Shown here one piece after another: positions 1 to 64,000 of a stretch of DNA of 64,000 bases. The stretch comes from Acidobacteriota bacterium. GTDB taxonomy: Bacteria; Acidobacteriota; Terriglobia; Terriglobales; Acidobacteriaceae. Made by a program: the position numbers and the translations under genes. Under the pieces are notes generated by a model. It saw nothing but the letters and a program-made list of their open reading frames with translations. It was not told the DNA's origin and ran no database searches. Within the stretch, counting starts at the first letter, position 1, and each line of letters opens with the position of its first letter. The DNA lies in assembly GCA_019351975.1 (NCBI GenBank), contig JABBOG010000002.1, positions 67,060 through 131,059 on the forward strand, in the 5' to 3' direction.

Positions 1-1274
1 TCTTTCCACCCACGTACGACAACCAGCCCAACGGCAACCGTCCTGATCTCATCGAAAAGATGCAGGCCATGCACCCCCACTTCATCCGCCTCCCGGGCGG
101 CAACTACCTCGAAGGTGACACTCTCGCCGACTGGTACAACTGGAAGCAAACCATTGGCCCTCTTGTAGATAGGCCCGGCCACCAGGCCCCCTGGAGCTAC
201 TGGTCCACCGACGGCTTCGGCCTCATGGAGTTCCTCAAGTGGACCGAAGACCTCCACGTCGAACCCATCCTCGCCGTCTACGCCGGCTACTCCCTCAAGG
301 GCCAGCACATCACCCCCGGTAAAGACCTCGACCCCTACGTCCAGAGCGCCCTCGACGAAGTGGAGTACGTTACCGGCGACACGTCCACCAAATGGGGCGC
401 CGAGCGCGCCAAAGACGGCCATCCCGCCCCCTTCCCGCTCCACTACATCGAGATCGGCAACGAAGACGAGTTCGACAAGAGCGGCAGCTATCCCGCTCGC
501 TATGAGCAGTTTGCAAAGGCCCTCCGGCAGAAATATCCGCAATATAAACTCATCGCCACCACCCCCTTCAAGGTCATGCCAGCCGACGCACCCGACCTCA
601 TCGACGACCACTACTACAAGTCCCCCGCCGACATGTTCGCTCTCGTCCACCACTACGACAACGCGCCCCGCACCGGCCCCAAGGTCTTCGTCGGCGAGTG
701 GGCCACCCGCTCCGGCTCCCCCACACCCAACTTCGGCGACGCCCTCGGCGACGCTGCCTGGATGACCTCCATGGAGCGCAACAGCGACATCATCAAGATC
801 GCCAGCTACGCTCCGCTGCTCGTCAACGTCAACCCAGGTGCCATGCAGTGGCCCACTGACCTCATTGGTTTCAACGCTTTAACCAGCTACGGCTCCCCCA
901 GCTACTACGCCCAATGCATGTTCGGAGCGCACATGGGCGACGGAACACCGCAGAGCGAAGTCACCGGCATCGCCCCCGAGGCACGCTTCTTCTACTCCGC
1001 AACCATCTCCTCCGGTACCCACGTCCTGCACCTGAAGCTCGTCAACGCCACCAGCAACGCCCAACCCCTCGACATCGCCCTGAAAGGTCTCGGCGCAGGC
1101 TCCCACAGCGCAAGCCTGATCTCCCTCCACGGCGCCACCTTCGAGGCCACCAACAGCATCACCGATCCCAGCGCCATCACCCCCGCTGACAGCACCGTAC
1201 CCTTCACCGGCTCCACCCTGAACCACACCGTCCCCGCGCTCACCATCGAGGTCATGGACATCCCGCTACAGTAA
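1..1274 (+). CDS. Alpha-L-arabinofuranosidase, GH51, partial (5' end outside window)
   Basis: The frame is open from the first bases (it reads FPPTYDNQPNGNRPDLIEKM before the first in-frame ATG at 60), so the true start lies upstream of the window and only about the last 424 residues are seen. The phrases FIRLPGGNYLEG, EIGNEDEF (acid/base Glu after Asn) and VFVGEWA (nucleophile Glu) are the conserved blocks of clan-A GH51 arabinofuranosidases. A C-terminal beta-sandwich-like stretch follows from about residue 320 of the visible part. The family releases terminal arabinofuranosyl units from arabinan and arabinoxylan, which would suit a plant-polymer-degrading soil bacterium. Export cannot be judged without the N terminus. 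Confidence 0.88.
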   Translation, partial: FPPTYDNQPNGNRPDLIEKMQAMHPHFIRLPGGNYLEGDTLADWYNWKQTIGPLVDRPGHQAPWSYWSTDGFGLMEFLKWTEDLHVEPILAVYAGYSLKGQHITPGKDLDPYVQSALDEVEYVTGDTSTKWGAERAKDGHPAPFPLHYIEIGNEDEFDKSGSYPARYEQFAKALRQKYPQYKLIATTPFKVMPADAPDLIDDHYYKSPADMFALVHHYDNAPRTGPKVFVGEWATRSGSPTPNFGDALGDAAWMTSMERNSDIIKIASYAPLLVNVNPGAMQWPTDLIGFNALTSYGSPSYYAQCMFGAHMGDGTPQSEVTGIAPEARFFYSATISSGTHVLHLKLVNATSNAQPLDIALKGLGAGSHSASLISLHGATFEATNSITDPSAITPADSTVPFTGSTLNHTVPALTIEVMDIPLQ

Positions 1275-1300
1275 ATCTCACATTCCAAAACGGTTAAACT

Positions 1301-1325
1301 GAGCCTCTACACCACGTAGAGGCTC
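1301..1325. terminator. Hairpin between convergent GH51 gene and prpD
   Basis: The arms GAGCCTCTAC and GTAGAGGCTC are perfectly complementary around the loop ACCAC. The prpD stop codon (1307-1309) lies inside the hairpin. There is no clear T run on either strand, so it may act as a weak bidirectional terminator or simply as an RNA 3'-end hairpin. Confidence 0.5.
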
Positions 1326-2755
1326 ACATACTCATCCACAGCCATGCGCTCCAGCTTCGTCCGGTCGAGCGACGCCTCCAGAATTCTCCGCTGTGCCTCT
1401 TCGCTGAAGCGCCGCGCCAGATTTGTGCGGAACTTCTCCAGCAGCAGCGGAATCCCCTCCGCCCGCCGCAACCGATGGCCGATCGGATACTCCACCACCA
1501 CCTCCGGCAGCACGCTTCCATCCTCCAGTTCCACCGTGATCACGTTCGCAATGGATCGCTTCGCAGGATCGTGGTAGTCCGCCGTAAATTGCTTGTCCTC
1601 AACGCATTGGATTCGCCCGCGCACCGCATCGATACGCTGCCCCAACGTTGGATCCAGCGCGATCGTATCGTCGTAATCCTCCGCCGTCAGCCGTCCTAAG
1701 ATCAGCGGCACAGCCACCATGTACTGAATACAGTGGTCGCGGTCCGCCGGATTGTTGAGCGGCCCCTGCTTGTCGATGATCCGCAGGCACGCCTCATGCG
1801 TCCGGATGGTAACGCCCTTGATCGCCGCCGCCGTCTTTCCCATCGCCGCCAGCTGCCGGTACAGCGCCACCGCCGCCTCTACCGCCGTCTGTGCGTGAAA
1901 CTCCGCCGGGAAGCTGATCTTAAACAGCACATTCTCCATCACATACGACCCATAGGGCCGCTGAAGCCTGAACGTCTGACCGCGGAAACTCACGTCATAG
2001 AACCCCCACGTCTTCGCCGTCAGCGCCGTCGGATATCCCATCTCACCAGTCTGCGCGATCAGCGCCAACCGCACCGCGCGCGAGGTCGCATCACCCGCCG
2101 CCCAGCTCTTCCTCGACCCCGTATTCGGCGCATGCCGGTACGTCCGCAGCGATTGCCCATCCACAAACGCCAGCGAAACAGCATTCAGCGTCTGATCGCG
2201 CGTGAGCCCGAGCATCTGGCAGACCACCGCCGTGCTCGCCACCTTCACCAGCAGCACATGGTCCAGCCCCACCTTGTTGAACGAGTTCTCCAGCGCCAGA
2301 CAGCCCTGAATCTCGTGCGCCTTGATCATCCCCGTCAGAACGTCGCGCATCGTCAGCGCCGCGCCGTTCCGCGCCATCCAGTCCGCCACCGCGAGAATCG
2401 CACCCAGATTATCCGAAGGATGCCCCCACTCCGCTGCCAGCCAGGTGTCGTTGTAGTCCAGCCACCGGATGATCGTGCCGATGTTGAACGCCGCCTGCAC
2501 CGGATCAAGCTCATAGCTCGTTCCCGGAACCCGCGCTCCTTTGTCCATCGTCAGCCCCGGCACCAGCGGCCCCAGCAGCTTCGTGCACGCCGGGAAGTCC
2601 AGCGCCTGCAACCCGCACCCAAGCGTATCCAGCAGGCAGTAGTGCGCCGTCTCATACGCCAGATCGCTCCTGATCTCATACGTAAGCGCATAATCAACAA
2701 GATCAACCAGCGGCTGATCAAAGGCGGGACGGTTCGTAGCAATATGCAGTGACAT
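1307..2755 (-). CDS. prpD: MmgE/PrpD family, probable 2-methylcitrate dehydratase
   Basis: The 482-residue protein is full length for PrpD (about 483 residues). It contains the family phrases DYALTYEIRSDLAYETAHYC, WLDYNDTW, EWGHPSDNLGAILAVADW and KSWAAGDATSRAVRLALIA. PrpD dehydrates 2-methylcitrate in the methylcitrate cycle that oxidises propionyl-CoA. prpC and prpB lie upstream on the same strand, which supports the specific call over other MmgE/PrpD members. It is separated from prpC by the hicA-hicB pair, an unusual arrangement. The start is the ATG at 2755, preceded by an AGGAAG-type site. No prpE or acnM homologue is present in the window. Confidence 0.88.
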   Translation of the reverse strand: MSLHIATNRPAFDQPLVDLVDYALTYEIRSDLAYETAHYCLLDTLGCGLQALDFPACTKLLGPLVPGLTMDKGARVPGTSYELDPVQAAFNIGTIIRWLDYNDTWLAAEWGHPSDNLGAILAVADWMARNGAALTMRDVLTGMIKAHEIQGCLALENSFNKVGLDHVLLVKVASTAVVCQMLGLTRDQTLNAVSLAFVDGQSLRTYRHAPNTGSRKSWAAGDATSRAVRLALIAQTGEMGYPTALTAKTWGFYDVSFRGQTFRLQRPYGSYVMENVLFKISFPAEFHAQTAVEAAVALYRQLAAMGKTAAAIKGVTIRTHEACLRIIDKQGPLNNPADRDHCIQYMVAVPLILGRLTAEDYDDTIALDPTLGQRIDAVRGRIQCVEDKQFTADYHDPAKRSIANVITVELEDGSVLPEVVVEYPIGHRLRRAEGIPLLLEKFRTNLARRFSEEAQRRILEASLDRTKLERMAVDEYVSLYVV

Positions 2756-2838
2756 GCGCGTTCTTCCTGATGCTTCGTGAAATGATCTTCATTGCAACGG
2801 CCGTGCCGCTGCGTCTGTAAGGTTGCGTGCTATGCGTG

Positions 2839-3258
2839 CTACGCGACGTGCAACACCAGCCGCTTCCCAAGCGCATGCAGCGCCTGCGCCGTCGTATCGA
2901 TCTTCGTCTTGTGTTTCAGGTTCAGAACACGCACAAGCTCCTGGCGTGGTATTCCCATGCGCCGCGCCAACTCGATAGGCCGAACCTTTTGCTTCACCAT
3001 CTCGTTATGCAGCAGGATCTTCGCTGCGACCGTCGGCGGAAGCTCAATCATCTTTTGGCCGCGCTTTGCCGCAGATGGCGTCGGAATCGAACGTCCATCG
3101 TCGAAATAAAAATCTAGCGCCGTTTCAAGCGCATCCACGCCATGGCGCAGCGCGTCAGCCTCGTCGACGCCGAAGGTTAGAGCCTCCGGGATATCCGGAA
3201 AACTGACGTTTACAGCTTTGCTATTTCTCTCTTTGACAAGTCGAACCGGAAATCGCAT
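2839..3258 (-). CDS. hicB: HicB family antitoxin with C-terminal HTH
   Basis: This 139-residue protein has two parts. The N-terminal HicB fold reads VSFPDIPEALTFGVDEADALRHGVDALETALDFY. The C-terminal XRE-like helix-turn-helix spans about residues 85-135 (EMVKQKVRPIELARRMGIPR, then QELVRVLN). HicB neutralises the HicA mRNA interferase and usually binds its own operator through this second domain. It follows hicA with a gap of only 9 bp, in the toxin-first order typical of hicAB. The pair sits between prpC and prpD on the same strand, so it may be co-transcribed with the methylcitrate genes, depend on its own promoter before hicA, or both. Confidence 0.85.
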   Translation of the reverse strand: MRFPVRLVKERNSKAVNVSFPDIPEALTFGVDEADALRHGVDALETALDFYFDDGRSIPTPSAAKRGQKMIELPPTVAAKILLHNEMVKQKVRPIELARRMGIPRQELVRVLNLKHKTKIDTTAQALHALGKRLVLHVA

Positions 3259-3267
3259 ACAACTTCC

Positions 3268-3447
3268 TCAACCTTTCAAGCCAAGTTGCTTCAAAATGGC
3301 TTTATACGTGCCCTTCGGAACATCCGCATCGTGCATCGCAAGGACAGACTTCTTCCCATTGAGATACACGTGAAAATGACTTCCCTTGCCAGGAGCAAAC
3401 GTAGCGCCTTGTTTCGCCAGCCACCGTTTCAGCTCCGCGCTTTTCAT
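3268..3447 (-). CDS. hicA: HicA family mRNA interferase toxin
   Basis: This short gene encodes 59 residues: MKSAELKRWLAKQGATF, then GKGSHFHVYLNGKKSVLAMH and DADVPKGTYKAILKQLGLKG. It matches the HicA double-stranded-RNA-binding-like fold, including the catalytic His in the GSHFHVY segment (the family has G-S-H-x-x-x-x). HicA toxins cleave mRNA. The start ATG at 3447 has a GGAG site four bases upstream. A 51-bp gap to prpC contains an AT-rich stretch that could hold a private promoter. The gene is intact, so the pair may be functional. Confidence 0.85.
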   Translation of the reverse strand: MKSAELKRWLAKQGATFAPGKGSHFHVYLNGKKSVLAMHDADVPKGTYKAILKQLGLKG

Positions 3448-3498
3448 GCTACTCCACTGTAATCATTATTGCTTACATTCTTAATGCTGAAATAAAAA

Positions 3499-4659
3499 TC
3501 ATGGGTACGCGCGCTCCGCCATCGGCACAAACTTTAGTTCCTCCGGCCCCGTATAAATGGCCGCCGGACGAATAATCTTCCCATCCGCGCGCTGCTCCAT
3601 CACATGCGAGGCCCATCCGCTGGTGCGCGCGATCGCGAAGATCGGCGTAAACATCGCCGTCGGGATGCCCATCGTGTGATACGCCACGGCGGAGAACCAG
3701 TCCAGGTTCGGAAACATGTTCTTCACCTCGCGCATCACCGTCTCCAGCCGCTCCGCCACGTCATACATCGCCATGTCGCCAGCCGCCGCGGAGAGGTCCT
3801 GCGCCACCTTCTTGATCACCACGTTGCGCGGGTCGCTGATCGTATACACCGGATGCCCGAAGCCGATGATGACCTCCTTCGCTGCCACCCGCGCGCGGAT
3901 GTCTGCCTCTGCCTCGTCCGGCGACGCGTAGCGCTGCTGAATCTCCAGCGCCACCTCATTCGCTCCGCCGTGCTTGGGCCCCTTCAGAGCGCCAATCGCG
4001 CCAGCAATCGCCGAGTACATATCCGAGCCCGTCCCAGCGATCACCCGCGCCGTAAACGTCGACGCATTGAACTCGTGCTCCGCATACAAAATCAGCGACA
4101 CCTGCATCGCCTGCACCCACTCCGCTGACGCCGTCCGCCCGTGCAGCAGATGCAAAAAGTGTGCCGCAATGCCGTCATCCGCCGTCTCAACCTCAATCCG
4201 CCGACCATCCCGCGCAAAGTGATGCCAGTACAGCAGCATCGACCCGAGCGATGCCATCAGCCGATCTGCAACACGCAGTGCTGTCTCCGTGCTGTGCGGC
4301 TGCGGCTCAGGCTCCAGCGTCGCCAGCACAGACACTCCCACCCGCAGCACATCCATCGGGTGCGCCGCCGCCGGAACCTGCTCCAGCGCCGTCCGCACAC
4401 CCTGCGGAAGCCCGCGCATCGTCTTCAGCCGCGCCTTGTACGCCGCCAGTTCGTGCCCCGTCGGCAGCTTGCCGTACAGCAGCAGGTACGCCACCTCTTC
4501 GAACTCACAGCGCGCCGCGAGGTCGAGAATGTCATACCCGCGATAGTGCAGGTCGTTGCCGTTGCGCCCTACCGTGCACAGCGCCGTGTTGCCTGCCGCA
4601 ACGCCCGAAAGCGCCACCGACTTCTTCGGTTTGAATCCAACTGCCGTCGTCTCTGCCAT
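3499..4659 (-). CDS. prpC: 2-methylcitrate synthase / citrate synthase
   Basis: The 386-residue protein belongs to the citrate synthase superfamily. Visible blocks include [48 protein letters not shown] (catalytic His) and [16 protein letters not shown] (second His). The length and the opening [17 protein letters not shown] resemble PrpC more than housekeeping GltA. It condenses propionyl-CoA with oxaloacetate. Its ATG shares the A of the prpB stop codon (TGATG), indicating translational coupling; an in-frame GTG just upstream is the alternative start. The neighbouring prpB and prpD fix the pathway assignment. Confidence 0.88.
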
Positions 4660-5552
4660 CACTTCGTGTCCTTTGCAAAAAGCGCGTCCAACTTCTGTTC
4701 GTACGCGTGGTATCCGAGGTACTCATACAGATCTGCGCGTGTCTGCATCGTATTCAGCACGTTCTGCTGTGTTCCGTCCGCGCGTATATGCTCATACACG
4801 TTCAACGCCGCCGCGTTCATCGCGCGAAACGCCGACAACGGATACAGCGCCAGCCCAACCTTCACGCTGCCCAGATCCTCCAGCGTAAACAGCGGCGTGC
4901 TGCCAAACTCCGTGATGTTCGCCAGCACAGGAACCGCCGTGCGCTCCGCAAACGCCGCATACTGCGCCAGCTCCGTGACCGCCTCCGGAAATACCATGTC
5001 CGCGCCTTCCTCCACGCACGCCGCCGCGCGATCCAGCGCAGCCTCCAGGCCCTCGGAGGCAAGCGCATCCGTCCGCGCCATGATCACAAACGCGGCATCC
5101 GTGCGCGCATCCACCGCCGCCTTGATGCGGTCCAGCATCTCCGCCAGCGGCACAATCTGCTTGTTTGGCCGATGCCCGCAGCGCTTCGCCTGCACCTGGT
5201 CCTCGATGTGGCATCCCGCCGCACCCGCTTTGATCAACCCGCGCACCGACCGTGCCAGGTTGAACGCGCCACCGAATCCCGTATCGATATCCACCAGCAG
5301 CGGTAGCCCGCAAACATCCGTGATCCGCCGCACATCCGTCAGCACGTCATCGATCGTCGAGATGCCGAGGTCCGGCATCCCCAGCGATCCCGCCGCCACG
5401 CCACCGCCAGAAAGGTAGATCGCCTTGTATCCCACGCGCTCCGCCATCCGCGCATGGTACGCATTGATCGCGCCCACCACCTGCAGCGGCTGCTCTGCCG
5501 CCACCGCCGCGCGCAGCCTCTCTCCCGGCGTCTGTACTGAATCTTGGCTCAT
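4659..5552 (-). CDS. prpB: Methylisocitrate lyase
   Basis: This 297-residue protein matches PrpB length (about 296). It carries the ICL/PEPM-superfamily motifs [35 protein letters not shown] and the catalytic loop AKRCGH with its active-site Cys. It cleaves 2-methylisocitrate to pyruvate and succinate, the last step of the methylcitrate cycle. The start at 5552 ([10 protein letters not shown]) is chosen because AGGAG lies four bases upstream and the length then fits the family; the open frame runs on to 5717 without a better start. It is the first gene of the operon. Confidence 0.9.
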
Positions 5553-5632
5553 GCATCTCCTGTCCGCTTGCAGACGAGCCATCTTAACAGCTTCGCCGAA
5601 CCCTTTGCGCAGCCTGCCGATGCACTGTGCGG

Positions 5633-7093
5633 CTATTGGACAGTGGCCGTCGGGCACGCACAACGCAGAAAGCTCGCCGTCTGCGCACTCGTCACCGTAC
5701 ACGCATACGCAGGCCACACAATCTGCATCGCCGCCGATTCCAGTGCCGTCTCGATATCGTGTGGTCCCGCGAAGAAGAAGTGCTGATACAGCCTCGCGTC
5801 CGGGCTGCTTCCGTTTCTATCAGCCAGAAACAACGCCGCCAGCTTCGCCGCCGACGCACCCGAGTAATCCGGCATATGGTACGTCGTCGAGTACGTGTAC
5901 TCCGGCGACCACGTCGCATCGATCCCCGTCTTGTTGCTCGCAACGAACACCGTATAGTCCTTCAGAATCGCCTGCGTCGCATCCACCTGCGCCAGCGTAA
6001 ACGACGGCGTATTGCCATTCACCGGCGTGATCGACGGAGTCAGCTTGCCCGGTATCGTGCCCCCCGATGTCTTGTAAATGCGCATCTCGTCCATATGCGT
6101 ATGCCCCAGCAGAATCAGCCGGATCACATCCGGAAACGCCGTGAGCGCATCACCCAGGGCATCTGACCCGAGAAACGACTCCGGCGCCTGGCTGTTGCAG
6201 ATCCCTCCGCCGCCGCCATGCTTGGAGAGCGTCGAATACGCATCCACCCCCGGCGGAATGTGCGCCAACACCCACACATGCTGGCCCGCCGCTCGCGCTG
6301 CCGTCAGCTGGTCCCGCAGCCACGCAATCTGCTCCGCCGCAGGTGCCGCCGTCGGTGCGCCACCGCAGCCAGCATAGCGGTTCGACTGAAAAATATCCTG
6401 CAGCACAATCAGCCGCGTCTGCTGCATCGGCGCAGGCAGGTTGATCGTGTAGTCCCCAAGCTGCGGAAACTCCTTCCGTATCGCCCTGCTGTTCGCCGCG
6501 CTCAACGCATCCGCTGCAAAGCTCACTGCATCCGCCTGCAGAAAGCTGCTGTCAGGGTCTTCCTTGTAGTCCACGCAGCCGGAGTCGTTGTTACCCAGCG
6601 CAAAGTACACCGGCGAGTGCGGAAACGCCAGGTGCAGCTGCAGCGCAACATACGCCACCGTCTTCGCCGCAAACGCCGAGTACTCCGCCGCCGTTGCCCC
6701 CGGAGCCAGCGTATGGAACCGGCAATCGAACTTGTGCGCCATCAGGTCGCCCGACACCGTCACAAACAGTGGCGCTGCCTGCTGCTTCTGCGCAGCCGCC
6801 AGGCTCGATCGCAACAGTGCCTCAGACGTATCGATGCCGCGAGCGCCGCACGTGGTCTGCAGCCTATCGAACTCCGCGCCCTGCGTCGCCGACTCTGGCT
6901 CATCCAGAATCGCCGCCCATCCCGTCACCGGTGCTGCGTGCAACTGCGCAAACTTCGCCGGGTCATGAAACGGATCAAGGTGAATATCCGACAGCATCAC
7001 CACCGGCACCGTCTGCGCCGCCGCGCAAACTCCAAGGGCTCCGGACAGCATCAGCAACCAAAGCGTTTTCAATGAGGCGCATCGTCTCCGCAT
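5633..7093 (-). CDS. Secreted calcineurin-like metallophosphoesterase, acid sphingomyelinase-like
   Basis: The 486-residue protein starts with a signal peptide ([20 protein letters not shown], cleavage near CAAA-QT). Metal-binding blocks follow in the usual order: [33 protein letters not shown] and LGHTHMDEM. The GNND form and the IPPG block are typical of the acid-sphingomyelinase/PPN1-like branch, so a phosphodiesterase or polyphosphatase activity outside the cytoplasm is plausible; the substrate is unknown. The open frame extends to 8257, but that extension lies antisense to the Ldh-type dehydrogenase gene and is rejected; the ATG at 7093 gives a clean signal peptide. The gene is divergent from the dehydrogenase. 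Confidence 0.82.
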
Positions 7094-7195
7094 ACCTACG
7101 AGTGTATCGTTCCGCGCTCCAACCCAGATGAAGCTGCGATGATTTGCACGCGCGCCCGCACCCCCCCGTCGCCGCCGCTGCGTTCTAATAGACAC

Positions 7196-8245
7196 ATGAA
7201 GCGTATCCCCTTCGATGAGCTGCACCGCCAGATCAAGCGAGTCCTCGTAGACCTCGGCGTCCCCCCCGAGCGCGCCACGCTCGGTGCCCGCCTTACCGCC
7301 GAGACCGACCGCGACGGCGTCCGCACCCACGGCATCGCTCGCCTCCCGCGCTTCGCCCAGTGGGTGCGCGACGGCGTCCTCGACCCGCGCGCCGCGCCCG
7401 AACGCGTCGCCAGCTTCGGTGCCATCGAACGCTGGCGCGGCCATCGCGGCCCCGGCAACCTCGCCGCCCACGCCGCCATGCAGCGCGCCATGGAGCTCGC
7501 CACCCAGCACGGCATCGGCTGCGTCGCCCTCGCCGAAACCTCCCACTGGATGCGCGCAGGAACCTACGGCTGGCAAGCCGCCGAAGCAGGTTTCGCCGCC
7601 ATGTGCTGGACCAACACCATGCCCAATCTGCCGCCGTGGGGCGCAACGTCCGCCGCGCTCGGCAATAACCCGCTCGTCATCGCCATCCCGCGCACACTGA
7701 ACGATGCAGCCGCGCCCATCGTCCTCGACATGGCCATGAGCCAGTTCTCCTACGGCACGCTCGCCTCCTACCGCGACCGCGGCCTCCGTCTGCCCGTCGC
7801 CGGCGGTTTCGATGACGCAGGCATTCTCACCACCGACCCCGCCGCCATCGAGCGCACCCAGCGCGCCCTTCCCATCGGCTTCTGGAAGGGCTCCGGCCTC
7901 TCCTTCGTCCTCGACGTCCTCGCCGCCATGCTCTCCGGTGGCCTCGCCACCCACCAGATTCCAGCCGACCCCGCCAAAGAGATCGGCATCTCGCAGATCT
8001 TCCTCGCCATCGCTCCGCAATCCTTCCCATCCATGCAGGAGCTCAGCCACATCGCGCAGGGAGCCATCGACGCACTCCACGCCGCCACTCCCATCGACCC
8101 CGCACAACCCGTCCGCTATCCCGGCGAAGCCACCCTCCGTACCCGCGAAGAGAGCCTCAAGCTCGGCGTCGCAGTCGATGACGCCGCCTGGCGCGCCTTC
8201 GAGCAGCTGGAGACCCACACCGAACCACCCGAGATCCGCCGCTAG
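7196..8245 (+). CDS. Ldh family malate/L-lactate-type dehydrogenase
   Basis: The 349-residue protein belongs to the LDH2/MDHG2 (YlbC/YiaK) NAD(P)-dependent oxidoreductases. Blocks seen are SRxDGVRTHGIARLPRF-like DRDGVRTHGIARLPRF, SHWMRAGTYGWQAAEAG, WTNTMPNLPPWG, LGNNPLVIAIPR, DMAMSQFSYGTL, and the glycine-rich stretch KGSGLSFVLDVLAAMLSGG. The nearest characterised role is 2,3-diketo-L-gulonate reductase (about 332 residues), but the substrate cannot be fixed from sequence. The start at 7196 (MKRIPFDELH) is preferred over the upstream frame start at 7139 because the extra 19 residues are not family-like and overlap the divergent gene's promoter space. Confidence 0.82.
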   Translation: MKRIPFDELHRQIKRVLVDLGVPPERATLGARLTAETDRDGVRTHGIARLPRFAQWVRDGVLDPRAAPERVASFGAIERWRGHRGPGNLAAHAAMQRAMELATQHGIGCVALAETSHWMRAGTYGWQAAEAGFAAMCWTNTMPNLPPWGATSAALGNNPLVIAIPRTLNDAAAPIVLDMAMSQFSYGTLASYRDRGLRLPVAGGFDDAGILTTDPAAIERTQRALPIGFWKGSGLSFVLDVLAAMLSGGLATHQIPADPAKEIGISQIFLAIAPQSFPSMQELSHIAQGAIDALHAATPIDPAQPVRYPGEATLRTREESLKLGVAVDDAAWRAFEQLETHTEPPEIRR

Positions 8246-8303
8246 GACTCGCTTCAAGTTTCACAAGGATTAAATCGTGCCCTCACGGAACGTCTCGTCC
8301 CTC

Positions 8304-8365
8304 GAACGGGATGGGCCCAGCCCGTTCATAAAGCCCCAGCAGAACAGGGGGCTTTTGCCCCCCTG
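8304..8365. repeat. Two-hairpin intergenic repeat
   Basis: A hairpin with arms GAACGGG and CCCGTTC (8304-8310 and 8321-8327) is followed by a G-run/C-run hairpin (AGGGGGC, TTTT loop, GCCCCCCT, 8346-8364). The layout resembles the two-part palindromic repeats at about 12321 and 17797. It lies between convergent genes and could also end transcription. Confidence 0.5.
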
Positions 8366-8441
8366 GTAACTGCAAAGCAGCCCCGACTCCCACTCAGTCG
8401 CCTCGCAACAACGCCCCTGCAACAACCGCCTACAACGCCGC

Positions 8442-9371
8442 CTACATATTCGCGTGGCCGCCGCGCATCTGCTCGTTGAACGTCGGCTTCAGGAACGCCA
8501 GCGCCTCCGCTACCTGCGCGCGATACGCCTCTTCCTGATTGCGCAGCGTATCGGTCGCCGCACCCCACTCGCCACTCTCATCCAGCAGCACAAGCCCGTC
8601 CTTCGCAAGCGCCCCCACCGTCGTCTTCAGGTCAGCAACATTCGTATTCAGGTACTGCGCATCGCGCGGGTCTGTCAGCCACACCGGTGCACCGCCGCCC
8701 AGCACATGCGACAGCCAGAACGCCTTCGCCGCCAGATACGCCCGCCGCTGCTGCTCCGTCGTGTCGTTGAAGATAAACACCTGCTGCTTCATCGAGTAGT
8801 ACCGCGTCGTCACCGGCACCGGCTGCCGATTGCCGGACTTCACAAGCTCCAACTGCCCCTGGTCCAGCGTCTTGCGCACCGCGTTGTAGATAAATCCCTC
8901 CGCGAACGGCTGCTCCAGCGCCAGCACCACCGTCGCAAACGTCTGCGTCAGCGACGCCGAAATCTTCGCGTGCAGGCCCGTCGCATTGCCATCTTCCAGG
9001 TGGATATTGCCATGCACAATGAACGTGTCCGCCCCCGACGTCGACCCATGGAACGGCCACGCGAACTGCCCAAAGCTCAGCGGCAACCCATGCAGTGTCA
9101 GGTACACATCCGGCCGCGGATTGCGCAGCCGATGCGCCGCCTCGCGAAGATACACCGCCAGCTCTGCCGCGAACTTCGGATTCGACGCGTCGAAGGCCTG
9201 GCTCAACTCCAGCACCTGTTGGCGCGACGGATCGGCGGCCAGCGACAAGACGGCGCGCGTCGTCGGTGTGCCTGCAAAGTCTGTGCCGGGCTCGGCTGCG
9301 GTAAGTATCAGGCCGGCGTTGGTGGCAGCGGCTTCGAGAGCGGGCGAGGGTGCATTGATAGCTGTGCTCAT
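8442..9371 (-). CDS. Hypothetical protein, 309 aa
   Basis: I do not recognise a family. The protein has no signal peptide or membrane segment and looks soluble and cytoplasmic. It begins with a low-complexity Ala-rich segment (MSTAINAPSPALEAAATNAG). A middle region rich in beta-type sequence follows (RPDVYLTLHGLPLSFGQFAW, then DTFIVHGNIHLEDGNATG), and the C terminus is helical, Gln- and Ala-rich. The start at 9371 is chosen because AAGGA lies four bases before it; an ATG at 9383 is the alternative. It is flanked by the two-hairpin repeat at its 3' end and follows the S9 peptidase gene in the same direction with a 70-bp gap, so co-transcription is possible. Confidence 0.6.
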   Translation of the reverse strand: MSTAINAPSPALEAAATNAGLILTAAEPGTDFAGTPTTRAVLSLAADPSRQQVLELSQAFDASNPKFAAELAVYLREAAHRLRNPRPDVYLTLHGLPLSFGQFAWPFHGSTSGADTFIVHGNIHLEDGNATGLHAKISASLTQTFATVVLALEQPFAEGFIYNAVRKTLDQGQLELVKSGNRQPVPVTTRYYSMKQQVFIFNDTTEQQRRAYLAAKAFWLSHVLGGGAPVWLTDPRDAQYLNTNVADLKTTVGALAKDGLVLLDESGEWGAATDTLRNQEEAYRAQVAEALAFLKPTFNEQMRGGHANM

Positions 9372-9441
9372 AGGTTCCTTCATGCGTAACGTGCAGCATC
9401 TATTTTAGCGGACGACCGCCAGAACACACAGCTCGCTGCCA

Positions 9442-11574
9442 CTACGGCTTCAGCGTTCGCACAAAGAACGCCGCAGCAGCCTCATACGCAGCCACCCAAT
9501 CCTTGTGCAGCAGAAATCCATGCAGCTCGTCCGGGAAGATCAACTCCTGCACCGGCACACCCTGCGCGCGCAGCTTCTCCGCCAGTATCGGCGTCTCCGC
9601 ATACGCCACATCCGGGTCATTGTCCCCATGAATCAGCAGCACCGGCGACGTCCAGTGCTCCACAGACCCCAGCGGTGAACTCGCCAGCGCCTTCGCCGCA
9701 ATCGCATCGCGCTCCGCATAGCTGCCCTGCTTCCAGTCCGCCGCATTGTCCTCCAGGTTCCAGTCATGCACGCCGTGGAAGTCCACACCCGCCGCAAACA
9801 GATCAGAGTTCCGCGCCAGCGCCAGCGCCGTCAGATACCCGCCATAACTTCCGCCCCAGATCCCAATCCGCTTCGCATCCACATCCGGCATCTCGTGCAG
9901 ATACTGCGCCGCCGCCAGCACATCGTTGTACTCCGTGCCGCCCATCGCGCCCGCCCTTTCGCACTCGCGAAAGTCCATCCCATACCCAATCCCGCACCTG
10001 TAGTTCACCGACAGCACCACAAACCCCAGCGACGTCAGATACTGGTTCATTGCATACGCATTCGAGTAGTAATCCATGCCCGTATACCCCAGCATCATCT
10101 GCCGGTTCGGGCCGCCATGCACAAACACAATCGCCGCTCGCTTTGCCCCTGCCGCCAGCGGCTGCGTCGGCAGAAACAGCTGTCCATGCAGGTGCATCCC
10201 GTCCGATGACCGAAACAGCACCTGCTTCGGCGTCACCATCTCCCCGCCCGGATACCCCGCCGGAATCGCCTTCGGACGCATCGCCGTTATGCTTCCATCG
10301 CTCCCAATGATCGCCACATGCATCGGCGTCCGCGCGTCCGCCACCAGCGCCGCCACCGTCCCGTCCGCCGCAATCTGTGGGTTCGTCTCCATCCCGTCCC
10401 CATGCGTCAACTGCACAGGAACACTGTCCGCGCGCTTCAGGTCAAGCTCCCAAAGATGCCTCCGGTCCACATCCAGCAGGTCAGCCGCCACCTCGTTCGA
10501 GCTGTAAATCAGCCTCCGCCCCTCTGGCCCGACCGCCGCGCCCTCCGTTTCAAATCGCCCCGGCGTCAGCCACGCCGTCTCCGGCGCACCATCCGTCGGC
10601 ACCTCGTACAGATGCACCCACCCATCCGCCTCGCTGTAGAAATCAATCGCTCCATCCGCCGCGAAGATCAATCGCGGTCCACCCTCCGCTAGGTGCGGCA
10701 GAACGCTGCCCGGCTTGTTCGGCTCCGGAGAAAACACCGTCCGCGTCACCCCCGTCGCCAACTCCTCCATCTGGATCGACCACGGATTCGCCGACATCCG
10801 ATTCGCGCCGAACTCGCGCAGCGGCACAAACGGCGCACGCAGCCACGCAATGCGCTTCCCATCCGGAGAAAACGCCGGTGCCAGATCATCCCCCGTCGAA
10901 GGCGCAGGAAACGTCAGCGCGTGCGTCTGCAGGTCGTAGAGCGCCAGAAAGCTGTGCGACGGCGCATCGTGCTCGCTGCGGCGGCTGATAAACGCCAGCA
11001 GCCTGCCATCCGGCGACAGCGTCAACTGCGACGCCGATCCCCGATCAAACACCATCTGATGCGCCTCCGCAGGTGCCGCCGCACGCGCCACCCATATCTG
11101 CCCCTCGCGCACAAAGTATACGCTACCGCCATCATGCGAGAACACCGGCGCGTGGCCCTCGCCAATCACCACAGCCTTCGCATCCCGCGCCAGCGGCTGC
11201 ACCACCACCTCCAGCGGCGTCGGCCGCTGCAGATGCGCCGGATTCGCCGGCTTACCATCCGCCCCCATCTCCGCGCCATACGTATACGCCATCGCCGCGC
11301 CGTTCGGAGCCCACGCCAGCTGCGTAATGTCCTGCGCATCATCCGCGGTGTTATGCGTCAGCTCGCGCGCCGGCTGCTTCGCCCCGCCCACATACAAATT
11401 ACGCCGGCCCTCCGCATTCTCCACCCACGCAAACAAACCACCCACCGGAGATGCACGCAGCTCACTCGCATACGGCGCGCTCAGCGCCTCCTCCACCGTA
11501 AACGGCCTTGCCCCGTGCACGTGCGGCACCACGCTGACCAGCGAGGCCAGCCAAATCGCTCTGGAAAAACCCAT
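9442..11574 (-). CDS. Secreted S9 family peptidase (prolyl oligopeptidase / DPP-like)
   Basis: The protein of about 710 residues has an N-terminal signal peptide (MGFSRAIWLASLVSVVPHVHG). A beta-propeller region with repeated SPDGxxLAFxS-type strands (SPDGRLLAFISRRSE, SPDGKRIAWL) follows, then a C-terminal alpha/beta hydrolase. The catalytic triad is visible as GGSYGGY (Ser), HGDNDPDV (Asp) and DELHGF (His). It would cleave short peptides in the periplasm or outside the cell. The open frame starts at 11628, but the ATG at 11574 opens directly into the signal peptide and is preferred. It is divergent from the DUF1003 gene. Confidence 0.85.
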   Translation of the reverse strand: MGFSRAIWLASLVSVVPHVHGARPFTVEEALSAPYASELRASPVGGLFAWVENAEGRRNLYVGGAKQPARELTHNTADDAQDITQLAWAPNGAAMAYTYGAEMGADGKPANPAHLQRPTPLEVVVQPLARDAKAVVIGEGHAPVFSHDGGSVYFVREGQIWVARAAAPAEAHQMVFDRGSASQLTLSPDGRLLAFISRRSEHDAPSHSFLALYDLQTHALTFPAPSTGDDLAPAFSPDGKRIAWLRAPFVPLREFGANRMSANPWSIQMEELATGVTRTVFSPEPNKPGSVLPHLAEGGPRLIFAADGAIDFYSEADGWVHLYEVPTDGAPETAWLTPGRFETEGAAVGPEGRRLIYSSNEVAADLLDVDRRHLWELDLKRADSVPVQLTHGDGMETNPQIAADGTVAALVADARTPMHVAIIGSDGSITAMRPKAIPAGYPGGEMVTPKQVLFRSSDGMHLHGQLFLPTQPLAAGAKRAAIVFVHGGPNRQMMLGYTGMDYYSNAYAMNQYLTSLGFVVLSVNYRCGIGYGMDFRECERAGAMGGTEYNDVLAAAQYLHEMPDVDAKRIGIWGGSYGGYLTALALARNSDLFAAGVDFHGVHDWNLEDNAADWKQGSYAERDAIAAKALASSPLGSVEHWTSPVLLIHGDNDPDVAYAETPILAEKLRAQGVPVQELIFPDELHGFLLHKDWVAAYEAAAAFFVRTLKP

Positions 11575-11662
11575 GCACACAAGAATACGCGCCGCACCCG
11601 TTACCGCTCCAGCCCACCGCAGCCTCAACCGTCCTCAGCGCATCCTATGCCGTAAGGAACCC

Positions 11663-12163
11663 ATGTCGCAGAGTCACATACAAGAGCAGATCGAGCTCAT
11701 CGCCAAACATGAGCAGGAGTTCCTCGAACGCCGCACCCGCGCCGAGTGCATCAGCGACAACATCGCCGGCTTCATCGGCAGTCTCGCCTTCGTCGTCCTT
11801 CACCTCTGCATCTTCGCCGTCTGGATCACCTGGAACAGTTGGCCCGGAACGCCACACTTCGACCCCAGGCCCTACGGCCTTCTGCAAACCATGGTCGCCA
11901 TGGAAGCCATCCTCGCCGCCAGCTTCATCCTCATGCGCCAGGCCCGCTCCAGCCGCCGCTCCGACGAGCGCGACCACCTCATGCTCCAGATCCTTCTCCT
12001 CACCGAAAAAGAGCTCACCGCCCTTCTCGGCATGGAGCGCCAGATCGCCACAGAGATGGGCCTCACCCGCACCGCCAACAGCCCCGAAGTCCGCGACCTC
12101 AGCCAGGAGACCTCCATCGACGAGGTCGCCCAGACCATCAAGGAAAATCTCCCCAGCGAATAA
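11663..12163 (+). CDS. DUF1003 family membrane protein
   Basis: This 166-residue protein matches DUF1003. An N-terminal amphipathic helix (EQIELIAKHEQEFLERRT) precedes two transmembrane helices (about residues 31-52 and 68-88) joined by NSWPGTPHFDPRPYGLLQT. A charged region (RQARSSRRSDERDHLMLQ) and a coiled-coil tail follow. The function of the family is not established. The start at 11663 is preceded by AAGGAACCC; the frame is open further upstream into the S9 peptidase promoter region and that part is not used. Confidence 0.8.
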   Translation: MSQSHIQEQIELIAKHEQEFLERRTRAECISDNIAGFIGSLAFVVLHLCIFAVWITWNSWPGTPHFDPRPYGLLQTMVAMEAILAASFILMRQARSSRRSDERDHLMLQILLLTEKELTALLGMERQIATEMGLTRTANSPEVRDLSQETSIDEVAQTIKENLPSE

Positions 12164-12169
12164 TCCGGA

Positions 12170-12390
12170 GCATACATCATCTGAAAGGGACCACTCCAGC
12201 CATCCTCATCCTTGAAACGAGACGACCCTCAGCCCTTTACCCGCTCTTGAAGGGGACGGCTTAAGCCACTCTCATCCCATACCTTTGAAGGCTACCGGCA
12301 TCAGCCACTCTCACCCCACCTTTGAAGGGGGCGGGCTTCAGCCCGTCCATCCACCCCACGAACTCCAGAGGCTTTAGCCCCGGAGGGCCC
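12170..12390. repeat. Cluster of degenerate palindromic repeats
   Basis: At least four degenerate units of the form TTGAAGG(GG)-CGGCTTCAGCC followed by CACTCTCAYCC occur in tandem. The best-preserved unit (12321-12348) has the palindromic core CGGGCTTCAGCCCG and is followed by a second half, GAGGCTTTAGCCCCGGAGGG. The same two-part element appears at 17797-17870. It lies between the convergent DUF1003 and prfA genes. The spacing is irregular and there are no unique spacers, so it is not a CRISPR array. Confidence 0.75.
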
Positions 12391-12393
12391 CTC

Positions 12394-13464
12394 TTACGCC
12401 GCGCTGTCCGCCTTCAGCCGCTCCGCCGTATAGTGTGCAATCAACGCGTCCACCGTCGGCTGCAACTGACCCTCCATCACAATCGCAAGCTGATGATTCG
12501 TCAGCCCGATGCGATGGTCCGTAAGCCGGTTCTGCGGGAAGTTGTACGTGCGAATCTTCTCCGACCGATCGCCCGTTCCCACCTGCTGCTTGCGCTCCTT
12601 CGCCTGCAGCTGATGGATACGCTCCGCCTCCACCTCGTACAGTCGCGAACGCAGCACGCGCATCGCCTTCTCGCGGTTCTTGATCTGCGACTTCTCATCC
12701 TGGCAGCTCACCACCGTATTCGTCGGCAAGTGCGTAATCCGTATCGCCGAGTACGTCGTATTCACCGACTGCCCACCCGGCCCCGACGAGCAGAACGTAT
12801 CCACCCGCAGGTCCTTGTTCTCAATCTTGATGTCCACCTCCTCCGCCTCCGGCAGCACCGCCACCGTGATCGCCGACGTATGCACCCGACCCTGCGTCTC
12901 CGTCGCCGGCACGCGCTGCACCCTGTGCACGCCCGACTCATACTTCATCTGCGCATACACCCCCTGGCCTTCCATAATCGCCGTAATGTCCTTCAGCCCG
13001 CCCACATCCGAGTCCGTCTGCGACAGGATCTCCACCTTCCACTTATGCTGCTCCGCAAACCGCAGATACATCCGAAACACCTCCGCCACAAACAGCGAAG
13101 CCTCATCGCCGCCCGTGCCTGCGCGCAACTCCAGCACAATGTTCTTGTCGTCGTTGGGGTCCTTCGGAAGCAGCAGCACCTTCAGCTCTTCCTCCACCTT
13201 CGCCATCCTCGGCTGCAGCTCTTCCATCTCCATCTGCGCCATCTCGCGCATCTCCGCATCGGCCTCGCCCAGCATCGCCTTCGCATCCGCAATCGCGTCG
13301 CGCAGCTTGCGATACTCGCGGAACTTCTCCACCGCCGGCTCCATGTCGCGGTGCTGCTTGGCTACCTTCCGGTAGTTCTCCTGGTCGTTCACAATCTTCG
13401 GGTCAGAAAGCTGCGCTCCCAGATCTTCGTAACGTGCTTCCACTTGGTCAAGGCGGTCAAACAT
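12394..13464 (-). CDS. prfA: Peptide chain release factor 1
   Basis: The 356-residue protein has all hallmarks of RF1. The codon-reading tripeptide PAT occurs in [19 protein letters not shown], which distinguishes it from RF2 (SPF). The catalytic GGQ loop reads [18 protein letters not shown], and [14 protein letters not shown] lies in domain 1. It terminates translation at UAA and UAG in the cytoplasm. The start is the ATG at 13464 ([12 protein letters not shown]), giving the usual length. No prmC follows it, although that is a common partner elsewhere; the upstream 200 bp carry no credible gene. Confidence 0.97.
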
Positions 13465-13674
13465 GCTGTCGCTCCTCCTGCATCAGCGCAGGGATTTGTA
13501 CATCCATATGAAATTTGCAAAGGGAATGAGATCGTATCCTGGCGCAGCTACGCAAAGTCGCGACGGGGCGTCGCGTTGGGAGCACTCACCTGGTTTGCGT
13601 TCAAGCACATCATCTCTCTTTAGATGGTACAGCCAACCGCCACGATGCGCAGCCGCAATTCGTCTCACCTCAAC

Positions 13675-14451
13675 CTACGGCTTGCCCGCGCCCTCCGCCG
13701 GCACCTCGCTCGACGCTCCCAGCGTCACCGTCGCCGCGAACTTGTGGCAGCTCGTATACGTCGCCTCGAACCGCCCCATCGCCCCGCTCAGCGGCATCTC
13801 CGCAATAATATGGTCGGACAGCTGATACGCTCTCCCATCCAGCTCCACAGGCGCAAGATCGATCGACGCGAACGTCGCCAGCTTCAGCGGCTTTGCCACC
13901 TCCGGCGGCAGCGTCCGCTCAATGTGCCGCACATTCCCCGCAGCATCCAGCAGCGCAAATCCCTTCAGCCCGCGCTCCGTGCAGCTCGGCGGAGCCATCC
14001 CCACCGGCCGCGCCACAAAATCGATCCGTCCCGCACCCATCGTGTACCGGAAGCACGCCTGCACCGACGGCAGAAAGTATCCCAGCGCCGTCGCAAATCC
14101 TCCGCTCACAAACAACGGCGGCATCTTTGGCACCACAAGAAATATCCACTGATGCTTGTACTCGTTCTTCTCCACCAGATCTCCATTCGGCTCCCGGATC
14201 GCGCGCACCATCCCCGCCATCTTCACCGTGCGCCCCACCTTCCCGTCGTGCACCACCTCGCTCACCGCCGTCTCATCGCACGTAAAACTCGGCATCGAAC
14301 TCATCAGCGCATTCGCCGACGCACCCAGCCGCTGCATCTCCTCGCGCGGCACCGGCGCACTCACCGTCGCCGTCGCCTGCTGCGCCCAGGCGACCCGCGC
14401 AACCGCTCCGCACACCCACACCACGATCATCCACCGCACCACAAATCTCAT
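13675..14451 (-). CDS. Hypothetical secreted protein, 258 aa
   Basis: The N terminus is a signal peptide (MRFVVRWMIVVWVCGAVARV, cleavage near AWA-QQ). The mature part contains four Cys residues (SFTCDETAV, ACFRYTMG, SCTERGLKG, SCHKFAA), which suits disulfide bonds in the periplasm. The segment SMPSFTCDETAVSEV followed by a beta-rich body resembles a family of uncharacterised secreted proteins common in Acidobacteria, as far as I can recall. No catalytic motif is apparent. It is divergent from the DNA ligase gene with a 104-bp gap. Confidence 0.65.
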   Translation of the reverse strand: MRFVVRWMIVVWVCGAVARVAWAQQATATVSAPVPREEMQRLGASANALMSSMPSFTCDETAVSEVVHDGKVGRTVKMAGMVRAIREPNGDLVEKNEYKHQWIFLVVPKMPPLFVSGGFATALGYFLPSVQACFRYTMGAGRIDFVARPVGMAPPSCTERGLKGFALLDAAGNVRHIERTLPPEVAKPLKLATFASIDLAPVELDGRAYQLSDHIIAEMPLSGAMGRFEATYTSCHKFAATVTLGASSEVPAEGAGKP

Positions 14452-14555
14452 ACGCTCTCACATCGTTAGACGTCCCGCGCAGCCCCTCGCACTCCACCCG
14501 ACATCCTTGCAGCATCGTATAAGAGAACGCGCCCCGCCCGGACCCAGCCGCCCCC

Positions 14556-16508
14556 ATGACCCCCTTCGCCCAACTCGCAACGCTCGCCGAAGAACTCGCC
14601 ACTGAAAGCAGCCGCCTCAAGAAGCGCGCCGCCATCGCCGCCGCACTCGCCGAAGTCGCCGCCCAAACCCCCGACGTCGCCGGCCTCTTCTGCCTCTACC
14701 TCGCCGGCGAGCCCTTCCCCGAGACCGACCCCCGCAAGCTCAACACCGGCGGCGCCATCCTCACCCGCTCCCTTCAGGACGTCGCCCACTGCACCGATGC
14801 CGCCCTCACCGCCGCCTACCGCAGGCACGGCGACCTCGGCGCAGCCGCCTTCGATCTCCTCCCCTCCACCGACCCCCAGCCACCCCTCACCCTGCACGAC
14901 GTCGCCGAGACCTTCGTCGCCCTCGCCGCATCGCGCCTCACCGCCCACCGCTCCGCTCTCCTCAAAACCCTCCTCCAGCGCGCCACCCCCCTCGAAGCCA
15001 AATACCTCCTCAAGCTCATGCTCGGTGACATGCGCATCGGCGTAAAGCAGAGCCTCATCGAAGAGGCCATCGCCGTCGCCTCCAGCACCGACGTCGCCGA
15101 CGTCCGCCACGCCGTCATGCTCGAAGGCGACCTCGCCCGCGCCACCTCCATGGCCTTCCGCGACACCCTCGCCACCGCGCGCATGCACCTCTTCCATCCC
15201 CTCGGCTTCATGCTCGCCTCACCCGTCGAAACTCCCGAAGAGGCCATCGCCCGCTTTACCGAACCCACTCCCGCTGTCGCGCAGCCCAAGCCAAAACCCT
15301 CCAGGCGCACAAAGAAACACCCCGCCGCCACGCCACTCGGCTCCCCACAACTTCCCGCCAACGCCTCCGAAGCTGCACTCGTCGAAGACATCGAAGCCGA
15401 AGCCTCGACCCACGCCCCCGAAACCCCCACCGTCCATGCCTTCCTCGAAGACAAATACGACGGCATGCGCGCCCAGATCCACTGCGGAGACCCATCCCAG
15501 CCCGCCCGCGTCGCCATCTACTCCCGCAACCGCGAAGACATCACCGAAAGCTTCCCCGAGATCGTCGAAGCCTTCAGCCGCCTTCCCCTTCCCTCAGCTC
15601 CCGACGCCACCGCCCTCATCCTCGACGGCGAACTCCTCGCCTGGGACTTCACCGCCGCCAAAGCCCTGCCCTTCTCCACCCTCGGCCAGCGCATCGGCCG
15701 CAAGCGCGTCGATGCCGCCATGCGCCGCGACATCCCCGTCATCTTCATGGCCTTCGATCTCCTCGCTGCCTCCGGCAATCTCCTCCTCGCCCAACCCTTG
15801 CGCGAGCGCCGCGCCCGCCTCGAAGCCCTCGCCCAGACCCTCGCAGCCCACCTCGTCTCGCCCCTCGAACCCGCTCCCCACCACAACCACGCACAGGCCG
15901 CCCTCTTCGACGCCGCGCCCCCATCCGACGCCGTCCCGCGCCTCATGCTCTCCCCCGCCAGGCTCGTCCAGACCGCCGACGAAATCGACCGCGCCTACGC
16001 CGACGCCCGCTCCCGCGCCAACGAGGGCGTCATGCTCAAGGCCGCAAACTCCGCCTATCTCCCCGGTCGCCGCGGCCTCGCCTGGGTCAAGCTCAAGCGC
16101 GAACTCGCTACCCTCGACGTCGTCATCACCGGCGCAGAGTTCGGCCACGGCCGCCGCGCCGGCCTCCTCAGCGACTACACCTTCGCCGTTCAGGACTCCA
16201 CCGGCACCCTCCTCAACGTCGGCAAAGCCTACTCCGGCGTCACCGACGCCGAAATCGCCGAGCTCACCGCCTGGCTCACCGCGCACACCCTCCAGGACCA
16301 CGGCCACTTCCGCACCGTCGAACCCCTCCGCGTCCTCGAAGTCGCCTTCAACAACATCATGCGCTCCGACCGCCACGCCAGCGGCTTCGCCCTCCGCTTC
16401 CCCCGCATCCTCCGCATCCGCGACGACAAGCCCGTGCAGGAGATCGACACCCTCGCCCGCGTCGAGCAGATCTACCACTCCCAGCCCGACAAAGGCCGCC
16501 AGCCGTAA
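14556..16508 (+). CDS. ATP-dependent DNA ligase
   Basis: The 650-residue protein has an N-terminal helical DNA-binding domain (about 1-220), the nucleotidyltransferase domain with motif I EDKYDGMR (adenylated Lys near residue 300), ILDGELLAWD, VIFMAFDLL, NEGVMLKAANSAYLPGRRG and WVKLKRE, and a C-terminal OB-fold. It seals nicks using ATP. It resembles the LigB/archaeal-type ligases that occur in bacteria beside the essential NAD ligase, probably in repair. A Pro-, Lys- and Ala-rich linker of about 60 residues (from residue 240, PKPKPSRRTKKHPAA) between domains looks like an expanded disordered insertion. The helicase, exonuclease and metallophosphoesterase partners often next to such ligases are absent here. 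Confidence 0.9.
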   Translation: MTPFAQLATLAEELATESSRLKKRAAIAAALAEVAAQTPDVAGLFCLYLAGEPFPETDPRKLNTGGAILTRSLQDVAHCTDAALTAAYRRHGDLGAAAFDLLPSTDPQPPLTLHDVAETFVALAASRLTAHRSALLKTLLQRATPLEAKYLLKLMLGDMRIGVKQSLIEEAIAVASSTDVADVRHAVMLEGDLARATSMAFRDTLATARMHLFHPLGFMLASPVETPEEAIARFTEPTPAVAQPKPKPSRRTKKHPAATPLGSPQLPANASEAALVEDIEAEASTHAPETPTVHAFLEDKYDGMRAQIHCGDPSQPARVAIYSRNREDITESFPEIVEAFSRLPLPSAPDATALILDGELLAWDFTAAKALPFSTLGQRIGRKRVDAAMRRDIPVIFMAFDLLAASGNLLLAQPLRERRARLEALAQTLAAHLVSPLEPAPHHNHAQAALFDAAPPSDAVPRLMLSPARLVQTADEIDRAYADARSRANEGVMLKAANSAYLPGRRGLAWVKLKRELATLDVVITGAEFGHGRRAGLLSDYTFAVQDSTGTLLNVGKAYSGVTDAEIAELTAWLTAHTLQDHGHFRTVEPLRVLEVAFNNIMRSDRHASGFALRFPRILRIRDDKPVQEIDTLARVEQIYHSQPDKGRQP

Positions 16509-16531
16509 GACTCACCCTCCCTCCCCAGGCC

Positions 16532-17524
16532 TCACTTGCCCGCGCAACGCGCCCTGTGCGGCATCTCCACAGTAGGCGTCTGCAGCGCCTCCTGCCGCAG
16601 ATCCTCAAACAGCACCGTTGACAGATATCTCTCCCCTGAGCTCGGAATGATCACCACAATCAGCTTTCCCGCGTGGATCGGATCATGCGCCAGCCTCACC
16701 GCCGCGTGGACCGCCGCGCCCGACGAGATCCCCACCAGAATCCCCTCTTCCTTCGGCAGCCGCCGCGCCATCTCCAGCGCCTCCCCGTTGGTCACCGTCA
16801 CAATCTGGTCGATCACCGACCGATCCAGCGTCGCCGGGATAAACCCCGCTCCAATGCCCTGAATCTTGTGCGGCCCCGGCAGCCCGCCCGACAGCACCGC
16901 GCTGTCCTTCGGCTCCACCGCAACCGTCCAGAACGCCGGATTCCGCGACTTCATATACCGGCTCACCCCCGTCAACGTCCCGCCCGTGCCCACCGCCGAC
17001 ACAAGGATGTCCGCCGTCCCTTCCGTGTCCTCCCATATCTCCGGCCCCGTCGTCTCAAAGTGCACCTGCGGATTCGCCGGGTTCTTGAACTGTTGCAGCA
17101 TCCACCCTCCCGGCGTCTCCGCGCGCAGCTCCTCCGCCTTCGCAATCGCGCCCTTCATCCCATCCGCTCCCGGCGTCAGCACAATCCGCGCACCAAACGC
17201 CAGCAGCAGGATCCGCCGCTCCACCGACATCGTATCCGGCATCGTCAGGATGACCCGATACCCCTTCGCCGCCGCCGCGAACGCCAGCCCAATCCCCGTA
17301 TTCCCGCTGGTCGGCTCAATCAGCGTCGTCCGCTCCGGCGCGATCTTCCCCTCCCGCTCGGCCGCCTCGATCATCGCCACACCGATACGGTCCTTCACGC
17401 TCGCCGCCGGGTTTTGGCTCTCCAGCTTCAACACCACCCGCGCCCCTGCACCCGCCGTCACGCGTTTCAGTTGTACCAACGGTGTATGCCCGATCAGCTC
17501 AGTGATCGACGCCGCAATCTGCAT
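16532..17524 (-). CDS. cysK: Cysteine synthase A
   Basis: The 330-residue protein is a fold-type II PLP enzyme. PLP-binding Lys44 lies in [11 protein letters not shown]. The substrate-binding loop is [13 protein letters not shown], the phosphate loop GTGGTLTG, and the late block is [11 protein letters not shown]. It converts O-acetylserine and sulfide to cysteine in the cytoplasm. The C-terminal tail ([17 protein letters not shown]) is slightly longer than usual. The start at 17524 has a GAGGTG site at good spacing. It is convergent with the DNA ligase gene, with 23 bp between stops. No cysE is present in the window. Confidence 0.93.
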
Positions 17525-17903
17525 GATCGCACCTCAGTGTCGTTGCATTCGATGCTCCAACCGCAAAGACAGGAGCGCTGCTACAGCGCATCGAGCCGCA
17601 AGTCTAGCACGCACATTCAAAGGATGATTGCCCGGTATCAGACATACACATACGCCCGCGCATCCAGCCCCGCCATGAAGATCCACCCCACACCGCAGCG
17701 GAGCTGGCTGTACGTCGATTGTGCGGGAAACTCACTCCGCCGAAGTCCTTGGAGCAAACAGGGGGAAAATTAGAGATCCTCTGATTTAAGCCTCTGTTTT
17801 GAAGGGGACGGGCTTCAGCCCGTCCGTAAATCTCGCCAAATCATGTGGCTTCAGCCACGGAGGGAAATGCTTCGGACCTAAATCAGAGCTTCCTTAGAGG
17901 AGA
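17525..17903. other. 379-bp intergenic region upstream of cysK
   Basis: The part next to cysK (17525-17796) contains no convincing gene, RNA or riboswitch that I can recognise and presumably holds the cysK promoter. The rest is taken up by the palindromic repeat described separately, which lies next to the 3' end of the small gene at 17904. Confidence 0.5.
17797..17871. repeat. Two-part palindromic repeat (same family as 12321)
   Basis: The core TTTTGAAGGGGACGGGCTTC is followed by AGCCCGTCC, so CGGGCTTCAGCCCG forms a perfect palindrome. About 25 bases later the second palindrome GTGGCTTCAGCCAC is followed by GGAGGG. The order and sequence match the element at 12321-12390 (one base difference in the first core). 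It lies between cysK and the small gene at 17904. Confidence 0.8.
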
Positions 17904-18197
17904 TCAGCGCGCAGGAGTTGTCTTCCAGACAAAAAGGTGATGCTCATTGCTCGACGTCGCAATGCTCAGCTTCTTTTGGTTCGCCGCGCGGCTCAGCGCG
18001 GAGCGTATATTCTCCTTGCTGTCCGGGAGCTCCGACAGCGGAATCTTCAGTGCTGATCCATCCGCCAGCTTCTCGATATCGCTCAGCAGCTGCGTGATAA
18101 TCACCTTGTGCTTGCCGTCTCTTCCCTTCGGCACATCGGCCTGCAAGATTGACTTGAAGCGCATCCCATCGGGTAAGCTCTCTTCAGTCGCGTCCAT
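17904..18197 (-). CDS. Small hypothetical protein, 97 aa
   Basis: No family is recognised. The protein is soluble and mixed-charge: MDATEESLPDGMRFKSILQA is followed by KHKVIITQLLSDIEKLADGS, SELPDSKENIRSALSRAANQ and a C-terminal SSNEHHLFVWKTT. The middle resembles a winged-helix-like arrangement (a helix rich in SKENIRSALSRAANQKKLSI), so nucleic-acid binding is possible but unproven. The start at 18197 is chosen because AAGGAG precedes it by six bases; ATG 18233 has no such site, and the long open frame to 18917 is antisense to the response regulator. Confidence 0.6.
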   Translation of the reverse strand: MDATEESLPDGMRFKSILQADVPKGRDGKHKVIITQLLSDIEKLADGSALKIPLSELPDSKENIRSALSRAANQKKLSIATSSNEHHLFVWKTTPAR

Positions 18198-18416
18198 CGG
18201 CTTCTCCTTATCGTGATCGTAACGTGACGCCATGTTGATCTGATCCAATCCGCATCCTGTCCAGACACTAAAAGCACCTAAGTGTGATGCAGCGAGACAA
18301 GACGAAGTTTGCCCCCTTAAGCCCGGTTCAGCGTAAACAAGCTCCGCGAAACAAGATGAAAAAGAGTTAACCCATGGCAACTCGAGACGCCTACTTTGCA
18401 TATAGAGGTGCTTGCC

Positions 18417-18872
18417 ATGCAATCCCAATTGAACTACAAGGTTGTCCCCCTCGGTGACGTTCCAAGGGAAGATCTTCGGCACTCTGACCAGGATCGCCAA
18501 CCCCTCATCCTCGTCGTGCACGATGAAGAACTCGTCGCCGACTGCATCGCCACCCTGCTCGCGCGCTCCGGCTTTACCGCACGCGTCGCCTATAACGGCA
18601 AAACCGCCCTCGAGATGGCCCTCGATCTCCGTCCAGAGCTCCTCCTCAGCGATATCGGCCTCCGCGACATCGACGGCGTTCAGCTCGCCATCGCCATCGT
18701 CAACGCCATACCCGACTGCAAGATCCTGCTCTTCTCCGGCCACGATAGCTATAACGACATCCTCACCGCGCGCCAGGAGGGCTACGACTTCCCCGCCCTC
18801 CTGAAACCCGTCCATCCCGCCGACATGCTCCAGCGCGTCCGCGAGCACCTCACCACCGCCCCCATCCAGTAG
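18417..18872 (+). CDS. Single-domain response regulator (receiver only)
   Basis: The 151-residue protein is a CheY-like receiver with a short N-terminal extension of about 35 residues. The acidic pair lies in VVHDEELV, the phospho-acceptor is Asp79 in LLLSDIG, the switch Ser is in LLFSGHD and the conserved Lys is in LLKPVHP. There is no output domain, so it must act through a partner. No histidine kinase is adjacent; the nearest is at 37834. The start at 18417 follows GAGGTG by six bases; a TTG at 18396 is the alternative. Confidence 0.85.
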   Translation: MQSQLNYKVVPLGDVPREDLRHSDQDRQPLILVVHDEELVADCIATLLARSGFTARVAYNGKTALEMALDLRPELLLSDIGLRDIDGVQLAIAIVNAIPDCKILLFSGHDSYNDILTARQEGYDFPALLKPVHPADMLQRVREHLTTAPIQ

Positions 18873-19064
18873 CAACCCCCCACAGCCAGTAGCTACTCCG
18901 CCTGTTCCGCCTGCCATCCTTCGCCGCCACGCGAAGGTTCCGCTCCGTCTCCATCGCCTCCCGCCGTCTCCTTCTCTCCCATAAGAATCCCCGCCCGTCC
19001 CGCAGCATCCAAAGAGTCAGCAGAAGATCCCCGGCTCCTCCCCATCCCTGCGATACTGAACGTC

Positions 19065-20342
19065 ATGGCGACCGCCCAACACCATCGCACCCGCGACACC
19101 TTCGACAACACCCTCCGCAGTGCTCGCTCCACCGTCGCCTTCCGCGAAACCCTCAACCTCGCCTACGACAGCTTCTGCTCCAGCAAGACCCGCTTCCTCC
19201 TCACCATGCTCGGCATGGTCATCGGCTCAGCCTCCATCGTCCTCGTCGCCACCGTCGGCCTCACCGGCAAACAGTACGCCCTCAATATGATCTCCGGCCT
19301 CGGCCCCAACAAAGTCGAGATGCAGTACAGCGGCGGCGTCGCCATGGGTCCCGGCAACGTCAGCTCCCCCGACTTCATGACCATCGAAGACCTCGACGCC
19401 GTCACCTCCCAGGTCCCCGGCATCCTCTACAGCTCGCCCATGCTCGAGTTCCACGACAACATCGCCGTCGGCGACGGCGTCCACAAAGACGCCATGCTCC
19501 TCGGCGTCAGCCCCCAGTACAAGCAGATCCGCAACCTCAAAATGAAGGCCGGCCGCTTCTTCGACGATCAGGACGCCACTTCCCACGCCAAAGTCGCCGA
19601 CATCGTCGGCCCCATGGCACGCGAGCTCTACGGCAGCTACGACGCCGCCATCGGCCAGACCCTCTCCATCCACGGCATCCCCTTCACCATCATCGGCGTC
19701 TTCACCGAAAGCATGGACACCTTCGGCCAGTCCGAGATCAGCGAACATACTCTCCTCGTCCCCTACGAAGTCGCACGCTACTTCACCGGCAGCGAAGAGC
19801 TCAAAGAGATCTTCTTCAGCATGGACAGCGCCAAAGACGTCCAACCCGCCGCCGTACGCATCACCGACATCATCAAAAGCCGCCACCGCCCCACCAGCGA
19901 GTACCAGGCCCAGACCCTCACCGACGTCCTCAGCACCATGGCCTCCATCGCCAACATGCTCACCATCGTCCTCATCCTCGCCTCCACCATCACCCTCATC
20001 GTCTCCGGCGTCGGCATCATGAACTCCATGCTCGCCAACGTCCAGTCCCGCATCAAGGAGATCGGCATCCGCAAAGCCCTCGGCGCCACCAGCCGCGAGA
20101 TCCGCCTCCAGTTCCTCACCGAAGCCGTATTCCTCTCCCTCGCCGGAGGCCTCGTCGGCACCATCATCGGCCTCGCCATCCCCATCAGCGTTGGCCTCTT
20201 CACACCCTTCGCCATCCCCATCAACTACTGGGCCGCCGTCATCGCCCTCAGCACCTCCGTCATCGTCGGCGTCATCTTCGGCACCCTCCCCGCCAACCGC
20301 GCCGCCCTACTCGACCCCGTAGCCACCCTCAAATACGAGTAA
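19065..20342 (+). CDS. ABC transporter permease, MacB/FtsX type, without adjacent ATPase
   Basis: The 425-residue protein has one N-terminal transmembrane helix (about 48-70, TRFLLTMLGMVIGSASIVLV), a large periplasmic MacB-PCD-like domain (about 75-295), and three C-terminal helices with the FtsX-family coupling segment SRIKEIGIRKALGATSREIR. The C-terminal phrase LPANRAALLDPVATLKYE is typical of MacB-like permeases. Such proteins work with a separate ATPase as mechanotransmission exporters, often with a membrane-fusion protein. Neither partner gene flanks it, so it is orphaned in this window. Confidence 0.85.
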   Translation: MATAQHHRTRDTFDNTLRSARSTVAFRETLNLAYDSFCSSKTRFLLTMLGMVIGSASIVLVATVGLTGKQYALNMISGLGPNKVEMQYSGGVAMGPGNVSSPDFMTIEDLDAVTSQVPGILYSSPMLEFHDNIAVGDGVHKDAMLLGVSPQYKQIRNLKMKAGRFFDDQDATSHAKVADIVGPMARELYGSYDAAIGQTLSIHGIPFTIIGVFTESMDTFGQSEISEHTLLVPYEVARYFTGSEELKEIFFSMDSAKDVQPAAVRITDIIKSRHRPTSEYQAQTLTDVLSTMASIANMLTIVLILASTITLIVSGVGIMNSMLANVQSRIKEIGIRKALGATSREIRLQFLTEAVFLSLAGGLVGTIIGLAIPISVGLFTPFAIPINYWAAVIALSTSVIVGVIFGTLPANRAALLDPVATLKYE

Positions 20343-20373
20343 CCCACCCCCACAACAACGGCCCCAACAAAAT

Positions 20374-20482
20374 TGTCATCCTTCGCCGCAGGCGGAGGAC
20401 CTGCTTTTTCTTTGCAGCACCGAAAGACTTTCACCACCACCCACGATTTGTCATCCTTCGCCGCAGGCGGAGGACCTGCTTC
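20374..20482. repeat. Two direct copies of a 34-bp repeat, 75 bp apart
   Basis: Both copies read TGTCATCCTTCGCCGCAGGC followed by GGAGGACCTGCTT (20374-20406 and 20449-20481). The inner CCGCAGGCGG is near-palindromic. This kind of 'TCATCCT...GGAC' sequence is, from memory, dispersed in acidobacterial intergenic regions. Confidence 0.75.
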
Positions 20483-20502
20483 CTGCCTTTGACTTTGCCG
20501 TT

Positions 20503-20544
20503 GCCGTTGCCGTTTTTTTCTGTCATTCCCGAAGGGAATCTGCG
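20503..20544. repeat. Intergenic copy of the element found inside clpB
   Basis: On the minus strand it reads CGCAGATTCCCTTCGGGAAT then GACAGAAAAAAACGGCAACGG. The palindrome ATTCCCTTCGGGAAT is shared with 33471-33487 inside clpB, as is the flanking GACAGAAA...GGCAA context. Confidence 0.8.
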
Positions 20545-20684
20545 TCCTCATCCCCGTCGTTCCATTCTGAGCGAGCAGATTCCCCGGGTTCCCCATCTTC
20601 GCGCGCACTTTGCGCCTGAGGCGGTATCGCGCCTTCGCCCCGGATAACAGCCTCGTGCGCCACCGATGTATACTTCCCCCAACG

Positions 20685-20957
20685 ATGCAAGCGACCAGCA
20701 AAATCCATCGGCTAGCACGCATCACCCTGCTTTTCGCGGTGATCCTGAGCCTTCTGCTTTTGCTGCTCGTTCCGCATCTCAACCACGCCTCCGGATATCT
20801 TTTCCCCTGGCTCTGCTTCATCCCACTTCTCTTCTTCGCACCCGCTGACTTCCGTCGTCACCTACCTTCCACAGGTTCCACCTTTGACGGACGTCGCTCT
20901 GTACTTCTTGCTCTTCCCTCCCGATTTCAGCTGCCCCCGCCCACCCGGAACGCCTAA
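20685..20957 (+). CDS. Small putative membrane protein, 90 aa
   Basis: The protein starts MQATSKIHRLARITLLFAVI and has two hydrophobic segments (about residues 12-30 and 36-51) separated by HLNHASGYLFPW. A Pro- and Arg-rich tail follows. The positive N terminus predicts its topology. No domain is recognised. The start at 20685 lacks a strong ribosome site, so the gene is moderately supported. It lies just upstream of another small membrane protein gene on the same strand. Confidence 0.5.
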   Translation: MQATSKIHRLARITLLFAVILSLLLLLLVPHLNHASGYLFPWLCFIPLLFFAPADFRRHLPSTGSTFDGRRSVLLALPSRFQLPPPTRNA

Positions 20958-21048
20958 GACACGCAATACATTCGTCTTCATGAGCCGCGCTCGTGAAGAC
21001 TCCTGCCGTCTTTCTGCGCACGCTCCTAACGAGCGATGGAGGCCCCCC

Positions 21049-21396
21049 ATGATCAACTCTGGTCTTGCATTCTGTTTCTGGCTATTTTCCGCTGTCATTG
21101 CTGCAATTTTCTTCTACAAACGCTGGCGTTGGCGGCATAACAAGCGCAAAGGCAAGCGCCATTTAGGCTTCTATCCCAACACCGCTGCACTCGGAAACGC
21201 GCTACAGGTTCTCCAGTCGCTCACCGCTCCCAGCATCGAATATACCTTGGAGCAAAAGCTCGACGAGCCAGCTGAGGATGAAGACTCTGGCGGCCCTGAC
21301 GATCCAACCGCGCACCTCCACCGCCAAGCCAATCGGATCCGCAGAGGCAATCCCCCGGATCGCATGACGGCACGCCTGCCCCCGCGCCCAAGATAG
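21049..21396 (+). CDS. Small single-pass membrane protein, 115 aa
   Basis: The start ATG at 21049 is preceded by GGAGG at normal spacing. Residues 5-25 form one transmembrane helix (LAFCFWLFSAVIAAIFFYKR) followed by a basic stretch (WRWRHNKRKGKRHLG). The soluble part contains GFYPNTAALGNALQVLQSLT and an acidic patch (EPAEDEDSGGPDD). I believe this GFYP-x(3-4)-LGNALQ pattern recurs in acidobacterial proteins of unknown function, but cannot confirm it. The frame is open upstream to 20884 without a better start. Confidence 0.6.
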   Translation: MINSGLAFCFWLFSAVIAAIFFYKRWRWRHNKRKGKRHLGFYPNTAALGNALQVLQSLTAPSIEYTLEQKLDEPAEDEDSGGPDDPTAHLHRQANRIRRGNPPDRMTARLPPRPR

Positions 21397-21439
21397 GCAG
21401 TCAACAGCATCTCTGCGTGGGGGAAGGCGCCCCCACACC

Positions 21440-22183
21440 CTACCCCACCAGCATCTCCGGCCCATTATTCCGCACATTCCCCACCGCTGTATTGCACACC
21501 TCCGCCACCATCCCCTCCGCCTCATACGGCTGCAGCAGATGCATCGGCGGCTCCTCCGCCTCGTCCCTGCTCAGCCACTCATCCCAGTCCCTCTCATGCA
21601 GAATCACCGGCATCCGCTCGCAGATCGGTGCCAGCAACCCATTCGCCGGCACCGTCACCATCGCAAAGCTCTGCAACCACCGGTCCACCTCCTGCGGAGA
21701 CTTCTTCGGCTCTCGCCACGCATCCCACAACCCCGCAATCGCCATCATCCCGCCATCCTTCAGCGTCACCGCATACGGCTGTTTCCCACCCCGCGACGGC
21801 TTCGCCGTCCTACGCCCCGGCGGCACCACCCGCGCTCCCGCCGGCTTCATCGCCCACTCATAGTACCCATCCATCGGCACCAGACACCGCCGCTTCCGCA
21901 GCGGCTCTCGCCACGTCGCCGACCCAGCCGCCGTCTCCGCCCGCGCCACAAACGTCGTCAGCCCCTTGAACTCCCTCAAGCTCCCCGCAAAAAACGGCAC
22001 CATCCCCCACCGCAGCAGCGCCATCTCCCTCTCACCCGAGTCCCGCCCCAGCCGCACCACCGGCTGCATCGTCGTCGGAGCCACATTGTAATCCGCCAGC
22101 ATTGGCTCCTCAAGCACCTTGCCTACCCGAAATCGCTCCGCAATCGCCTGCTTCTCCGACCGCCTGAAATACCGTCCACACAT
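21440..22183 (-). CDS. SOS response-associated peptidase family (SRAP, YedK-like) with altered catalytic motifs
   Basis: The 247-residue protein begins MCGRYF; after Met removal Cys2 would be the DNA-crosslinking residue of the HMCES/YedK family, which shields abasic sites in single-stranded DNA. YNVAPTT, WGMVPFF, RRCLVPMDGYYEW (conserved Glu) and AGLWDAWR are present. The usual NARxET motif is VARAET here, and the usual IHDRMP is ICERMP, so the conserved Asn and His appear replaced by Val and Cys. The fold should be intact, but crosslink formation or reversal may differ. It carries the insertion VVPPGRRTAKPSRGGKQ. It is convergent with the small membrane gene. Confidence 0.88.
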   Translation of the reverse strand: MCGRYFRRSEKQAIAERFRVGKVLEEPMLADYNVAPTTMQPVVRLGRDSGEREMALLRWGMVPFFAGSLREFKGLTTFVARAETAAGSATWREPLRKRRCLVPMDGYYEWAMKPAGARVVPPGRRTAKPSRGGKQPYAVTLKDGGMMAIAGLWDAWREPKKSPQEVDRWLQSFAMVTVPANGLLAPICERMPVILHERDWDEWLSRDEAEEPPMHLLQPYEAEGMVAEVCNTAVGNVRNNGPEMLVG

Positions 22184-22327
22184 CCAAACAGCCTACCACC
22201 CCAGCTTAGACAAGTATGTCGCCCACCGCCCACACACACACGAATGCTCCACACCTTCCTCCACCGCACCCACCTCCGCACCCGCCGCCACACCAGCCGC
22301 CACACCCGCCCACAGCCTATCCGCGCA

Positions 22328-23731
22328 TCAATGCGCTGTGTCTCCTCCGGTACTCTCTTTACGCCGCAGCAGATACACATCGCCCGACATAAATGGTACC
22401 CGCTCATACTCCGGACTATGCGCAGCCACCCGCTCAAACACCCACGGATCTCTATGGACAACCACATAGTCCGGCCGGTCCTCCTTCAGCCACGACGTTA
22501 CGTCTCTATGCGCAATGTGTTCAGCATTCTTCGGCTCCGTCAATCCAATAATGTCCAGCACCTTCCGGTGGCTCGCCCACCCAATCTCACCAATCTCAGC
22601 CGTCTCCACGGTCGCCGACGGTGACGCATGTTCATTCAGCCACTCCGCCGCTTTCTGATAATTGCCTCGCCTTGCCTCCGGTGTACGCCGCACAATCACC
22701 GTCGTTACCCCCTGCGCCACGATCAAAAGCGCAAGGAACACCTCACCCCGCCTGCTTTCATGGAACGGAACCACCGCATACAGCGCCAGCACAAACAGCA
22801 GCGGCGCATAGTACCAGTGATAGTTCGGTATGTTTGCCCCAACATAAAAGCAAATCAGAATCGCAGCAAACGTGAGCAGCACCACAGTCCGCATACTTCG
22901 CCGCGTCCTGTAGAGCCCAACAGCTCCCGCAATTCCCAGAAAAGGCATCGTGTAGGGTGCATACTTCGATTCGGTCCAAAGCACGCGAAGATGCAGAAAC
23001 GCAGTCGGCCACCTGCCCCAATACCCCGAACGCGCCTGATCCAGCTTCGCCGTCGAAGACGTCGGCAAGTACGCTCCATAAAAATGGTGATTAATAATCA
23101 AATACAACACTGCAATCGCTACCGCCGGTAGGTACGACAGCAGGGACGGCCATCGTTTGTTCCGATACATATAGATCGCGCACGCCGGAATCATCGCTCC
23201 CGCCTCTGCCCGCGTCAGAAGCAGCAGGATGAGAACAAGCGGCAGCCAATTCACCCGATCATCCAGAAGAAGCGCCAGCGCCAGAACCAACAGAAACAAC
23301 AGCAGCGGCGTCTCCATCCCCACCAGCGAATAGAAATAGCCCATGCTCGCAATCACCAGCCCTGCATAGCTGGACTGCCGCTCCGCCAACACGCACGCCC
23401 CCATCAGAGTGATCGCAAAAATCAGCGACGCCGCCAGATGAACGTCTCCGCGCACCATCCAGCTCACCAACAGCAGCACATACGTGTAAAGCGGCGACGT
23501 GAGCGCATTGATGTGCTCGCCGGGATTGAACACAAGTCCCAGCCCATCCAACGCATTACGCATGTACCTGAAATAAATCAGGGCATCATCGATCACATAG
23601 TGGCGGCTCGTGTACGTCAGTATGCCCACCAGGCACACGACAAGAAGGGTTCTTACGCGCAAACTCAACAAGGGGGCTCCGAACGGTTGAAAGAGATAGC
23701 CCGATCTCTGGCTACGGGAACACATGTTCAT
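22328..23731 (-). CDS. Polytopic membrane protein, glycosyltransferase (GT-C) like
   Basis: The protein has about ten transmembrane segments and an N-terminal DDALIYFRYMRNALDGLGLVFNPGEHINALTSP loop resembling the first periplasmic loop of GT-C mannosyl- or arabinosyltransferases, including an acidic DD pair. A soluble C-terminal domain of about 120 residues follows (from ARRGNYQKAAEWLNEH through WLKEDRPDYVVVHRD). It probably transfers a sugar from a polyprenyl carrier in the cell envelope; the acceptor is unknown. The open frame runs to 23890, but the first 50 residues are not membrane-protein-like. The start at 23731 (or 23725) is a best guess because no clear ribosome site is visible. Confidence 0.7.
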   Translation of the reverse strand: MNMCSRSQRSGYLFQPFGAPLLSLRVRTLLVVCLVGILTYTSRHYVIDDALIYFRYMRNALDGLGLVFNPGEHINALTSPLYTYVLLLVSWMVRGDVHLAASLIFAITLMGACVLAERQSSYAGLVIASMGYFYSLVGMETPLLLFLLVLALALLLDDRVNWLPLVLILLLLTRAEAGAMIPACAIYMYRNKRWPSLLSYLPAVAIAVLYLIINHHFYGAYLPTSSTAKLDQARSGYWGRWPTAFLHLRVLWTESKYAPYTMPFLGIAGAVGLYRTRRSMRTVVLLTFAAILICFYVGANIPNYHWYYAPLLFVLALYAVVPFHESRRGEVFLALLIVAQGVTTVIVRRTPEARRGNYQKAAEWLNEHASPSATVETAEIGEIGWASHRKVLDIIGLTEPKNAEHIAHRDVTSWLKEDRPDYVVVHRDPWVFERVAAHSPEYERVPFMSGDVYLLRRKESTGGDTAH

Positions 23732-23926
23732 ACGTAAATACAGGTAGATGCGATACCTACAGAGTAGCCCACTGCGAGGCCGTTTCAAATTCGGTGCACC
23801 ACCGGCAGGAATCAAACCCGTCACCGCCGTCATCCCGACCAGCACCCCAACAGCAACCTCTGGCATTCTTAGCCCCCAAAGCGCAGCCACGCAATACTCC
23901 CTCCTGCCTACCCAGCCAGCCCACCC

Positions 23927-25177
23927 TCACTCCCGCAGCACCACCACGTCCGCCGCGCTCTCGTTCCCCTTCGCATCCACCGCCGTCACGCTGTACTTGT
24001 ACGACACCCCCGGCTGCGCCGTCGCATCATGGAACGACGGCTCCCGCACCGGCGCAACATTCAGTCGCTCTCGTGCGCCCTCCGCCGCTCCCGCCGCATC
24101 CACCCGCTGCCGGTCCACGTTATAGCCCGCCAGCGGAACCACCGCCCCCGCCTCGTCCACCGGCTCCCACACCAGGTCCACCGCATACTTGCCCGGCACA
24201 CCCTCCGTCGCCGACTCATTCTCAAAGTACCCCACCGCCCTCAGCCCGGTCGGCACCCGCGGCGGATACACCTCGCGCAGCGTAAACTCCACCACCGCCG
24301 TCGGCTCGCTCCGCATCTCCATCTCATGCCCGCCCAGCGCCACCGTCACCCGACGCAGCGCGCTGTAGTCGTACGGCGTCTCCGGCACCGCCGTCGTATC
24401 CAGCACGCGGTCCGGTTGCCCCTCTCCGCTCTGCCGCGTCCCCATCCACACCATCGCCTTTTCCGCGGCATGGCCCGGCCGCGACAACGCCAGCTCCGGC
24501 TTCTTCCTCGCGACCCTCATGGGCTCCGTCTTCGTGCGCGTCTTCACGGCAGGCTTCGCGGCTGCCGCCTTCGCCGGTGCCGCCGTAACCTTCAGGTCCG
24601 TGCGCTCGATCAACACCTCGCCCCCCTGCGACTCCGACACCGCCTCCGGCTGCCACGCCACCACCACACCCAGCCGCGACCCCTCCACCGTCAGGCCCTC
24701 CACCTTCGCCGGTGCCGCTCCCGCCACCGTAAACGCCTCCGCAGACCACCCCGCCGTCCGCCCCAACGCATTGAAAAACTCCACCCGGTATCCCAGCAGC
24801 CGTGGCGCTCCGCTATCCAGCGGCGCTGGCAGCGCGTCCGCCCAATGCACCTCATTCCGCGCGCCGTTCGCCCCCTGCGTCGCTACCGTCACCTTGGACG
24901 ACGGCACCGCAACGCACACCTGATGCTCCACCTCCCGGCAGAACTCTCCCGTCAACTGTCCGTCGCGCACCGCGAGTTTGTCCGTCGTCTGCGACGGCAC
25001 CGTGAAGTGCAGCGTCACCGCATCCCCCACCCGGCTAGCCGTCAGGTCAGTCACCAGCGCAGGCAGATGCAGCGTCGGTGCCTTCGGTGGCCCCGGGCTC
25101 GCGCACCCCACCACGGTCAGCGCCGCCCCGGCCAACCAGCCCGCACCTACCCCACCGCGACGCAAACGCAAACCCAT
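23927..25177 (-). CDS. Lipoprotein with fibronectin type III-like domains
   Basis: The 416-residue protein has a lipoprotein signal (AGAALTVVGCASPGPPKAP, lipobox VVGC). Two or three beta-sandwich modules of FnIII character follow, for example PALVTDLTASRVGDAVTLHF, then the clearest one at the C terminus (PPRVPTGLRAVGYF ... DLVWEPVDEAGAVVPLAGYN ... PGVSYKYSVTAVDAKGNESA). Between them lies a Lys- and Ala-rich linker (AAPAKAAAAKPAVKTRTKTE). It is likely anchored in the outer or cytoplasmic membrane and involved in binding; no enzyme motif is seen. Confidence 0.75.
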   Translation of the reverse strand: MGLRLRRGGVGAGWLAGAALTVVGCASPGPPKAPTLHLPALVTDLTASRVGDAVTLHFTVPSQTTDKLAVRDGQLTGEFCREVEHQVCVAVPSSKVTVATQGANGARNEVHWADALPAPLDSGAPRLLGYRVEFFNALGRTAGWSAEAFTVAGAAPAKVEGLTVEGSRLGVVVAWQPEAVSESQGGEVLIERTDLKVTAAPAKAAAAKPAVKTRTKTEPMRVARKKPELALSRPGHAAEKAMVWMGTRQSGEGQPDRVLDTTAVPETPYDYSALRRVTVALGGHEMEMRSEPTAVVEFTLREVYPPRVPTGLRAVGYFENESATEGVPGKYAVDLVWEPVDEAGAVVPLAGYNVDRQRVDAAGAAEGARERLNVAPVREPSFHDATAQPGVSYKYSVTAVDAKGNESAADVVVLRE

Positions 25178-25405
25178 GGAGATGAGCCTAGCATTTCATC
25201 CCGCCGCTCTCACCAGCCGTCAAACGGCTTCTGCCCTGAAAAATGGTGCATCCACCAACTCAGGTCCAAACTGCATCCGCAAAAAGAAGACGCAAAGCCA
25301 CTAAACCCTGCTTATAAACCTTTAACGGCGACGAGATGTGCACGAAAAGCGACCAAACCCGCTTCCGACCGCTCCACAACCCGTCAGCCATACCCTGACC
25401 ATATG

Positions 25406-26254
25406 CTACTTCTTGGCGCTCATCGCCGCCTTCGCACCCTTATGCATCCCGGAGTTGTCCAGCGGCACCCGCGATCCGCTATGCGATCCGCGCAATGCCT
25501 CCGGCATCGTCAAAATCAGTGCCGTGCAAGACGTATCACCTTTGCTTTCATAGCTATGCACAGCCTCCGCATTGAAGAACACCGCATCTCCAGCATCCAA
25601 AGCCTCGACTTTCCCGTCGTGCTCCAGCTTCAGCGTCCCATCCAGTACGTACAAAAACTCATTTCCAGTATGCTGATGCGCCTTCGCCACCCGCTTCCCG
25701 TTGCTCGGCAAAAACTCCGCCACGTACGGCGCAATCGGTTGATCTGATGGGACTTGCCCGAGACTCTCGAAGTAATACCCAGGCTCTTCCGCACCCGTCT
25801 GCGGCAGCTTCTGCCGCTCCTCCGCACGCACAATCCGAAACAACTCAAACCTCTCCGGCTCGAAGAAGTAGCTCAGATCCTTGGAGAAAACCATGGCAAT
25901 GCGCGCCAGGTTCCGAAGCGTCGGAACCACCCGCCCAGTCTCCAATTGAGAAAGAAAGCTGGCCGACAATCCGGTATGCTTGCCCAGTTCTACCAGCCCC
26001 ATGTGCTTTCTTTGCCGCAGATACTTGATCCGCTCGCCGATCCGCTTATCCTCGATAAAGCTTTCGGCAGCCTCCGCCGAAACCTCCGTCTCAGCCACGG
26101 TGCGATCGCTCGCCGGCTCCTGAATGACTGCACGGTGAGCCTGCGGCTCGTCCTTTACGCCATAGCTCTCATGGACGCCATCAGCCTTCTTGCCCAGTGA
26201 TACGTTGGGCGGCACGGGTGCGGACTGCGATACAGTTTCAGCGAAAGCTCCCAT
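25406..26254 (-). CDS. XRE family transcriptional regulator with cupin sensor domain
   Basis: The 282-residue protein has a disordered N-terminal extension (1-70) and an XRE helix-turn-helix (IGERIKYLRQRKHMGLVELG, then TGLSASFLSQLETGRVVPTL). A C-terminal cupin (about 195-260, AHQHTGNEFLYVLDGTLKLE and LDAGDAVFFNAEAVHSY) supplies the metal-binding His/Glu pattern. This architecture is common in regulators that sense small metabolites. It is divergent from a GDSL hydrolase gene across 353 bp that contain a perfect palindrome (26365-26386), a candidate operator for this protein. The N-terminal extension is longer than is typical. Confidence 0.85.
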   Translation of the reverse strand: MGAFAETVSQSAPVPPNVSLGKKADGVHESYGVKDEPQAHRAVIQEPASDRTVAETEVSAEAAESFIEDKRIGERIKYLRQRKHMGLVELGKHTGLSASFLSQLETGRVVPTLRNLARIAMVFSKDLSYFFEPERFELFRIVRAEERQKLPQTGAEEPGYYFESLGQVPSDQPIAPYVAEFLPSNGKRVAKAHQHTGNEFLYVLDGTLKLEHDGKVEALDAGDAVFFNAEAVHSYESKGDTSCTALILTMPEALRGSHSGSRVPLDNSGMHKGAKAAMSAKK

Positions 26255-26607
26255 AAAACACCATCCTCAGGTCAAAATCGTTATCGTATAAACAGACGTT
26301 GTGGCAGGACGAAAGATTCCCGCCCCATGCAGCGTTTTCCGCGCAAGCAATCTTCAAGCGCCTTATGTTGATTCCATCGAATCAACAGAGATTCCATCTC
26401 AGTCTTCATCAAAAATGTGAGGCGCACTTTTAAGGTGCACATAAGTAGCTTCGGGGTTGCCATCACGAGCCTCGATTGTGTCGATGCAGCCCACAACCGC
26501 AGCACCTGCCATGTCCCTCCATGTCCTTCTTTCCTGCTAGCCTTACGACACAGGGGCGCAAGCGTTGTGCTCCTATGGCTCTCAAGGCAGGACTTATGGA
26601 GATTACA
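26255..26607. other. 353-bp divergent promoter region
   Basis: This region separates the XRE-cupin regulator (minus) from the GDSL hydrolase (plus). It holds the palindrome at 26365-26386 and an AT-richer stretch (26395-26450) where promoters would be expected. No small gene with a convincing start is seen. Confidence 0.5.
26365..26386. promoter_or_regulatory. 22-bp perfect palindrome, candidate operator
   Basis: The arms TGTTGATTC and GAATCAACA (9 bp each) flank the centre CATC. The site lies 111 bp upstream of the XRE-cupin start and 222 bp upstream of the hydrolase start. Its size suits a dimeric XRE regulator. Confidence 0.45.
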
Positions 26608-27381
26608 ATGAAACAAGTGGCTTGGATTGTTATGTTTGCCGGAGTAGCGTGGGGTGGTCAGGCACAAGCGCAGCAAACCCAACCCACCACAACCGGCGCG
26701 TCGACAACTGCCAATGCAGCCTCCACGCTGCAGTCGCTCGAAGCTCAGGTTACAAACATGAAGGCACAGATGGACGATTGGGCGGATCTGTCCCGTTATC
26801 GTGACGCAGATATGGCTCTGCCCGCGCATCAGCCCGGCCGGGTTGTGTTTTATGGCGATTCCATCACCGACGCCTGGGTGAAGGACGGCGGCAAGTTCTT
26901 CCCTGGCAAACCGTATATCAACCGCGGCATCAGTGGTCAAACCACGCCCCAAATGCTCGTACGCATGCGTCAGGACGTCGTGCAGCTGCACCCGGAGACG
27001 GTAGTGATCCTTGCCGGAACCAACGATATTGCTGGAAATACGGGCCCTTCCACGCCAGAGATGATCGAGAATAACTTCAAGTCGATGACGGAGATCGCGA
27101 AGGCGAACGGGATACGGGTCATCCTGGCGTCGGTGCTGCCGGTGAAGGTGTATCCGTGGCGACCATCGGTGACCGACCCGGCGGGGAAGATCAAGGCGCT
27201 GAATGCATGGATCAAGGGGTATTGCGCGAAGAAAGGGTGTACGTATCTCGACTATTGGAGCGCGATGGCTGCGCCCGACGGCGGGATGAAGCCCGGAATC
27301 AGCATCGATGGTGTGCACCCGAACGCCGCTGGATACGCCATAATGGAGCCGCTTGCTGAGGCCGCGTTGGCGAAGAAGTAG
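26608..27381 (+). CDS. Secreted SGNH/GDSL hydrolase
   Basis: The 257-residue protein has a signal peptide (MKQVAWIVMFAGVAWGGQAQ, cleavage near AQA-QQ). The SGNH blocks are block I FYGDSITDAW (Ser), block II NRGISGQTT (Gly), block III ILAGTNDIAGN (Asn) and block V DGVHPNAAGY (Asp and His). It should be an extracytoplasmic esterase, for example of acetylated glycans or lipids. The start at 26608 has GGAG seven bases upstream. Its stop codon directly abuts that of the convergent gamma-glutamyltransferase gene, with no base between them. Confidence 0.88.
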   Translation: MKQVAWIVMFAGVAWGGQAQAQQTQPTTTGASTTANAASTLQSLEAQVTNMKAQMDDWADLSRYRDADMALPAHQPGRVVFYGDSITDAWVKDGGKFFPGKPYINRGISGQTTPQMLVRMRQDVVQLHPETVVILAGTNDIAGNTGPSTPEMIENNFKSMTEIAKANGIRVILASVLPVKVYPWRPSVTDPAGKIKALNAWIKGYCAKKGCTYLDYWSAMAAPDGGMKPGISIDGVHPNAAGYAIMEPLAEAALAKK

Positions 27382-29304
27382 CTAGTAACCGGCGGCTTTG
27401 CCGAAGTGGTGGCCGCTGTCGTGACCGCCGAAGAGTTCGCCATGCTTTGCGCCGTGCGGAACCTTTGGGCTGACCTCGATCAGTTCATTGTCGCCCCATG
27501 TGCCGGGGGACTTTTCGTCGAATTCGGCGGCGCGTTTGGTGGTGTAGCCGCTGGCTTTAAGGGTTTCTATGACGGGAATTGGGAAGGCTTTTTCAAACTG
27601 CAGGACGTCCGGCAGATATTGATGGTGGAAACGGGGCGCGTCTGCCGCCGCCTGAATGTTAAGGTGGTTGTCGACGACCGAGATGATGTCGTTCGCGACG
27701 GTGGTAATGATCGTCGAACCGCCGGGGGAGCCGAGCACCAGCAGAAGCTTGCCGGGTTTACAGGACTTTGGGACGGCGCGCTCGGGCTGGACCTCGGGCG
27801 GGGTGGAGGGAATGTACCCATCCGGGCAGACCGGCGGCTCGACAACCATGGTTGGGGTCATGGAGGAGAGCGGGCGCTTGCCGGGCGCGATGGCGTTGGC
27901 CGGCCCCTGGATGAGGCCGAAGGCGTTCGGTACGCCCTGCTTGGAGGCGAAGTCGTCCATCTCGTCGTTGAGGACGAAGCCCAGGGGGGAGACGGTCACG
28001 CCGGAGCCGAAGAAGAAGTTCAGCGTGTATGTGCTTGAAACGGCGTTGCCGTCGGCGTCAACGATAGAGAAGTGGGTGGTCTGGGGCGACTCATGGATCG
28101 GCGGCGCTGGCTTGGGTGGCGGTGGGAGAAATCCTGCCGGGCGCACGAGGGAGGCCGAAGGTGTGGGCGCGACCGGCTGGATCGAGCTACGCCATGCAGC
28201 AGCGTACGCTGGCGAGGCCATCTCGTTGAGAGGAATGGTGTTGAAGTCCGGGTCGCCGAGATAATCTGCGTGGTCCATGAAGGCGCGGCGGAAGGCCTCG
28301 GTAATGATGTGGATCTGCGCAGGGCTGCGGTCTGGTCCTAGCTTGGGAAGGTCGTAGCCGCTGAGGATATTGAGGATCTGGATAAGCGCGATGCCGCCGG
28401 AGCTGGGCGGGGGCGAGGTGATGATCTGCAACCCGCGATAGCTGCCGATGAGCGGGAGACGCTCTTTCACCTGATAGGCTGCGAGGTCCTGGGCCGTGAT
28501 GAGGCCACCGTTCGCGGCTTCAAAGCTGGCGATCTGCGCAGCGAGTGTGCCGTGGTAGAAGCTGCCGGGATCGGCGGCGATGCGGGTGAGGGTCTCGGCC
28601 AGTTCCGGCTGCTTGAAGGTGTCGCCCGCCTTGTAGAAGTTGCCATCACGCTGAAAGATGCGGCGGGAGTCGGGGAACTGGGTGAGGTTCGGGGCGTGGA
28701 GCATCTGGGCCTCTTCGGGGGAGAGGACGTAGCCGTCGCGGGCCAGGCGTATGGCAGGAGCCATGACTTTGGCCAACGTGAGGCGCCCAAAGTGGGCTTC
28801 GGCGTAGGTGAGGCCGGCGACGGTGCCGGGGACACCGCTGGCGTGCGCGCCGGTGATGGAAGCTTTGGGGATGACGTTCCCGCTGGCGTCGAGGTACATG
28901 TTGGCGGAGGCTGCGGCGGGCGCCTTCTCGCGGTAGTCGAGGAAGTGGGGCTGCGGAGATCGGTCGTGGCCGATACCGCGAGTGGTTGCCGGGCGGATGA
29001 GCATAAAGCCGCCGCCGCCGATGTTTCCGGCAGCGGGGTAGACGACGGCGAGGGCGAAGCCGACGGCTACGGCGGCGTCGACGGCGTTGCCGCCTTCGCG
29101 AAGGACTTCGAGGCCGGCATCGGTGGCGTCGTGGTGAATGGTGACGACCATGGCGTGCGGGGCGGTGACGGGCGGGGGTGGCGGGAGTGGGGCTGGCGGG
29201 GTTTGGGCAGACGCAGTGCTGAGCAGCGAACCTAGAAGAGCGAGAGACAAAGCTGAGGGAGAGGTCATCCTGTGGGCGCACTCCGAGTGAGTTGAGGCAA
29301 TCAT
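27382..29304 (-). CDS. ggt: Gamma-glutamyltransferase, secreted
   Basis: The 640-residue protein is an Ntn hydrolase of the GGT family. It has a signal peptide (ALSLALLGSLLSTASA), a proline-rich linker (TPPAPLPPPPP), then GGNAVDAAVAVGFAL and GGGGFMLIRP. The autoprocessing nucleophile is in TTHFSIVDADGNAVSSTYTL (Thr410 counted from 29304), followed by MTPTMV and GSPGG. It cleaves gamma-glutamyl bonds, as in periplasmic glutathione. The oxyanion block PLSSMTP is present. The start is uncertain: ATG 29304 or ATG 29268 (MTSPSALSLALL), neither with a clear ribosome site. It is slightly longer than E. coli GGT (580). Confidence 0.92.
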   Translation of the reverse strand: MIASTHSECAHRMTSPSALSLALLGSLLSTASAQTPPAPLPPPPPVTAPHAMVVTIHHDATDAGLEVLREGGNAVDAAVAVGFALAVVYPAAGNIGGGGFMLIRPATTRGIGHDRSPQPHFLDYREKAPAAASANMYLDASGNVIPKASITGAHASGVPGTVAGLTYAEAHFGRLTLAKVMAPAIRLARDGYVLSPEEAQMLHAPNLTQFPDSRRIFQRDGNFYKAGDTFKQPELAETLTRIAADPGSFYHGTLAAQIASFEAANGGLITAQDLAAYQVKERLPLIGSYRGLQIITSPPPSSGGIALIQILNILSGYDLPKLGPDRSPAQIHIITEAFRRAFMDHADYLGDPDFNTIPLNEMASPAYAAAWRSSIQPVAPTPSASLVRPAGFLPPPPKPAPPIHESPQTTHFSIVDADGNAVSSTYTLNFFFGSGVTVSPLGFVLNDEMDDFASKQGVPNAFGLIQGPANAIAPGKRPLSSMTPTMVVEPPVCPDGYIPSTPPEVQPERAVPKSCKPGKLLLVLGSPGGSTIITTVANDIISVVDNHLNIQAAADAPRFHHQYLPDVLQFEKAFPIPVIETLKASGYTTKRAAEFDEKSPGTWGDNELIEVSPKVPHGAKHGELFGGHDSGHHFGKAAGY

Positions 29305-29475
29305 ACCGGGGAGAGCGGGCAGTGTGCCGCTTCTCAGGCTGCGAGGCGGTGGGAGAAGTAGGTTCCCGTCGGGACGACGGAGATAGAGAGTGAGGGAGTG
29401 AGCATATATGAGTGAGTTCCTATCATTTTTTATGCAACTATTCTTGAAGGTGTACGTCTAAGGAGATATAGGGCG

Positions 29476-29526
29476 ATGGAGCGATCCCGCTCAGAACACT
29501 TTCTAGTCATGAAATCAAGGAGATAG
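29476..29526 (+). CDS. 16-codon upstream ORF / leader peptide before hsp20
   Basis: The frame reads MERSRSEHFLVMKSRR and then stops. It has its own AAGGAGATATAGGGCG ribosome site, almost identical to the one used by hsp20 (AAGGAGATAGGGCA). Its stop codon TAG lies within the hsp20 ribosome site, five bases before the hsp20 ATG. This arrangement would couple translation of the two. It could also be a chance result of duplication of the leader; expression is not proven. Confidence 0.4.
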   Translation: MERSRSEHFLVMKSRR

Positions 29527-29530
29527 GGCA

Positions 29531-30043
29531 ATGACAGTAACTCGTTTTGTACCGTTCCGTAGTGGTTTGAATGATGTGGCTGTACTGCAGAACCGGCTGA
29601 ACTCGATCTTTTCAGACTTTGCGCGGACCGAAGATGGGTCTTCTGAGACGCTTGCGGCTGGAAATTTTGTACCTGCGGTCGATGTTTACGAGGATGCGCA
29701 GAAGGTCATGCTGAAGCTGGAGGTTCCGGGGATTCGCCGCGAGGATCTGGATATTCGCGTTGAGGGCCGGACGCTGACGGTGAAGGGCGAGCGCAGGTTC
29801 GAGGCCGAGGAGAAGGAAGAAAACTTCCATCGGGTCGAGCGCCGTTATGGCAGCTTTGTGCGCAGCTTCTCGCTGCCTGCGACGGTAAACACCGAGGACG
29901 TAAAGGCGGTGACGACCGATGGCGTACTGAGCATCTCGCTGGCGAAGAAGCCGGAGTCGCAGCCCAAACAGATCCAGGTGCAGGTTGGGTCTGGGCCGGA
30001 GCAGAAGGAGCACAAGCAGGTTGAGGCGACTGCGAAGCAGTAG
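29531..30043 (+). CDS. Small heat-shock protein, Hsp20/alpha-crystallin family
   Basis: The 170-residue protein has an alpha-crystallin domain at about residues 45-140. It includes FVPAVDVYEDAQKVMLKLEV, PGIRREDLDIRVEGRTLTVK, FHRVERRYGSFVRSFSLPA (beta5-beta7) and DGVLSISLAKK with the downstream QPKQIQVQV. It holds unfolding proteins and passes them to ClpB/DnaK. clpB lies 1.8 kb downstream on the same strand, separated by clc on the other. The ATG at 29531 follows AAGGAG. No CIRCE element is seen upstream; a sigma-32-like CTTGAA lies near 29443, without a convincing -10. Confidence 0.93.
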   Translation: MTVTRFVPFRSGLNDVAVLQNRLNSIFSDFARTEDGSSETLAAGNFVPAVDVYEDAQKVMLKLEVPGIRREDLDIRVEGRTLTVKGERRFEAEEKEENFHRVERRYGSFVRSFSLPATVNTEDVKAVTTDGVLSISLAKKPESQPKQIQVQVGSGPEQKEHKQVEATAKQ

Positions 30044-30085
30044 GTACAACCACGAGGAACACAGACCAAGTGCACGCGGCGTGGG

Positions 30086-30118
30086 GTGCGTCCAGGAACG
30101 ACGGAGTTCCGGACGCAC
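30086..30118. terminator. Strong hairpin between convergent hsp20 and clc
   Basis: The outer arms are GTGCGTCC and GGACGCAC, and the inner arms GGAAC and GTTCC, with a single bulged A and a six-base loop, giving 13 paired bases. It lies 43 bp after the hsp20 stop and 32 bp after the clc stop. No U tract follows, so it is a probable transcript-end structure or a bidirectional terminator. Confidence 0.5.
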
Positions 30119-30149
30119 TCTTCGCGGTCAAGCGAACGGGACGCTGCCT

Positions 30150-31559
30150 CTATTGCACTTCGCTCTTTCGCGTGGGAGCGTCTGAGAGCCAACCGGTGCG
30201 TTCTGTATGAGGTGAAGCAGGCTGGATTTGTTGCTGGAGCATACGACGCTTCAGGGTGTCGTAGATTGGCTCATTTTTGAGTAGCAGTGCGATGATCATG
30301 GCTCCGAGAGAAGCTGCAATGAGGGAGAGAGTCAGGTCGACACGGCCTGTCATCTCGACGACGATGACGATGCCAGTGATTGGCGCTCGGACGGTAGCAG
30401 TGAATAGCGCACCCATACCGACGACTGCGCACGCAATGGCTGAGAGGGCAAGCGAAGGTACGAGGAAGTTGAGCACATGGGCGAAGAGTGCTCCGAAGGA
30501 GGCACCTAGAAGCATGATGGGCGTGAAGATGCCTCCGGGAGTCCCAGCGGCATAGGAGAAGGGTCCAAGGATGAAGCGGAGGCAGAATATGGCGAAGAGC
30601 GCTTCTATGGTGTGGCCTTGTGCGAGGACTGCCTGGGTGAGCCTGCCGCCGCCGCCGACAAGCTCAGGCTTGAACCAGGCGATGAGCCCGATGACAGCAC
30701 CTATGGCGGTTGCGCGATAGACGGAAGGGATTCGGCTGAAACGGTCGGAGAGGTGAAGGGATGCGATGGTGAGGTTGTTATAGGCGGCACCGGCGGCACC
30801 CAGCAAAGCTCCGAGGAAGAAAAACGGAGAGACGTGCCACATGTGGTCCAGGGCCTGCTTGACTGTAAATTCTAGAGTGCTGCCAAGGAGGAGGCGCATG
30901 AGCCATATGGCGACGGAAGTGGATGCCAGTGTCGCGACCAGAAGCCAGGGACTGAAGCTTTCGGTCAGCTCTTCAAAGACAAAGATCGAACCTCCGATGG
31001 GAGCATTGAATGCCACAGCGAGGCCAGCACCAGCACCGGCTGCCTGAACAACTTTGTAATCGTCAGCGTCCAGCGCAAGGACCTTCGAGGAGAGCGAGGC
31101 GAGAGCTGCTCCCATCTGAACCGTGGGTCCTTCGCGACCCAGCGCGAGGCCGGTGCCGAGAGCGAGTATGCCGCCGAAGAACTTTACTGGAACGACGGCG
31201 ATGCCAGCGGGTTTGGCTTCTCCACTAAATACAGCTTCGACGTGCTGTACTCCGCTGCCTGCGGCGAAGGGGGCAAAGCGAATGACGAGCAAACGTGCCA
31301 GGCCAGCACCAAATGCAACAAAGAGAACGGGGAGGAGCCAACCGAGATGAGGCCATCCATGTGCTGTAGCGACGAGCAGGTCGCGGAGATGATCACATGC
31401 GAGCAGAACATAGCGGAATGCTCCACCGACGAGGCCGATTGCAACGCCCGTGCAAACACTGGCGGCGGTAATTTTGATGACGCGAGGCCTGAATGGGAGC
31501 ATTGCGTGAGAGCGCCATTGAACCTTACGCAGCCAGGCGATTGCTCTGATGTCATTCAT
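30150..31559 (-). CDS. ClC family chloride channel / Cl-/H+ antiporter
   Basis: The 469-residue protein is polytopic. It carries the ClC selectivity elements AGSGVQHVEA (the GSGxP region with Gln instead of Pro), GREGPTVQMG (gating Glu), FVFEELTESF (inner proton Glu), AAGTPGGIFTPIMLLG and a late Tyr in NEPIYDTL. The presence of both Glu residues suggests H+-coupled exchange rather than a passive channel. It may support acid tolerance, as E. coli ClcA does. ATG 31502 (MLPFRPRVIKI) is a possible shorter start. There is no C-terminal CBS domain. It is divergent from clpB. Confidence 0.9.
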   Translation of the reverse strand: MNDIRAIAWLRKVQWRSHAMLPFRPRVIKITAASVCTGVAIGLVGGAFRYVLLACDHLRDLLVATAHGWPHLGWLLPVLFVAFGAGLARLLVIRFAPFAAGSGVQHVEAVFSGEAKPAGIAVVPVKFFGGILALGTGLALGREGPTVQMGAALASLSSKVLALDADDYKVVQAAGAGAGLAVAFNAPIGGSIFVFEELTESFSPWLLVATLASTSVAIWLMRLLLGSTLEFTVKQALDHMWHVSPFFFLGALLGAAGAAYNNLTIASLHLSDRFSRIPSVYRATAIGAVIGLIAWFKPELVGGGGRLTQAVLAQGHTIEALFAIFCLRFILGPFSYAAGTPGGIFTPIMLLGASFGALFAHVLNFLVPSLALSAIACAVVGMGALFTATVRAPITGIVIVVEMTGRVDLTLSLIAASLGAMIIALLLKNEPIYDTLKRRMLQQQIQPASPHTERTGWLSDAPTRKSEVQ

Positions 31560-31826
31560 TTAGGCTGGATTCCGTCTCGGAACGTTTTGTGAGCGTGCCT
31601 GATTTCTTCTGTCGGTCGGAGCGCCAGTATACCGCAATCGCAAGCGAGGCTGCGGTAGGGCTAGCGAAAGTTTCGCTGACATGCCGCGCGAGTCAGGATA
31701 GATCGCGTCATATAGACCATCAACAGGGCTGCGCGGATTGCTCGAATGATGGTTGAGTTCCAGGAGTGCGTATCTGCGGAGCTCTGTACTGGAGCTTCAA
31801 AGGGCCGCGAGTGTGAGGAGATAGCA

Positions 31827-34583
31827 ATGGCAATCAAGTGGGACAAGTTTACGGTGAAGTCGCAGGAGGCGCTGCAGGTGGCGCAGGGAAGCGCGGCGGA
31901 GAGTGGCAATCCTGAGGTACTGCCGCTGCACTTGATGGAGGCGCTGCTGGAGGACCGCGAGGGTGTGGTGCTGCCGGTGCTGGAGAAGGTGGGCGTGTCG
32001 GTGCAGGCGCTGGAGAGTGCGGTGGAGACAGCGATTGCGCGGCTGCCGAAGGTGCAGGGCGGGTCGCAGCAGACGGGGATGAGCCAGGCGCTGACGAAGG
32101 TGCTGGAGGGTGCGTTCAAAGAGGCCGAGAACTTCAAGGATGAGTATGTTTCGACGGAGCACCTGTTGCTGTCGCTGGCGAAGCAGCGGAATGAGCCGGT
32201 GCAGATGGCGCTGGCGGCGCAGGGCGCGGACCACGCGGCGATTCTGAAGGCGCTGGCTGGCGTGCGTGGATCGCAGCGCGTGACGGACCAGAATCCTGAG
32301 GGGAAGTTTCAGGCTCTGGAGAAGTACGCGAAGGACCTTACGGAGATGGCGCGGAGGGGCAAGCTTGATCCGGTGATCGGGCGCGATGAGGAGATTCGGC
32401 GGGTGATCCAGGTGCTGAGCCGGCGGACGAAGAATAATCCGGTGCTGATTGGCGAGCCGGGCGTGGGTAAGACGGCGATTGTGGAGGGGCTGGCGCGGAG
32501 GATCTTTCAGGGGGATGTGCCGGAGGTGCTGCGGGATAAGCGGGTGATCTCGCTGGATCTGGGGTCGATGCTTGCCGGGGCGAAGTTTCGCGGGGAGTTT
32601 GAGGACAGGCTGAAGGCGGTGCTGAAGGAGATTGACGAGTCGAATGGGCAGGTGATCCTGTTCATCGACGAACTGCATACACTGGTGGGCGCAGGCGCTG
32701 CGGAAGGTGCAATCGACGCGAGCAATATGCTGAAGCCGGCGCTGGCGCGGGGAGAGCTGCGCGCGATCGGCGCGACGACCTTGAATGAGTATCGGAAGTA
32801 CATCGAGAAGGATGCGGCGCTGGAGCGGCGGTTCCAGATTGTGTATGTGGGTGAGCCGAATGTGGAGGACACGATTGCGATTCTGCGTGGATTGCGCGAA
32901 CGCTATGAGACGCACCACAAGGTGCGGATCAAGGACTCCGCGATTGTGGCCGCGGCGGAGCTGAGCCATCGGTATATCAGCGATAGATTTTTGCCGGACA
33001 AGGCGATTGATCTGGTGGATGAGGCGGCGGCGGCGCTGGCGATCCAGATTGGGAGCGTGCCGGTGGAGATTGACGATCTGGAGCGGCGGGCGACGTCGCT
33101 GGAGATTGAGAAGAATGCGCTGAAGCGGGAGGACGATGCGAACTCGCGCGAACGGCTGCAGGCGGTGGAGCGCGAGCTGGCCGAAGTGCGCGAACAGGCT
33201 TCGGGGCTGCGCGCGCGCTGGCAGAAGGAGAAGGGTGCGATCGGCGAAATTGCGGCGCTGAAGGAGCGGCTGGAGAAGCTGCGCTTTGAGGCCAGCGAAG
33301 CGACGCGCAAGGGGGATCTGCAGCGTGCGGCGGAGCTGCAGTATGGAGAGATTCCGAAGGCTGAACGGGAGCTGGCGGAGCTGACGGAGGCGCAGGACGC
33401 GGCGGTGGCGGAGGCTTCGGATGGCGATGGGCGGCTGGTGGAAGAGGCGGATGGGGTAGACGCGGAGAAGCAGATTCCCTTCGGGAATGACAGAAAGAAA
33501 AGCAACGGCAAAGGCGGCGGTGCCGGCAGGGGCAACGGGAGGGGCGGAGTGCCGAGGCGGCTGTTGAAGGAGGAGGTGGATGAGGAGGATATTGCGCGGA
33601 TTGTGAGCAAGTGGACAGGGATTCCAGTCGCGAAGATGTTGGAGGGCGAGGTCGAAAAGCTGACGCAGATGGAAGAGCGGCTGCGCGAACGTGTGGTGGG
33701 TCAGGATGAGGCGCTGGTCGCTGTCGCCAATGCAATTCGGCGGTCGCGCGCGGGTCTGAGCGATCCGAAGCGGCCGATTGGGAGCTTTATTTTTCTGGGG
33801 CCGACGGGCGTTGGAAAGACGGAGACGGCGCGCGCGCTGGCAGAGTTCCTGTTCGACGACGAGCAGGCGATGGTGCGGATAGATATGAGCGAGTATATGG
33901 AGCGGCATGCGGTGGCGCGGCTGATTGGAGCGCCGCCGGGATATGTGGGCTTTGATGAGGGCGGGCAGTTGACGGAGGCGGTGCGGCGGCGGCCGTACGC
34001 TGTGGTGCTGTTTGATGAGATCGAGAAGGCGCATCCGGATGTGTTCAATGTGCTGCTGCAGGTGCTCGATGATGGGCGGCTGACGGACTCGAAGGGAAGG
34101 ACGGTGGACTTCAAAAATACGGTGCTGATCCTGACGTCAAACATTGGCGCTGGGCAGCTGGCGACGGCGTGGGCGCAGGGCGAAGACGGATTTGAGGACG
34201 CGAAGGTGCGCGTAATGGAGGAGCTGCGGAAGCACTTCAGGCCGGAGTTTCTGAACCGCGTGGATGACATTGTGGTGTTCCATCCGCTAGGCGAGACGCA
34301 GCTGACGCATATCGTGGACCTGCGCCTGGCGGAGCTGCAGAAGATGCTGGTGGATCGTCACATTACGCTGGAGCTGACCGACGCAGCGCGCGAGGCCATC
34401 TTCAAAGCGGGCTACGACCGTGCGTATGGGGCGCGGCCGCTGAAGCGGGCGATCCAGAGGCTGGTGCAGGACAAGCTGGCGATGAAGATTCTGGATGGCA
34501 GCGTGCTGCACGGGGATCGGGTGGTGGTGGATGCGGGAAGCGAGGGGCTGGAGTTCCGCGTTGCGGAGCGGACGGCGGTGTAG
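31827..34583 (+). CDS. clpB: ATP-dependent disaggregase ClpB with an internal repeat-derived insertion
   Basis: The 918-residue protein has the Clp N domain (1-145), NBD1 (Walker A GEPGVGKT, Lys215; Walker [15 protein letters not shown]), the coiled-coil M domain, and NBD2 (Walker A GPTGVGKT, Lys664; [29 protein letters not shown]). The two Walker lysines are 449 residues apart, against 399 in E. coli ClpB (212 and 611). The extra 50 or so residues lie at the end of the M domain, where Q549-N560 ([12 protein letters not shown]) is encoded by a copy of an intergenic repeat, followed by a Gly/Arg-rich stretch to R578. The start at 31827 has GAGGAG seven bases upstream. With DnaK it resolubilises aggregates. 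Confidence 0.95.
33470..33515. repeat. Repeat element copy inside clpB reading frame
   Basis: The sequence GCAGATTCCCTTCGGGAATG is followed by ACAGAAAGAAAAGCAACGGC. It matches the minus strand of 20503-20544, including the palindrome and the trailing A- and GGCAA-rich part. It keeps the clpB frame open and encodes [14 protein letters not shown]. Confidence 0.8.
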
Positions 34584-34599
34584 GTTTTACGGTGCGGAC

Positions 34600-34690
34600 G
34601 TCCTTCGGGAATAACGGGCGCTTGCTGCGCATGCGAGAAGCGGATTTGCCACTCTGCTCGGAATGACAATCAGGAGAGTAAGGACAAAGG
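34600..34690. repeat. Degenerate repeat remnants downstream of clpB
   Basis: The segments CGTCCTTCGGGAATAACGGG and CTCGGAATGACAATCAGG resemble worn copies of the same GGAATGACA-type element found at 20521 and in clpB. No gene is present here. Confidence 0.4.
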
Positions 34691-34737
34691 CAGAGGGGTG
34701 TCTGCCGCTGCGGGGAGACACGACGAAGGGATGAGCG

Positions 34738-36336
34738 TTAGCGTTCTCGAGCGAATGGGTCGGTGAGGCGGATGAGTTGGCCGCGGAGGGCTGGGGCGAC
34801 GGGGGTTTGGGGGGTGTGGTCGGCGGTGAGTTGGTGGTCGATCCACTGCCAGCTGCCGGGGTAGAGGACGAGCAGCGGCTGGGGCTGCTGGTGGAGCGCG
34901 GCGAAGGTGGCGATGGAGAGGTGGGTGAAGCTGCGCATGTTGCGGGCGGTGATGGCGTTGGTGTCGTGGCCTAGCCAGCGGATCTCGTCGGGGGCGCTGT
35001 AGACGAGGGTGTAGCGCGCGCGCAGGCCGGGGTCGGGGTCGTAGTAGCTGTCGCGGTAGAAGTCGCCGAGGGTCTGGATGTAGATGGGCTGGGTGGGCTG
35101 CTGGTGGAGCGCGGCGGAGGCGGTGGGCGAGAGCTGGAAGCTGGCGAGCGTTGCGTTGGTGGTGCTGCGTTCGTGGAGGATGTTGGCGGTGTTGATGTCG
35201 ATGACGGCGAGGAAGATGATGGCGAGGGTGATGGCGTAGAAGGTGTTGCTGCGGAGTCTGCGCTCGAGAACGATGGCGAAGGTGGCGGCGAAGGCGATGA
35301 TGGCCGCGATGACGTAGCGGACCTCCATGGTGTGGGTGACGAAGCGGCCGAAGAGGTAGCCGAAGAGAGGCAGCAGGGCCATGGCGGCGAGTGCAACCCA
35401 GGTGCTGGCGAGCTCGGTTGCGGGGCGGCGCTTGAAGCGTTTGTACCCGGCGATCGCTAGCCAGAGGGCGAGCACAACCATGATCGTGGCGGCAAGTTTT
35501 TGCAGCGGAAGGGGCCAGGTGGTGTAGCGCAGGAAGAGTTCGCGGTAGCCCTGGCTGATGTCGTGGAGGTTCACGCCGGCGATGTAGTAGTGCTGGCGGT
35601 AGACCATGACGGCGCGCTTGAAGGGGAGGATGAGGACGATGGAGGCGAGGCCGAGGGCAAGCGCGGTAAGCACGCCTGCGTCGAGACGCTTGCGCTGGAG
35701 CGTGCGTGCGAGTTCGCCGAGCGAGACGGGGATGAGGATGAGGACGCCGAAGTAGTGGCTGGTGATGGCGAGAGCGATGGCGAGAGTGAGACCGGCGAGC
35801 GGAAGCAGGCGGGAGCGGGGTGGAGCATCGGGGTGCGGTCGGAGGTCGGTGGCGATCTGCCAGCAGAGGAGTGAGAGGGCGTAGAGGCCGAGGAGCAGGC
35901 CGTAGGGGCGGCCTTCGACGGAGTAGTAGAAGCTGGCGGTGAGCAGAGGCGCAGCCATGGCGACGAGCGCGGCGCGGGCTCCGGCGATGCGTCGGACGAA
36001 GAAGAAGAGGCAGAGCTGAAAGAGGAGAAATCCGGCGAGCGCGGGAAGGCGAAGGGCGATGGCGTTGTGGCCGAACGCGTCCATGGAGAGGTGTGAGAGG
36101 AGGTGATAGGTGGGCGGGTCGAGCGAGATGGGATGGTGCAGTTGGACGAGGATGACCTGGTGGAGGGTTGCGACGCCGTCGGTGTAGAAGGAGAGGAATT
36201 CGTCCTGCTCCATAAGGCGATTATGGGACCAGAGGAGTGAGAGCGTGGCGGTGAGGAGGAGAAAGAAGGCAGGAAGGAGGTAGGTGCGGGTGGCGCTCTT
36301 GGAGTTTGGCTGCGTGGCTGTGGTTTGCAGTGTCAT
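34738..36336 (-). CDS. Glycosyltransferase family 39-like membrane protein
   Basis: The polytopic protein of about 532 residues has the GT-C/PMT pattern: a first helix (YLLPAFFLLLTATLSLLW), then the loop NRLMEQDEFLSFYTDGVATL with acidic residues (MEQDE) as in ArnT/PMT-like enzymes, HHPISLDPPTYHLLSHL and SVEGRPYGLLLGLYAL. About ten further helices and a soluble C-terminal part of about 130 residues follow. It probably uses a polyprenyl-phosphate sugar for envelope glycosylation. The open frame extends to 36480 through repeat-like sequence; ATG 36336 (MTLQTTATQPNSKS) is the preferred start, though without a strong ribosome site. Confidence 0.75.
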   Translation of the reverse strand: MTLQTTATQPNSKSATRTYLLPAFFLLLTATLSLLWSHNRLMEQDEFLSFYTDGVATLHQVILVQLHHPISLDPPTYHLLSHLSMDAFGHNAIALRLPALAGFLLFQLCLFFFVRRIAGARAALVAMAAPLLTASFYYSVEGRPYGLLLGLYALSLLCWQIATDLRPHPDAPPRSRLLPLAGLTLAIALAITSHYFGVLILIPVSLGELARTLQRKRLDAGVLTALALGLASIVLILPFKRAVMVYRQHYYIAGVNLHDISQGYRELFLRYTTWPLPLQKLAATIMVVLALWLAIAGYKRFKRRPATELASTWVALAAMALLPLFGYLFGRFVTHTMEVRYVIAAIIAFAATFAIVLERRLRSNTFYAITLAIIFLAVIDINTANILHERSTTNATLASFQLSPTASAALHQQPTQPIYIQTLGDFYRDSYYDPDPGLRARYTLVYSAPDEIRWLGHDTNAITARNMRSFTHLSIATFAALHQQPQPLLVLYPGSWQWIDHQLTADHTPQTPVAPALRGQLIRLTDPFARER

Positions 36337-36459
36337 GCTGAAAGTTTCCGGGTGGCGATGCCGAGGCTGAAAGCGAATGCCGGGTGGATGCACATGATCT
36401 GCTGGGCGGAAGAGGCTGGAGAGCAGGGAGGGCGTGAAGCGCATCGTGGTCCTTTGACT

Positions 36460-36562
36460 GCGCGATTGCAAACAGTGCAATGGCTCCGCTCAGGATGACA
36501 GCTCTGGAAAGAGGTTTTGCGAGGGCGCTGCAAGTGGCTCTCAGGGTGACAGATTCTTCGCA
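36460..36562. repeat. Short 'CTCAGGRTGACA' repeats between membrane-protein genes
   Basis: Two copies of a GGCTC(-)CTCAGGRTGACAG-like sequence occur at about 36484-36502 and 36536-36553. They belong to the same loose style of TGACA-ending dispersed repeats seen elsewhere in the window. No gene is visible. Confidence 0.4.
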
Positions 36563-37657
36563 TCAGGCAGCGAACTCGCGATGAAGTTTGGAGCGGTAGC
36601 GGGACGGCGTGCGGGGCAGGTGGGCCGCGGGAATGGCGGGTGTACTCTGCGTGGTGGTCTGGGTGGCGTTGGAGGCGGGGAGCGTGGGCATGAAGAATTG
36701 CTCCAGGCGCGGCATACGGATGAAAAGAAGAAGGCCCATGACGAGGACGGTGGAGGCGAAGGAGGCCATGAGCAGCGGTTCGCGGTAGAGCTTCTCGGGG
36801 TTTTGGACGGCGCTCTCGGGCTTGAAGGACAGCTTGAGATAGATCGCCATGGTGAAAGCGATGAAGGGGAAGCCGAGGATGAGCTCAATGCGGTAGCGGA
36901 TGATGAAGGCGCCGAGGAAGAGCATGGCGGTGGAGGCGTAGAAGAGTACAGAGACGAGCAGGGACTCGGGGGTGTAGCGCTTGAAGGAGGCGCGGTAGGA
37001 GCCGGCGAGCGAGCTGTCGCCGGACTTGTGCAGCTCGGAGAGCTCGGAGAAGCGCTTGAGGGCCATGAAGTAGCAGCCGATCATCCAGTAGGCGATGAGA
37101 AGAGAGACGGGTGGGACGAGAGGGATGCCCATGGCGGCGGTGACGGCGTACCAGCCGAGGAGCATGCGGAGGGGGTTATTGATGGATTCGGTGAGGACGT
37201 CGAGGTAGGGGACGTCTTTGGTGCGGATGGGCGGGAAGTTGTAGATACAGCCCATGATCCAGAGGATGAGCGCCATGAGCGCGAACATTTTGGAGATGGT
37301 AAGGCCGATGGCGACACCGGCGACCATCATGAGGATCCACTGTATGTAGGCGGCGGGGATGCTGACGAGGCCGCGGGCGGCGGGACGATTCTTTTTGATG
37401 GGGTGAAGGCGGTCGAAGGGAGCGTCGAGGACTTCGTTGATGACGTAGTTGCTGCAGGCTACAAGGGTTATTGAGATGAACGCGATGACCAGCGTGCCGA
37501 CGAGGTGGAGATTGAAGAGCGCAGGATAGACGCTCAGGGGAACGATGACGCCGGGAAGGACGAAGAGATTCTTGATGGAGTGATCGAGCCGCGCGATGGC
37601 GAGATGCGCTCGGAGCCGCACTCCGAATGAGACGTTTGTGCGCTCGCGTTCAGACAT
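36563..37657 (-). CDS. UbiA family prenyltransferase, decaprenyl-phosphate phosphoribosyltransferase-like
   Basis: The 364-residue protein has about eight transmembrane helices and the UbiA Asp-rich motif in the form NYVINEVLDAPFDRLHPIKKNRPAARG. The second motif region follows IYNFPPIRTKDVPYLDVLTE. The HPxKKxRPxAxG extension is shared with DPPR synthase-like members (Rv3806c type) that load a phosphoribosyl group onto polyprenyl phosphate, rather than with quinone or haem prenyltransferases. GT-C-type genes and an FAD oxidoreductase nearby suggest lipid-linked sugar metabolism. The C-terminal tail of 40 residues is disordered. The ATG at 37657 follows GGGAGC. Confidence 0.78.
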   Translation of the reverse strand: MSERERTNVSFGVRLRAHLAIARLDHSIKNLFVLPGVIVPLSVYPALFNLHLVGTLVIAFISITLVACSNYVINEVLDAPFDRLHPIKKNRPAARGLVSIPAAYIQWILMMVAGVAIGLTISKMFALMALILWIMGCIYNFPPIRTKDVPYLDVLTESINNPLRMLLGWYAVTAAMGIPLVPPVSLLIAYWMIGCYFMALKRFSELSELHKSGDSSLAGSYRASFKRYTPESLLVSVLFYASTAMLFLGAFIIRYRIELILGFPFIAFTMAIYLKLSFKPESAVQNPEKLYREPLLMASFASTVLVMGLLLFIRMPRLEQFFMPTLPASNATQTTTQSTPAIPAAHLPRTPSRYRSKLHREFAA

Positions 37658-37833
37658 CTGCTGTGCTCCCTGGGCTGGTATTGCTGGTGCGCTTGATAGG
37701 AAGAGTATAGCGTGCGGGCGGGGGTGAGGCAGGAATCTGGACGGGTTGCGCTATGCTGATGGATAGTATCTGTTAGCGACATCGGCGGCAGATCACGGCG
37801 ATTGTCTGGAGCTTTGGGCGTAACCCAAAATAC

Positions 37834-38970
37834 ATGGTCAAAATGCAGCCACGACGGAAGACGCCTAAGCTTCGCCCAAGTACGAGGCTCCACGGACCAG
37901 AGTTGCGGGGGCTGGCGGATTTCGTGCCGCAGATTGTGTGGATGTGTACGCCAAATGGAGACAACATCTACTTCAATCGACGGTGGGTGGATTATACGGG
38001 GATGACGCTCGAAGAGAGCTACGGCGAGGGCTGGAATCGTCCGTTCCACGAAGACGATAGAGAAGCTGCTGGGAAGGCATGGAGTCGTGCGGTAGAAACC
38101 GGCGAACAGTATCAGGTGGAGAGCCGGATACGTGCTGCGGACGGAACGTATCGTTGGTTTCTGATGCGCGGAGAGCCGATCAAGGGTGCCGATGGCGCGA
38201 TCACGAAGTGGTTTGGCACATGCACGGACATCCAGGACATGAAGCAGGCGGAGCAGTTGCTGTTGCGCAGCGAAAAGCTCGCGTCCGTGGGCCGAATGGC
38301 TGCGAGCGTGGCGCATGAGATCAACAATCCGCTCGAGGCGATTACGAACCTGCTGTATCTGGCGAAGCAGAGCGAAGACATGGAATCCGTTCGCTCGTAT
38401 ATTGGCAACGCTGAAGCTGAGCTGGGTCGGGTGGCGCACATCACGCGGCAGTCGCTGGGTTTTTATCGCGAACAGAATGCTCCGACGCTTGTTTCTGTGC
38501 AGCGTCTGCTGGAGTCGGCGATTGAGATTCTGAACGCCAAGATCATTGCGAAGGAAGCGACGGTGGAGATGCGCTGGCATATGGATGCGCATGTGTCGGT
38601 GGTGGCTGGAGAGCTGCGGCAGGTGTTTGCAAATTTGATTGCAAACAGCCTTCATGCCATTGACGTTCGGGGCCGTGTGGAGTTACGCACTTCCGTCTCG
38701 TTCAATCATGCGAACGGCATCCGGTATGCGAGGGTCACCATCGCCGATAATGGACGGGGTATCGAACGCGAGGTCCGGCATAAACTTTTTGAGCCTTTTT
38801 TTACGACCAAGGGCGCGGTGGGTACAGGGCTAGGACTATGGGTCAGCAAGCAGATTCTGGACAAGCATCAGGGGACCATCCAAGTGCGTTCCAGGGCGGA
38901 AGGACCGGCGACGGGAACTGTGTTTCGGATTACGCTTCCGCTGCCAGCACTGAGGGAAGAGAGCCTGTAA
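37834..38970 (+). CDS. PAS-domain sensor histidine kinase
   Basis: The 378-residue protein has no transmembrane segment. One PAS/PAC domain (about 25-135, PQIVWMCTPNGDNIYFNRRW to WFGTCTDIQDMKQAEQ) precedes the kinase core. His161 lies in ASVAHEINNPLEAITN. The N box is ELRQVFANLIANSLHAI, the G1 box ADNGRGI, the F box LFEPFFTTK and the G2 box GTGLGLWVSKQI. It should sense a cytoplasmic signal and autophosphorylate. No response regulator is adjacent; the receiver-only protein at 18417 is 19 kb away. It is divergent from the UbiA-like gene. Confidence 0.9.
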   Translation: MVKMQPRRKTPKLRPSTRLHGPELRGLADFVPQIVWMCTPNGDNIYFNRRWVDYTGMTLEESYGEGWNRPFHEDDREAAGKAWSRAVETGEQYQVESRIRAADGTYRWFLMRGEPIKGADGAITKWFGTCTDIQDMKQAEQLLLRSEKLASVGRMAASVAHEINNPLEAITNLLYLAKQSEDMESVRSYIGNAEAELGRVAHITRQSLGFYREQNAPTLVSVQRLLESAIEILNAKIIAKEATVEMRWHMDAHVSVVAGELRQVFANLIANSLHAIDVRGRVELRTSVSFNHANGIRYARVTIADNGRGIEREVRHKLFEPFFTTKGAVGTGLGLWVSKQILDKHQGTIQVRSRAEGPATGTVFRITLPLPALREESL

Positions 38971-39046
38971 AGAGAGGATGACACGATAGGCAGGTCAGTC
39001 GGACGGTTGAAGCGTTCGTCGTGGTCGATCGATCGAATACGTTGGC

Positions 39047-40780
39047 ATGGGCAAGCGAGCGGTGATTATCGGTGCGGGGCCGGCGGGTCTGACCGCTGCG
39101 TTGGAGTTTTTACGCAAGACGGACGTGCAGCCGATTGTGCTGGAGGCGACGGGAGAGATCGGCGGCATCTCACGCACGATCCGCTACAAGGGCAACCGGA
39201 TGGACATCGGCGGCCACCGCTTTTTTTCCAAGAGCGACCGCGTGATGCAGTGGTGGATGGACCTGATGCCGGTGGAGGCTGCGGGAGATCATGCCGCCGC
39301 GGTGGAGATACGCTACCAGGGCAGGCAGCGCACCGTGGCCGTTCCGGTGGATACGGAAGAGGAGCCGCCGCTGCGTGGAATGGGTCCGCTGCAGACGGAG
39401 TTGCATGTGACGCGACAGGAGGCAGAGGGGCCTTTGGAGCGGCCGCCCGCGGCGACCGTTGTCGCGCCTGCAGCGCCGGCAGATGCAGACCTGGTTATGC
39501 TTGTGCGTCCGCGCAAGAGTCGCATTTACTATCTGCGAAAGTTCTTCGATTACCCGATCAATCTAAGTGGGACGACGGTGGCGAACCTTGGGCCGGTGCG
39601 GATGGCAAGGATTGGCGTGAGCTACGTGATGAGCCGTGTTCGTCCGATCAGGCAGGAGAAGAGCCTTGAGGATTTTCTGATCAACCGGTTCGGCAGAGAG
39701 CTGTATCTGACGTTCTTCAAGAGCTATACGGAGAAGGTGTGGGGTACGCCGTGCAACAAGATCTCCGCGGAGTGGGGGGCGCAGCGCATCAAGGGCCTGA
39801 GCCTGACGACGGCGTTGAAGCACTTTGTGCGGAAGATGTTTGCGCCGAAGTCGAAGGCTGCGGTCGACAGGGGCGGTAAGGATATTGCGCAGAAGGGTAC
39901 CGACACGTCGCTGATCGAGCGGTTTCTGTATCCGAAGTTTGGACCGGGGCAGCTATGGGAGCATGTGGCGGAAAGGGTCGTCGCAATGGGCGGCGAGATT
40001 CACATGGGTTGGAAGGTGGTGGGGATCGAAGCCGAGGGTGAGCGCGTCGTCGCCGTGGAGGTTGTGAACGAGGCTGGCGAACGGCAGCGGTTTGAGGGGG
40101 AATACTTCCTTTCCACGATGCCGATGCGAGACCTGGTACGGGCACTGGGCGCATCCGGAACCGAGGCGCCAGCTAATGTTCGCGAGGTGAGCGAAGGGCT
40201 GGAATATCGTGACTTCATCACGGTGGGCGTGCTGGCAAACAAGCTGGATGTGGAAGCCGACGCGACGATGAGAGGTTCGCGTTTGATACGCGACACGTGG
40301 ATTTATATTCAAGAGCCAGATGTGCTGCTGGGGCGGCTACAGATCTTCAATAACTGGAGCCCGTACATGGTGGCTGACCCGACGAAGGTGTGGATCGGCC
40401 TGGAGTACTTCTGCTACGAGACGGATCCGTTGTGGGCCATGCCGGATGAAGAACTCAAGCGTTTCGCGGTGGGGGAGTTAGAGACGATTGGAATCCTGAA
40501 GACAGCGGAGGTGCTGGATGCGCATGTGGTGCGCGTACCGAAGACCTATCCGGCGTACTTTGGAACGTACGACCGGTTTGCTGAGCTTCGGGAGTGGACG
40601 GACAGGTTTGAGAACCTGTTTTTGATCGGGCGCAATGGGATGCACAAGTACAACAACCAGGACCACTCGATGCTGACGGCGATGGCTGTCGTCGATGGAA
40701 TTGCAGCTGGTCATGTCGATAAAGCTGGAGTGTGGGGCATCAACTCCGAGCAGGAGTATCACGAGGAGAAGAAGGCGTAA
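39047..40780 (+). CDS. FAD-dependent oxidoreductase of the UDP-galactopyranose mutase / amine oxidase type
   Basis: The 577-residue protein starts with a dinucleotide-binding motif ([20 protein letters not shown] and [10 protein letters not shown]), then [20 protein letters not shown], a family-typical phrase. [21 protein letters not shown] is reminiscent of flavin mutase and desaturase-like enzymes. The end reads [24 protein letters not shown], the FAD-contacting segment. Between about residues 85 and 165 there is an Ala/Pro-rich insertion ([11 protein letters not shown] to AAPADADLV). The reaction is unknown; sugar-nucleotide or lipid-linked sugar modification is plausible given the neighbours. 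The next small gene starts six bases after its stop codon. Confidence 0.75.
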
Positions 40781-40786
40781 CGACAG

Positions 40787-41203
40787 ATGCCTGTTGTCGT
40801 TTCGGTGCGAGGAGGAATTGTGCGGAAGTGGATTGCGTTCGCGATTTTGATAGCGGTGGTATTTCTGGTGTGGAACCGGCAGCGACTGTATGTGCGCGAT
40901 CCTTTGGCGAATGTGCTGCGGGATGGCGTGAAGGAAAAAGGCGCGCAGGTTTATATCAACTACTCCAACGACGCGCTGCTGGCGAACTATAACGCGCCGA
41001 TGTATGTGGAACTGGTCCAGAAGGGGGGGCGAATGGGTACGCCGGCGGTGTTGCATTGCGTGATGTATCTGGCGTGCCTGCTGGATGCCGATACACCCGC
41101 GTTGCTGGACGGAAGCAGCGTGGGCAACGTCGTTTCCATGAGTAACAGGCAGGTGCAGTTTCGCGATGCGAAGGGGCGTGATGTTGTAGTGACGCTGCGA
41201 TAG
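40787..41203 (+). CDS. Small membrane-anchored hypothetical protein
   Basis: The protein has up to 138 residues, with one N-terminal hydrophobic anchor (KWIAFAILIAVVFLVWNRQR) and a soluble beta-rich domain outside (GAQVYINYSNDALLANYNAP, then GRDVVVTLR). The start may be ATG 40787, six bases after the preceding stop, or GTG 40820, which has a strong AGGAGG site and would give 127 residues. It is most likely in one operon with the FAD oxidoreductase. Function is unknown. Confidence 0.65.
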   Translation: MPVVVSVRGGIVRKWIAFAILIAVVFLVWNRQRLYVRDPLANVLRDGVKEKGAQVYINYSNDALLANYNAPMYVELVQKGGRMGTPAVLHCVMYLACLLDADTPALLDGSSVGNVVSMSNRQVQFRDAKGRDVVVTLR

Positions 41204-41228
41204 CAGGAGAGAAGGGCGGCGCTGGAGA

Positions 41229-41699
41229 CTAGTCGCGAGACGGCGGATACCAGGGCAGGGGCTGCGCAAAGTAGATGAGAACGCCGGGGGAGGCTCTGAG
41301 CTTGAGCGTGGGGCTACAGGCGTCGAGCGGAACGTAACCGTGTGCCAGCACATCCTTGATGGGGATGAGGTCGTTGAAGGGGCCGCAAGCGGTGTACGCG
41401 GGGCGATGTTTTTTGCCAGTTCTCGCGACGCTCAGCGAGAAAGCGGGGGTTCCAGCCGGAATCTGAAGGTACCCGAAGCCGCGGCTATCGATTTTGACGG
41501 TGGTGCGCTGGGTGTTTCCGGGAAATTTCGCGCGAATGGATCGATTGCGCATGGGCCTGCCGGTTTTCCCATTCACCATGTAGATGGTGAGGCCGCGCGT
41601 GGGCCGCACCGGAGCGTTTTGGGCAGAACAATCGAGGGACGCGGCAACGACGGCAGCTGAGAGGATCGCGTGCACGATGCTGTAGCGAAGGCCCCGCAT
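41229..41699 (-). CDS. Hypothetical secreted protein
   Basis: The 156-residue protein has a signal peptide (MRGLRYSIVHAILSAAVVAA, cleavage near CSA-QN). A beta-sandwich-like domain follows (GLTIYMVNGKTGRPMRNRSI, then KIDSRGFGYLQIPAGTPAFS), resembling the carboxypeptidase-regulatory or TonB-plug-associated fold that starts with 'NGKTGKPI'. No catalytic residues are seen. The start at 41699 gives the cleanest signal peptide; the frame is open to 41726. It is divergent from the S10 peptidase gene. Confidence 0.62.
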   Translation of the reverse strand: MRGLRYSIVHAILSAAVVAASLDCSAQNAPVRPTRGLTIYMVNGKTGRPMRNRSIRAKFPGNTQRTTVKIDSRGFGYLQIPAGTPAFSLSVARTGKKHRPAYTACGPFNDLIPIKDVLAHGYVPLDACSPTLKLRASPGVLIYFAQPLPWYPPSRD

Positions 41700-41734
41700 G
41701 GAGTAATTATAGGCTGCGAGGTACATTGATAGGT

Positions 41735-43270
41735 ATGACTTTGCGACGTTTCGTTCCCGCGCTCCTTTTGCTCAGCCTTCCCCTGCTTGCACAGCACCAG
41801 CCAAAGGCACAGGGCGACAAGCCTGCAGGGCCGCCAGCTGCTGCGGATGGAGCAACGAAGCCCCCTGCGAAGCCAGACGCTACGCCCGAAGGTCTGCCGG
41901 CGGATAAATCCATCGCGCAGACAATAACGGTGAACGGAAAGACGCTGCACTACACGGCGACGGTGGGCACGATCCACCTGAAGGATGACAAGGGCAAGCC
42001 AACGGGCGATGTGATGTATACCTCGTACATTCTGGACCGTGGCAAGGATGCGCCGTCGCGGCCTGTGTTGTTCGCCGTGAATGGTGGCCCGGGCGCGTCG
42101 TCGGTGTATCTGAATCTGGGAGCGATCGGGCCGAAGCACATTGCGTTTGCGAATGCGGGCGAGTCGGCGAGCGATCCTGCGACGCTGACTGACAATCCGG
42201 GTACATGGCTGGACTTTACTGACGAGGTGTTTCTGGACCCGATTGGCACGGGTTTTTCAAAGTCGCTGGTGGATGAAGCAGAGACGAAAAAGCTGTTTTA
42301 CGGGCCGACGCCGGACATCGAATACCTATCGCTGGTGGTGTACAAGTGGCTGGTGCAGAACGACCGCCTGCTGGATAAGAAGTATCTGATGGGTGAGAGC
42401 TATGGCGGGTACCGTGGACCGCGGATGACGCACTATCTGCAGTCGCAGCTGGGAGTGGCGATGAATGGCCTGGTGCTGGTGAGTCCGTATCTGAACCCAT
42501 CGTTCGGTGACGGAAACCTGTCGCCCATTCCTTGGATGATTACGCTGCCTGCGATCACGGCGGCGCACCTGGAGAACGAGCACAAGCTTTCGGACGCGGC
42601 GATGCAACAGGTGATTGGATACACCGAAGGCGAGTACGCTTCAGCGTTGATCAAAGGGCCTGCGGATAAGGCTGCGACGGATGCGATGATCGCGAAGGTG
42701 ACGGAGATGACCGGGTTGGATGCGCAGTTTGTGCGGTACTCCGGCGGAAGGCTTGACACTGAGGCTTACCTTCGCGAGGTGCATCGCGAAAAGGGTGAGA
42801 TCGGTTCAGTCTATGACTCGAATGTGACGGCACCGGATCCGTTCCCGTACGCGCCTGAACAGGAATCGAGCGATCCGATTCTGGAGAGCATTATTGCGCC
42901 AACGACGGAGGCGATGGTGAACTTCATCACGAATACGGTGGGATGGAAGACAGACGCGCGGTACTATGCGCTGTCGTATGACGTGAACCGTGACTGGGAC
43001 CGTCAGGGGCCGGCGCTGCGGCAAGGCGCAGTGGGCGATCTGCGACAGGCGGTGGCGGCGGACCCCAAACTGCAGGTGCTGATCGTGCATGGGTGGAATG
43101 ATCTTTCGTGCCCGTTCATGGGGTCGTTGCTGACGGAGAACCAGATGCCGACCAAGCTTGCGGGACAGATTCAAGTGCACGAGTTTCCGGGTGGACACAT
43201 GTTCTACACGCGGCCGGAGAACCAGACCGGCCTGCATCAACTCGCGGAGACGATGGTCAGCGCGCACTAG
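41735..43270 (+). CDS. Secreted S10 family serine carboxypeptidase-like protein
   Basis: The 511-residue protein has a signal peptide (MTLRRFVPALLLLSLPLLAQ) and a Pro/Ala-rich linker before an alpha/beta hydrolase domain. The oxyanion block is VNGGPGASSVYLNLGAIGP. The nucleophile is in MGESYGGYRGP, the Asp in VHGWNDLSCPF and the His in FPGGHMFYTR. S10 enzymes remove C-terminal residues at acid pH, which suits an acidophilic soil bacterium. The ATG at 41735 is used; a TTG at 41726 is three codons upstream. It lies on the same strand as the following membrane protein gene, 29 bp away. Confidence 0.88.
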   Translation: MTLRRFVPALLLLSLPLLAQHQPKAQGDKPAGPPAAADGATKPPAKPDATPEGLPADKSIAQTITVNGKTLHYTATVGTIHLKDDKGKPTGDVMYTSYILDRGKDAPSRPVLFAVNGGPGASSVYLNLGAIGPKHIAFANAGESASDPATLTDNPGTWLDFTDEVFLDPIGTGFSKSLVDEAETKKLFYGPTPDIEYLSLVVYKWLVQNDRLLDKKYLMGESYGGYRGPRMTHYLQSQLGVAMNGLVLVSPYLNPSFGDGNLSPIPWMITLPAITAAHLENEHKLSDAAMQQVIGYTEGEYASALIKGPADKAATDAMIAKVTEMTGLDAQFVRYSGGRLDTEAYLREVHREKGEIGSVYDSNVTAPDPFPYAPEQESSDPILESIIAPTTEAMVNFITNTVGWKTDARYYALSYDVNRDWDRQGPALRQGAVGDLRQAVAADPKLQVLIVHGWNDLSCPFMGSLLTENQMPTKLAGQIQVHEFPGGHMFYTRPENQTGLHQLAETMVSAH

Positions 43271-43299
43271 TCAGCATCGAACGCCCGAAGGGGGGCTGC

Positions 43300-43800
43300 A
43301 TGATTCTTTGGTTTGTATTGTTGGGCATCACGGTCGGTCTGCGGACGATGACCGCCATGGCTGTGCTGTGCTGGTTTGCATGGTTCCAGTTGCTGCCACA
43401 GAATGGGTGGGCATTCTGGGTAGGCTACCTGGCAACGGCGGTCGTCTTCACAGTGCTCGCAGTCGGCGAGTACATCGGTGACACGCTGCCGCAGACGCCG
43501 AACCGCACTGACCCGATGCTGGTGGGTGCACGGCTCGCGTTCGGTGCACTTGTAGGAGCGTTGGCGGCGCATGGAACGCTCGAACCAGCTGCCGGCGGCA
43601 TCCTGTTCGGCGTACTTGGAGCCGTGATCGGGACATATGGTGGTTATCGTGTGCGTATGTACTGGTCGAAGGCGATTGGGCACGACCTTCCAGTAGCGCT
43701 CACCGAGTCTGCGATTGCACTTCTGCTGGCGATCTTCGCATGCTGGCAGGCGCACCAGTTTATTGCTGTCTATGCGCTGCCGACGAGGTTTTCGCTGTAG
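43300..43800 (+). CDS. DUF4126-like membrane protein
   Basis: The 166-residue protein has four or five hydrophobic helices. GLRTMTAMAVLCW near the start and GEYIGDTLPQTPNRTDP followed by ARLAFGALVGALAA resemble DUF4126-type proteins of unknown function. A final segment GTYGGYRVRMYW is followed by GHDLPVALTESAIALLLAIF. The start at 43300 follows the GGGGGCTGC sequence; upstream frame extensions overlap the S10 gene and are not used. It is convergent with hemB. Confidence 0.7.
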   Translation: MILWFVLLGITVGLRTMTAMAVLCWFAWFQLLPQNGWAFWVGYLATAVVFTVLAVGEYIGDTLPQTPNRTDPMLVGARLAFGALVGALAAHGTLEPAAGGILFGVLGAVIGTYGGYRVRMYWSKAIGHDLPVALTESAIALLLAIFACWQAHQFIAVYALPTRFSL

Positions 43801-43812
43801 CCATCGACCTGG

Positions 43813-44805
43813 TTACAGCGCCTTGGCGGCATCCTTTGCGAAGTAGGTGACGATGAAGTCGGCACCGGCGCGGCGGATGCTGAGCAGGCTTTCGAGCATG
43901 GCGCGTTCGGGTTCAAGCCAGCCGCGCTGGAAGGCTGCGTGCAGCATCGAGTACTCGCCCGAGACCTGATAGGCGCCCATGGGCAGATCGAAGCGGTTGC
44001 GGGCTTCGCGTATGACGTCGAGATAGGGCATCGCGGGCTTCATCAGCAGCATATCCGCACCTTCAGCGATATCCTGTTCGATCTCACGCATGGCCTCGCG
44101 CAGGTTCGCGCCGTCCATCTGGTAGGTTCGCCGATCGCCGAACTGCGGAGCGGAATCGGCTGCGTCGCGGAAGGGGCCGTAAAAGGCTGAGGCGAACTTG
44201 GAAGCGTAGCTAAGAATGGGCGTGTTGTGTTTGCCGGCTGCATCGAGCGCTGAGCGCATTGCAGCGATACGGCCGTCCATCATGTCGCTCGGCGCGACGA
44301 TATCGGCGCCGGCGGCGGCAAGGGATGCAGCCGCCTTGGCAAGCAGCGCCACACTGGAATCGTTCTCCACCTCAAAATGTTCGCCATCGCGAGCGACCAG
44401 GCCGCAGTGGCCGTGCGAGGTGTACTCGCACAGGCAGACATCTGCGATGGTAACGAGGGACTTGGAGGCGGGCAGCGCTTTGATAGCGCGCAGCGCACGC
44501 TGAACGATGCCGTCGGATGCCCATGCGCCGCTGCCCTGCTCGTCCTTTTCAGCTGGGATGCCGAAGAGCAGGATGCCGCCGATGCCGAGAGCGGCGCAGA
44601 CTTCGACCTCTTTGAGCGCCTCGTCGATGGATAGGTTATAGACGCCGGGCATCGAAGAGATCTCGCGGCGTAGGCCTTCGCCTTCGCACACAAAGAGTGG
44701 GTAGATGAGCGCGCGTGGCTGTAGCTGGGTCTCACGTACGAGCGAGCGCATGGCAGCGGTGGAACGGAGACGGCGGAGACGGGTTGCAGGAAACTCCATG
44801 CTCAT
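43813..44805 (-). CDS. hemB: Porphobilinogen synthase (delta-aminolevulinic acid dehydratase)
   Basis: The 330-residue protein has the zinc-type active site [14 protein letters not shown] (three Cys). The two catalytic Lys blocks are [20 protein letters not shown] and [13 protein letters not shown], and [11 protein letters not shown] follows. It condenses two 5-aminolevulinate molecules to porphobilinogen in tetrapyrrole synthesis. The ATG at 44805 ([14 protein letters not shown]) is preferred over 44865 because the upstream residues are not family-like and would overlap the divergent mutS2 start. Confidence 0.95.
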
Positions 44806-44889
44806 GATTCTATGACTGCGCCGCGCGAAACGCAGCCTTTGTGCGGAAGAGGGAGTTGGGCACAAGCGCGCAGGACGTATTCTAGGGAT

Positions 44890-47376
44890 GTGGCGTTCCT
44901 TCCCGAGATACCAAGTCCGTTAGTGGAGATCAGCGCAAAGGCGCTGCAGTGGTTTGAGCTGATCGAGCACCTGGCGCGACGCGCGCAATCGCCGCTGGGG
45001 CGTGCTTGGGTCAGCGCACTTGCACCCAGCGCGGACGTGCGCTGGATCGGTCAGCAGCAGCAGCGCAACGCGGAGATGCAGCGCCTGATCGCTGGCGGAA
45101 GCTTTGACTTTCGCGGCATCTTCGATGTGACCGAGCTGCTGGATAAGGCGGGGATTGAGGGTTCGGCGCTGGAGGCGATGGAGCTGCGCAGCGTGATCGT
45201 CCATGCAGAACGCGTGGAGGCGTGGCGGCAGACGATGCTTGCGCCACCGGATACGGTTCGTTCGCGGTGGCCGGGGATGGAAGATCTTTCGGCGGCGCTG
45301 GTACCGCACGACCTCAGCGAGATGCTGCGTTCGCTGAGCGGAAAGATTGAGCCCGATGGCAGCCTCAGCGATAACGCATCGCCGGAGCTGGCGAGAATTC
45401 GGAGGGCGATGGGGCAGCAGCACCGCGCGATCGAAGCCAGCCTACGCCGGGCGCTGGCACGGCTCTCAGAAGACGGCAGCACGCAGGATTCGCTGATCAC
45501 TGTGCGCGGTGAGCGGTTTGTGATTCCAGTGAAGGTGGAGTTCAAGCGCAAGGTTGGTGGCGTGGTGCACGGCTCCAGTTCGAGCGGGCAGACGGTCTTT
45601 GTGGAGCCGATGGAGACCATCGAGCACAACAACGAACTGACGCGACTGCTGGACGAAGAGCAAGGCGAGATTCACAGGATTCTGGTGGCGATGACGCGTG
45701 CCGTGGCTGCCCACGCGGTGGCGCTGATGGTGGGAGCAGCGGTGCTTGCGGAGGCTGATGCGCACCAGGCAATCGCGCGCTTCGCCGTGGAGCTTGCATG
45801 CGTGCGGCCGGGCGATGCAGCAGACGAAGATGCCGAAGCAGAAGAGGGTGTCGGAGAGTTCGATCTCGTAGCGGCCCGGCATCCGCTGCTGGAGATGCGG
45901 CTGCGCGAGCAGGATGCAGCCATTATTCCGCTGACCATCGCGCTGCCGACTGGCAAGAAGCAGATGATCGTGAGCGGCCCAAACACCGGCGGGAAGACGG
46001 TCGCTCTGAAGACCGCAGGGCTGCTGGCGTTGATGGCGCAGGCGGGCGTTCCTGTACCCGCAACGCGTGCGCGGCTACCACTGTTCACGGCCATCTACGC
46101 GGATATCGGCGATGCACAATCCATCGAGCAGAACCTTTCGACGTTTTCTGCCCATGTCGTAAACGTCGACCGGATTGCAAGGCATGCCGATGCGGACTCG
46201 CTGGTGCTGCTGGACGAGCTTGGATCGGCGACCGATCCTGAAGAGGGTGCGGCGCTGGCCGTCGCCGTGGCGGAGCATTTTTTGCGGCTTGGGGCGTGGT
46301 GCGTCATTACGACCCACCTTACTTCGCTGAAGGTATATGCGGCCAAGCACGACGGCGTATTGAATGCGGCGGTGGGCTTCGACGAAGTTGCGCTGGCACC
46401 TACGTACGAGCTGCGGCTTGGTGTTCCGGGTGCCTCCGCTGGATTGAACATCGCGGCAAGGTTAGGTCTGGATCCTGCGATTGTAGCCAACGCTCGTGCG
46501 CAGATGACGACGCAGCAGATCGACATTGGGAGGTTCCTGGACGAACTGCATGCGCAGTTGACGGCGGCTGGCGCGGAGCGTGAACATCTGGCAGCCGCGG
46601 AGCGTACGCTGGCGAAGGAGCGGCTGCGGCTGGAACAGGAGGGCCGAGCTGAACAGCAGGCGCGTACGCGCGAGCTGGAACGGCAGTTGAAGGCTCTGAT
46701 CGAAGATTTCGAATCGCAACTGCGCGACACGGTGAAGGCCATCGACGATAAGACGGTGGCGCAAAAGATCGCGCGCGACTCAGCGCTGCGGATCGCGCGG
46801 TTGAAGCGTGAGTTCTCCGAACAGTTTCAGACGACAGTGGTCGCGCACAATGCGCCACCACAGAGTGAGGCGGAGCGCCAGGCAGCGCAGCGACAGCGCG
46901 AACCGAAGGTTGGGGATCTGGTGCGGTTGCGCTCGCTGAACCGTGAAGGCCGCGTGGTGCGCGTGCTCGACGCGAAGACCCTGGAGGTCGCTGTAGGCGC
47001 GATGAAGACGCGCGTGCCGCGTAGCGACATTGCTGAGGTTGTGGCCGCAGCGGAGAAGCCGCTGGATGCCGTAAAGCGACGCGGCGGCATCACCGTGTCC
47101 ACCGTTGGCGGTGGCGAGGACGCGGAATATGTAAGCTCAGAGATCAACGTAATTGGAAGGACCGCTGACGAGGCCGAGAGCGAAGTCGAACGGTTCGTGG
47201 AACGTGCATTTCTCGCAGGCCTGCCGAGGATCCGCGTCGTGCACGGCGTGGGCATGGGGATTCTGCGGCGCACGCTGCGGGACTTTCTGGTGAAACATCC
47301 TCACGTCACTTCCGTTTCGGAGCCGCCGTATAACGAGGGTGGGCAAGGGGCTACGCTCGTGGACCTGCGACAGTAA
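44890..47376 (+). CDS. mutS2: MutS2 family ATPase with C-terminal Smr domain
   Basis: The protein of about 828 residues has the MutS2 order: core and lever helices, the ATPase (Walker [17 protein letters not shown]; Walker [30 protein letters not shown]), a long coiled coil ([20 protein letters not shown] onward), a KOW-like linker ([20 protein letters not shown]), and an Smr domain ending in [18 protein letters not shown]. MutS2 acts on branched DNA or collided ribosomes rather than in mismatch repair. The start is uncertain: GTG 44890 is used because ATG 44812 would lie only 6 bp from the divergent hemB start. Confidence 0.92.
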
Positions 47377-47627
47377 GCTTGCGCTATTCCTTCGCACGCA
47401 TTGACGTGCTGTAGTCCCCGTTCGCTGCGAGATATCGCCGTTCGCTGTATAGGCAACGACATAGCGTACCAGCTCACCTAATCTAGAACTTGCAGCGAAT
47501 CGTTCGTTTGTGTGTCTGTTCAAAGCTCAAGCGAATCGACTCTAATACTTCTCGGCTGTGTACTGGCGAAGTACGCTTGGATAGGTTTTCTCGGCATACA
47601 GCGTCGCAGTCAATTTCAGGAGAGATC

Positions 47628-49763
47628 ATGGCAAAGGCAACGAAGGTCTTCGAAAAAGGTATCGTTCTCGGAGCAAAGGCTGGATGGAGTGTTTTTAACA
47701 AGCTGAACTCGATCAGCCCCAATAAGAGCTTTACGCCGAAGTGGTCGGACAAGCCGTTGCTGAAGTCGTATCAGAAGGAGAAGCCGCCCCTCGGCTGGCC
47801 TCGTACCACTGACTCTCTTTGCCCGAAGTGTGTGCCGCAGATTCGTCAGCAGATCGTCGACGGCAAACTGCCGCACGAGATCCTGCTCAATGAGAAGGTC
47901 GGCGAGATCAAGGCGCAGATCATCGAGCGTGACGGCCAGATCCTCATGGTGAAGGACTGCCCGATCCACGGCCACTTTGAAGATGTGATGTCGATCGATA
48001 CCGCCTTCTTCAAGCATTTGGAAGAGGTTTTCCCAGGGCGCGACATTCGCGCGCATAACGATGAGAAGCTGCACAACCACGGAACCTCAACCGTGACCCA
48101 CGGCCGTGGCTCGGTGCTGACCATCGATCTTACAAACCGCTGCAACATGATGTGCGACCCCTGCTTCATGGACGCCAATCAGGTTGGTTTCGTCCACGAG
48201 TTGACGTGGGACGAGATCAAGACTATGCTCGACAACGCGATTACCATCAAGCCAAAGCGTCAGATGTCGGTGCAGTTCTCCGGCGGTGAACCGACGCTGA
48301 GCCCGTACTTTCTGGACGCTGTAGCGTATGCCCGCAAGGTTGGATACACCTCGGTTCAGGCGGCTACCAATGGCATCGAGTTCGCAAAGTCGAAGGAATT
48401 TTCCAAGGCGGCAGCAGAGGCCGGTCTGCGCTATGCGTACCTGCAGTTCGACGGTATTGGCAACGCAGCGAATTCGCACCGCAAGGTTGGTAATGCCTTC
48501 GATGTGAAGCTGCAGGCGATCCACAATCTGCATGAGGCTGGTGTTGACATCGTTCCGGTGACGACGATCGTCAACGGCATCAACAACGAGCAGGTTGGAC
48601 GCATCATCGAGTTCGCGCTCGACAATCCGAAGAAGATCAACTTTCTTTCGTTCCAGCCGGTGAGCTTCACTGGCCGCGACGAAGAGGTGTCGGAGGAGCG
48701 CCGCAAGGCGCAGCGTTACACGCTGTCGCATCTCGCGCATGATGTGAAGAATCAGACAGGTCTCGGCGAGCCGGTACGTGACTGGTTCCCCATCAGCTTC
48801 ATGTCTACATTCTCTGACTGGGCGGATCTGGTGCATGGACCGAATCACGACTGGGGCCAGTTGTCATGCGGCTGCCACCCGAACTGCGGTATCGGTATGG
48901 CGCTGATGATCGACAAGGAAACAAAAGAGGCTGTGCCTGTTACAGCGTTCTTGAACGCAGACCGTCTGGCGAAGGATATTGCGCGCGTGAACGATGCAGC
49001 TCGCGGTAAGTATCTGACGATGGTTGGCGCGGCCCTCGCGCTCATCCGGAACTATGAACCAGCGAATGCGCCTACGCACTTCAGCATATTCTCGCTGTTG
49101 ACGAAGTTTGATAAGTGCTTCGGCGCTACGGGTCGTAACTACGGCAAGGTGTCAGCCGACCGCACGATGGACGATATCAAGATGCGCCGCGCAGACCGCT
49201 GGAACTTCCTGTTCATTGCAGGCATGTGGTTTCAGGATCTCTTCAACTATGACTTCCGTCGCACCGAGCAGTGCATTATCCCGTACGCGACGCAGGAGGG
49301 CGAGATCAGCTTCTGCGCCTACAACACGGGCGTAGGTTGGCGCAACATCATCGAGAAGATGCACATGACCTCATCGCTGACCAAGTGGTATGAGGAGCAC
49401 GGACGTCACGAGATCTTTGCTGGCGGCAAGAAGGTCGGTCTGGAGAAGGAGGCTAAGTATGACCTGGTGCTCAATCAGGAGCATGTGGATGCCGCAGCCA
49501 ACGACACCTTTGATAAGAGCGGCATTGCCAAGAACGCACGCGAAGAGAAGATTCGTGCGCGGGATCAGAAACTGAAGGACGATGCCGAGAATGCACGTAT
49601 GGCCAAGCTGTATCGCAAGGAAATCCTGAAGGAGCCAGAGCTTCCCGGCGGTTTCGTGGCGATTGGAGAGATTGGTGGACTGGGTGGCATCAAGCCCGCC
49701 GCACCGGTCGCGAGCAAGGCTGAGGTTGTACAGAACATCGAAGAGACCGTGGCTGGCGACTAA
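47628..49763 (+). CDS. Radical SAM protein, candidate membrane-spanning lipid synthase (Mss/Tes-like)
   Basis: The 711-residue protein has the radical SAM cluster motif CNMMCDPC (Cys172, Cys176, Cys179) in LTIDLTNRCNMMCDPCFMDA, followed by QFSGGEPTLSP. Ahead of it lies TTDSLCPKC (Cys65, Cys68) and VKDCPIHGHFED (Cys111), the N-terminal metal-binding pattern I recall from the archaeal tetraether synthase family (MJ0619-like). A third Cys group (Cys414, 416, 420: SCGCHPNCGIG) and a long C-terminal part with FCAYNTGVGWRNIIEKMH follow. Tes and bacterial Mss join lipid tails end to end, so the likely product here is the C30 iso-diabolic acid of Acidobacteria. The ATG at 47628 follows AGGAG. It stands alone between mutS2 and a hairpin terminator. 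Confidence 0.72.
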   Translation: MAKATKVFEKGIVLGAKAGWSVFNKLNSISPNKSFTPKWSDKPLLKSYQKEKPPLGWPRTTDSLCPKCVPQIRQQIVDGKLPHEILLNEKVGEIKAQIIERDGQILMVKDCPIHGHFEDVMSIDTAFFKHLEEVFPGRDIRAHNDEKLHNHGTSTVTHGRGSVLTIDLTNRCNMMCDPCFMDANQVGFVHELTWDEIKTMLDNAITIKPKRQMSVQFSGGEPTLSPYFLDAVAYARKVGYTSVQAATNGIEFAKSKEFSKAAAEAGLRYAYLQFDGIGNAANSHRKVGNAFDVKLQAIHNLHEAGVDIVPVTTIVNGINNEQVGRIIEFALDNPKKINFLSFQPVSFTGRDEEVSEERRKAQRYTLSHLAHDVKNQTGLGEPVRDWFPISFMSTFSDWADLVHGPNHDWGQLSCGCHPNCGIGMALMIDKETKEAVPVTAFLNADRLAKDIARVNDAARGKYLTMVGAALALIRNYEPANAPTHFSIFSLLTKFDKCFGATGRNYGKVSADRTMDDIKMRRADRWNFLFIAGMWFQDLFNYDFRRTEQCIIPYATQEGEISFCAYNTGVGWRNIIEKMHMTSSLTKWYEEHGRHEIFAGGKKVGLEKEAKYDLVLNQEHVDAAANDTFDKSGIAKNAREEKIRARDQKLKDDAENARMAKLYRKEILKEPELPGGFVAIGEIGGLGGIKPAAPVASKAEVVQNIEETVAGD

Positions 49764-49787
49764 TCGAGTCAAACAAACGAACCATAC

Positions 49788-49827
49788 AATGAAGATCGCC
49801 GCCGGGGAACCGGCGGCGATCTTCATT
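49788..49827. terminator. Shared bidirectional terminator hairpin
   Basis: An 18-bp perfect inverted repeat (AATGAAGATCGCCGCCGG and its complement) surrounds the loop GGAA. It lies 24 bp after the radical SAM stop and overlaps the end of the convergent lysozyme gene (stop at 49823). Flanking T-rich bases are short (ATTT on plus), but the stem is very strong. Confidence 0.8.
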
Positions 49828-50353
49828 TGGAATGTGCTTCAGTTGTGCTCGGTGAGAGTCCCAGATACTGGATCGCGTTACTGAGAAAGAGCGCTTGTTC
49901 AGCTTTTCTCCTACGTACAAGGCCAGCAACGACTTCACCACCTGCATGGACCCAAAGCAGAAACTGCGCTGCAGCACCGGCGAAATCTTCCAGATTCACC
50001 TTCCGCAGCAGGCTTGACTGCATAAAATTCCCCCGGCCGGCGTTGAAGCAGAAGTCGACGAGCGCATCGAACTGCGTCTGGCAGATCTCAACTTTTACGG
50101 CCTTGTTGACGCAATTGATCGCGTCGGCGAGATCGGCACGCAGGAGCATTTCGGCTTCCGGCTCCGTAATCGTCATCCCCTCTAGCAGCGAAGGTCCGGT
50201 GTGGCCGTAACCGATCGTCCAGATGCCTGCGCAGTCGCGATATGCGTGTAGGCGTAGACCTTCAAAGCTCTTGGTGAGTTCGAGTCCTTCTTGACTGTAA
50301 GAAAATGTCTGCATGGTCGGCGCACCTCCAAGGGCGCCATCTGTTTCTGTCAT
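49823..50353 (-). CDS. GH24 (T4/lambdoid-type) lysozyme, phage endolysin-like
   Basis: The 176-residue protein has the GH24 catalytic pattern: Glu in LTKSFEGLRLHAYRDCAGIW, then TIGYGHTGPSLLEGMTIT (Thr of the E-8-D-5-T-type triad; the middle residue lies in the YRDCAG segment). FDALVDFCFNAGRGNF is the conserved C-lobe helix, followed by LVRRRKAEQALF. It cleaves peptidoglycan and has no signal peptide, so it would need a holin or other route out. The likely start is ATG 50353 or ATG 50314 (MQTFSYSQEG, GGAGG ten bases upstream). It lies 4.2 kb from the phage-like cassette at 54555, with lipoyl-enzyme genes between. Confidence 0.88.
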   Translation of the reverse strand: MTETDGALGGAPTMQTFSYSQEGLELTKSFEGLRLHAYRDCAGIWTIGYGHTGPSLLEGMTITEPEAEMLLRADLADAINCVNKAVKVEICQTQFDALVDFCFNAGRGNFMQSSLLRKVNLEDFAGAAAQFLLWVHAGGEVVAGLVRRRKAEQALFLSNAIQYLGLSPSTTEAHSK

Positions 50354-50505
50354 TGGCTTCCGAGCGGAAGCGTTGGAGCCGCATCGCGGAGCGGTACTCG
50401 CACATCGAATACTGTTGGGTAGCAGTCAGCGGCTAAAATAAGTTGTCCAGCGAAGCCGGACTGCGCTTGCGCGAGAACGCGCGAGCACAACGGAATGGAG
50501 CGAAA

Positions 50506-51954
50506 GTGGCAGAGACAATCTATGACCTCGTAATCGTCGGCGGCGGACCGGCCGGCTACACCTGCGGAATTCGTGCAGCACAGCTGGGCCTCAAGGTCGC
50601 GCTGATTGAGAAGACAGACAAGCTGGGCGGAACATGCCTGCACTGGGGCTGCATTCCTACCAAGGCGATGCTGTTTTCTGCTGAGATCTGGGATCATCTG
50701 AAGCACGCTGCAAGCTACGGCATCGAGGGAGTCTCCGCCCCAACCCTCAATTGGGACAACCTGTTGAAGCGCAAAAACGACATCATCGTAAAGCACACCA
50801 AGGGCCTCGACTTCCTGATGAAGAAGAACAAGATCACCGTCGTCCGCGGCCACGGGCGGTTGACCGGTCCAGCGAAAGACGGCGTCTTCACCATCGACGT
50901 CTCCGCAGAGGACAAGGGCAAGGGTCAGGGGTCGGAGTTGCAGACCAAGACGCAGGTGCAGGCGAAGAAGGTCGTCATCGCTACGGGCTCCGACGCGCGC
51001 ATGCTCCCCGGGTACAAGGCGGACGACACGATCCTGACCAACATCGAGATCCTCACGCTACCGGCTCTGCCAAAGTCGCTGGTCGTCATCGGATCGGGTG
51101 CCGTAGGCGTCGAGTTCGCCTCTGTCTTCAAGAGCTTTGGATCGGACGTGACTATCATCGAGGCACTTCCGCGCATCGTTCCAGTGGAGGACGAAGAGAT
51201 ATCCAAGGAGCTGACGCGCGCCTACAAGAAGCGTGGCATCGACGTAAATGTCGGCTGCAAGGTAGACAAAATCGAGAAGGTCGCCGGCGGAGCGAAGGTC
51301 AGCTTCACCGACGCCGCGGGCAAGCCGCAGGTGAAGGAGGCGGAGAAGGTTCTTGTCGCCGTCGGACGTGGCCCGCGCACCTATGACGCCGGTCTCGATA
51401 AGGTAAAGATCACACTGGATCGCGGATTTATCCCCGTCAACGAATGGATGGAGACCTCTGAGCCTGGCGTCTACGCCATCGGCGATATCGTCGCTGGACT
51501 GCCGCAGTTGGCGCACGTTGGCGCAATGTGCGGCGTTGTCGTAGCAAGCAAGCTCGCAGGCAAGTACGCTCGCGCCGTACGGAAAGACCGCGTCCCCGGC
51601 TGCACCTATTGCGATCCGCAGATCGGAAGCGTAGGGCTGACCGAAGCGCAGGCGAAAGACAAAGGCTACCAGGTGAAGGTTGGCAAGTTCCCGTTCGTCG
51701 GCAACTCCAAAGCGACGATCGTGGACTCGCACGACGGCTTTGTGAAGGTCGTCTCCGATGCGAAGTACGGCGAAGTCCTGGGCGTCCACATTATCGGGCC
51801 ACAGGCCACGGAACTCATCGCCGAGTGCGTCGTTGCCATGGAGCTTGAAGCTACCGTCGAAGAGTTGATGTTCACCATCCACGCGCACCCAACGCTTGCC
51901 GAGAGCCTCCTCGACGGCTTCTCCAGCGTCGAAGGCATGTCCATCAACGTCTAG
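50506..51954 (+). CDS. lpdA: Dihydrolipoyl dehydrogenase (E3)
   Basis: The 482-residue flavoprotein starts MAETIYDLVIVGGGPAGYTC (FAD Rossmann). It has the redox disulfide Cys44-Cys49 in GGTCLHWGCIPTKA, a second NAD Rossmann motif VVIGSGAVGVEFASV, the FAD motif GVYAIGDIVAG, and the C-terminal HAHPTLAES carrying the catalytic His. It reoxidises the lipoyl arms of E2 subunits using NAD+. The GTG at 50506 is chosen because GGAG precedes it and the Rossmann fold then begins at once; a TTG at 50443 is the longer alternative. lipB and an E2 gene follow on the same strand. Confidence 0.95.
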   Translation: MAETIYDLVIVGGGPAGYTCGIRAAQLGLKVALIEKTDKLGGTCLHWGCIPTKAMLFSAEIWDHLKHAASYGIEGVSAPTLNWDNLLKRKNDIIVKHTKGLDFLMKKNKITVVRGHGRLTGPAKDGVFTIDVSAEDKGKGQGSELQTKTQVQAKKVVIATGSDARMLPGYKADDTILTNIEILTLPALPKSLVVIGSGAVGVEFASVFKSFGSDVTIIEALPRIVPVEDEEISKELTRAYKKRGIDVNVGCKVDKIEKVAGGAKVSFTDAAGKPQVKEAEKVLVAVGRGPRTYDAGLDKVKITLDRGFIPVNEWMETSEPGVYAIGDIVAGLPQLAHVGAMCGVVVASKLAGKYARAVRKDRVPGCTYCDPQIGSVGLTEAQAKDKGYQVKVGKFPFVGNSKATIVDSHDGFVKVVSDAKYGEVLGVHIIGPQATELIAECVVAMELEATVEELMFTIHAHPTLAESLLDGFSSVEGMSINV

Positions 51955-51973
51955 TGTCCACTCCCGGAAATCA

Positions 51974-51996
51974 GAGCCCGGTCTCGCACCGGGCTC
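51974..51996 (+). terminator. Hairpin between lpdA and lipB
   Basis: The 9-bp arms GAGCCCGGT and ACCGGGCTC surround the loop CTCGC. No T run follows, and the lipB start is only nine bases further on. It may attenuate or process the lpdA-lipB transcript rather than end it fully. Confidence 0.5.
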
Positions 51997-52005
51997 AATG
52001 GACTC

Positions 52006-52740
52006 ATGCACATCCACCTCCTTCAACTCGGCCGCATCCCCTACGCCGAAGGCCTGCGCATCCAAGCCGAGGTCGTTGCCGCTCGTAAAGCGCAGCGCAT
52101 CGGCGACACGCTGCTGCTAATGGAGCACCCTCCGGTGCTGACGCTCGGACGCAACGCCATCCGCGCCAATATTCTCGCCGCGGACGAACTGCTGGCACAG
52201 CGTGGCGTAGAGATTCACGAGATCAATCGCGGTGGAGACGTCACCTACCACGGCCCCGGCCAGCTCGTCGGTTACCCCATCTTCGACCTACGCGGCGATC
52301 TCCCGGGCAAGCGCGGCCCCCACCTCGGCCCCGTAGACTTCGTCCGGCTCCTGGAAGAGGCCATCATCCTCACCTGTAAGGACTTCGGTATCCCAGCTCA
52401 ACGCATCTGCAAGCTTACAGGTGTCTGGACGCTCGCCGGAGGCAGCGTCCGCGAAAAGAAGATTGCAGCCATCGGCGTTCATGTTTCCCAGGCGATCACG
52501 TCCCACGGCTTTGCGCTGAACGTAACCACGGACCTTCGCGACTTCGACTGGATCGTCCCATGCGGCATCACTGACCGAACGGTGACCTCCCTCGAACTGG
52601 AATCACCTATCTCGCCAAATCCCTCGATGCAACACGCAGCCAACAGTATCTCGGCAAACTTTGGCCGCGTCTTCCAGCGCCAAATGCTCGCAGCCTCCAC
52701 ATTCGGTGACCTGCTGTCGGTATCGCAAACTCTCTCATAG
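52006..52740 (+). CDS. lipB: Octanoyltransferase (lipoate biosynthesis)
   Basis: The 244-residue protein has the LipB blocks LLLMEHPPVLTLGR, EINRGGDVTYHGPGQLVGYPIFDL, VREKKIAAIGVHVSQAITSHGFALN (catalytic Lys) and VPCGITDRTVTSL (catalytic Cys). It moves octanoate from acyl carrier protein to the lipoyl domains of dehydrogenase E2 subunits; LipA, not seen in the window, then inserts sulfur. Its place between E3 and E2 genes links it functionally to them. The C-terminal 30 residues are longer than in E. coli LipB (213). Confidence 0.94.
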   Translation: MHIHLLQLGRIPYAEGLRIQAEVVAARKAQRIGDTLLLMEHPPVLTLGRNAIRANILAADELLAQRGVEIHEINRGGDVTYHGPGQLVGYPIFDLRGDLPGKRGPHLGPVDFVRLLEEAIILTCKDFGIPAQRICKLTGVWTLAGGSVREKKIAAIGVHVSQAITSHGFALNVTTDLRDFDWIVPCGITDRTVTSLELESPISPNPSMQHAANSISANFGRVFQRQMLAASTFGDLLSVSQTLS

Positions 52741-52868
52741 ACTTTCATACCTCCCAGTACAAATAATCCGCTAAACGCGCACGCCTTCGAGCCAGCATCC
52801 AAACTACAGCCGTATAATTCCTATGGTTGCGCCACTAACACTAAAGATTCCACCGGAGATACTTGCAC

Positions 52869-54503
52869 ATGCCGATCGACGTAGTCATGCCCCAGATGGG
52901 CGAATCCATCACTGAAGGAACGCTGACCAGATGGCTCAAGAAGCCGGGTGACACCGTCGCGCGCGACGAACCGTTGTTCGAGATCTCTACCGACAAGGTA
53001 GATGCAGAGATTCCATCGCCTGCGGCTGGCGTTCTGGGCGACGTCAAGGTCGAAGAGGGCGCGACCGTTGTCGTTGGAACGGTTGTCTGTGCCATCAACG
53101 AAGCAGCTGCCGGAGCCACCCCGGTCCCTGCATCCTCGTCCAAGGAAGACACCGTCACCCCGGCAGCCGTGGATACAGCGGCGAAGGATGAGGCTATCGC
53201 CGCACCAGCGCCCGAAACGAGCACACCCGGCACCGAGGTTCTCATGCCGCAGATGGGCGAGTCCATCACAGAAGGCACGCTCACCAAGTGGCTCAAGAAG
53301 ATCGGTGATACGGTCGCGCGCGACGAGCCCATCTTTGAGATCTCCACCGACAAAGTCGATGCAGAGATCCCCTCCCCCATCGCAGGTACGCTGTCGGAGA
53401 TCCGCGTTCAAGAGGGAGAAACAGTCACCATTAACACTGTGGTTGCAGTGATCGGTGGTGGAGCCGCAGCCCCCAAGCCTGCAGTAGCTCCTGCGCAGCA
53501 AGCGCCTTCCACGCAGCCATCAGGCATTCCCGCCGCGACAGCTTCTGCATCTGTCGGAGAGACGCCACGCTCCTCGCCGCTCGTCCGCAAAATCGCCTCC
53601 GAAAACAACGTCGACCTCAAAGGTATCCCTGGCACCGGTGCCTCCGGACGCATCACAAAGCAGGATATCCTCGGCCATCTGGAAGGCGCGCCGGCAGCGA
53701 CCGCTCCAGCCGCCACTACTCCCGTGGCAGCACCCGTCACGCCGCCCCCGCCAGCCACAGCGGCAAAGCCTGCGCCATCCACCGCTGCCGCTCCCACCCC
53801 CGGCGAGCTCGTTCCGCTCTCCAAGATGCGCTCCATCATCGCAAAGCGCATGGTCGAGTCCAAAGCCACCAGCCCACACGTTCATACCGTCTTCAAGGTG
53901 GACATGACGCGCATCGTCAAGCTGCGCGAAAAGGAGAAGAACAAGTATGAGCAGCGCAACGGCGTAAAGCTCACCTACATGCCGTTCATCACCCGTGCGG
54001 CCGTACAGGCTCTGCGCAAACACCCCATCGTCAACGCATCCATGCAGGGCGAAGCGATCCTTTACAACAAGAACATCAACATCGGTATCGCGGTTGCTCT
54101 CGAATGGGGTCTGATCGTGCCAGTCGTCAAGCAAACTGAGGAGAAGAGCTTCCTCGGCATTGCGCGCTCGATCGTTGACATCGCTGATCGCGCCCGCTCC
54201 AAAAAACTCGCACCTGACGAAGTCGCAGGCGGAACCTTCACCCTTACAAACTCAGGCATCTTCGGAGAGCAATTCGGCACACCGATCATCGCTCAGCCAC
54301 AATCCGCCATCCTCGGCATCGGTGGCCTCAGCAAAGAGGCCATCGTCCTCACCGACAAAGACGGCCAGGATACGATCGCTGTCCGCACCATCCAATATTT
54401 CACCCTCGGCTTCGATCACCGCATCATCGACGGTGCCGACGCAGGCAAGTTCATGTCAGACTTCAAAGCCTACCTCGAAAACTGGTCCGAAGACATCGGC
54501 TAA
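52869..54503 (+). CDS. sucB: 2-oxo acid dehydrogenase E2, dihydrolipoamide acyltransferase with two lipoyl domains
   Basis: The 544-residue protein has two lipoyl domains (about 1-75 and 118-195; lipoylated Lys43 and Lys162 in EISTDKVDAE). Ala/Pro-rich linkers, a peripheral-subunit-binding domain (SSPLVRKIASENNVDLKGIP and GASGRITKQDIL) and the catalytic domain with FDHRIIDGADAGKF follow. The domain count resembles actinobacterial and deinococcal E2 proteins. Succinyl- versus acetyl- or branched-acyl specificity cannot be settled, so the gene symbol is tentative. The first 47 residues of the two lipoyl domains are almost identical. ATG 52869 is used; a TTG at 52863 is possible. E1 is elsewhere. 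Confidence 0.88.
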   Translation: MPIDVVMPQMGESITEGTLTRWLKKPGDTVARDEPLFEISTDKVDAEIPSPAAGVLGDVKVEEGATVVVGTVVCAINEAAAGATPVPASSSKEDTVTPAAVDTAAKDEAIAAPAPETSTPGTEVLMPQMGESITEGTLTKWLKKIGDTVARDEPIFEISTDKVDAEIPSPIAGTLSEIRVQEGETVTINTVVAVIGGGAAAPKPAVAPAQQAPSTQPSGIPAATASASVGETPRSSPLVRKIASENNVDLKGIPGTGASGRITKQDILGHLEGAPAATAPAATTPVAAPVTPPPPATAAKPAPSTAAAPTPGELVPLSKMRSIIAKRMVESKATSPHVHTVFKVDMTRIVKLREKEKNKYEQRNGVKLTYMPFITRAAVQALRKHPIVNASMQGEAILYNKNINIGIAVALEWGLIVPVVKQTEEKSFLGIARSIVDIADRARSKKLAPDEVAGGTFTLTNSGIFGEQFGTPIIAQPQSAILGIGGLSKEAIVLTDKDGQDTIAVRTIQYFTLGFDHRIIDGADAGKFMSDFKAYLENWSEDIG

Positions 54504-54516
54504 GCAGCACAGCAAC

Positions 54517-54550
54517 GGCCCGGTGGACTCTCCATTCACCGGGCCTTTTT
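54517..54550 (+). terminator. Intrinsic terminator after sucB
   Basis: The arms GGCCCGGTG and CACCGGGCC are followed directly by TTTTT, 13 bp after the sucB stop. It separates the E2 gene from the convergent phage-like cassette. Confidence 0.88.
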
Positions 54551-54554
54551 GTAC

Positions 54555-54779
54555 CTAATTGTGCCTTCCGCCCAGATACGCAATCGCCAGCTGCATCATC
54601 GTCAGTAACCCGCCAAAGCTTGCGCCTAACCCTTTGATCCGCTGCACGCTGCGCTCATGTGACTCGACCCTTGCTTCCAATTGATGCAGCCTCCCTGGCT
54701 GACCAATTCCCATCAACTGTTGCATCTGTGCTGTCAGCACGCTCAACTCCTGTAGCACCTGCCGCTCAAAGTCCGTCAT
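54555..54779 (-). CDS. Small coiled-coil plus membrane-segment protein, holin-like (XhlA type)
   Basis: The 74-residue protein has an N-terminal coiled coil (FERQVLQELSVLTAQMQQLM and HQLEARVESHERSVQRIKGL) and one C-terminal transmembrane helix (GASFGGLLTMMQLAIAYLGG). This layout matches XhlA/haemolysin-like phage lysis accessory proteins. The start at 54779 is preceded by GGAGG at six bases; an ATG at 54794 has no usable site. It is the last gene of the phage-like cassette. Function is inferred from layout and position only. Confidence 0.6.
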   Translation of the reverse strand: MTDFERQVLQELSVLTAQMQQLMGIGQPGRLHQLEARVESHERSVQRIKGLGASFGGLLTMMQLAIAYLGGRHN

Positions 54780-54812
54780 ATCCCGCCTCCCCATCTCCCT
54801 GACCCGTCTCCC

Positions 54813-57248
54813 TTACGCCTGCTCATTCACCGGCATATTCACAAATACCGCGCTCGAAAAGCGCGAATACAGCGGCGGTGTACTCGCGTCATACATGCGC
54901 ACATAGTACTGCTCGATCTGCGCTGCGCACGGAAAGGAGAAGTTCTGCACCGGGCTGCGCAGCACCAGGTCCGCACCATCCACTCCCATTCCAAACTGCC
55001 AGTCGACCAGCCGTACCTCAAACCCGCCTCCGGCTGGCGGCGCAATTCCGGTGTTCAGTTGCATGGAGCTCGACGTCAGGCTCGTCACCGTCAGTCGCTG
55101 CAGGTTCGCAAGCACCTGACCCGGCTTCGTCGCCGCAGTTTGCGGCAACCAGGCATTCGTTGCAATCGATTGGCTCAGCTTCGTTCCAATGCCAGCCTCC
55201 CATTCCGTCGCCCAATCATTGGCAAACGTCACCGCATAATGCAGCACCTCTGGCACCGCACCGCCGTCAGTCACAACAACGCTGCGCACCAGCAGCGACG
55301 ACGTCACGCCAGCGCTGGTAATTGCCAGCACATCCCCCGGCCACACATCCTGCGGCGGATTGACCATCGCATACTTACCCGCCACAGCCGCCGTCCTGCT
55401 CGTCGCGAACGCCAGCACCGCCTGTGCTGCGCTCTCGCAATCTGCACTGCTGCGCGCCACCGGCAGTGTCACCGAACCCAGCCACCGGCACGTCCCCGGC
55501 GCTCCATTCACAGCCTCCGACGCCACGCTCGCCGCGTCCGCCAGCCGCGCCACTGAGCGTCGCTGATTGCGATACATCACGGTAACCCGCTCGCCAGCGA
55601 CTGGAATTCGGCCAGCAAGAAACTTCACCTTACCCGGTGCCCCCGCCGCCGTCCCGTAGCTCACCGAGCAGTCAACGCCCTGCCCCGCCGTTCCGATCAA
55701 TCGCGTCTGCAGCACACCCGATGGCAGCGTGCTCACGATCCACATGCTTCCATTCCTCGTCAGGTTGATCGCGCCAATCGACCCATACAATTGGATCGAA
55801 TTCGCCAGCACAAACGCGCACATCGCTGGTGTAACGCCAACCGTCCCACCCACCGCAACGCTGTCATACAACACGGTCACAGGCGTGTTCGACGCAACTC
55901 CCTCGTCCACCAGCTCGAACACCATGTCCATCGGCGCGGGCACGCCGCTCGTACTTCCGAAGCCCTGCACTACGCCATCCACCATACAGTAGTACGGCTG
56001 CATAATACGCTGCATCTCAACACAATGCAGTCTCAGCCGGAGCGTGTAAAAGTGACCTGCTATCGGTGTAAATACGGTCCCAACTTCAACCCCGTTCACT
56101 ACCGGAACAACAACTGTAACGCCGCCAGTTCCACTCACACTCTGTCGAACGCGGAACCCCGCAAAACAATTCGCCAGCAGCGGCGTCCCCGCGTACATTC
56201 CACCAAGCATACCGTCTGACGCCGCGCCAAAGCTCACCTGGCTCATCTGCACCACCACTGAGCCTCCCATCTCGATCGCATCCTGCGCCATCAACGTCGT
56301 CTGCCCATCCAGGCCATTGCCGCCGTTCAACGTCAGCGTGGATGTAAGTAGGCTCTGACCATCGAAGCCACCTCCGCCGCTCGAATTGAGAGTCAAGTAG
56401 CTTCCCGGATCCGTCACAATCCACTGCGCAGGATTAAAGAACCCTTCACTGAAGTTATCCACCACAAGATAGCTGTTGGTGTTGTGATACGCCGACTCGG
56501 CAAGATCGAAGATCGCCGTCGTTCCATCGCCGAAGAAATTCTCTTGGATATAGGCTGCCGGTTCCTCCGCGCCCGTGAGCGTCACATCGTTCGCCAGTTC
56601 ACGAACGGCTTGTGTCTCCAACTCCGATACCGAAAGCGTTCCGTCTGCATCGCTCAACGCAATCGTCGTATCGCCAACAGGCTGTATCAAAATCTGATAA
56701 TTCAGCGCGCGGTACGACGCATACGCGGAGCTCGCTGCGTTGCTCGCATTCTCGCTGAACGATCCTCCAGCACGCGCCGAAAACGCACCCGTCGGCCGTA
56801 CCGTTCCGTTCGTGGTCACAGCGACTCCTGCCGACCCCGTACCCTGCGCACGCGTCATCAACTGCGTCATCAACGCCGTTCCGTTCAGCCCCAGCGACTC
56901 CGCATCTCTAAGCCCCGAGCCCGACCCAAGATTATCCAGCAGCCACTCGTCGCTCACTGCCGTAATCCGCGCCGTATACACCGGTCCGCTTGATGCCGTA
57001 CCCGCATACACACGTACCGGCTCCGTCGCCAGATAGCCCGTGAACAGCAGCGTTCCATTCGCCGCCATCGCCGTCACTCTTCCCCGGCGCACCGGTGTCG
57101 GCAGGCCTTCCATGCCCAGCATGATCTCCGCAGTGCACCGCGTCGGCTCGTTCAGCGCCCGCTGCACACGGATCGCCCCACCAGCCACCACCGCCTCCGT
57201 ATAGTCAATTGCGCCGAGGCCATTCAGATTGTCGATCGTAATCCGCAC
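54813..57248 (-). CDS. Large tail tip / receptor-binding-like protein of the phage-derived cassette
   Basis: The 811-residue protein starts at a GTG with GAGGAG upstream (MRITIDNLNGLG). I do not recognise a family over its full length. The N-terminal 200 residues look like a tail-hub or baseplate-type beta domain. Residues about 265-470 (SYLVVDNFSEGFFNPAQWIV through YDSVAVGGT) look like a concanavalin/LamG-like beta sandwich. A hub-like region (VMYRNQRRSVARLADAAS, then WPGDVLAIT) is followed by an FnIII-like C-terminal domain (from about 715). Ser, Thr, Gly and Val dominate, as in phage fibres. It may be the cell-contact protein of the particle. Confidence 0.6.
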   Translation of the reverse strand: MRITIDNLNGLGAIDYTEAVVAGGAIRVQRALNEPTRCTAEIMLGMEGLPTPVRRGRVTAMAANGTLLFTGYLATEPVRVYAGTASSGPVYTARITAVSDEWLLDNLGSGSGLRDAESLGLNGTALMTQLMTRAQGTGSAGVAVTTNGTVRPTGAFSARAGGSFSENASNAASSAYASYRALNYQILIQPVGDTTIALSDADGTLSVSELETQAVRELANDVTLTGAEEPAAYIQENFFGDGTTAIFDLAESAYHNTNSYLVVDNFSEGFFNPAQWIVTDPGSYLTLNSSGGGGFDGQSLLTSTLTLNGGNGLDGQTTLMAQDAIEMGGSVVVQMSQVSFGAASDGMLGGMYAGTPLLANCFAGFRVRQSVSGTGGVTVVVPVVNGVEVGTVFTPIAGHFYTLRLRLHCVEMQRIMQPYYCMVDGVVQGFGSTSGVPAPMDMVFELVDEGVASNTPVTVLYDSVAVGGTVGVTPAMCAFVLANSIQLYGSIGAINLTRNGSMWIVSTLPSGVLQTRLIGTAGQGVDCSVSYGTAAGAPGKVKFLAGRIPVAGERVTVMYRNQRRSVARLADAASVASEAVNGAPGTCRWLGSVTLPVARSSADCESAAQAVLAFATSRTAAVAGKYAMVNPPQDVWPGDVLAITSAGVTSSLLVRSVVVTDGGAVPEVLHYAVTFANDWATEWEAGIGTKLSQSIATNAWLPQTAATKPGQVLANLQRLTVTSLTSSSMQLNTGIAPPAGGGFEVRLVDWQFGMGVDGADLVLRSPVQNFSFPCAAQIEQYYVRMYDASTPPLYSRFSSAVFVNMPVNEQA

Positions 57249-57263
57249 ACTCTCTCCTCTTCG

Positions 57264-58220
57264 CTATCCAGCGACATAACTCCGAAAGCAAACCACAGTC
57301 TCGCCATCCACCGGATCCTTCACCGGCATCGCGCGAAACGCCGCACTCAGCTGAACCTTTTCATACCCTGCACCACTCTTCAAATTCGTCTCTGCCGCTC
57401 CCGCCATAGTCTGCAACCGCGGATAGTGCCAGATCACGCGCTCTCCCTGCTGCCCCTCCCCGACGAACACCGCCGACCACTCTTGAAAGAAGCTCGACCC
57501 CTCGCGATCACAAAATCCAACCAAACCGCTCACCTTCATCGACGCACTCGGCACGCCCGCAATCAGTGGACTCTCCAGCGTAAGCGCACCCGTCGTTCCG
57601 CTGATCGCTACCGACGCGATCTTCCCCACGTTCAGCGTCACCCGTCGCACATAATCCACGTCCGTCAGCGCGCTCTGCACATACGCTCCACTCACGCCAC
57701 TGCCTACATATCCGATCTGGGTGGTATAGTCCACATCCACGGCCACCATCGCGCCAACGCTGAACGCCGCAGCAGCCGTCGCTCCAACCTGCAACACGGT
57801 CGCCGTAGATCCCGCCTGCAACGCCACTGCTGGCACGCCCGCACCACCCGAACACTCCGCAGCCGCACCCGTCGCAACCGCCAGCAGATTCATCTGCTGC
57901 GTTCCCGCCGACAACGACAACTGCAGCTTCCCCCAACTCTCAAAGCTGAACGCTACCGTTGCATCGATCTCCGTCCGCGCCTGCATCTGCGTCACGGCCG
58001 GTGCACCCACTCTCACCGCCGCGATCTTCGTCTCGCACTTGCGCGCGAAGTCTGTAATCCATCCCAGGCTCATCCACGGCGCAGGCGGCGCGCTCAGCGC
58101 AAACCCGCCGCACTGCGCCGCATCAAAGATCGTCGGCTGCTGCGCCGCGCGATTCACCGGCGCGAAGTACGCGCTCACACGGCTCACCATCGGTGGCATC
58201 ATGCTTGTCACATCGTTCAC
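57264..58220 (-). CDS. Tail-like structural protein, 318 aa
   Basis: The protein starts at a GTG whose GTGA overlaps the stop of the preceding gene (4-bp overlap), so the two are translationally coupled. The sequence is beta-rich, with regular Ala/Val/Thr repeats (ALQAGSTATVLQVGATAAAA) and aromatic N- and C-terminal parts (PPAPWMSLGWITDFARKCET; RVIWHYPRLQTMAGAAET). Position between a terminator-like protein and the tip-like protein suggests a tail tube or major tail subunit. No family is firmly recognised. Confidence 0.55.
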   Translation of the reverse strand: MNDVTSMMPPMVSRVSAYFAPVNRAAQQPTIFDAAQCGGFALSAPPAPWMSLGWITDFARKCETKIAAVRVGAPAVTQMQARTEIDATVAFSFESWGKLQLSLSAGTQQMNLLAVATGAAAECSGGAGVPAVALQAGSTATVLQVGATAAAAFSVGAMVAVDVDYTTQIGYVGSGVSGAYVQSALTDVDYVRRVTLNVGKIASVAISGTTGALTLESPLIAGVPSASMKVSGLVGFCDREGSSFFQEWSAVFVGEGQQGERVIWHYPRLQTMAGAAETNLKSGAGYEKVQLSAAFRAMPVKDPVDGETVVCFRSYVAG

Positions 58221-58723
58221 AGCTCACCTGCTTCCTGGTAGCTCATCACCACCACCGTTGCCGTCCGCGCCAGCCTGTCATCCTTCACCACCGTTGCCGC
58301 AAACGCCACCTCGCCCCACCAGACGTTCGTCTTCATCGCCAACACTGCATTGCCAAACGCCAGCCCCGCATAGTTGCTCTTCGGCGTGCTCCGCGGCAGC
58401 GTATTCAGCGAGCTCTGCAACTCACCATCCATGGCCGCCAGGGCCCGCCCGCGGTCCATTCCACCATTCATCGCAGTTCCAGCCGTCTCGTAGTCGATCA
58501 TGCACTCCATCGCCACCAGCGGCATCGCTCCATCTGCATCCACAGCGCTTACGCTCCACCGCATCCGAAAGCAGTCAGGCAGTGCGACCGCAGTCAGCAG
58601 CTCGTTCTCCTGCACCAGCAACCCCGGCCGCACCGCGCCTCGCAGCGCAATCGTTCTGTCCGGATTCAACGCCGCCAGCCTTCCACGCAGCACCTCATAG
58701 AACGTGTCCTTTGCGTTCTGCAC
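58217..58723 (-). CDS. Probable neck / tail-completion protein, 168 aa
   Basis: The GTG start follows GGGAGG (MQNAKDTFYEVLRGRLAALN). The protein is a compact alpha/beta sequence with no signal peptide, of the size of tail terminators. The N-terminal helix ending in LNPDRTIALRGAVRPGLLVQ is followed by beta strands (ALPDCFRMRWSVSAVD, then MPLVAMECMIDYET), a common pattern in tail-completion proteins. The assignment rests on size, order and overlap with the next gene; no database family is claimed. Confidence 0.5.
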   Translation of the reverse strand: MQNAKDTFYEVLRGRLAALNPDRTIALRGAVRPGLLVQENELLTAVALPDCFRMRWSVSAVDADGAMPLVAMECMIDYETAGTAMNGGMDRGRALAAMDGELQSSLNTLPRSTPKSNYAGLAFGNAVLAMKTNVWWGEVAFAATVVKDDRLARTATVVVMSYQEAGEL

Positions 58724-58758
58724 ATCAACCTCCCTTCGCCTTCATCACACCGTTTGCA

Positions 58759-59157
58759 TCAGCGCACAGGCCGCTTCAACAGCAGCCAATAGCAGTAAGG
58801 CTGCCCCATCGCCTGCGACGCATAGCTGTCCGTGATCTCGTACAGCAGATCGTCGATCAGCACGCCCACCGCCGTCTCAAACAACACATCCGCAGAGTCA
58901 TACGCCAGCGTTCCCATCAGCGCATCCACCACGCTCGCAGACACCAGCAGTTTGTCCACATCGTTCGCCTTATGAAACGTTGCCGGCGCCAGCGGCACAT
59001 CCTGAAACTCAGGCGTGGCCAACCCCAACTGCTCCGCATCGCTTCCAGGCACTGCAGGCGCGGCCAACCGCAGCAGCACCGTCCGCCCTCCACTCGCGCG
59101 CATCGCAGCGTCCGCGCACCGCATCGCGCCTGCTCCCGGAGCCATCACATTCGCCAT
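58759..59157 (-). CDS. Small structural-cassette protein, 132 aa (head-closure-like)
   Basis: The start lies three bases after the stop of the connector-like gene. The sequence MANVMAPGAGAMRCADAAMR is followed by beta-type segments (RTVLLRLAAPAVPGSD, then PLAPATFHK) and an acidic stretch (VGVLIDDLLYEITDSY). Head-closure (SPP1 gp16-like) proteins occupy this position and size in siphophage modules. I cannot recognise the family from sequence alone. Confidence 0.5.
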   Translation of the reverse strand: MANVMAPGAGAMRCADAAMRASGGRTVLLRLAAPAVPGSDAEQLGLATPEFQDVPLAPATFHKANDVDKLLVSASVVDALMGTLAYDSADVLFETAVGVLIDDLLYEITDSYASQAMGQPYCYWLLLKRPVR

Positions 59158-59159
59158 CG

Positions 59160-59771
59160 TTATCCCAGCCTCTCTGCCACATACGGCCGCAGCAGCGCCT
59201 GCACCTGGCTATCAATCAGCGAGTCGCTGAAGTACTGCGTCTGCAGCGTATCCATTCTGCTCGACTTCACGTTCATGCCCGGCGTCGTCTGCGCATTGCG
59301 GACAATCTGCGCGCACGCTACCTGTAAATCATTCGGAACCACCGTCAATCCGCCCGTGTACGTCACCTCGGCCTCGCAGTAGCGCATCCCCATCAAATTC
59401 CATGGAAACCGAAACTCTCCCGTCGGATAACTCACCCACACCGTTGTAGGATCAACGGCAACCCACTGCCCAGGCAGTGCAAACGCCGCCGCATAGCCAG
59501 TTTCATAGACGAAATCACTGTAGAAATCATTTCCATAGCCCGGTCGTGCATACTGCGCATTGATCGCATCGACGCTGATCAGCGGCCCATAACTCAACCG
59601 CACCGTCTGCGACCGCAGCGGTATCCGCATCCGTTCCGTGTAGCTCTGCGCCATAAGCGTCGGCCGTCGGCAATACGCATCCATCATCGCGGACGCCGTC
59701 GTAACCCACGCATCCGCCGTGTCCACCGACAAACCATACGTCACATAATCCGCTGGCAACAAATATCCCAT
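59160..59771 (-). CDS. Head-tail connector protein (gp6/gp15-like)
   Basis: The 203-residue protein starts after GGAGGAG. It contains AWVTTASAMMDAYCRRPTLM near the start and VVPNDLQVACAQIVRNAQTT near the end, the helical pattern of DNA-packaging adaptor proteins (HK97 gp6, SPP1 gp15), with an expanded beta insertion in between (YGPLISVDAINAQYARPGYG onward). It would form a ring under the portal. It follows the capsid gene in the usual order. Confidence 0.65.
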   Translation of the reverse strand: MGYLLPADYVTYGLSVDTADAWVTTASAMMDAYCRRPTLMAQSYTERMRIPLRSQTVRLSYGPLISVDAINAQYARPGYGNDFYSDFVYETGYAAAFALPGQWVAVDPTTVWVSYPTGEFRFPWNLMGMRYCEAEVTYTGGLTVVPNDLQVACAQIVRNAQTTPGMNVKSSRMDTLQTQYFSDSLIDSQVQALLRPYVAERLG

Positions 59772-59808
59772 CGATCTCCTCCTTCTTCACCCACCATAGC
59801 GGTGATAA

Positions 59809-59831
59809 CCGGAGCGCCCACCACGCTCCGG
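59809..59831 (-). other. Hairpin between capsid and connector genes
   Basis: The arms CCGGAGCG and CGCTCCGG (8 bp) surround a 7-base loop in the 71-bp gap after the capsid gene. There is no T run, so it probably acts as a processing or stabilising stem that could raise capsid mRNA relative to the downstream genes. Confidence 0.45.
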
Positions 59832-59842
59832 CCTCATTCCTT

Positions 59843-60814
59843 CTAGCGATCGACGAGTACCTGATAGTGCGCATAGCTCGCGCCCTTCACCACCACCGCG
59901 CCGAACTTCACCACCGCATACTGGCTCGCCAGTGAACCCTGCAGCCCAAGCTGGAAGATACGTGGATTCGGCTCGCCCAGCCAGTGATACTCAATCAGGT
60001 CTTCCGTAACAATGTACGCCGGAAGCACCGCAGATCCGGATCCTGGGACGCCCGTGTAAGGCAGCGTCCACTCAGGAATCAGTGGAATATCGCCGGCCTG
60101 TGTGCTGAGCGTCTTCACCGTCAACCCGCCTTCAATGTTGCGTGTCGTCAGCACTACGTTGAACTCCGTCTTCATCTCGCGGTCGATCAGATCCAGCAGC
60201 ACCGGATTCGCATAGATCGCCGTCGGACGCACACCAAAGTTCGAGTTCGAAAGCATCTGTGCAATCGTCGACTTCAACCCATCCACGATGCTCGAATTGG
60301 TGCTGATCGTAGTCGTGTTACCACCCGCAACAATCTGCCCGATCGCACCGAAGTACTGCGGTGTCGTCGGCGAGCTCATGCTCGTATCCGTACCGTTCCA
60401 CAGCGCAATATCGTGCGTGCGCAGAACGCCGTCCACAGTATCTGTAAGGTCCTTCGCCTGCAGATACGCAAACTGGCTCTGCTGTTGGCCCAGTTCCATG
60501 TCGAACAGGTTGTAGTTGATCTGCGACACAAGCGCCTTCAGCGGCACCGAGTTCTCAATACGCGTCGGCTGCACGATCGTCGGCACAATCGCTCGTGGAT
60601 TCACAAACGCTGCCGAAGCCGCTGCCGCAGGAATCGCCGTCTCCTCAAAGTACCGCGATGGGTGTCCGGTAGCGGGAACCTGCTTGATGCGCTGACCAAA
60701 CACGCCACGGCGGCGCACCAGATCAAGAATCTCGGTCTGATAAATCGGCACTTCGATCGCGCCAGGTCCAATGTAGTCCGCTGTTGCATTGATGTTCGTA
60801 AACTGTGCGTTCAT
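59843..60814 (-). CDS. Major capsid protein, HK97-fold type
   Basis: The 323-residue protein opens MNAQFTNINATADYIGPGAI and continues with VPIYQTEILDLVRRRGVFGQ, HPSRYFEETAIPAAA, RIENSVPLKALVSQINYNLF and LNTRTHDIALW-like VLRTHDIALWNGTD. The end reads YIVTEDLIEYHWLGEPNPRI. This pattern (N-arm, E-loop, spine helix, P-domain) and its location after portal, protease and scaffold identify a major capsid protein. It would build the particle shell. It has a GAGGAG ribosome site and is preceded by a terminator hairpin. Confidence 0.72.
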   Translation of the reverse strand: MNAQFTNINATADYIGPGAIEVPIYQTEILDLVRRRGVFGQRIKQVPATGHPSRYFEETAIPAAAASAAFVNPRAIVPTIVQPTRIENSVPLKALVSQINYNLFDMELGQQQSQFAYLQAKDLTDTVDGVLRTHDIALWNGTDTSMSSPTTPQYFGAIGQIVAGGNTTTISTNSSIVDGLKSTIAQMLSNSNFGVRPTAIYANPVLLDLIDREMKTEFNVVLTTRNIEGGLTVKTLSTQAGDIPLIPEWTLPYTGVPGSGSAVLPAYIVTEDLIEYHWLGEPNPRIFQLGLQGSLASQYAVVKFGAVVVKGASYAHYQVLVDR

Positions 60815-60836
60815 TTTTTTCTCCTCATATCTCTGT

Positions 60837-60869
60837 AAAAAGGCGCAGCAGGTTCGCCCGCTGCGCCTT
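60837..60869 (-). terminator. Intrinsic terminator or attenuator upstream of the capsid gene
   Basis: The arms AAGGCGCAGC and GCTGCGCCTT (10 bp) with a 10-base loop are followed on the minus strand by TTTT. It lies after the scaffold-like gene and 23 bp before the capsid start, inside the structural cassette. Confidence 0.75.
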
Positions 60870-60929
60870 ACGCTTCACTTCATCTACGGCCATCAACGCC
60901 GCAGCAACTTCTTCGCCGGCGCTCGCTGG

Positions 60930-61379
60930 CTACGCCAGCACGCCTGCCCGTCGCAGCTCCGACTTCACAGCAATCCGCTGCTCAATGCTCAAGCTCGAAA
61001 GCGCAGCATCCAACGACCCAGCCTCGATCGATGTACCCGCCGCACCCAGATCCAGCATCACGCCCTGCTTCGCCAGCATCGACGTCATGCTCGCCGAGAT
61101 CGTCTTCCGTCCCGCGCTCTGGTGCTGTGCCACGCTCGCGCTCGCGCCCGATGCCATCACCGCTGCCAGCCTCGCCTCGGCCTCAGCCAACTTGCGCTCC
61201 AGCTCCGCCTCACGCGCCGATTCCACCGTCGCCACGATCCTTCCAACGCGCTCCTCAGCCTCAGCCGACAACGCAACCTGACGCTCCGCCAACCGCTCCG
61301 CTGCCTGCTCCAAAGCCTCGGCAACCGATTCAAGCCGCTCCGCCGTCTCCATCAAATCCACTACCTGTCGATCGTTCAT
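60930..61379 (-). CDS. Scaffold-like coiled-coil protein, 149 aa
   Basis: The protein is mostly coiled coil: VVDLMETAERLESVAEALEQ, AAERLAERQVALSAEAEERV and ESAREAELERKLAEAEARLA. A linker and a small C-terminal helical domain follow (LDAALSSLSIEQRIAVKSEL). Size, charge pattern and place between the protease and the capsid genes fit a scaffolding protein or capsid delta-domain. GGAGG precedes the ATG at 61379. Confidence 0.6.
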   Translation of the reverse strand: MNDRQVVDLMETAERLESVAEALEQAAERLAERQVALSAEAEERVGRIVATVESAREAELERKLAEAEARLAAVMASGASASVAQHQSAGRKTISASMTSMLAKQGVMLDLGAAGTSIEAGSLDAALSSLSIEQRIAVKSELRRAGVLA

Positions 61380-61432
61380 TGCTTCCTCCGTCTACTCGCG
61401 TTCCTTCGAACGCCGTTATAGTTACAGCCGCT

Positions 61433-62032
61433 CTACTTCGCCACAGCCAAACGCGGCCGCCTGTGCTCACTCGCGCGGCTCAGGCGGAACGATGTCCCCC
61501 TGTACGCCGCCTTGTCGCGCAACAAGATTGCCGCTCCCGTAAAGGTCGCTCGCGTCAGCCGCCACACGGTGTCACGCATGTCCGCGACGTGCGCATCCGC
61601 CAACTCGTAGCTCATTCCCATCGCGCACTCCGCTCCGGCCGCCACACCGCTGACCTTTGCTTCCATCTCCGGAAAGTCTCTGGCAAACAGAAATCCTCCC
61701 ACCAGCAGCTTGCTTCCTTCCAGATGTGCCGATGTAATAATGCCGCACTTCTGCCGCGCATCATGTCCGTCCCATCCAGCCTTGTAATCCACCGCCATGC
61801 CCAGCAGACTCGGCAGCGCAGCCTCCGCAGCCTCCCGCGTCAACAGCACACGATGTCCGCGCGCTCCACTCGGTGCCTTGTCACTCGCCACATCCACCAG
61901 CGTCAGGCATCCTTCAAACGGCAATCGGTTCGGATGCCCCGCTACCTCCGGAAACTCCACCGCCATGGCTCGCAGCTCCCGTCCACTGCAACGTTGCCGC
62001 ACCCTTCGGCGCACCTGCACTGCACTCTCCAC
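61433..62032 (-). CDS. Probable prohead protease
   Basis: The 199-residue protein begins at a GTG behind GAGGAGG. PFEGCLTLVDVASDKAPSGA, GHRVLLTREAAEAALPSLLG, MAVDYKAGWDGHDARQKCGI, HLEGSKLLVGGFLFARDFPE and GAECAMGMSYELADAHVADM give a beta-barrel with candidate His and Ser residues, as in capsid maturation proteases (U9/U35-like) and related DUF-type prohead proteins. The assignment leans on its place between portal and scaffold; the exact catalytic residues cannot be fixed by eye. Confidence 0.6.
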   Translation of the reverse strand: MESAVQVRRRVRQRCSGRELRAMAVEFPEVAGHPNRLPFEGCLTLVDVASDKAPSGARGHRVLLTREAAEAALPSLLGMAVDYKAGWDGHDARQKCGIITSAHLEGSKLLVGGFLFARDFPEMEAKVSGVAAGAECAMGMSYELADAHVADMRDTVWRLTRATFTGAAILLRDKAAYRGTSFRLSRASEHRRPRLAVAK

Positions 62033-62085
62033 ACAACCCTCCTCTTCGTCCTACACCGGTCAAAGACCCACACAAGACTCTCGCT

Positions 62086-63354
62086 CTACTGCGCAGCAAT
62101 CGGTGCAGCGACTGCAGCCGATGCCATCCCGCGCATCGACCTCACCTCCGCCAACGACAGCACTCCCGCAGCAAGCAGCTGTAGCTGCATCTGTGTCTCG
62201 ACCATCTCGTTGCGGCTATCCAGGCCATTCCATACGAACCGCAGATCGCTCCATCCCAGCCGCTTCTCAATCACATCGCGCGTCAGATGGTCCGCAATCA
62301 ACTTCGCCAGCGGCACAATCGCACTCACAAACGCCTCGTCAGCGAGCTCTCCCGCCGTCGCTTTGTTCACGTCATGCGAAACCCCCAGCATCATCGCCGG
62401 CAGATCAAACGCGTTCGCAATCATCACCAGCAGAAACTGCTGCCACTCCAGCCTCAGGTCCGCATCCGTCCCCGCCGCAAACTTCAATACCTCGGGCTTC
62501 TCCTGCGAACTCAGAATCGGAACCCGGCCCGATCCCTCCACCTCATCCTGCCACCACCGCACCACGCGCTCGTGCTGCTCCGGCGTCGGCTGGTTCAGCC
62601 ATAACGCATACTGCGTCACATTGTTCGAGGCCAGCCGCCCAGCATAACGGTGCGCCTGTAAAAAGTGCGAGATCGATTCAAACGCCACCTCCACCTTGCC
62701 GAGCCCAAACGGCGTATGACTGCGCGGATTCAGCCTCACGTACATCAGCTCCTCATCCAGCAGCGGCACCAGCGCATCGGTTCCCAGCTTGCCCGTAAGC
62801 TGTGCATACCGCGGATCATTGGGGTCGCCCTTCCACTTCGCATTTACCTGGATCGACGCGCCATCCACCGGATACAACCGGACCGGCATAACGCTGTTCC
62901 CCAACTCGATCTCCGCCGCTCCAAACCCACCCACCAGCGTGTCCTCGATCACCTGCTCAATCAGCGTCCGAAAGCTGTCCGTCTCATTCGGAACCTCCAG
63001 CGCCCGCCGCAGTGCCTCCACGCGCTGCACGCGATCTCCGGCACCGTCCTCGCCTGCACCCTGCCGCACCTCGATCTGCCAGTCCATGCACGCAATCTTG
63101 TCTTTGATGCAATTGATCGCGCGCCGCGTCACCGGCATCTCCGCAAACCTCCGCAGGTTCGCCGCAGTCGGCTTGGGCAGCGCATTCTGCACACCGGTCG
63201 TCCTGAACGGCGCAAACACCGAACTCATTCCCAGCGGTGTGATCGCCGTCTTCCGCTCGCTGTTGTCTCCCAACGTCGTATTCGCGCCCGCGCCAGCAGC
63301 CTCCACGCCAACCGTCCGCTGCCACATCTCCTTCACCGCCGCTCCCAAACCCAT
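62086..63354 (-). CDS. Phage portal protein
   Basis: The 422-residue protein matches phage portals: AANLRRFAEMPVTRRAINCI, KDKIACMDWQIEV, DSFRTLIEQVIEDTLVGGFG, YPVDGASIQVNAKWKGDPND, PLLDEELMYVRLNPRSHTPF, GLGKVEVAFESI and RLEWQQFLLVMIANAFDLPA with MMLGVSHDVNKATAGELADE. The last phrase is characteristic of the family. It would form the dodecameric DNA gate of the particle. The ATG at 63354 follows GAGGAGGAG. No terminase gene is visible downstream or in the visible upstream part. Confidence 0.88.
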   Translation of the reverse strand: MGLGAAVKEMWQRTVGVEAAGAGANTTLGDNSERKTAITPLGMSSVFAPFRTTGVQNALPKPTAANLRRFAEMPVTRRAINCIKDKIACMDWQIEVRQGAGEDGAGDRVQRVEALRRALEVPNETDSFRTLIEQVIEDTLVGGFGAAEIELGNSVMPVRLYPVDGASIQVNAKWKGDPNDPRYAQLTGKLGTDALVPLLDEELMYVRLNPRSHTPFGLGKVEVAFESISHFLQAHRYAGRLASNNVTQYALWLNQPTPEQHERVVRWWQDEVEGSGRVPILSSQEKPEVLKFAAGTDADLRLEWQQFLLVMIANAFDLPAMMLGVSHDVNKATAGELADEAFVSAIVPLAKLIADHLTRDVIEKRLGWSDLRFVWNGLDSRNEMVETQMQLQLLAAGVLSLAEVRSMRGMASAAVAAPIAAQ

Positions 63355-63368
63355 GCCATCTCCTCCTC

Positions 63369-63402
63369 AAAAAACACAAAAGGCGCAGCCATTGGCCACG
63401 CC
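63369..63402 (-). terminator. Intrinsic terminator before the portal gene
   Basis: On the minus strand the stem GGCGTGGCC / GGCTGCGCC (nine pairs including two G-U) with a three-base loop is followed by TTTTGTGTTTTTT. It ends the transcript of the upstream gene (stop at 63434) 15 bp before the portal start. Confidence 0.7.
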
Positions 63403-63433
63403 CTCTTCAACATCGTCGTCCCGCCCAAAATGT

Positions 63434-64000
63434 CTAAACCCGCAACTCCAGCCGCGCCGTCTCCGCCACACGCCCCAGGTCCGCAACCGTCAGTACCCGG
63501 ATCGCCTCACGCTCCATCACGCTCACGCCAAACCCATACTGCTCTGCGTCCGTAACCCCCGCCAGGCTCTCCACCACCGCAGTCAACTCCAGCGCCACAC
63601 CCTCACTCCGCTCCACACCCGCACGCAGCGCCGCAGCCGAGTACGCAATCCCCTTCGCACCCTCCACATCGCTCTCCAGCGACACCGCATGGAACATCCG
63701 CACCTTTCCATTCCGATACCCGCAGTCGATCCTCAGCGGATCGCCCGGCTGCGTATAGCCAGCCGCAGCAATCTTCTTCCGCATCAGCCGCCACACCCCT
63801 GCGCGCTCAAACGTATCCCGCATCGTCGCCACAATCGCCGTCCGCCCCGTCGCCTTCTTGCGCGTCCCTGACACCTTCAGCGGCTCCACATACATCCGCA
63901 GCAACTGCTCCATCTCCGCCGGCAAACTCTCCGCCAGCGTTCCCCGCATCTCCGTCAGCTGCACGCTGTTCGACAGCGAATCCTCCAGCGTCTCCAGCAT
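63434..64000 (-). CDS. Partial protein resembling the C-terminal part of DUF3037-type proteins
   Basis: The frame is open at the window edge; the ATG at 64000 may be internal. The visible 188 residues include NSVQLTEMRGTLAESLPAEM, MRDTFERAGVWRLMRKKIAA, GYTQPGDPLRIDCGYRNGKV and RMFHAVSLESDVEGAKGIAY. I recall similar phrases in the C-terminal half of acidobacterial DUF3037 proteins, some of which sit beside HipA-like kinases; this is a memory-based guess. It is not an obvious phage structural protein and is separated from the portal gene by a terminator, so it may mark the cassette boundary. Confidence 0.5.
   Translation of the reverse strand: MLETLEDSLSNSVQLTEMRGTLAESLPAEMEQLLRMYVEPLKVSGTRKKATGRTAIVATMRDTFERAGVWRLMRKKIAAAGYTQPGDPLRIDCGYRNGKVRMFHAVSLESDVEGAKGIAYSAAALRAGVERSEGVALELTAVVESLAGVTDAEQYGFGVSVMEREAIRVLTVADLGRVAETARLELRV

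Follow-up and report, generated by a model that had tools for sequence, protein, structure and literature searches.

The 64,000-nucleotide stretch of acidobacterial DNA analysed here (the window) encodes a bacterial Tes-related radical SAM enzyme, P0001, that probably forms the membrane-spanning iso-diabolic acid chain from two iso-C15 tails; we put the probability of this reading at about 0.75. Profile, fold and tree all group it with archaeal tetraether synthase (Tes/GDGT-MAS), and it appears to be the leading candidate for the iso-diabolic acid step in soil Acidobacteria. Common soil bacteria contain iso-diabolic acid as a major fatty acid; it is also a building block of brGDGTs, the lipids read for past temperature and pH, and the activity of bacterial Tes homologs was called unconfirmed in a Black Sea study (PMC11868695). 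Which enzyme makes it can be put to a direct test, since the gene is near-universal, mostly present once per genome and carried by cultivable hosts. Family, fold, ligands and near-universality are results of this analysis, the radical mechanism is taken from the work on MJ0619 (PMC9433317), and substrate and product we infer.

The reading frame (47628-49763, plus strand) translates into 711 residues with zero internal stops, is preceded by a good ribosome-binding site and lies on contig 5 of a 3.9-Mb host genome that is 95% complete (Table 1). Its counterparts at the 80 best of 574 retained loci, all named, are 74-96% identical to P0001, and the top two, both at 96%, belong to Granulicella sp. 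S156 and Granulicella sp. UBA5172; judged by sequence, the host is an acidobacterium of the Acidobacteriaceae (subdivision 1), most likely of the genus Granulicella. The gene is single copy in its own genome, where the next Tes-model matches are at 1.9e-16 and weaker, a level seen for any radical SAM protein.

Table 1. Features of the P0001 gene and protein in window coordinates
Feature	Position	Strand	Size or basis
AGGAGA ribosome-binding site ahead of ATG at 47628	47618..47623	+	sequence
Tes-related radical SAM protein (P0001, clade B)	47628..49763	+	711 aa + stop
N-terminal amphipathic helix, residues 3-27	47634..47708	+	secondary structure of model
Rubredoxin-type domain, residues 58-122, ligands C65, C68, C111, H114	47799..47993	+	PF23545 E 1.3e-12
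Place of Tes N-terminal auxiliary [Fe4S4], residues 143-157; ligands gone	48054..48098	+	alignment
Radical SAM core, residues 168-330	48129..48617	+	PF04055 E 3.2e-18
CX3CX2C for radical SAM cluster, C172, C176, C179	48141..48164	+	alignment
C414-x-C416-x3-C420; C420 aligned to MJ0619 C338	48867..48887	+	alignment
M533, counterpart of MJ0619 labile cluster ligand Met439	49224..49226	+	alignment
C549, aligned to MJ0619 C455, [Fe4S4]C ligand by homology	49272..49274	+	alignment
C563, aligned to MJ0619 C470, [Fe4S4]C ligand by homology	49314..49316	+	alignment
C-terminal extension, residues 596-711, past Tes fold	49413..49763	+	model + fold comparison

The first-pass annotation had called P0001 an Mss/Tes-like radical SAM enzyme and had proposed profile searches, a tree and a comparison of predicted structures as checks, and all three agree with assignment to the Tes (MJ0619) type. 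Among NCBIfam models the tetraether lipid synthase Tes (NF045702) ranks first (E 1.1e-95, 321 bits), followed among the best 25 of 40 matches by TrsS (210 bits), an intein form of Tes (166 bits) and core-only families (81 bits or fewer). The score lies under the curated NF045702 cut-off of 450 bits, in line with the earlier expectation that automatic annotation would probably under-name the protein. Pfam recognizes the radical SAM core (PF04055) and an HMPTM zinc-ribbon domain, the name of which presumably traces to the old annotation of MJ0619. A sequence search of the PDB returned GDGT-MAS at E 4.8e-59 and the next relative at 2.1e-6. An AlphaFold2 model built with 52 sequences from the window and the fetched loci (pLDDT 88.6, pTM 0.88) found GDGT-MAS in Foldseek at E 2.9e-34 (next family 1.5e-8), and its overall fold matches 7tom (Z 41.2, r.m.s.d. 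2.6, 480/498 residues; the next family, MoaA, has a Z of 19.7).

Our comparison set comprised 143 locus proteins together with P0001 and MJ0619, split into clades by BLAST score: 106 P0001-like proteins (clade B), 29 canonical Tes (clade A) and 8 proteins of a clade C, whose top NCBIfam score is TrsS in the two tested. Excluded from the ligand counts below are the fragment L009, L029, L127, L138, L139 (partial), duplicate sequences and L151-L153, which include the B2 paralogs; one of the 106 clade B rows is gapped at N-terminal sites, so that counts there run to 105. An IQ-TREE phylogeny of 53 sequences (29 clade A, 8 clade C, 14 picked clade B, P0001 and MJ0619), rooted on clade C, recovers clade B as monophyletic (UFBoot 100, stem 0.82) and places it among clade A, beside L028 (88) and L030/L031 (100), with several deeper clade A nodes weak (18-66); a preceding FastTree run had given clade B a support of 0.147. 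P0001 is thus nested among bacterial Tes. Because clade B is monophyletic (100) and placed among clade A, it looks like a derived bacterial Tes.

A lipid-synthase role for the P0001 ortholog is a prior published proposal and not new. Zeng et al. 2022 described an E. aggregans Tes homolog with 32% identity to the archaeal query and proposed a role in brGDGT formation (PMC8941075), alongside Koribacter and Solibacter homologs at 42% and 40% to archaeal Tes, and a similar role was suggested for Solibacter by Halamka et al. (PMC10087280). The E. aggregans homolog is almost surely the P0001 ortholog, because L045, the one full-length Tes-family gene of E. aggregans DSM 19364, shares 87% identity with P0001. 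E. aggregans differs from the window genome in being a published brGDGT maker (PMC13274423, PMC8941075) and in encoding a DUF2229 protein with two BadF stretches.

The occurrence of the gene was compared with published lipid analyses. In a sample of the phylum, 211 of 396 genomes have a Tes-model match at E<=1e-25, and 34 of these 211 pass the Tes cut-off and are canonical Tes. A P0001 relative is found at 1e-40 in 277 of 299 family genomes (216 of the 227 good ones), a count that includes some split or weaker matches and perhaps a few paralogs; 22 of the 299, 11 of them among the good genomes, have no match at this threshold. As a share of fatty acids, iso-diabolic acid ranges over 12-30% across six Edaphobacter strains, with 30.4% for E. 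modestus DSM 18101 and 26.4% for E. aggregans DSM 19364 (PMC11354219); it amounts to 26.8-49.2% in five members of the Occallatibacter, Terracidiphilus and Telmatobacter group (PMC12935467), about 30% in two further strains (PMC6252331), and 20-40% in 17 subdivision 1 and 3 cultures cited in PMC13274423. Gene and lipid are known in exactly the same strain for E. modestus and E. aggregans only. The single Tes-family gene of E. modestus (G404, L048) at E<=1e-20 is the P0001 ortholog, and at the same threshold E. aggregans has the full-length ortholog and a 402-codon open frame of a second type. For the window strain or any Granulicella, we found no lipid measurement in the literature. That iso-branched and isoprenoid tails share like ends has been argued in PMC8941075. 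The view of the first-pass annotation that the gene is a good iso-diabolic acid candidate in a subdivision 1 acidobacterium is consistent with the 277/299 count and with the E. modestus lipids. A Tes homolog alone does not imply iso-diabolic acid, because Solibacter usitatus has two and, according to PMC10087280, makes none of it but only tetraethers and lesser ethers.

S. usitatus would also fit a different division of labour, in which P0001 couples tails, iso-diabolic acid is not its main product (other tails, ether lipids or a second tetraether bridge being made instead) and a T. maritima-type Mss makes iso-diabolic acid. T. maritima Mss was confirmed earlier via expression in E. coli, as related in PMC11604127, although co-expression with ger in that paper itself gave no membrane-spanning lipid, and a survey that covered 97 acidobacterial MAGs saw Mss homologs in 11 (PMC11868695). 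We regard this division as unlikely: clade B is near-universal in this iso-diabolic-acid-rich family, and E. modestus has its iso-diabolic acid without a second Tes-family gene at 1e-20. Mss, from T. maritima and Bacillota, resembles P0001 in its proposed reaction, the joining of fatty acyl tails, and Mss models share the catalytic architecture of Tes according to PMC13274423. The first-pass annotation had joined the two, and here our results depart from it. We told them apart by searches of the T. maritima genome with the Tes model and PF23545. At 1e-8 the Tes model matches T. maritima as it does all 14 controls; at 1e-20 it matches B. subtilis, Thermus and three archaea and not T. maritima, and PF23545 at 0.001 matches only the three archaea among the controls, again without T. 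maritima. Because that genome has neither match at 1e-20 and 0.001, P0001 is, judged by these genome searches, probably on the Tes side.

The linkage of the product was approached through DUF2229, which we take PlsA/Ger-type proteins (ester reductases) to carry. In the search controls T. maritima, the source of ger, matches, and Lactococcus does too. DUF2229 has no match in the window genome, in any of five named Granulicella, in seven listed members of the genus or in E. modestus. It is present in 6 of 24 chosen genomes, namely E. aggregans, E. lichenicola M8UP30, one subdivision 3 MAG and three other family members that also carry a canonical Tes on the clade B contig, and in a wider draw in 57 of 150 family genomes. 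The product of the window strain should be ester-bound, without the brGDGT ethers of the Ger route, because its genome lacks a DUF2229 match. DUF2229 alone is not proof of Ger; Ger has been tied to homologs with two PF01869 activation domains (PMC13274423), and the E. aggregans protein has two PF01869 (BadF) stretches together with DUF2229. A simple rule by which Ger presence means ether-lipid formation agrees with E. aggregans, which has DUF2229, and with E. modestus, which lacks it. We rejected it, as it is countered by the 57 of 150 genomes with DUF2229 and by the Edaphobacter paludis paper, which gives zero ethers under its conditions in the strains grown, E. aggregans included (PMC11354219).

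MJ0619 contains four metal sites (PMC9433317): a rubredoxin-type iron (C9, C12, C33, H36), an N-terminal auxiliary cluster, [Fe4S4]N (C73, C77, C80 and a His), the radical SAM cluster, and a C-terminal auxiliary cluster, [Fe4S4]C, with the labile Met439. P0001 is about 30% identical to archaeal Tes/GDGT-MAS (MJ0619, 7TOL, 7TOM) and shares with it the whole fold, the rubredoxin-type site, the radical SAM cluster, [Fe4S4]C with its labile Met and the active-site Gln and Arg, whereas it stands in a bacterial host, lacks the N-terminal auxiliary cluster and adds a 22-residue insert in the rubredoxin loop, N- and C-terminal extensions and an invariant C414. Canonical bacterial Tes (clade A), its parent group in the tree, has the same retained ligands but is 39-48% identical to MJ0619 (29 sequences) and keeps all four metal sites in 29/29.

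The cysteines named by the first-pass annotation, C65, C68, C111 (in CPIHG), C172/C176/C179 (CX3CX2C) and C414/C416/C420, are all found at these positions. They do not occur by chance, because they are kept in every covering clade B row (C65, C68, C111, C172, C176 and C179 each 105/105; C414, C416 and C420 each 106/106) in proteins 74-96% identical over the 80 loci. The Tes/Mss cysteine layout read from them holds for three Tes metal sites, and the absence of the fourth, [Fe4S4]N, had gone unremarked; likewise, in the third cysteine group C420 corresponds to an [Fe4S4]C ligand, but MJ0619 has Leu and Ser at the positions of C414 and C416. The [Fe4S4]C ligands by alignment with MJ0619 are C420, C549, C563 and M533, each present in 106/106 clade B rows, and from alignment and conservation the three cysteines would by homology bind this cluster. 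Eleven retained ligands (rubredoxin-type, radical SAM, the three [Fe4S4]C cysteines and the Met) occur together in 104/105 covering clade B rows, 29/29 clade A and 0/8 clade C. The MJ0619 active-site residues Gln-268 and Arg-275 are retained in 105/105 clade B rows and Tyr-459 (Y553 in P0001) in 106/106. The M439A and Y459 variants of MJ0619 remained active (Lloyd et al., PMC9433317).

[Fe4S4]C is thought to hold the first substrate radical, and its likely ligands are kept in P0001. In the reaction that we propose, the radical SAM cluster would split SAM to give a 5'-deoxyadenosyl radical, which would take a hydrogen from the terminal carbon of a phospholipid iso-C15 tail in a hydrophobic pocket. 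The carbon radical would be held on the C-terminal auxiliary cluster (C420, C549, C563, M533), and a second SAM would yield a second tail radical that couples with the held carbon to form a 13,16-dimethyl C28 chain. Radical SAM enzymes switch reaction on one scaffold, and clade B has lost a cluster and gained C414 and the 22-residue insert. The Tes scaffold might accordingly run another lipid reaction, such as C5/C6 chain methylation or tail desaturation, and MJ0619 was itself originally labelled a pterin methylase (PMC9433317). We consider such a switch improbable, as the [Fe4S4]C cysteines and Met, which adjoin the coupling site of MJ0619, are invariant in 106/106 rows. The scaffold alone does not preserve these ligands, because some are missing from clade C and the Acidicapsa B2 paralog has lost the cysteines.

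At the place of [Fe4S4]N, any cysteine at residues 139-160 is found in 0/105 clade B rows; all three cysteines are present in 29/29 clade A proteins. Conserved in clade B at this place are H143, D145, H149, H151 and S154; D145, H149 and H151 occur together in 104/105 rows, and with H143 also in 99/105. This H-x-D-x3-H-x-H patch (H143, D145, H149, H151) could perhaps form a mononuclear metal site, and the model confidence of its two blocks (pLDDT 67 and 75) is below most of the fold. The rubredoxin loop between C68 and C111 measures 42 residues in 105/105 clade B rows compared with 20 in MJ0619 and in 29/29 of clade A, and C414, a Cys in 106/106 clade B rows, is not among the commonest clade A residues there. 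Clade C proteins (L132-L137, L141; 458-483 residues) show the opposite pattern to clade B, with the [Fe4S4]N cysteines in 8/8 and parts of [Fe4S4]C absent. The N-terminal helix (residues 3-27) has a hydrophobic moment of 0.35-0.43 compared with a protein mean of 0.22, lies outside the MJ0619-aligned stretch and, going by the model, may contact the membrane. The C-terminal extension contains a helix (residues 637-665) and is modelled with low confidence from residue 683.

By losing one cluster, clade B offers a natural experiment on the function of the additional Tes clusters; Lloyd et al. describe the part played by the remaining metallocofactors as not clear (PMC9433317). In the literature searched we found no description of [Fe4S4]N loss in a near-universal acidobacterial clade. 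Oxygen as the cause of the loss of a surface cluster was considered and is a weak hint: haem-copper oxidase (E<1e-120) is encoded in 16/17 genomes with a single match at clade B level, 9/16 with a single clade A protein and 7/12 without a Tes-model match. A Fisher test of the first group against the second gives p 0.017, in hand-picked genomes whose kin are not independent. The rule is not strict, as families f5 and f17 have clade A with all cysteines and an oxidase.

More tentatively, and with somewhat less than even odds, clade B may have branched off within bacterial Tes as a subfamily of its own, which discarded the surface [Fe4S4]N and carries H-x-D-x3-H-x-H in its place. It would then serve subdivisions 1 and 3 generally as their iso-diabolic acid synthase, the product being ester-bound where clade B acts alone and going into brGDGT ethers where Ger-type genes, sometimes with a nearby canonical Tes, are added. 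If so, two sp3 carbons can be joined without the N-terminal cluster. Against iso-diabolic acid synthesis by P0001 stand the score of 321 under 450 bits, the lost metal site, the lack of shared lipid neighbours, the 22/299 gaps, S. usitatus and the pairing of gene and lipid in two strains only.

Several genomes contain further family members. In G253, G067 and G111 a canonical clade A Tes lies on the contig of the clade B gene (L142:11817-16000 (-), L143 and L144), separated from it by 320 bp in G253 and by roughly 3 to 6 kb in G067 and G111; each of the three has two DUF2229 genes elsewhere in the genome. B2 paralogs with 41-44% identity to P0001 occur in Acidicapsa dinghuensis and E. aggregans (L152:2823-4532 (-), L151:3066-4085 (+)). 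The Acidicapsa copy is devoid of the [Fe4S4]C cysteines too, and similarity of the E. aggregans copy ends at residue 361. Clade B is present twice in G056, the copies sharing 89% and 84% identity with P0001 (L153:6583-8625 (-), L145:2374-4473 (+)).

No widely shared gene neighbour ties P0001 to lipids among the 80 named loci. The most recurrent window neighbour is the upstream histidine kinase gene (10/80), with mutS2 at 4/80, lipB at 2/80 and the E2 gene at 2/80, many contigs being short; in the 40 loci with 6 kb on each side the last three number 2, 0 and 0. When the window is not used as a guide, the commonest neighbour families reach 14/40 and 13/40 of these loci. A peptide- or cofactor-modifying enzyme outside lipid metabolism, suggested by weak NCBIfam matches of P0001 to MoaA, NirJ, AhbC and PqqE, is very improbable, since these matches span the core common to the superfamily and score at least about 240 bits under Tes (among the best 25 of 40), the full-length fold matches GDGT-MAS only, and no widely shared neighbours (80 named loci) point that way.

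Downstream of the Tes-like gene the window contains lipB and, after it, a gene for a 2-oxoacid dehydrogenase E2 of SucB type that has two lipoyl stretches (52006-54503, plus strand). An operon tie from this pair to branched-chain acid supply was rejected, as the E2 is SucB-type and the neighbours seldom recur. Directly downstream and convergent with the Tes-like gene lies a phage-type lysozyme gene (49823-50353, minus strand; PF00959, E 6e-47), a relative of which stands beside the gene in 1 of the 80 named loci.
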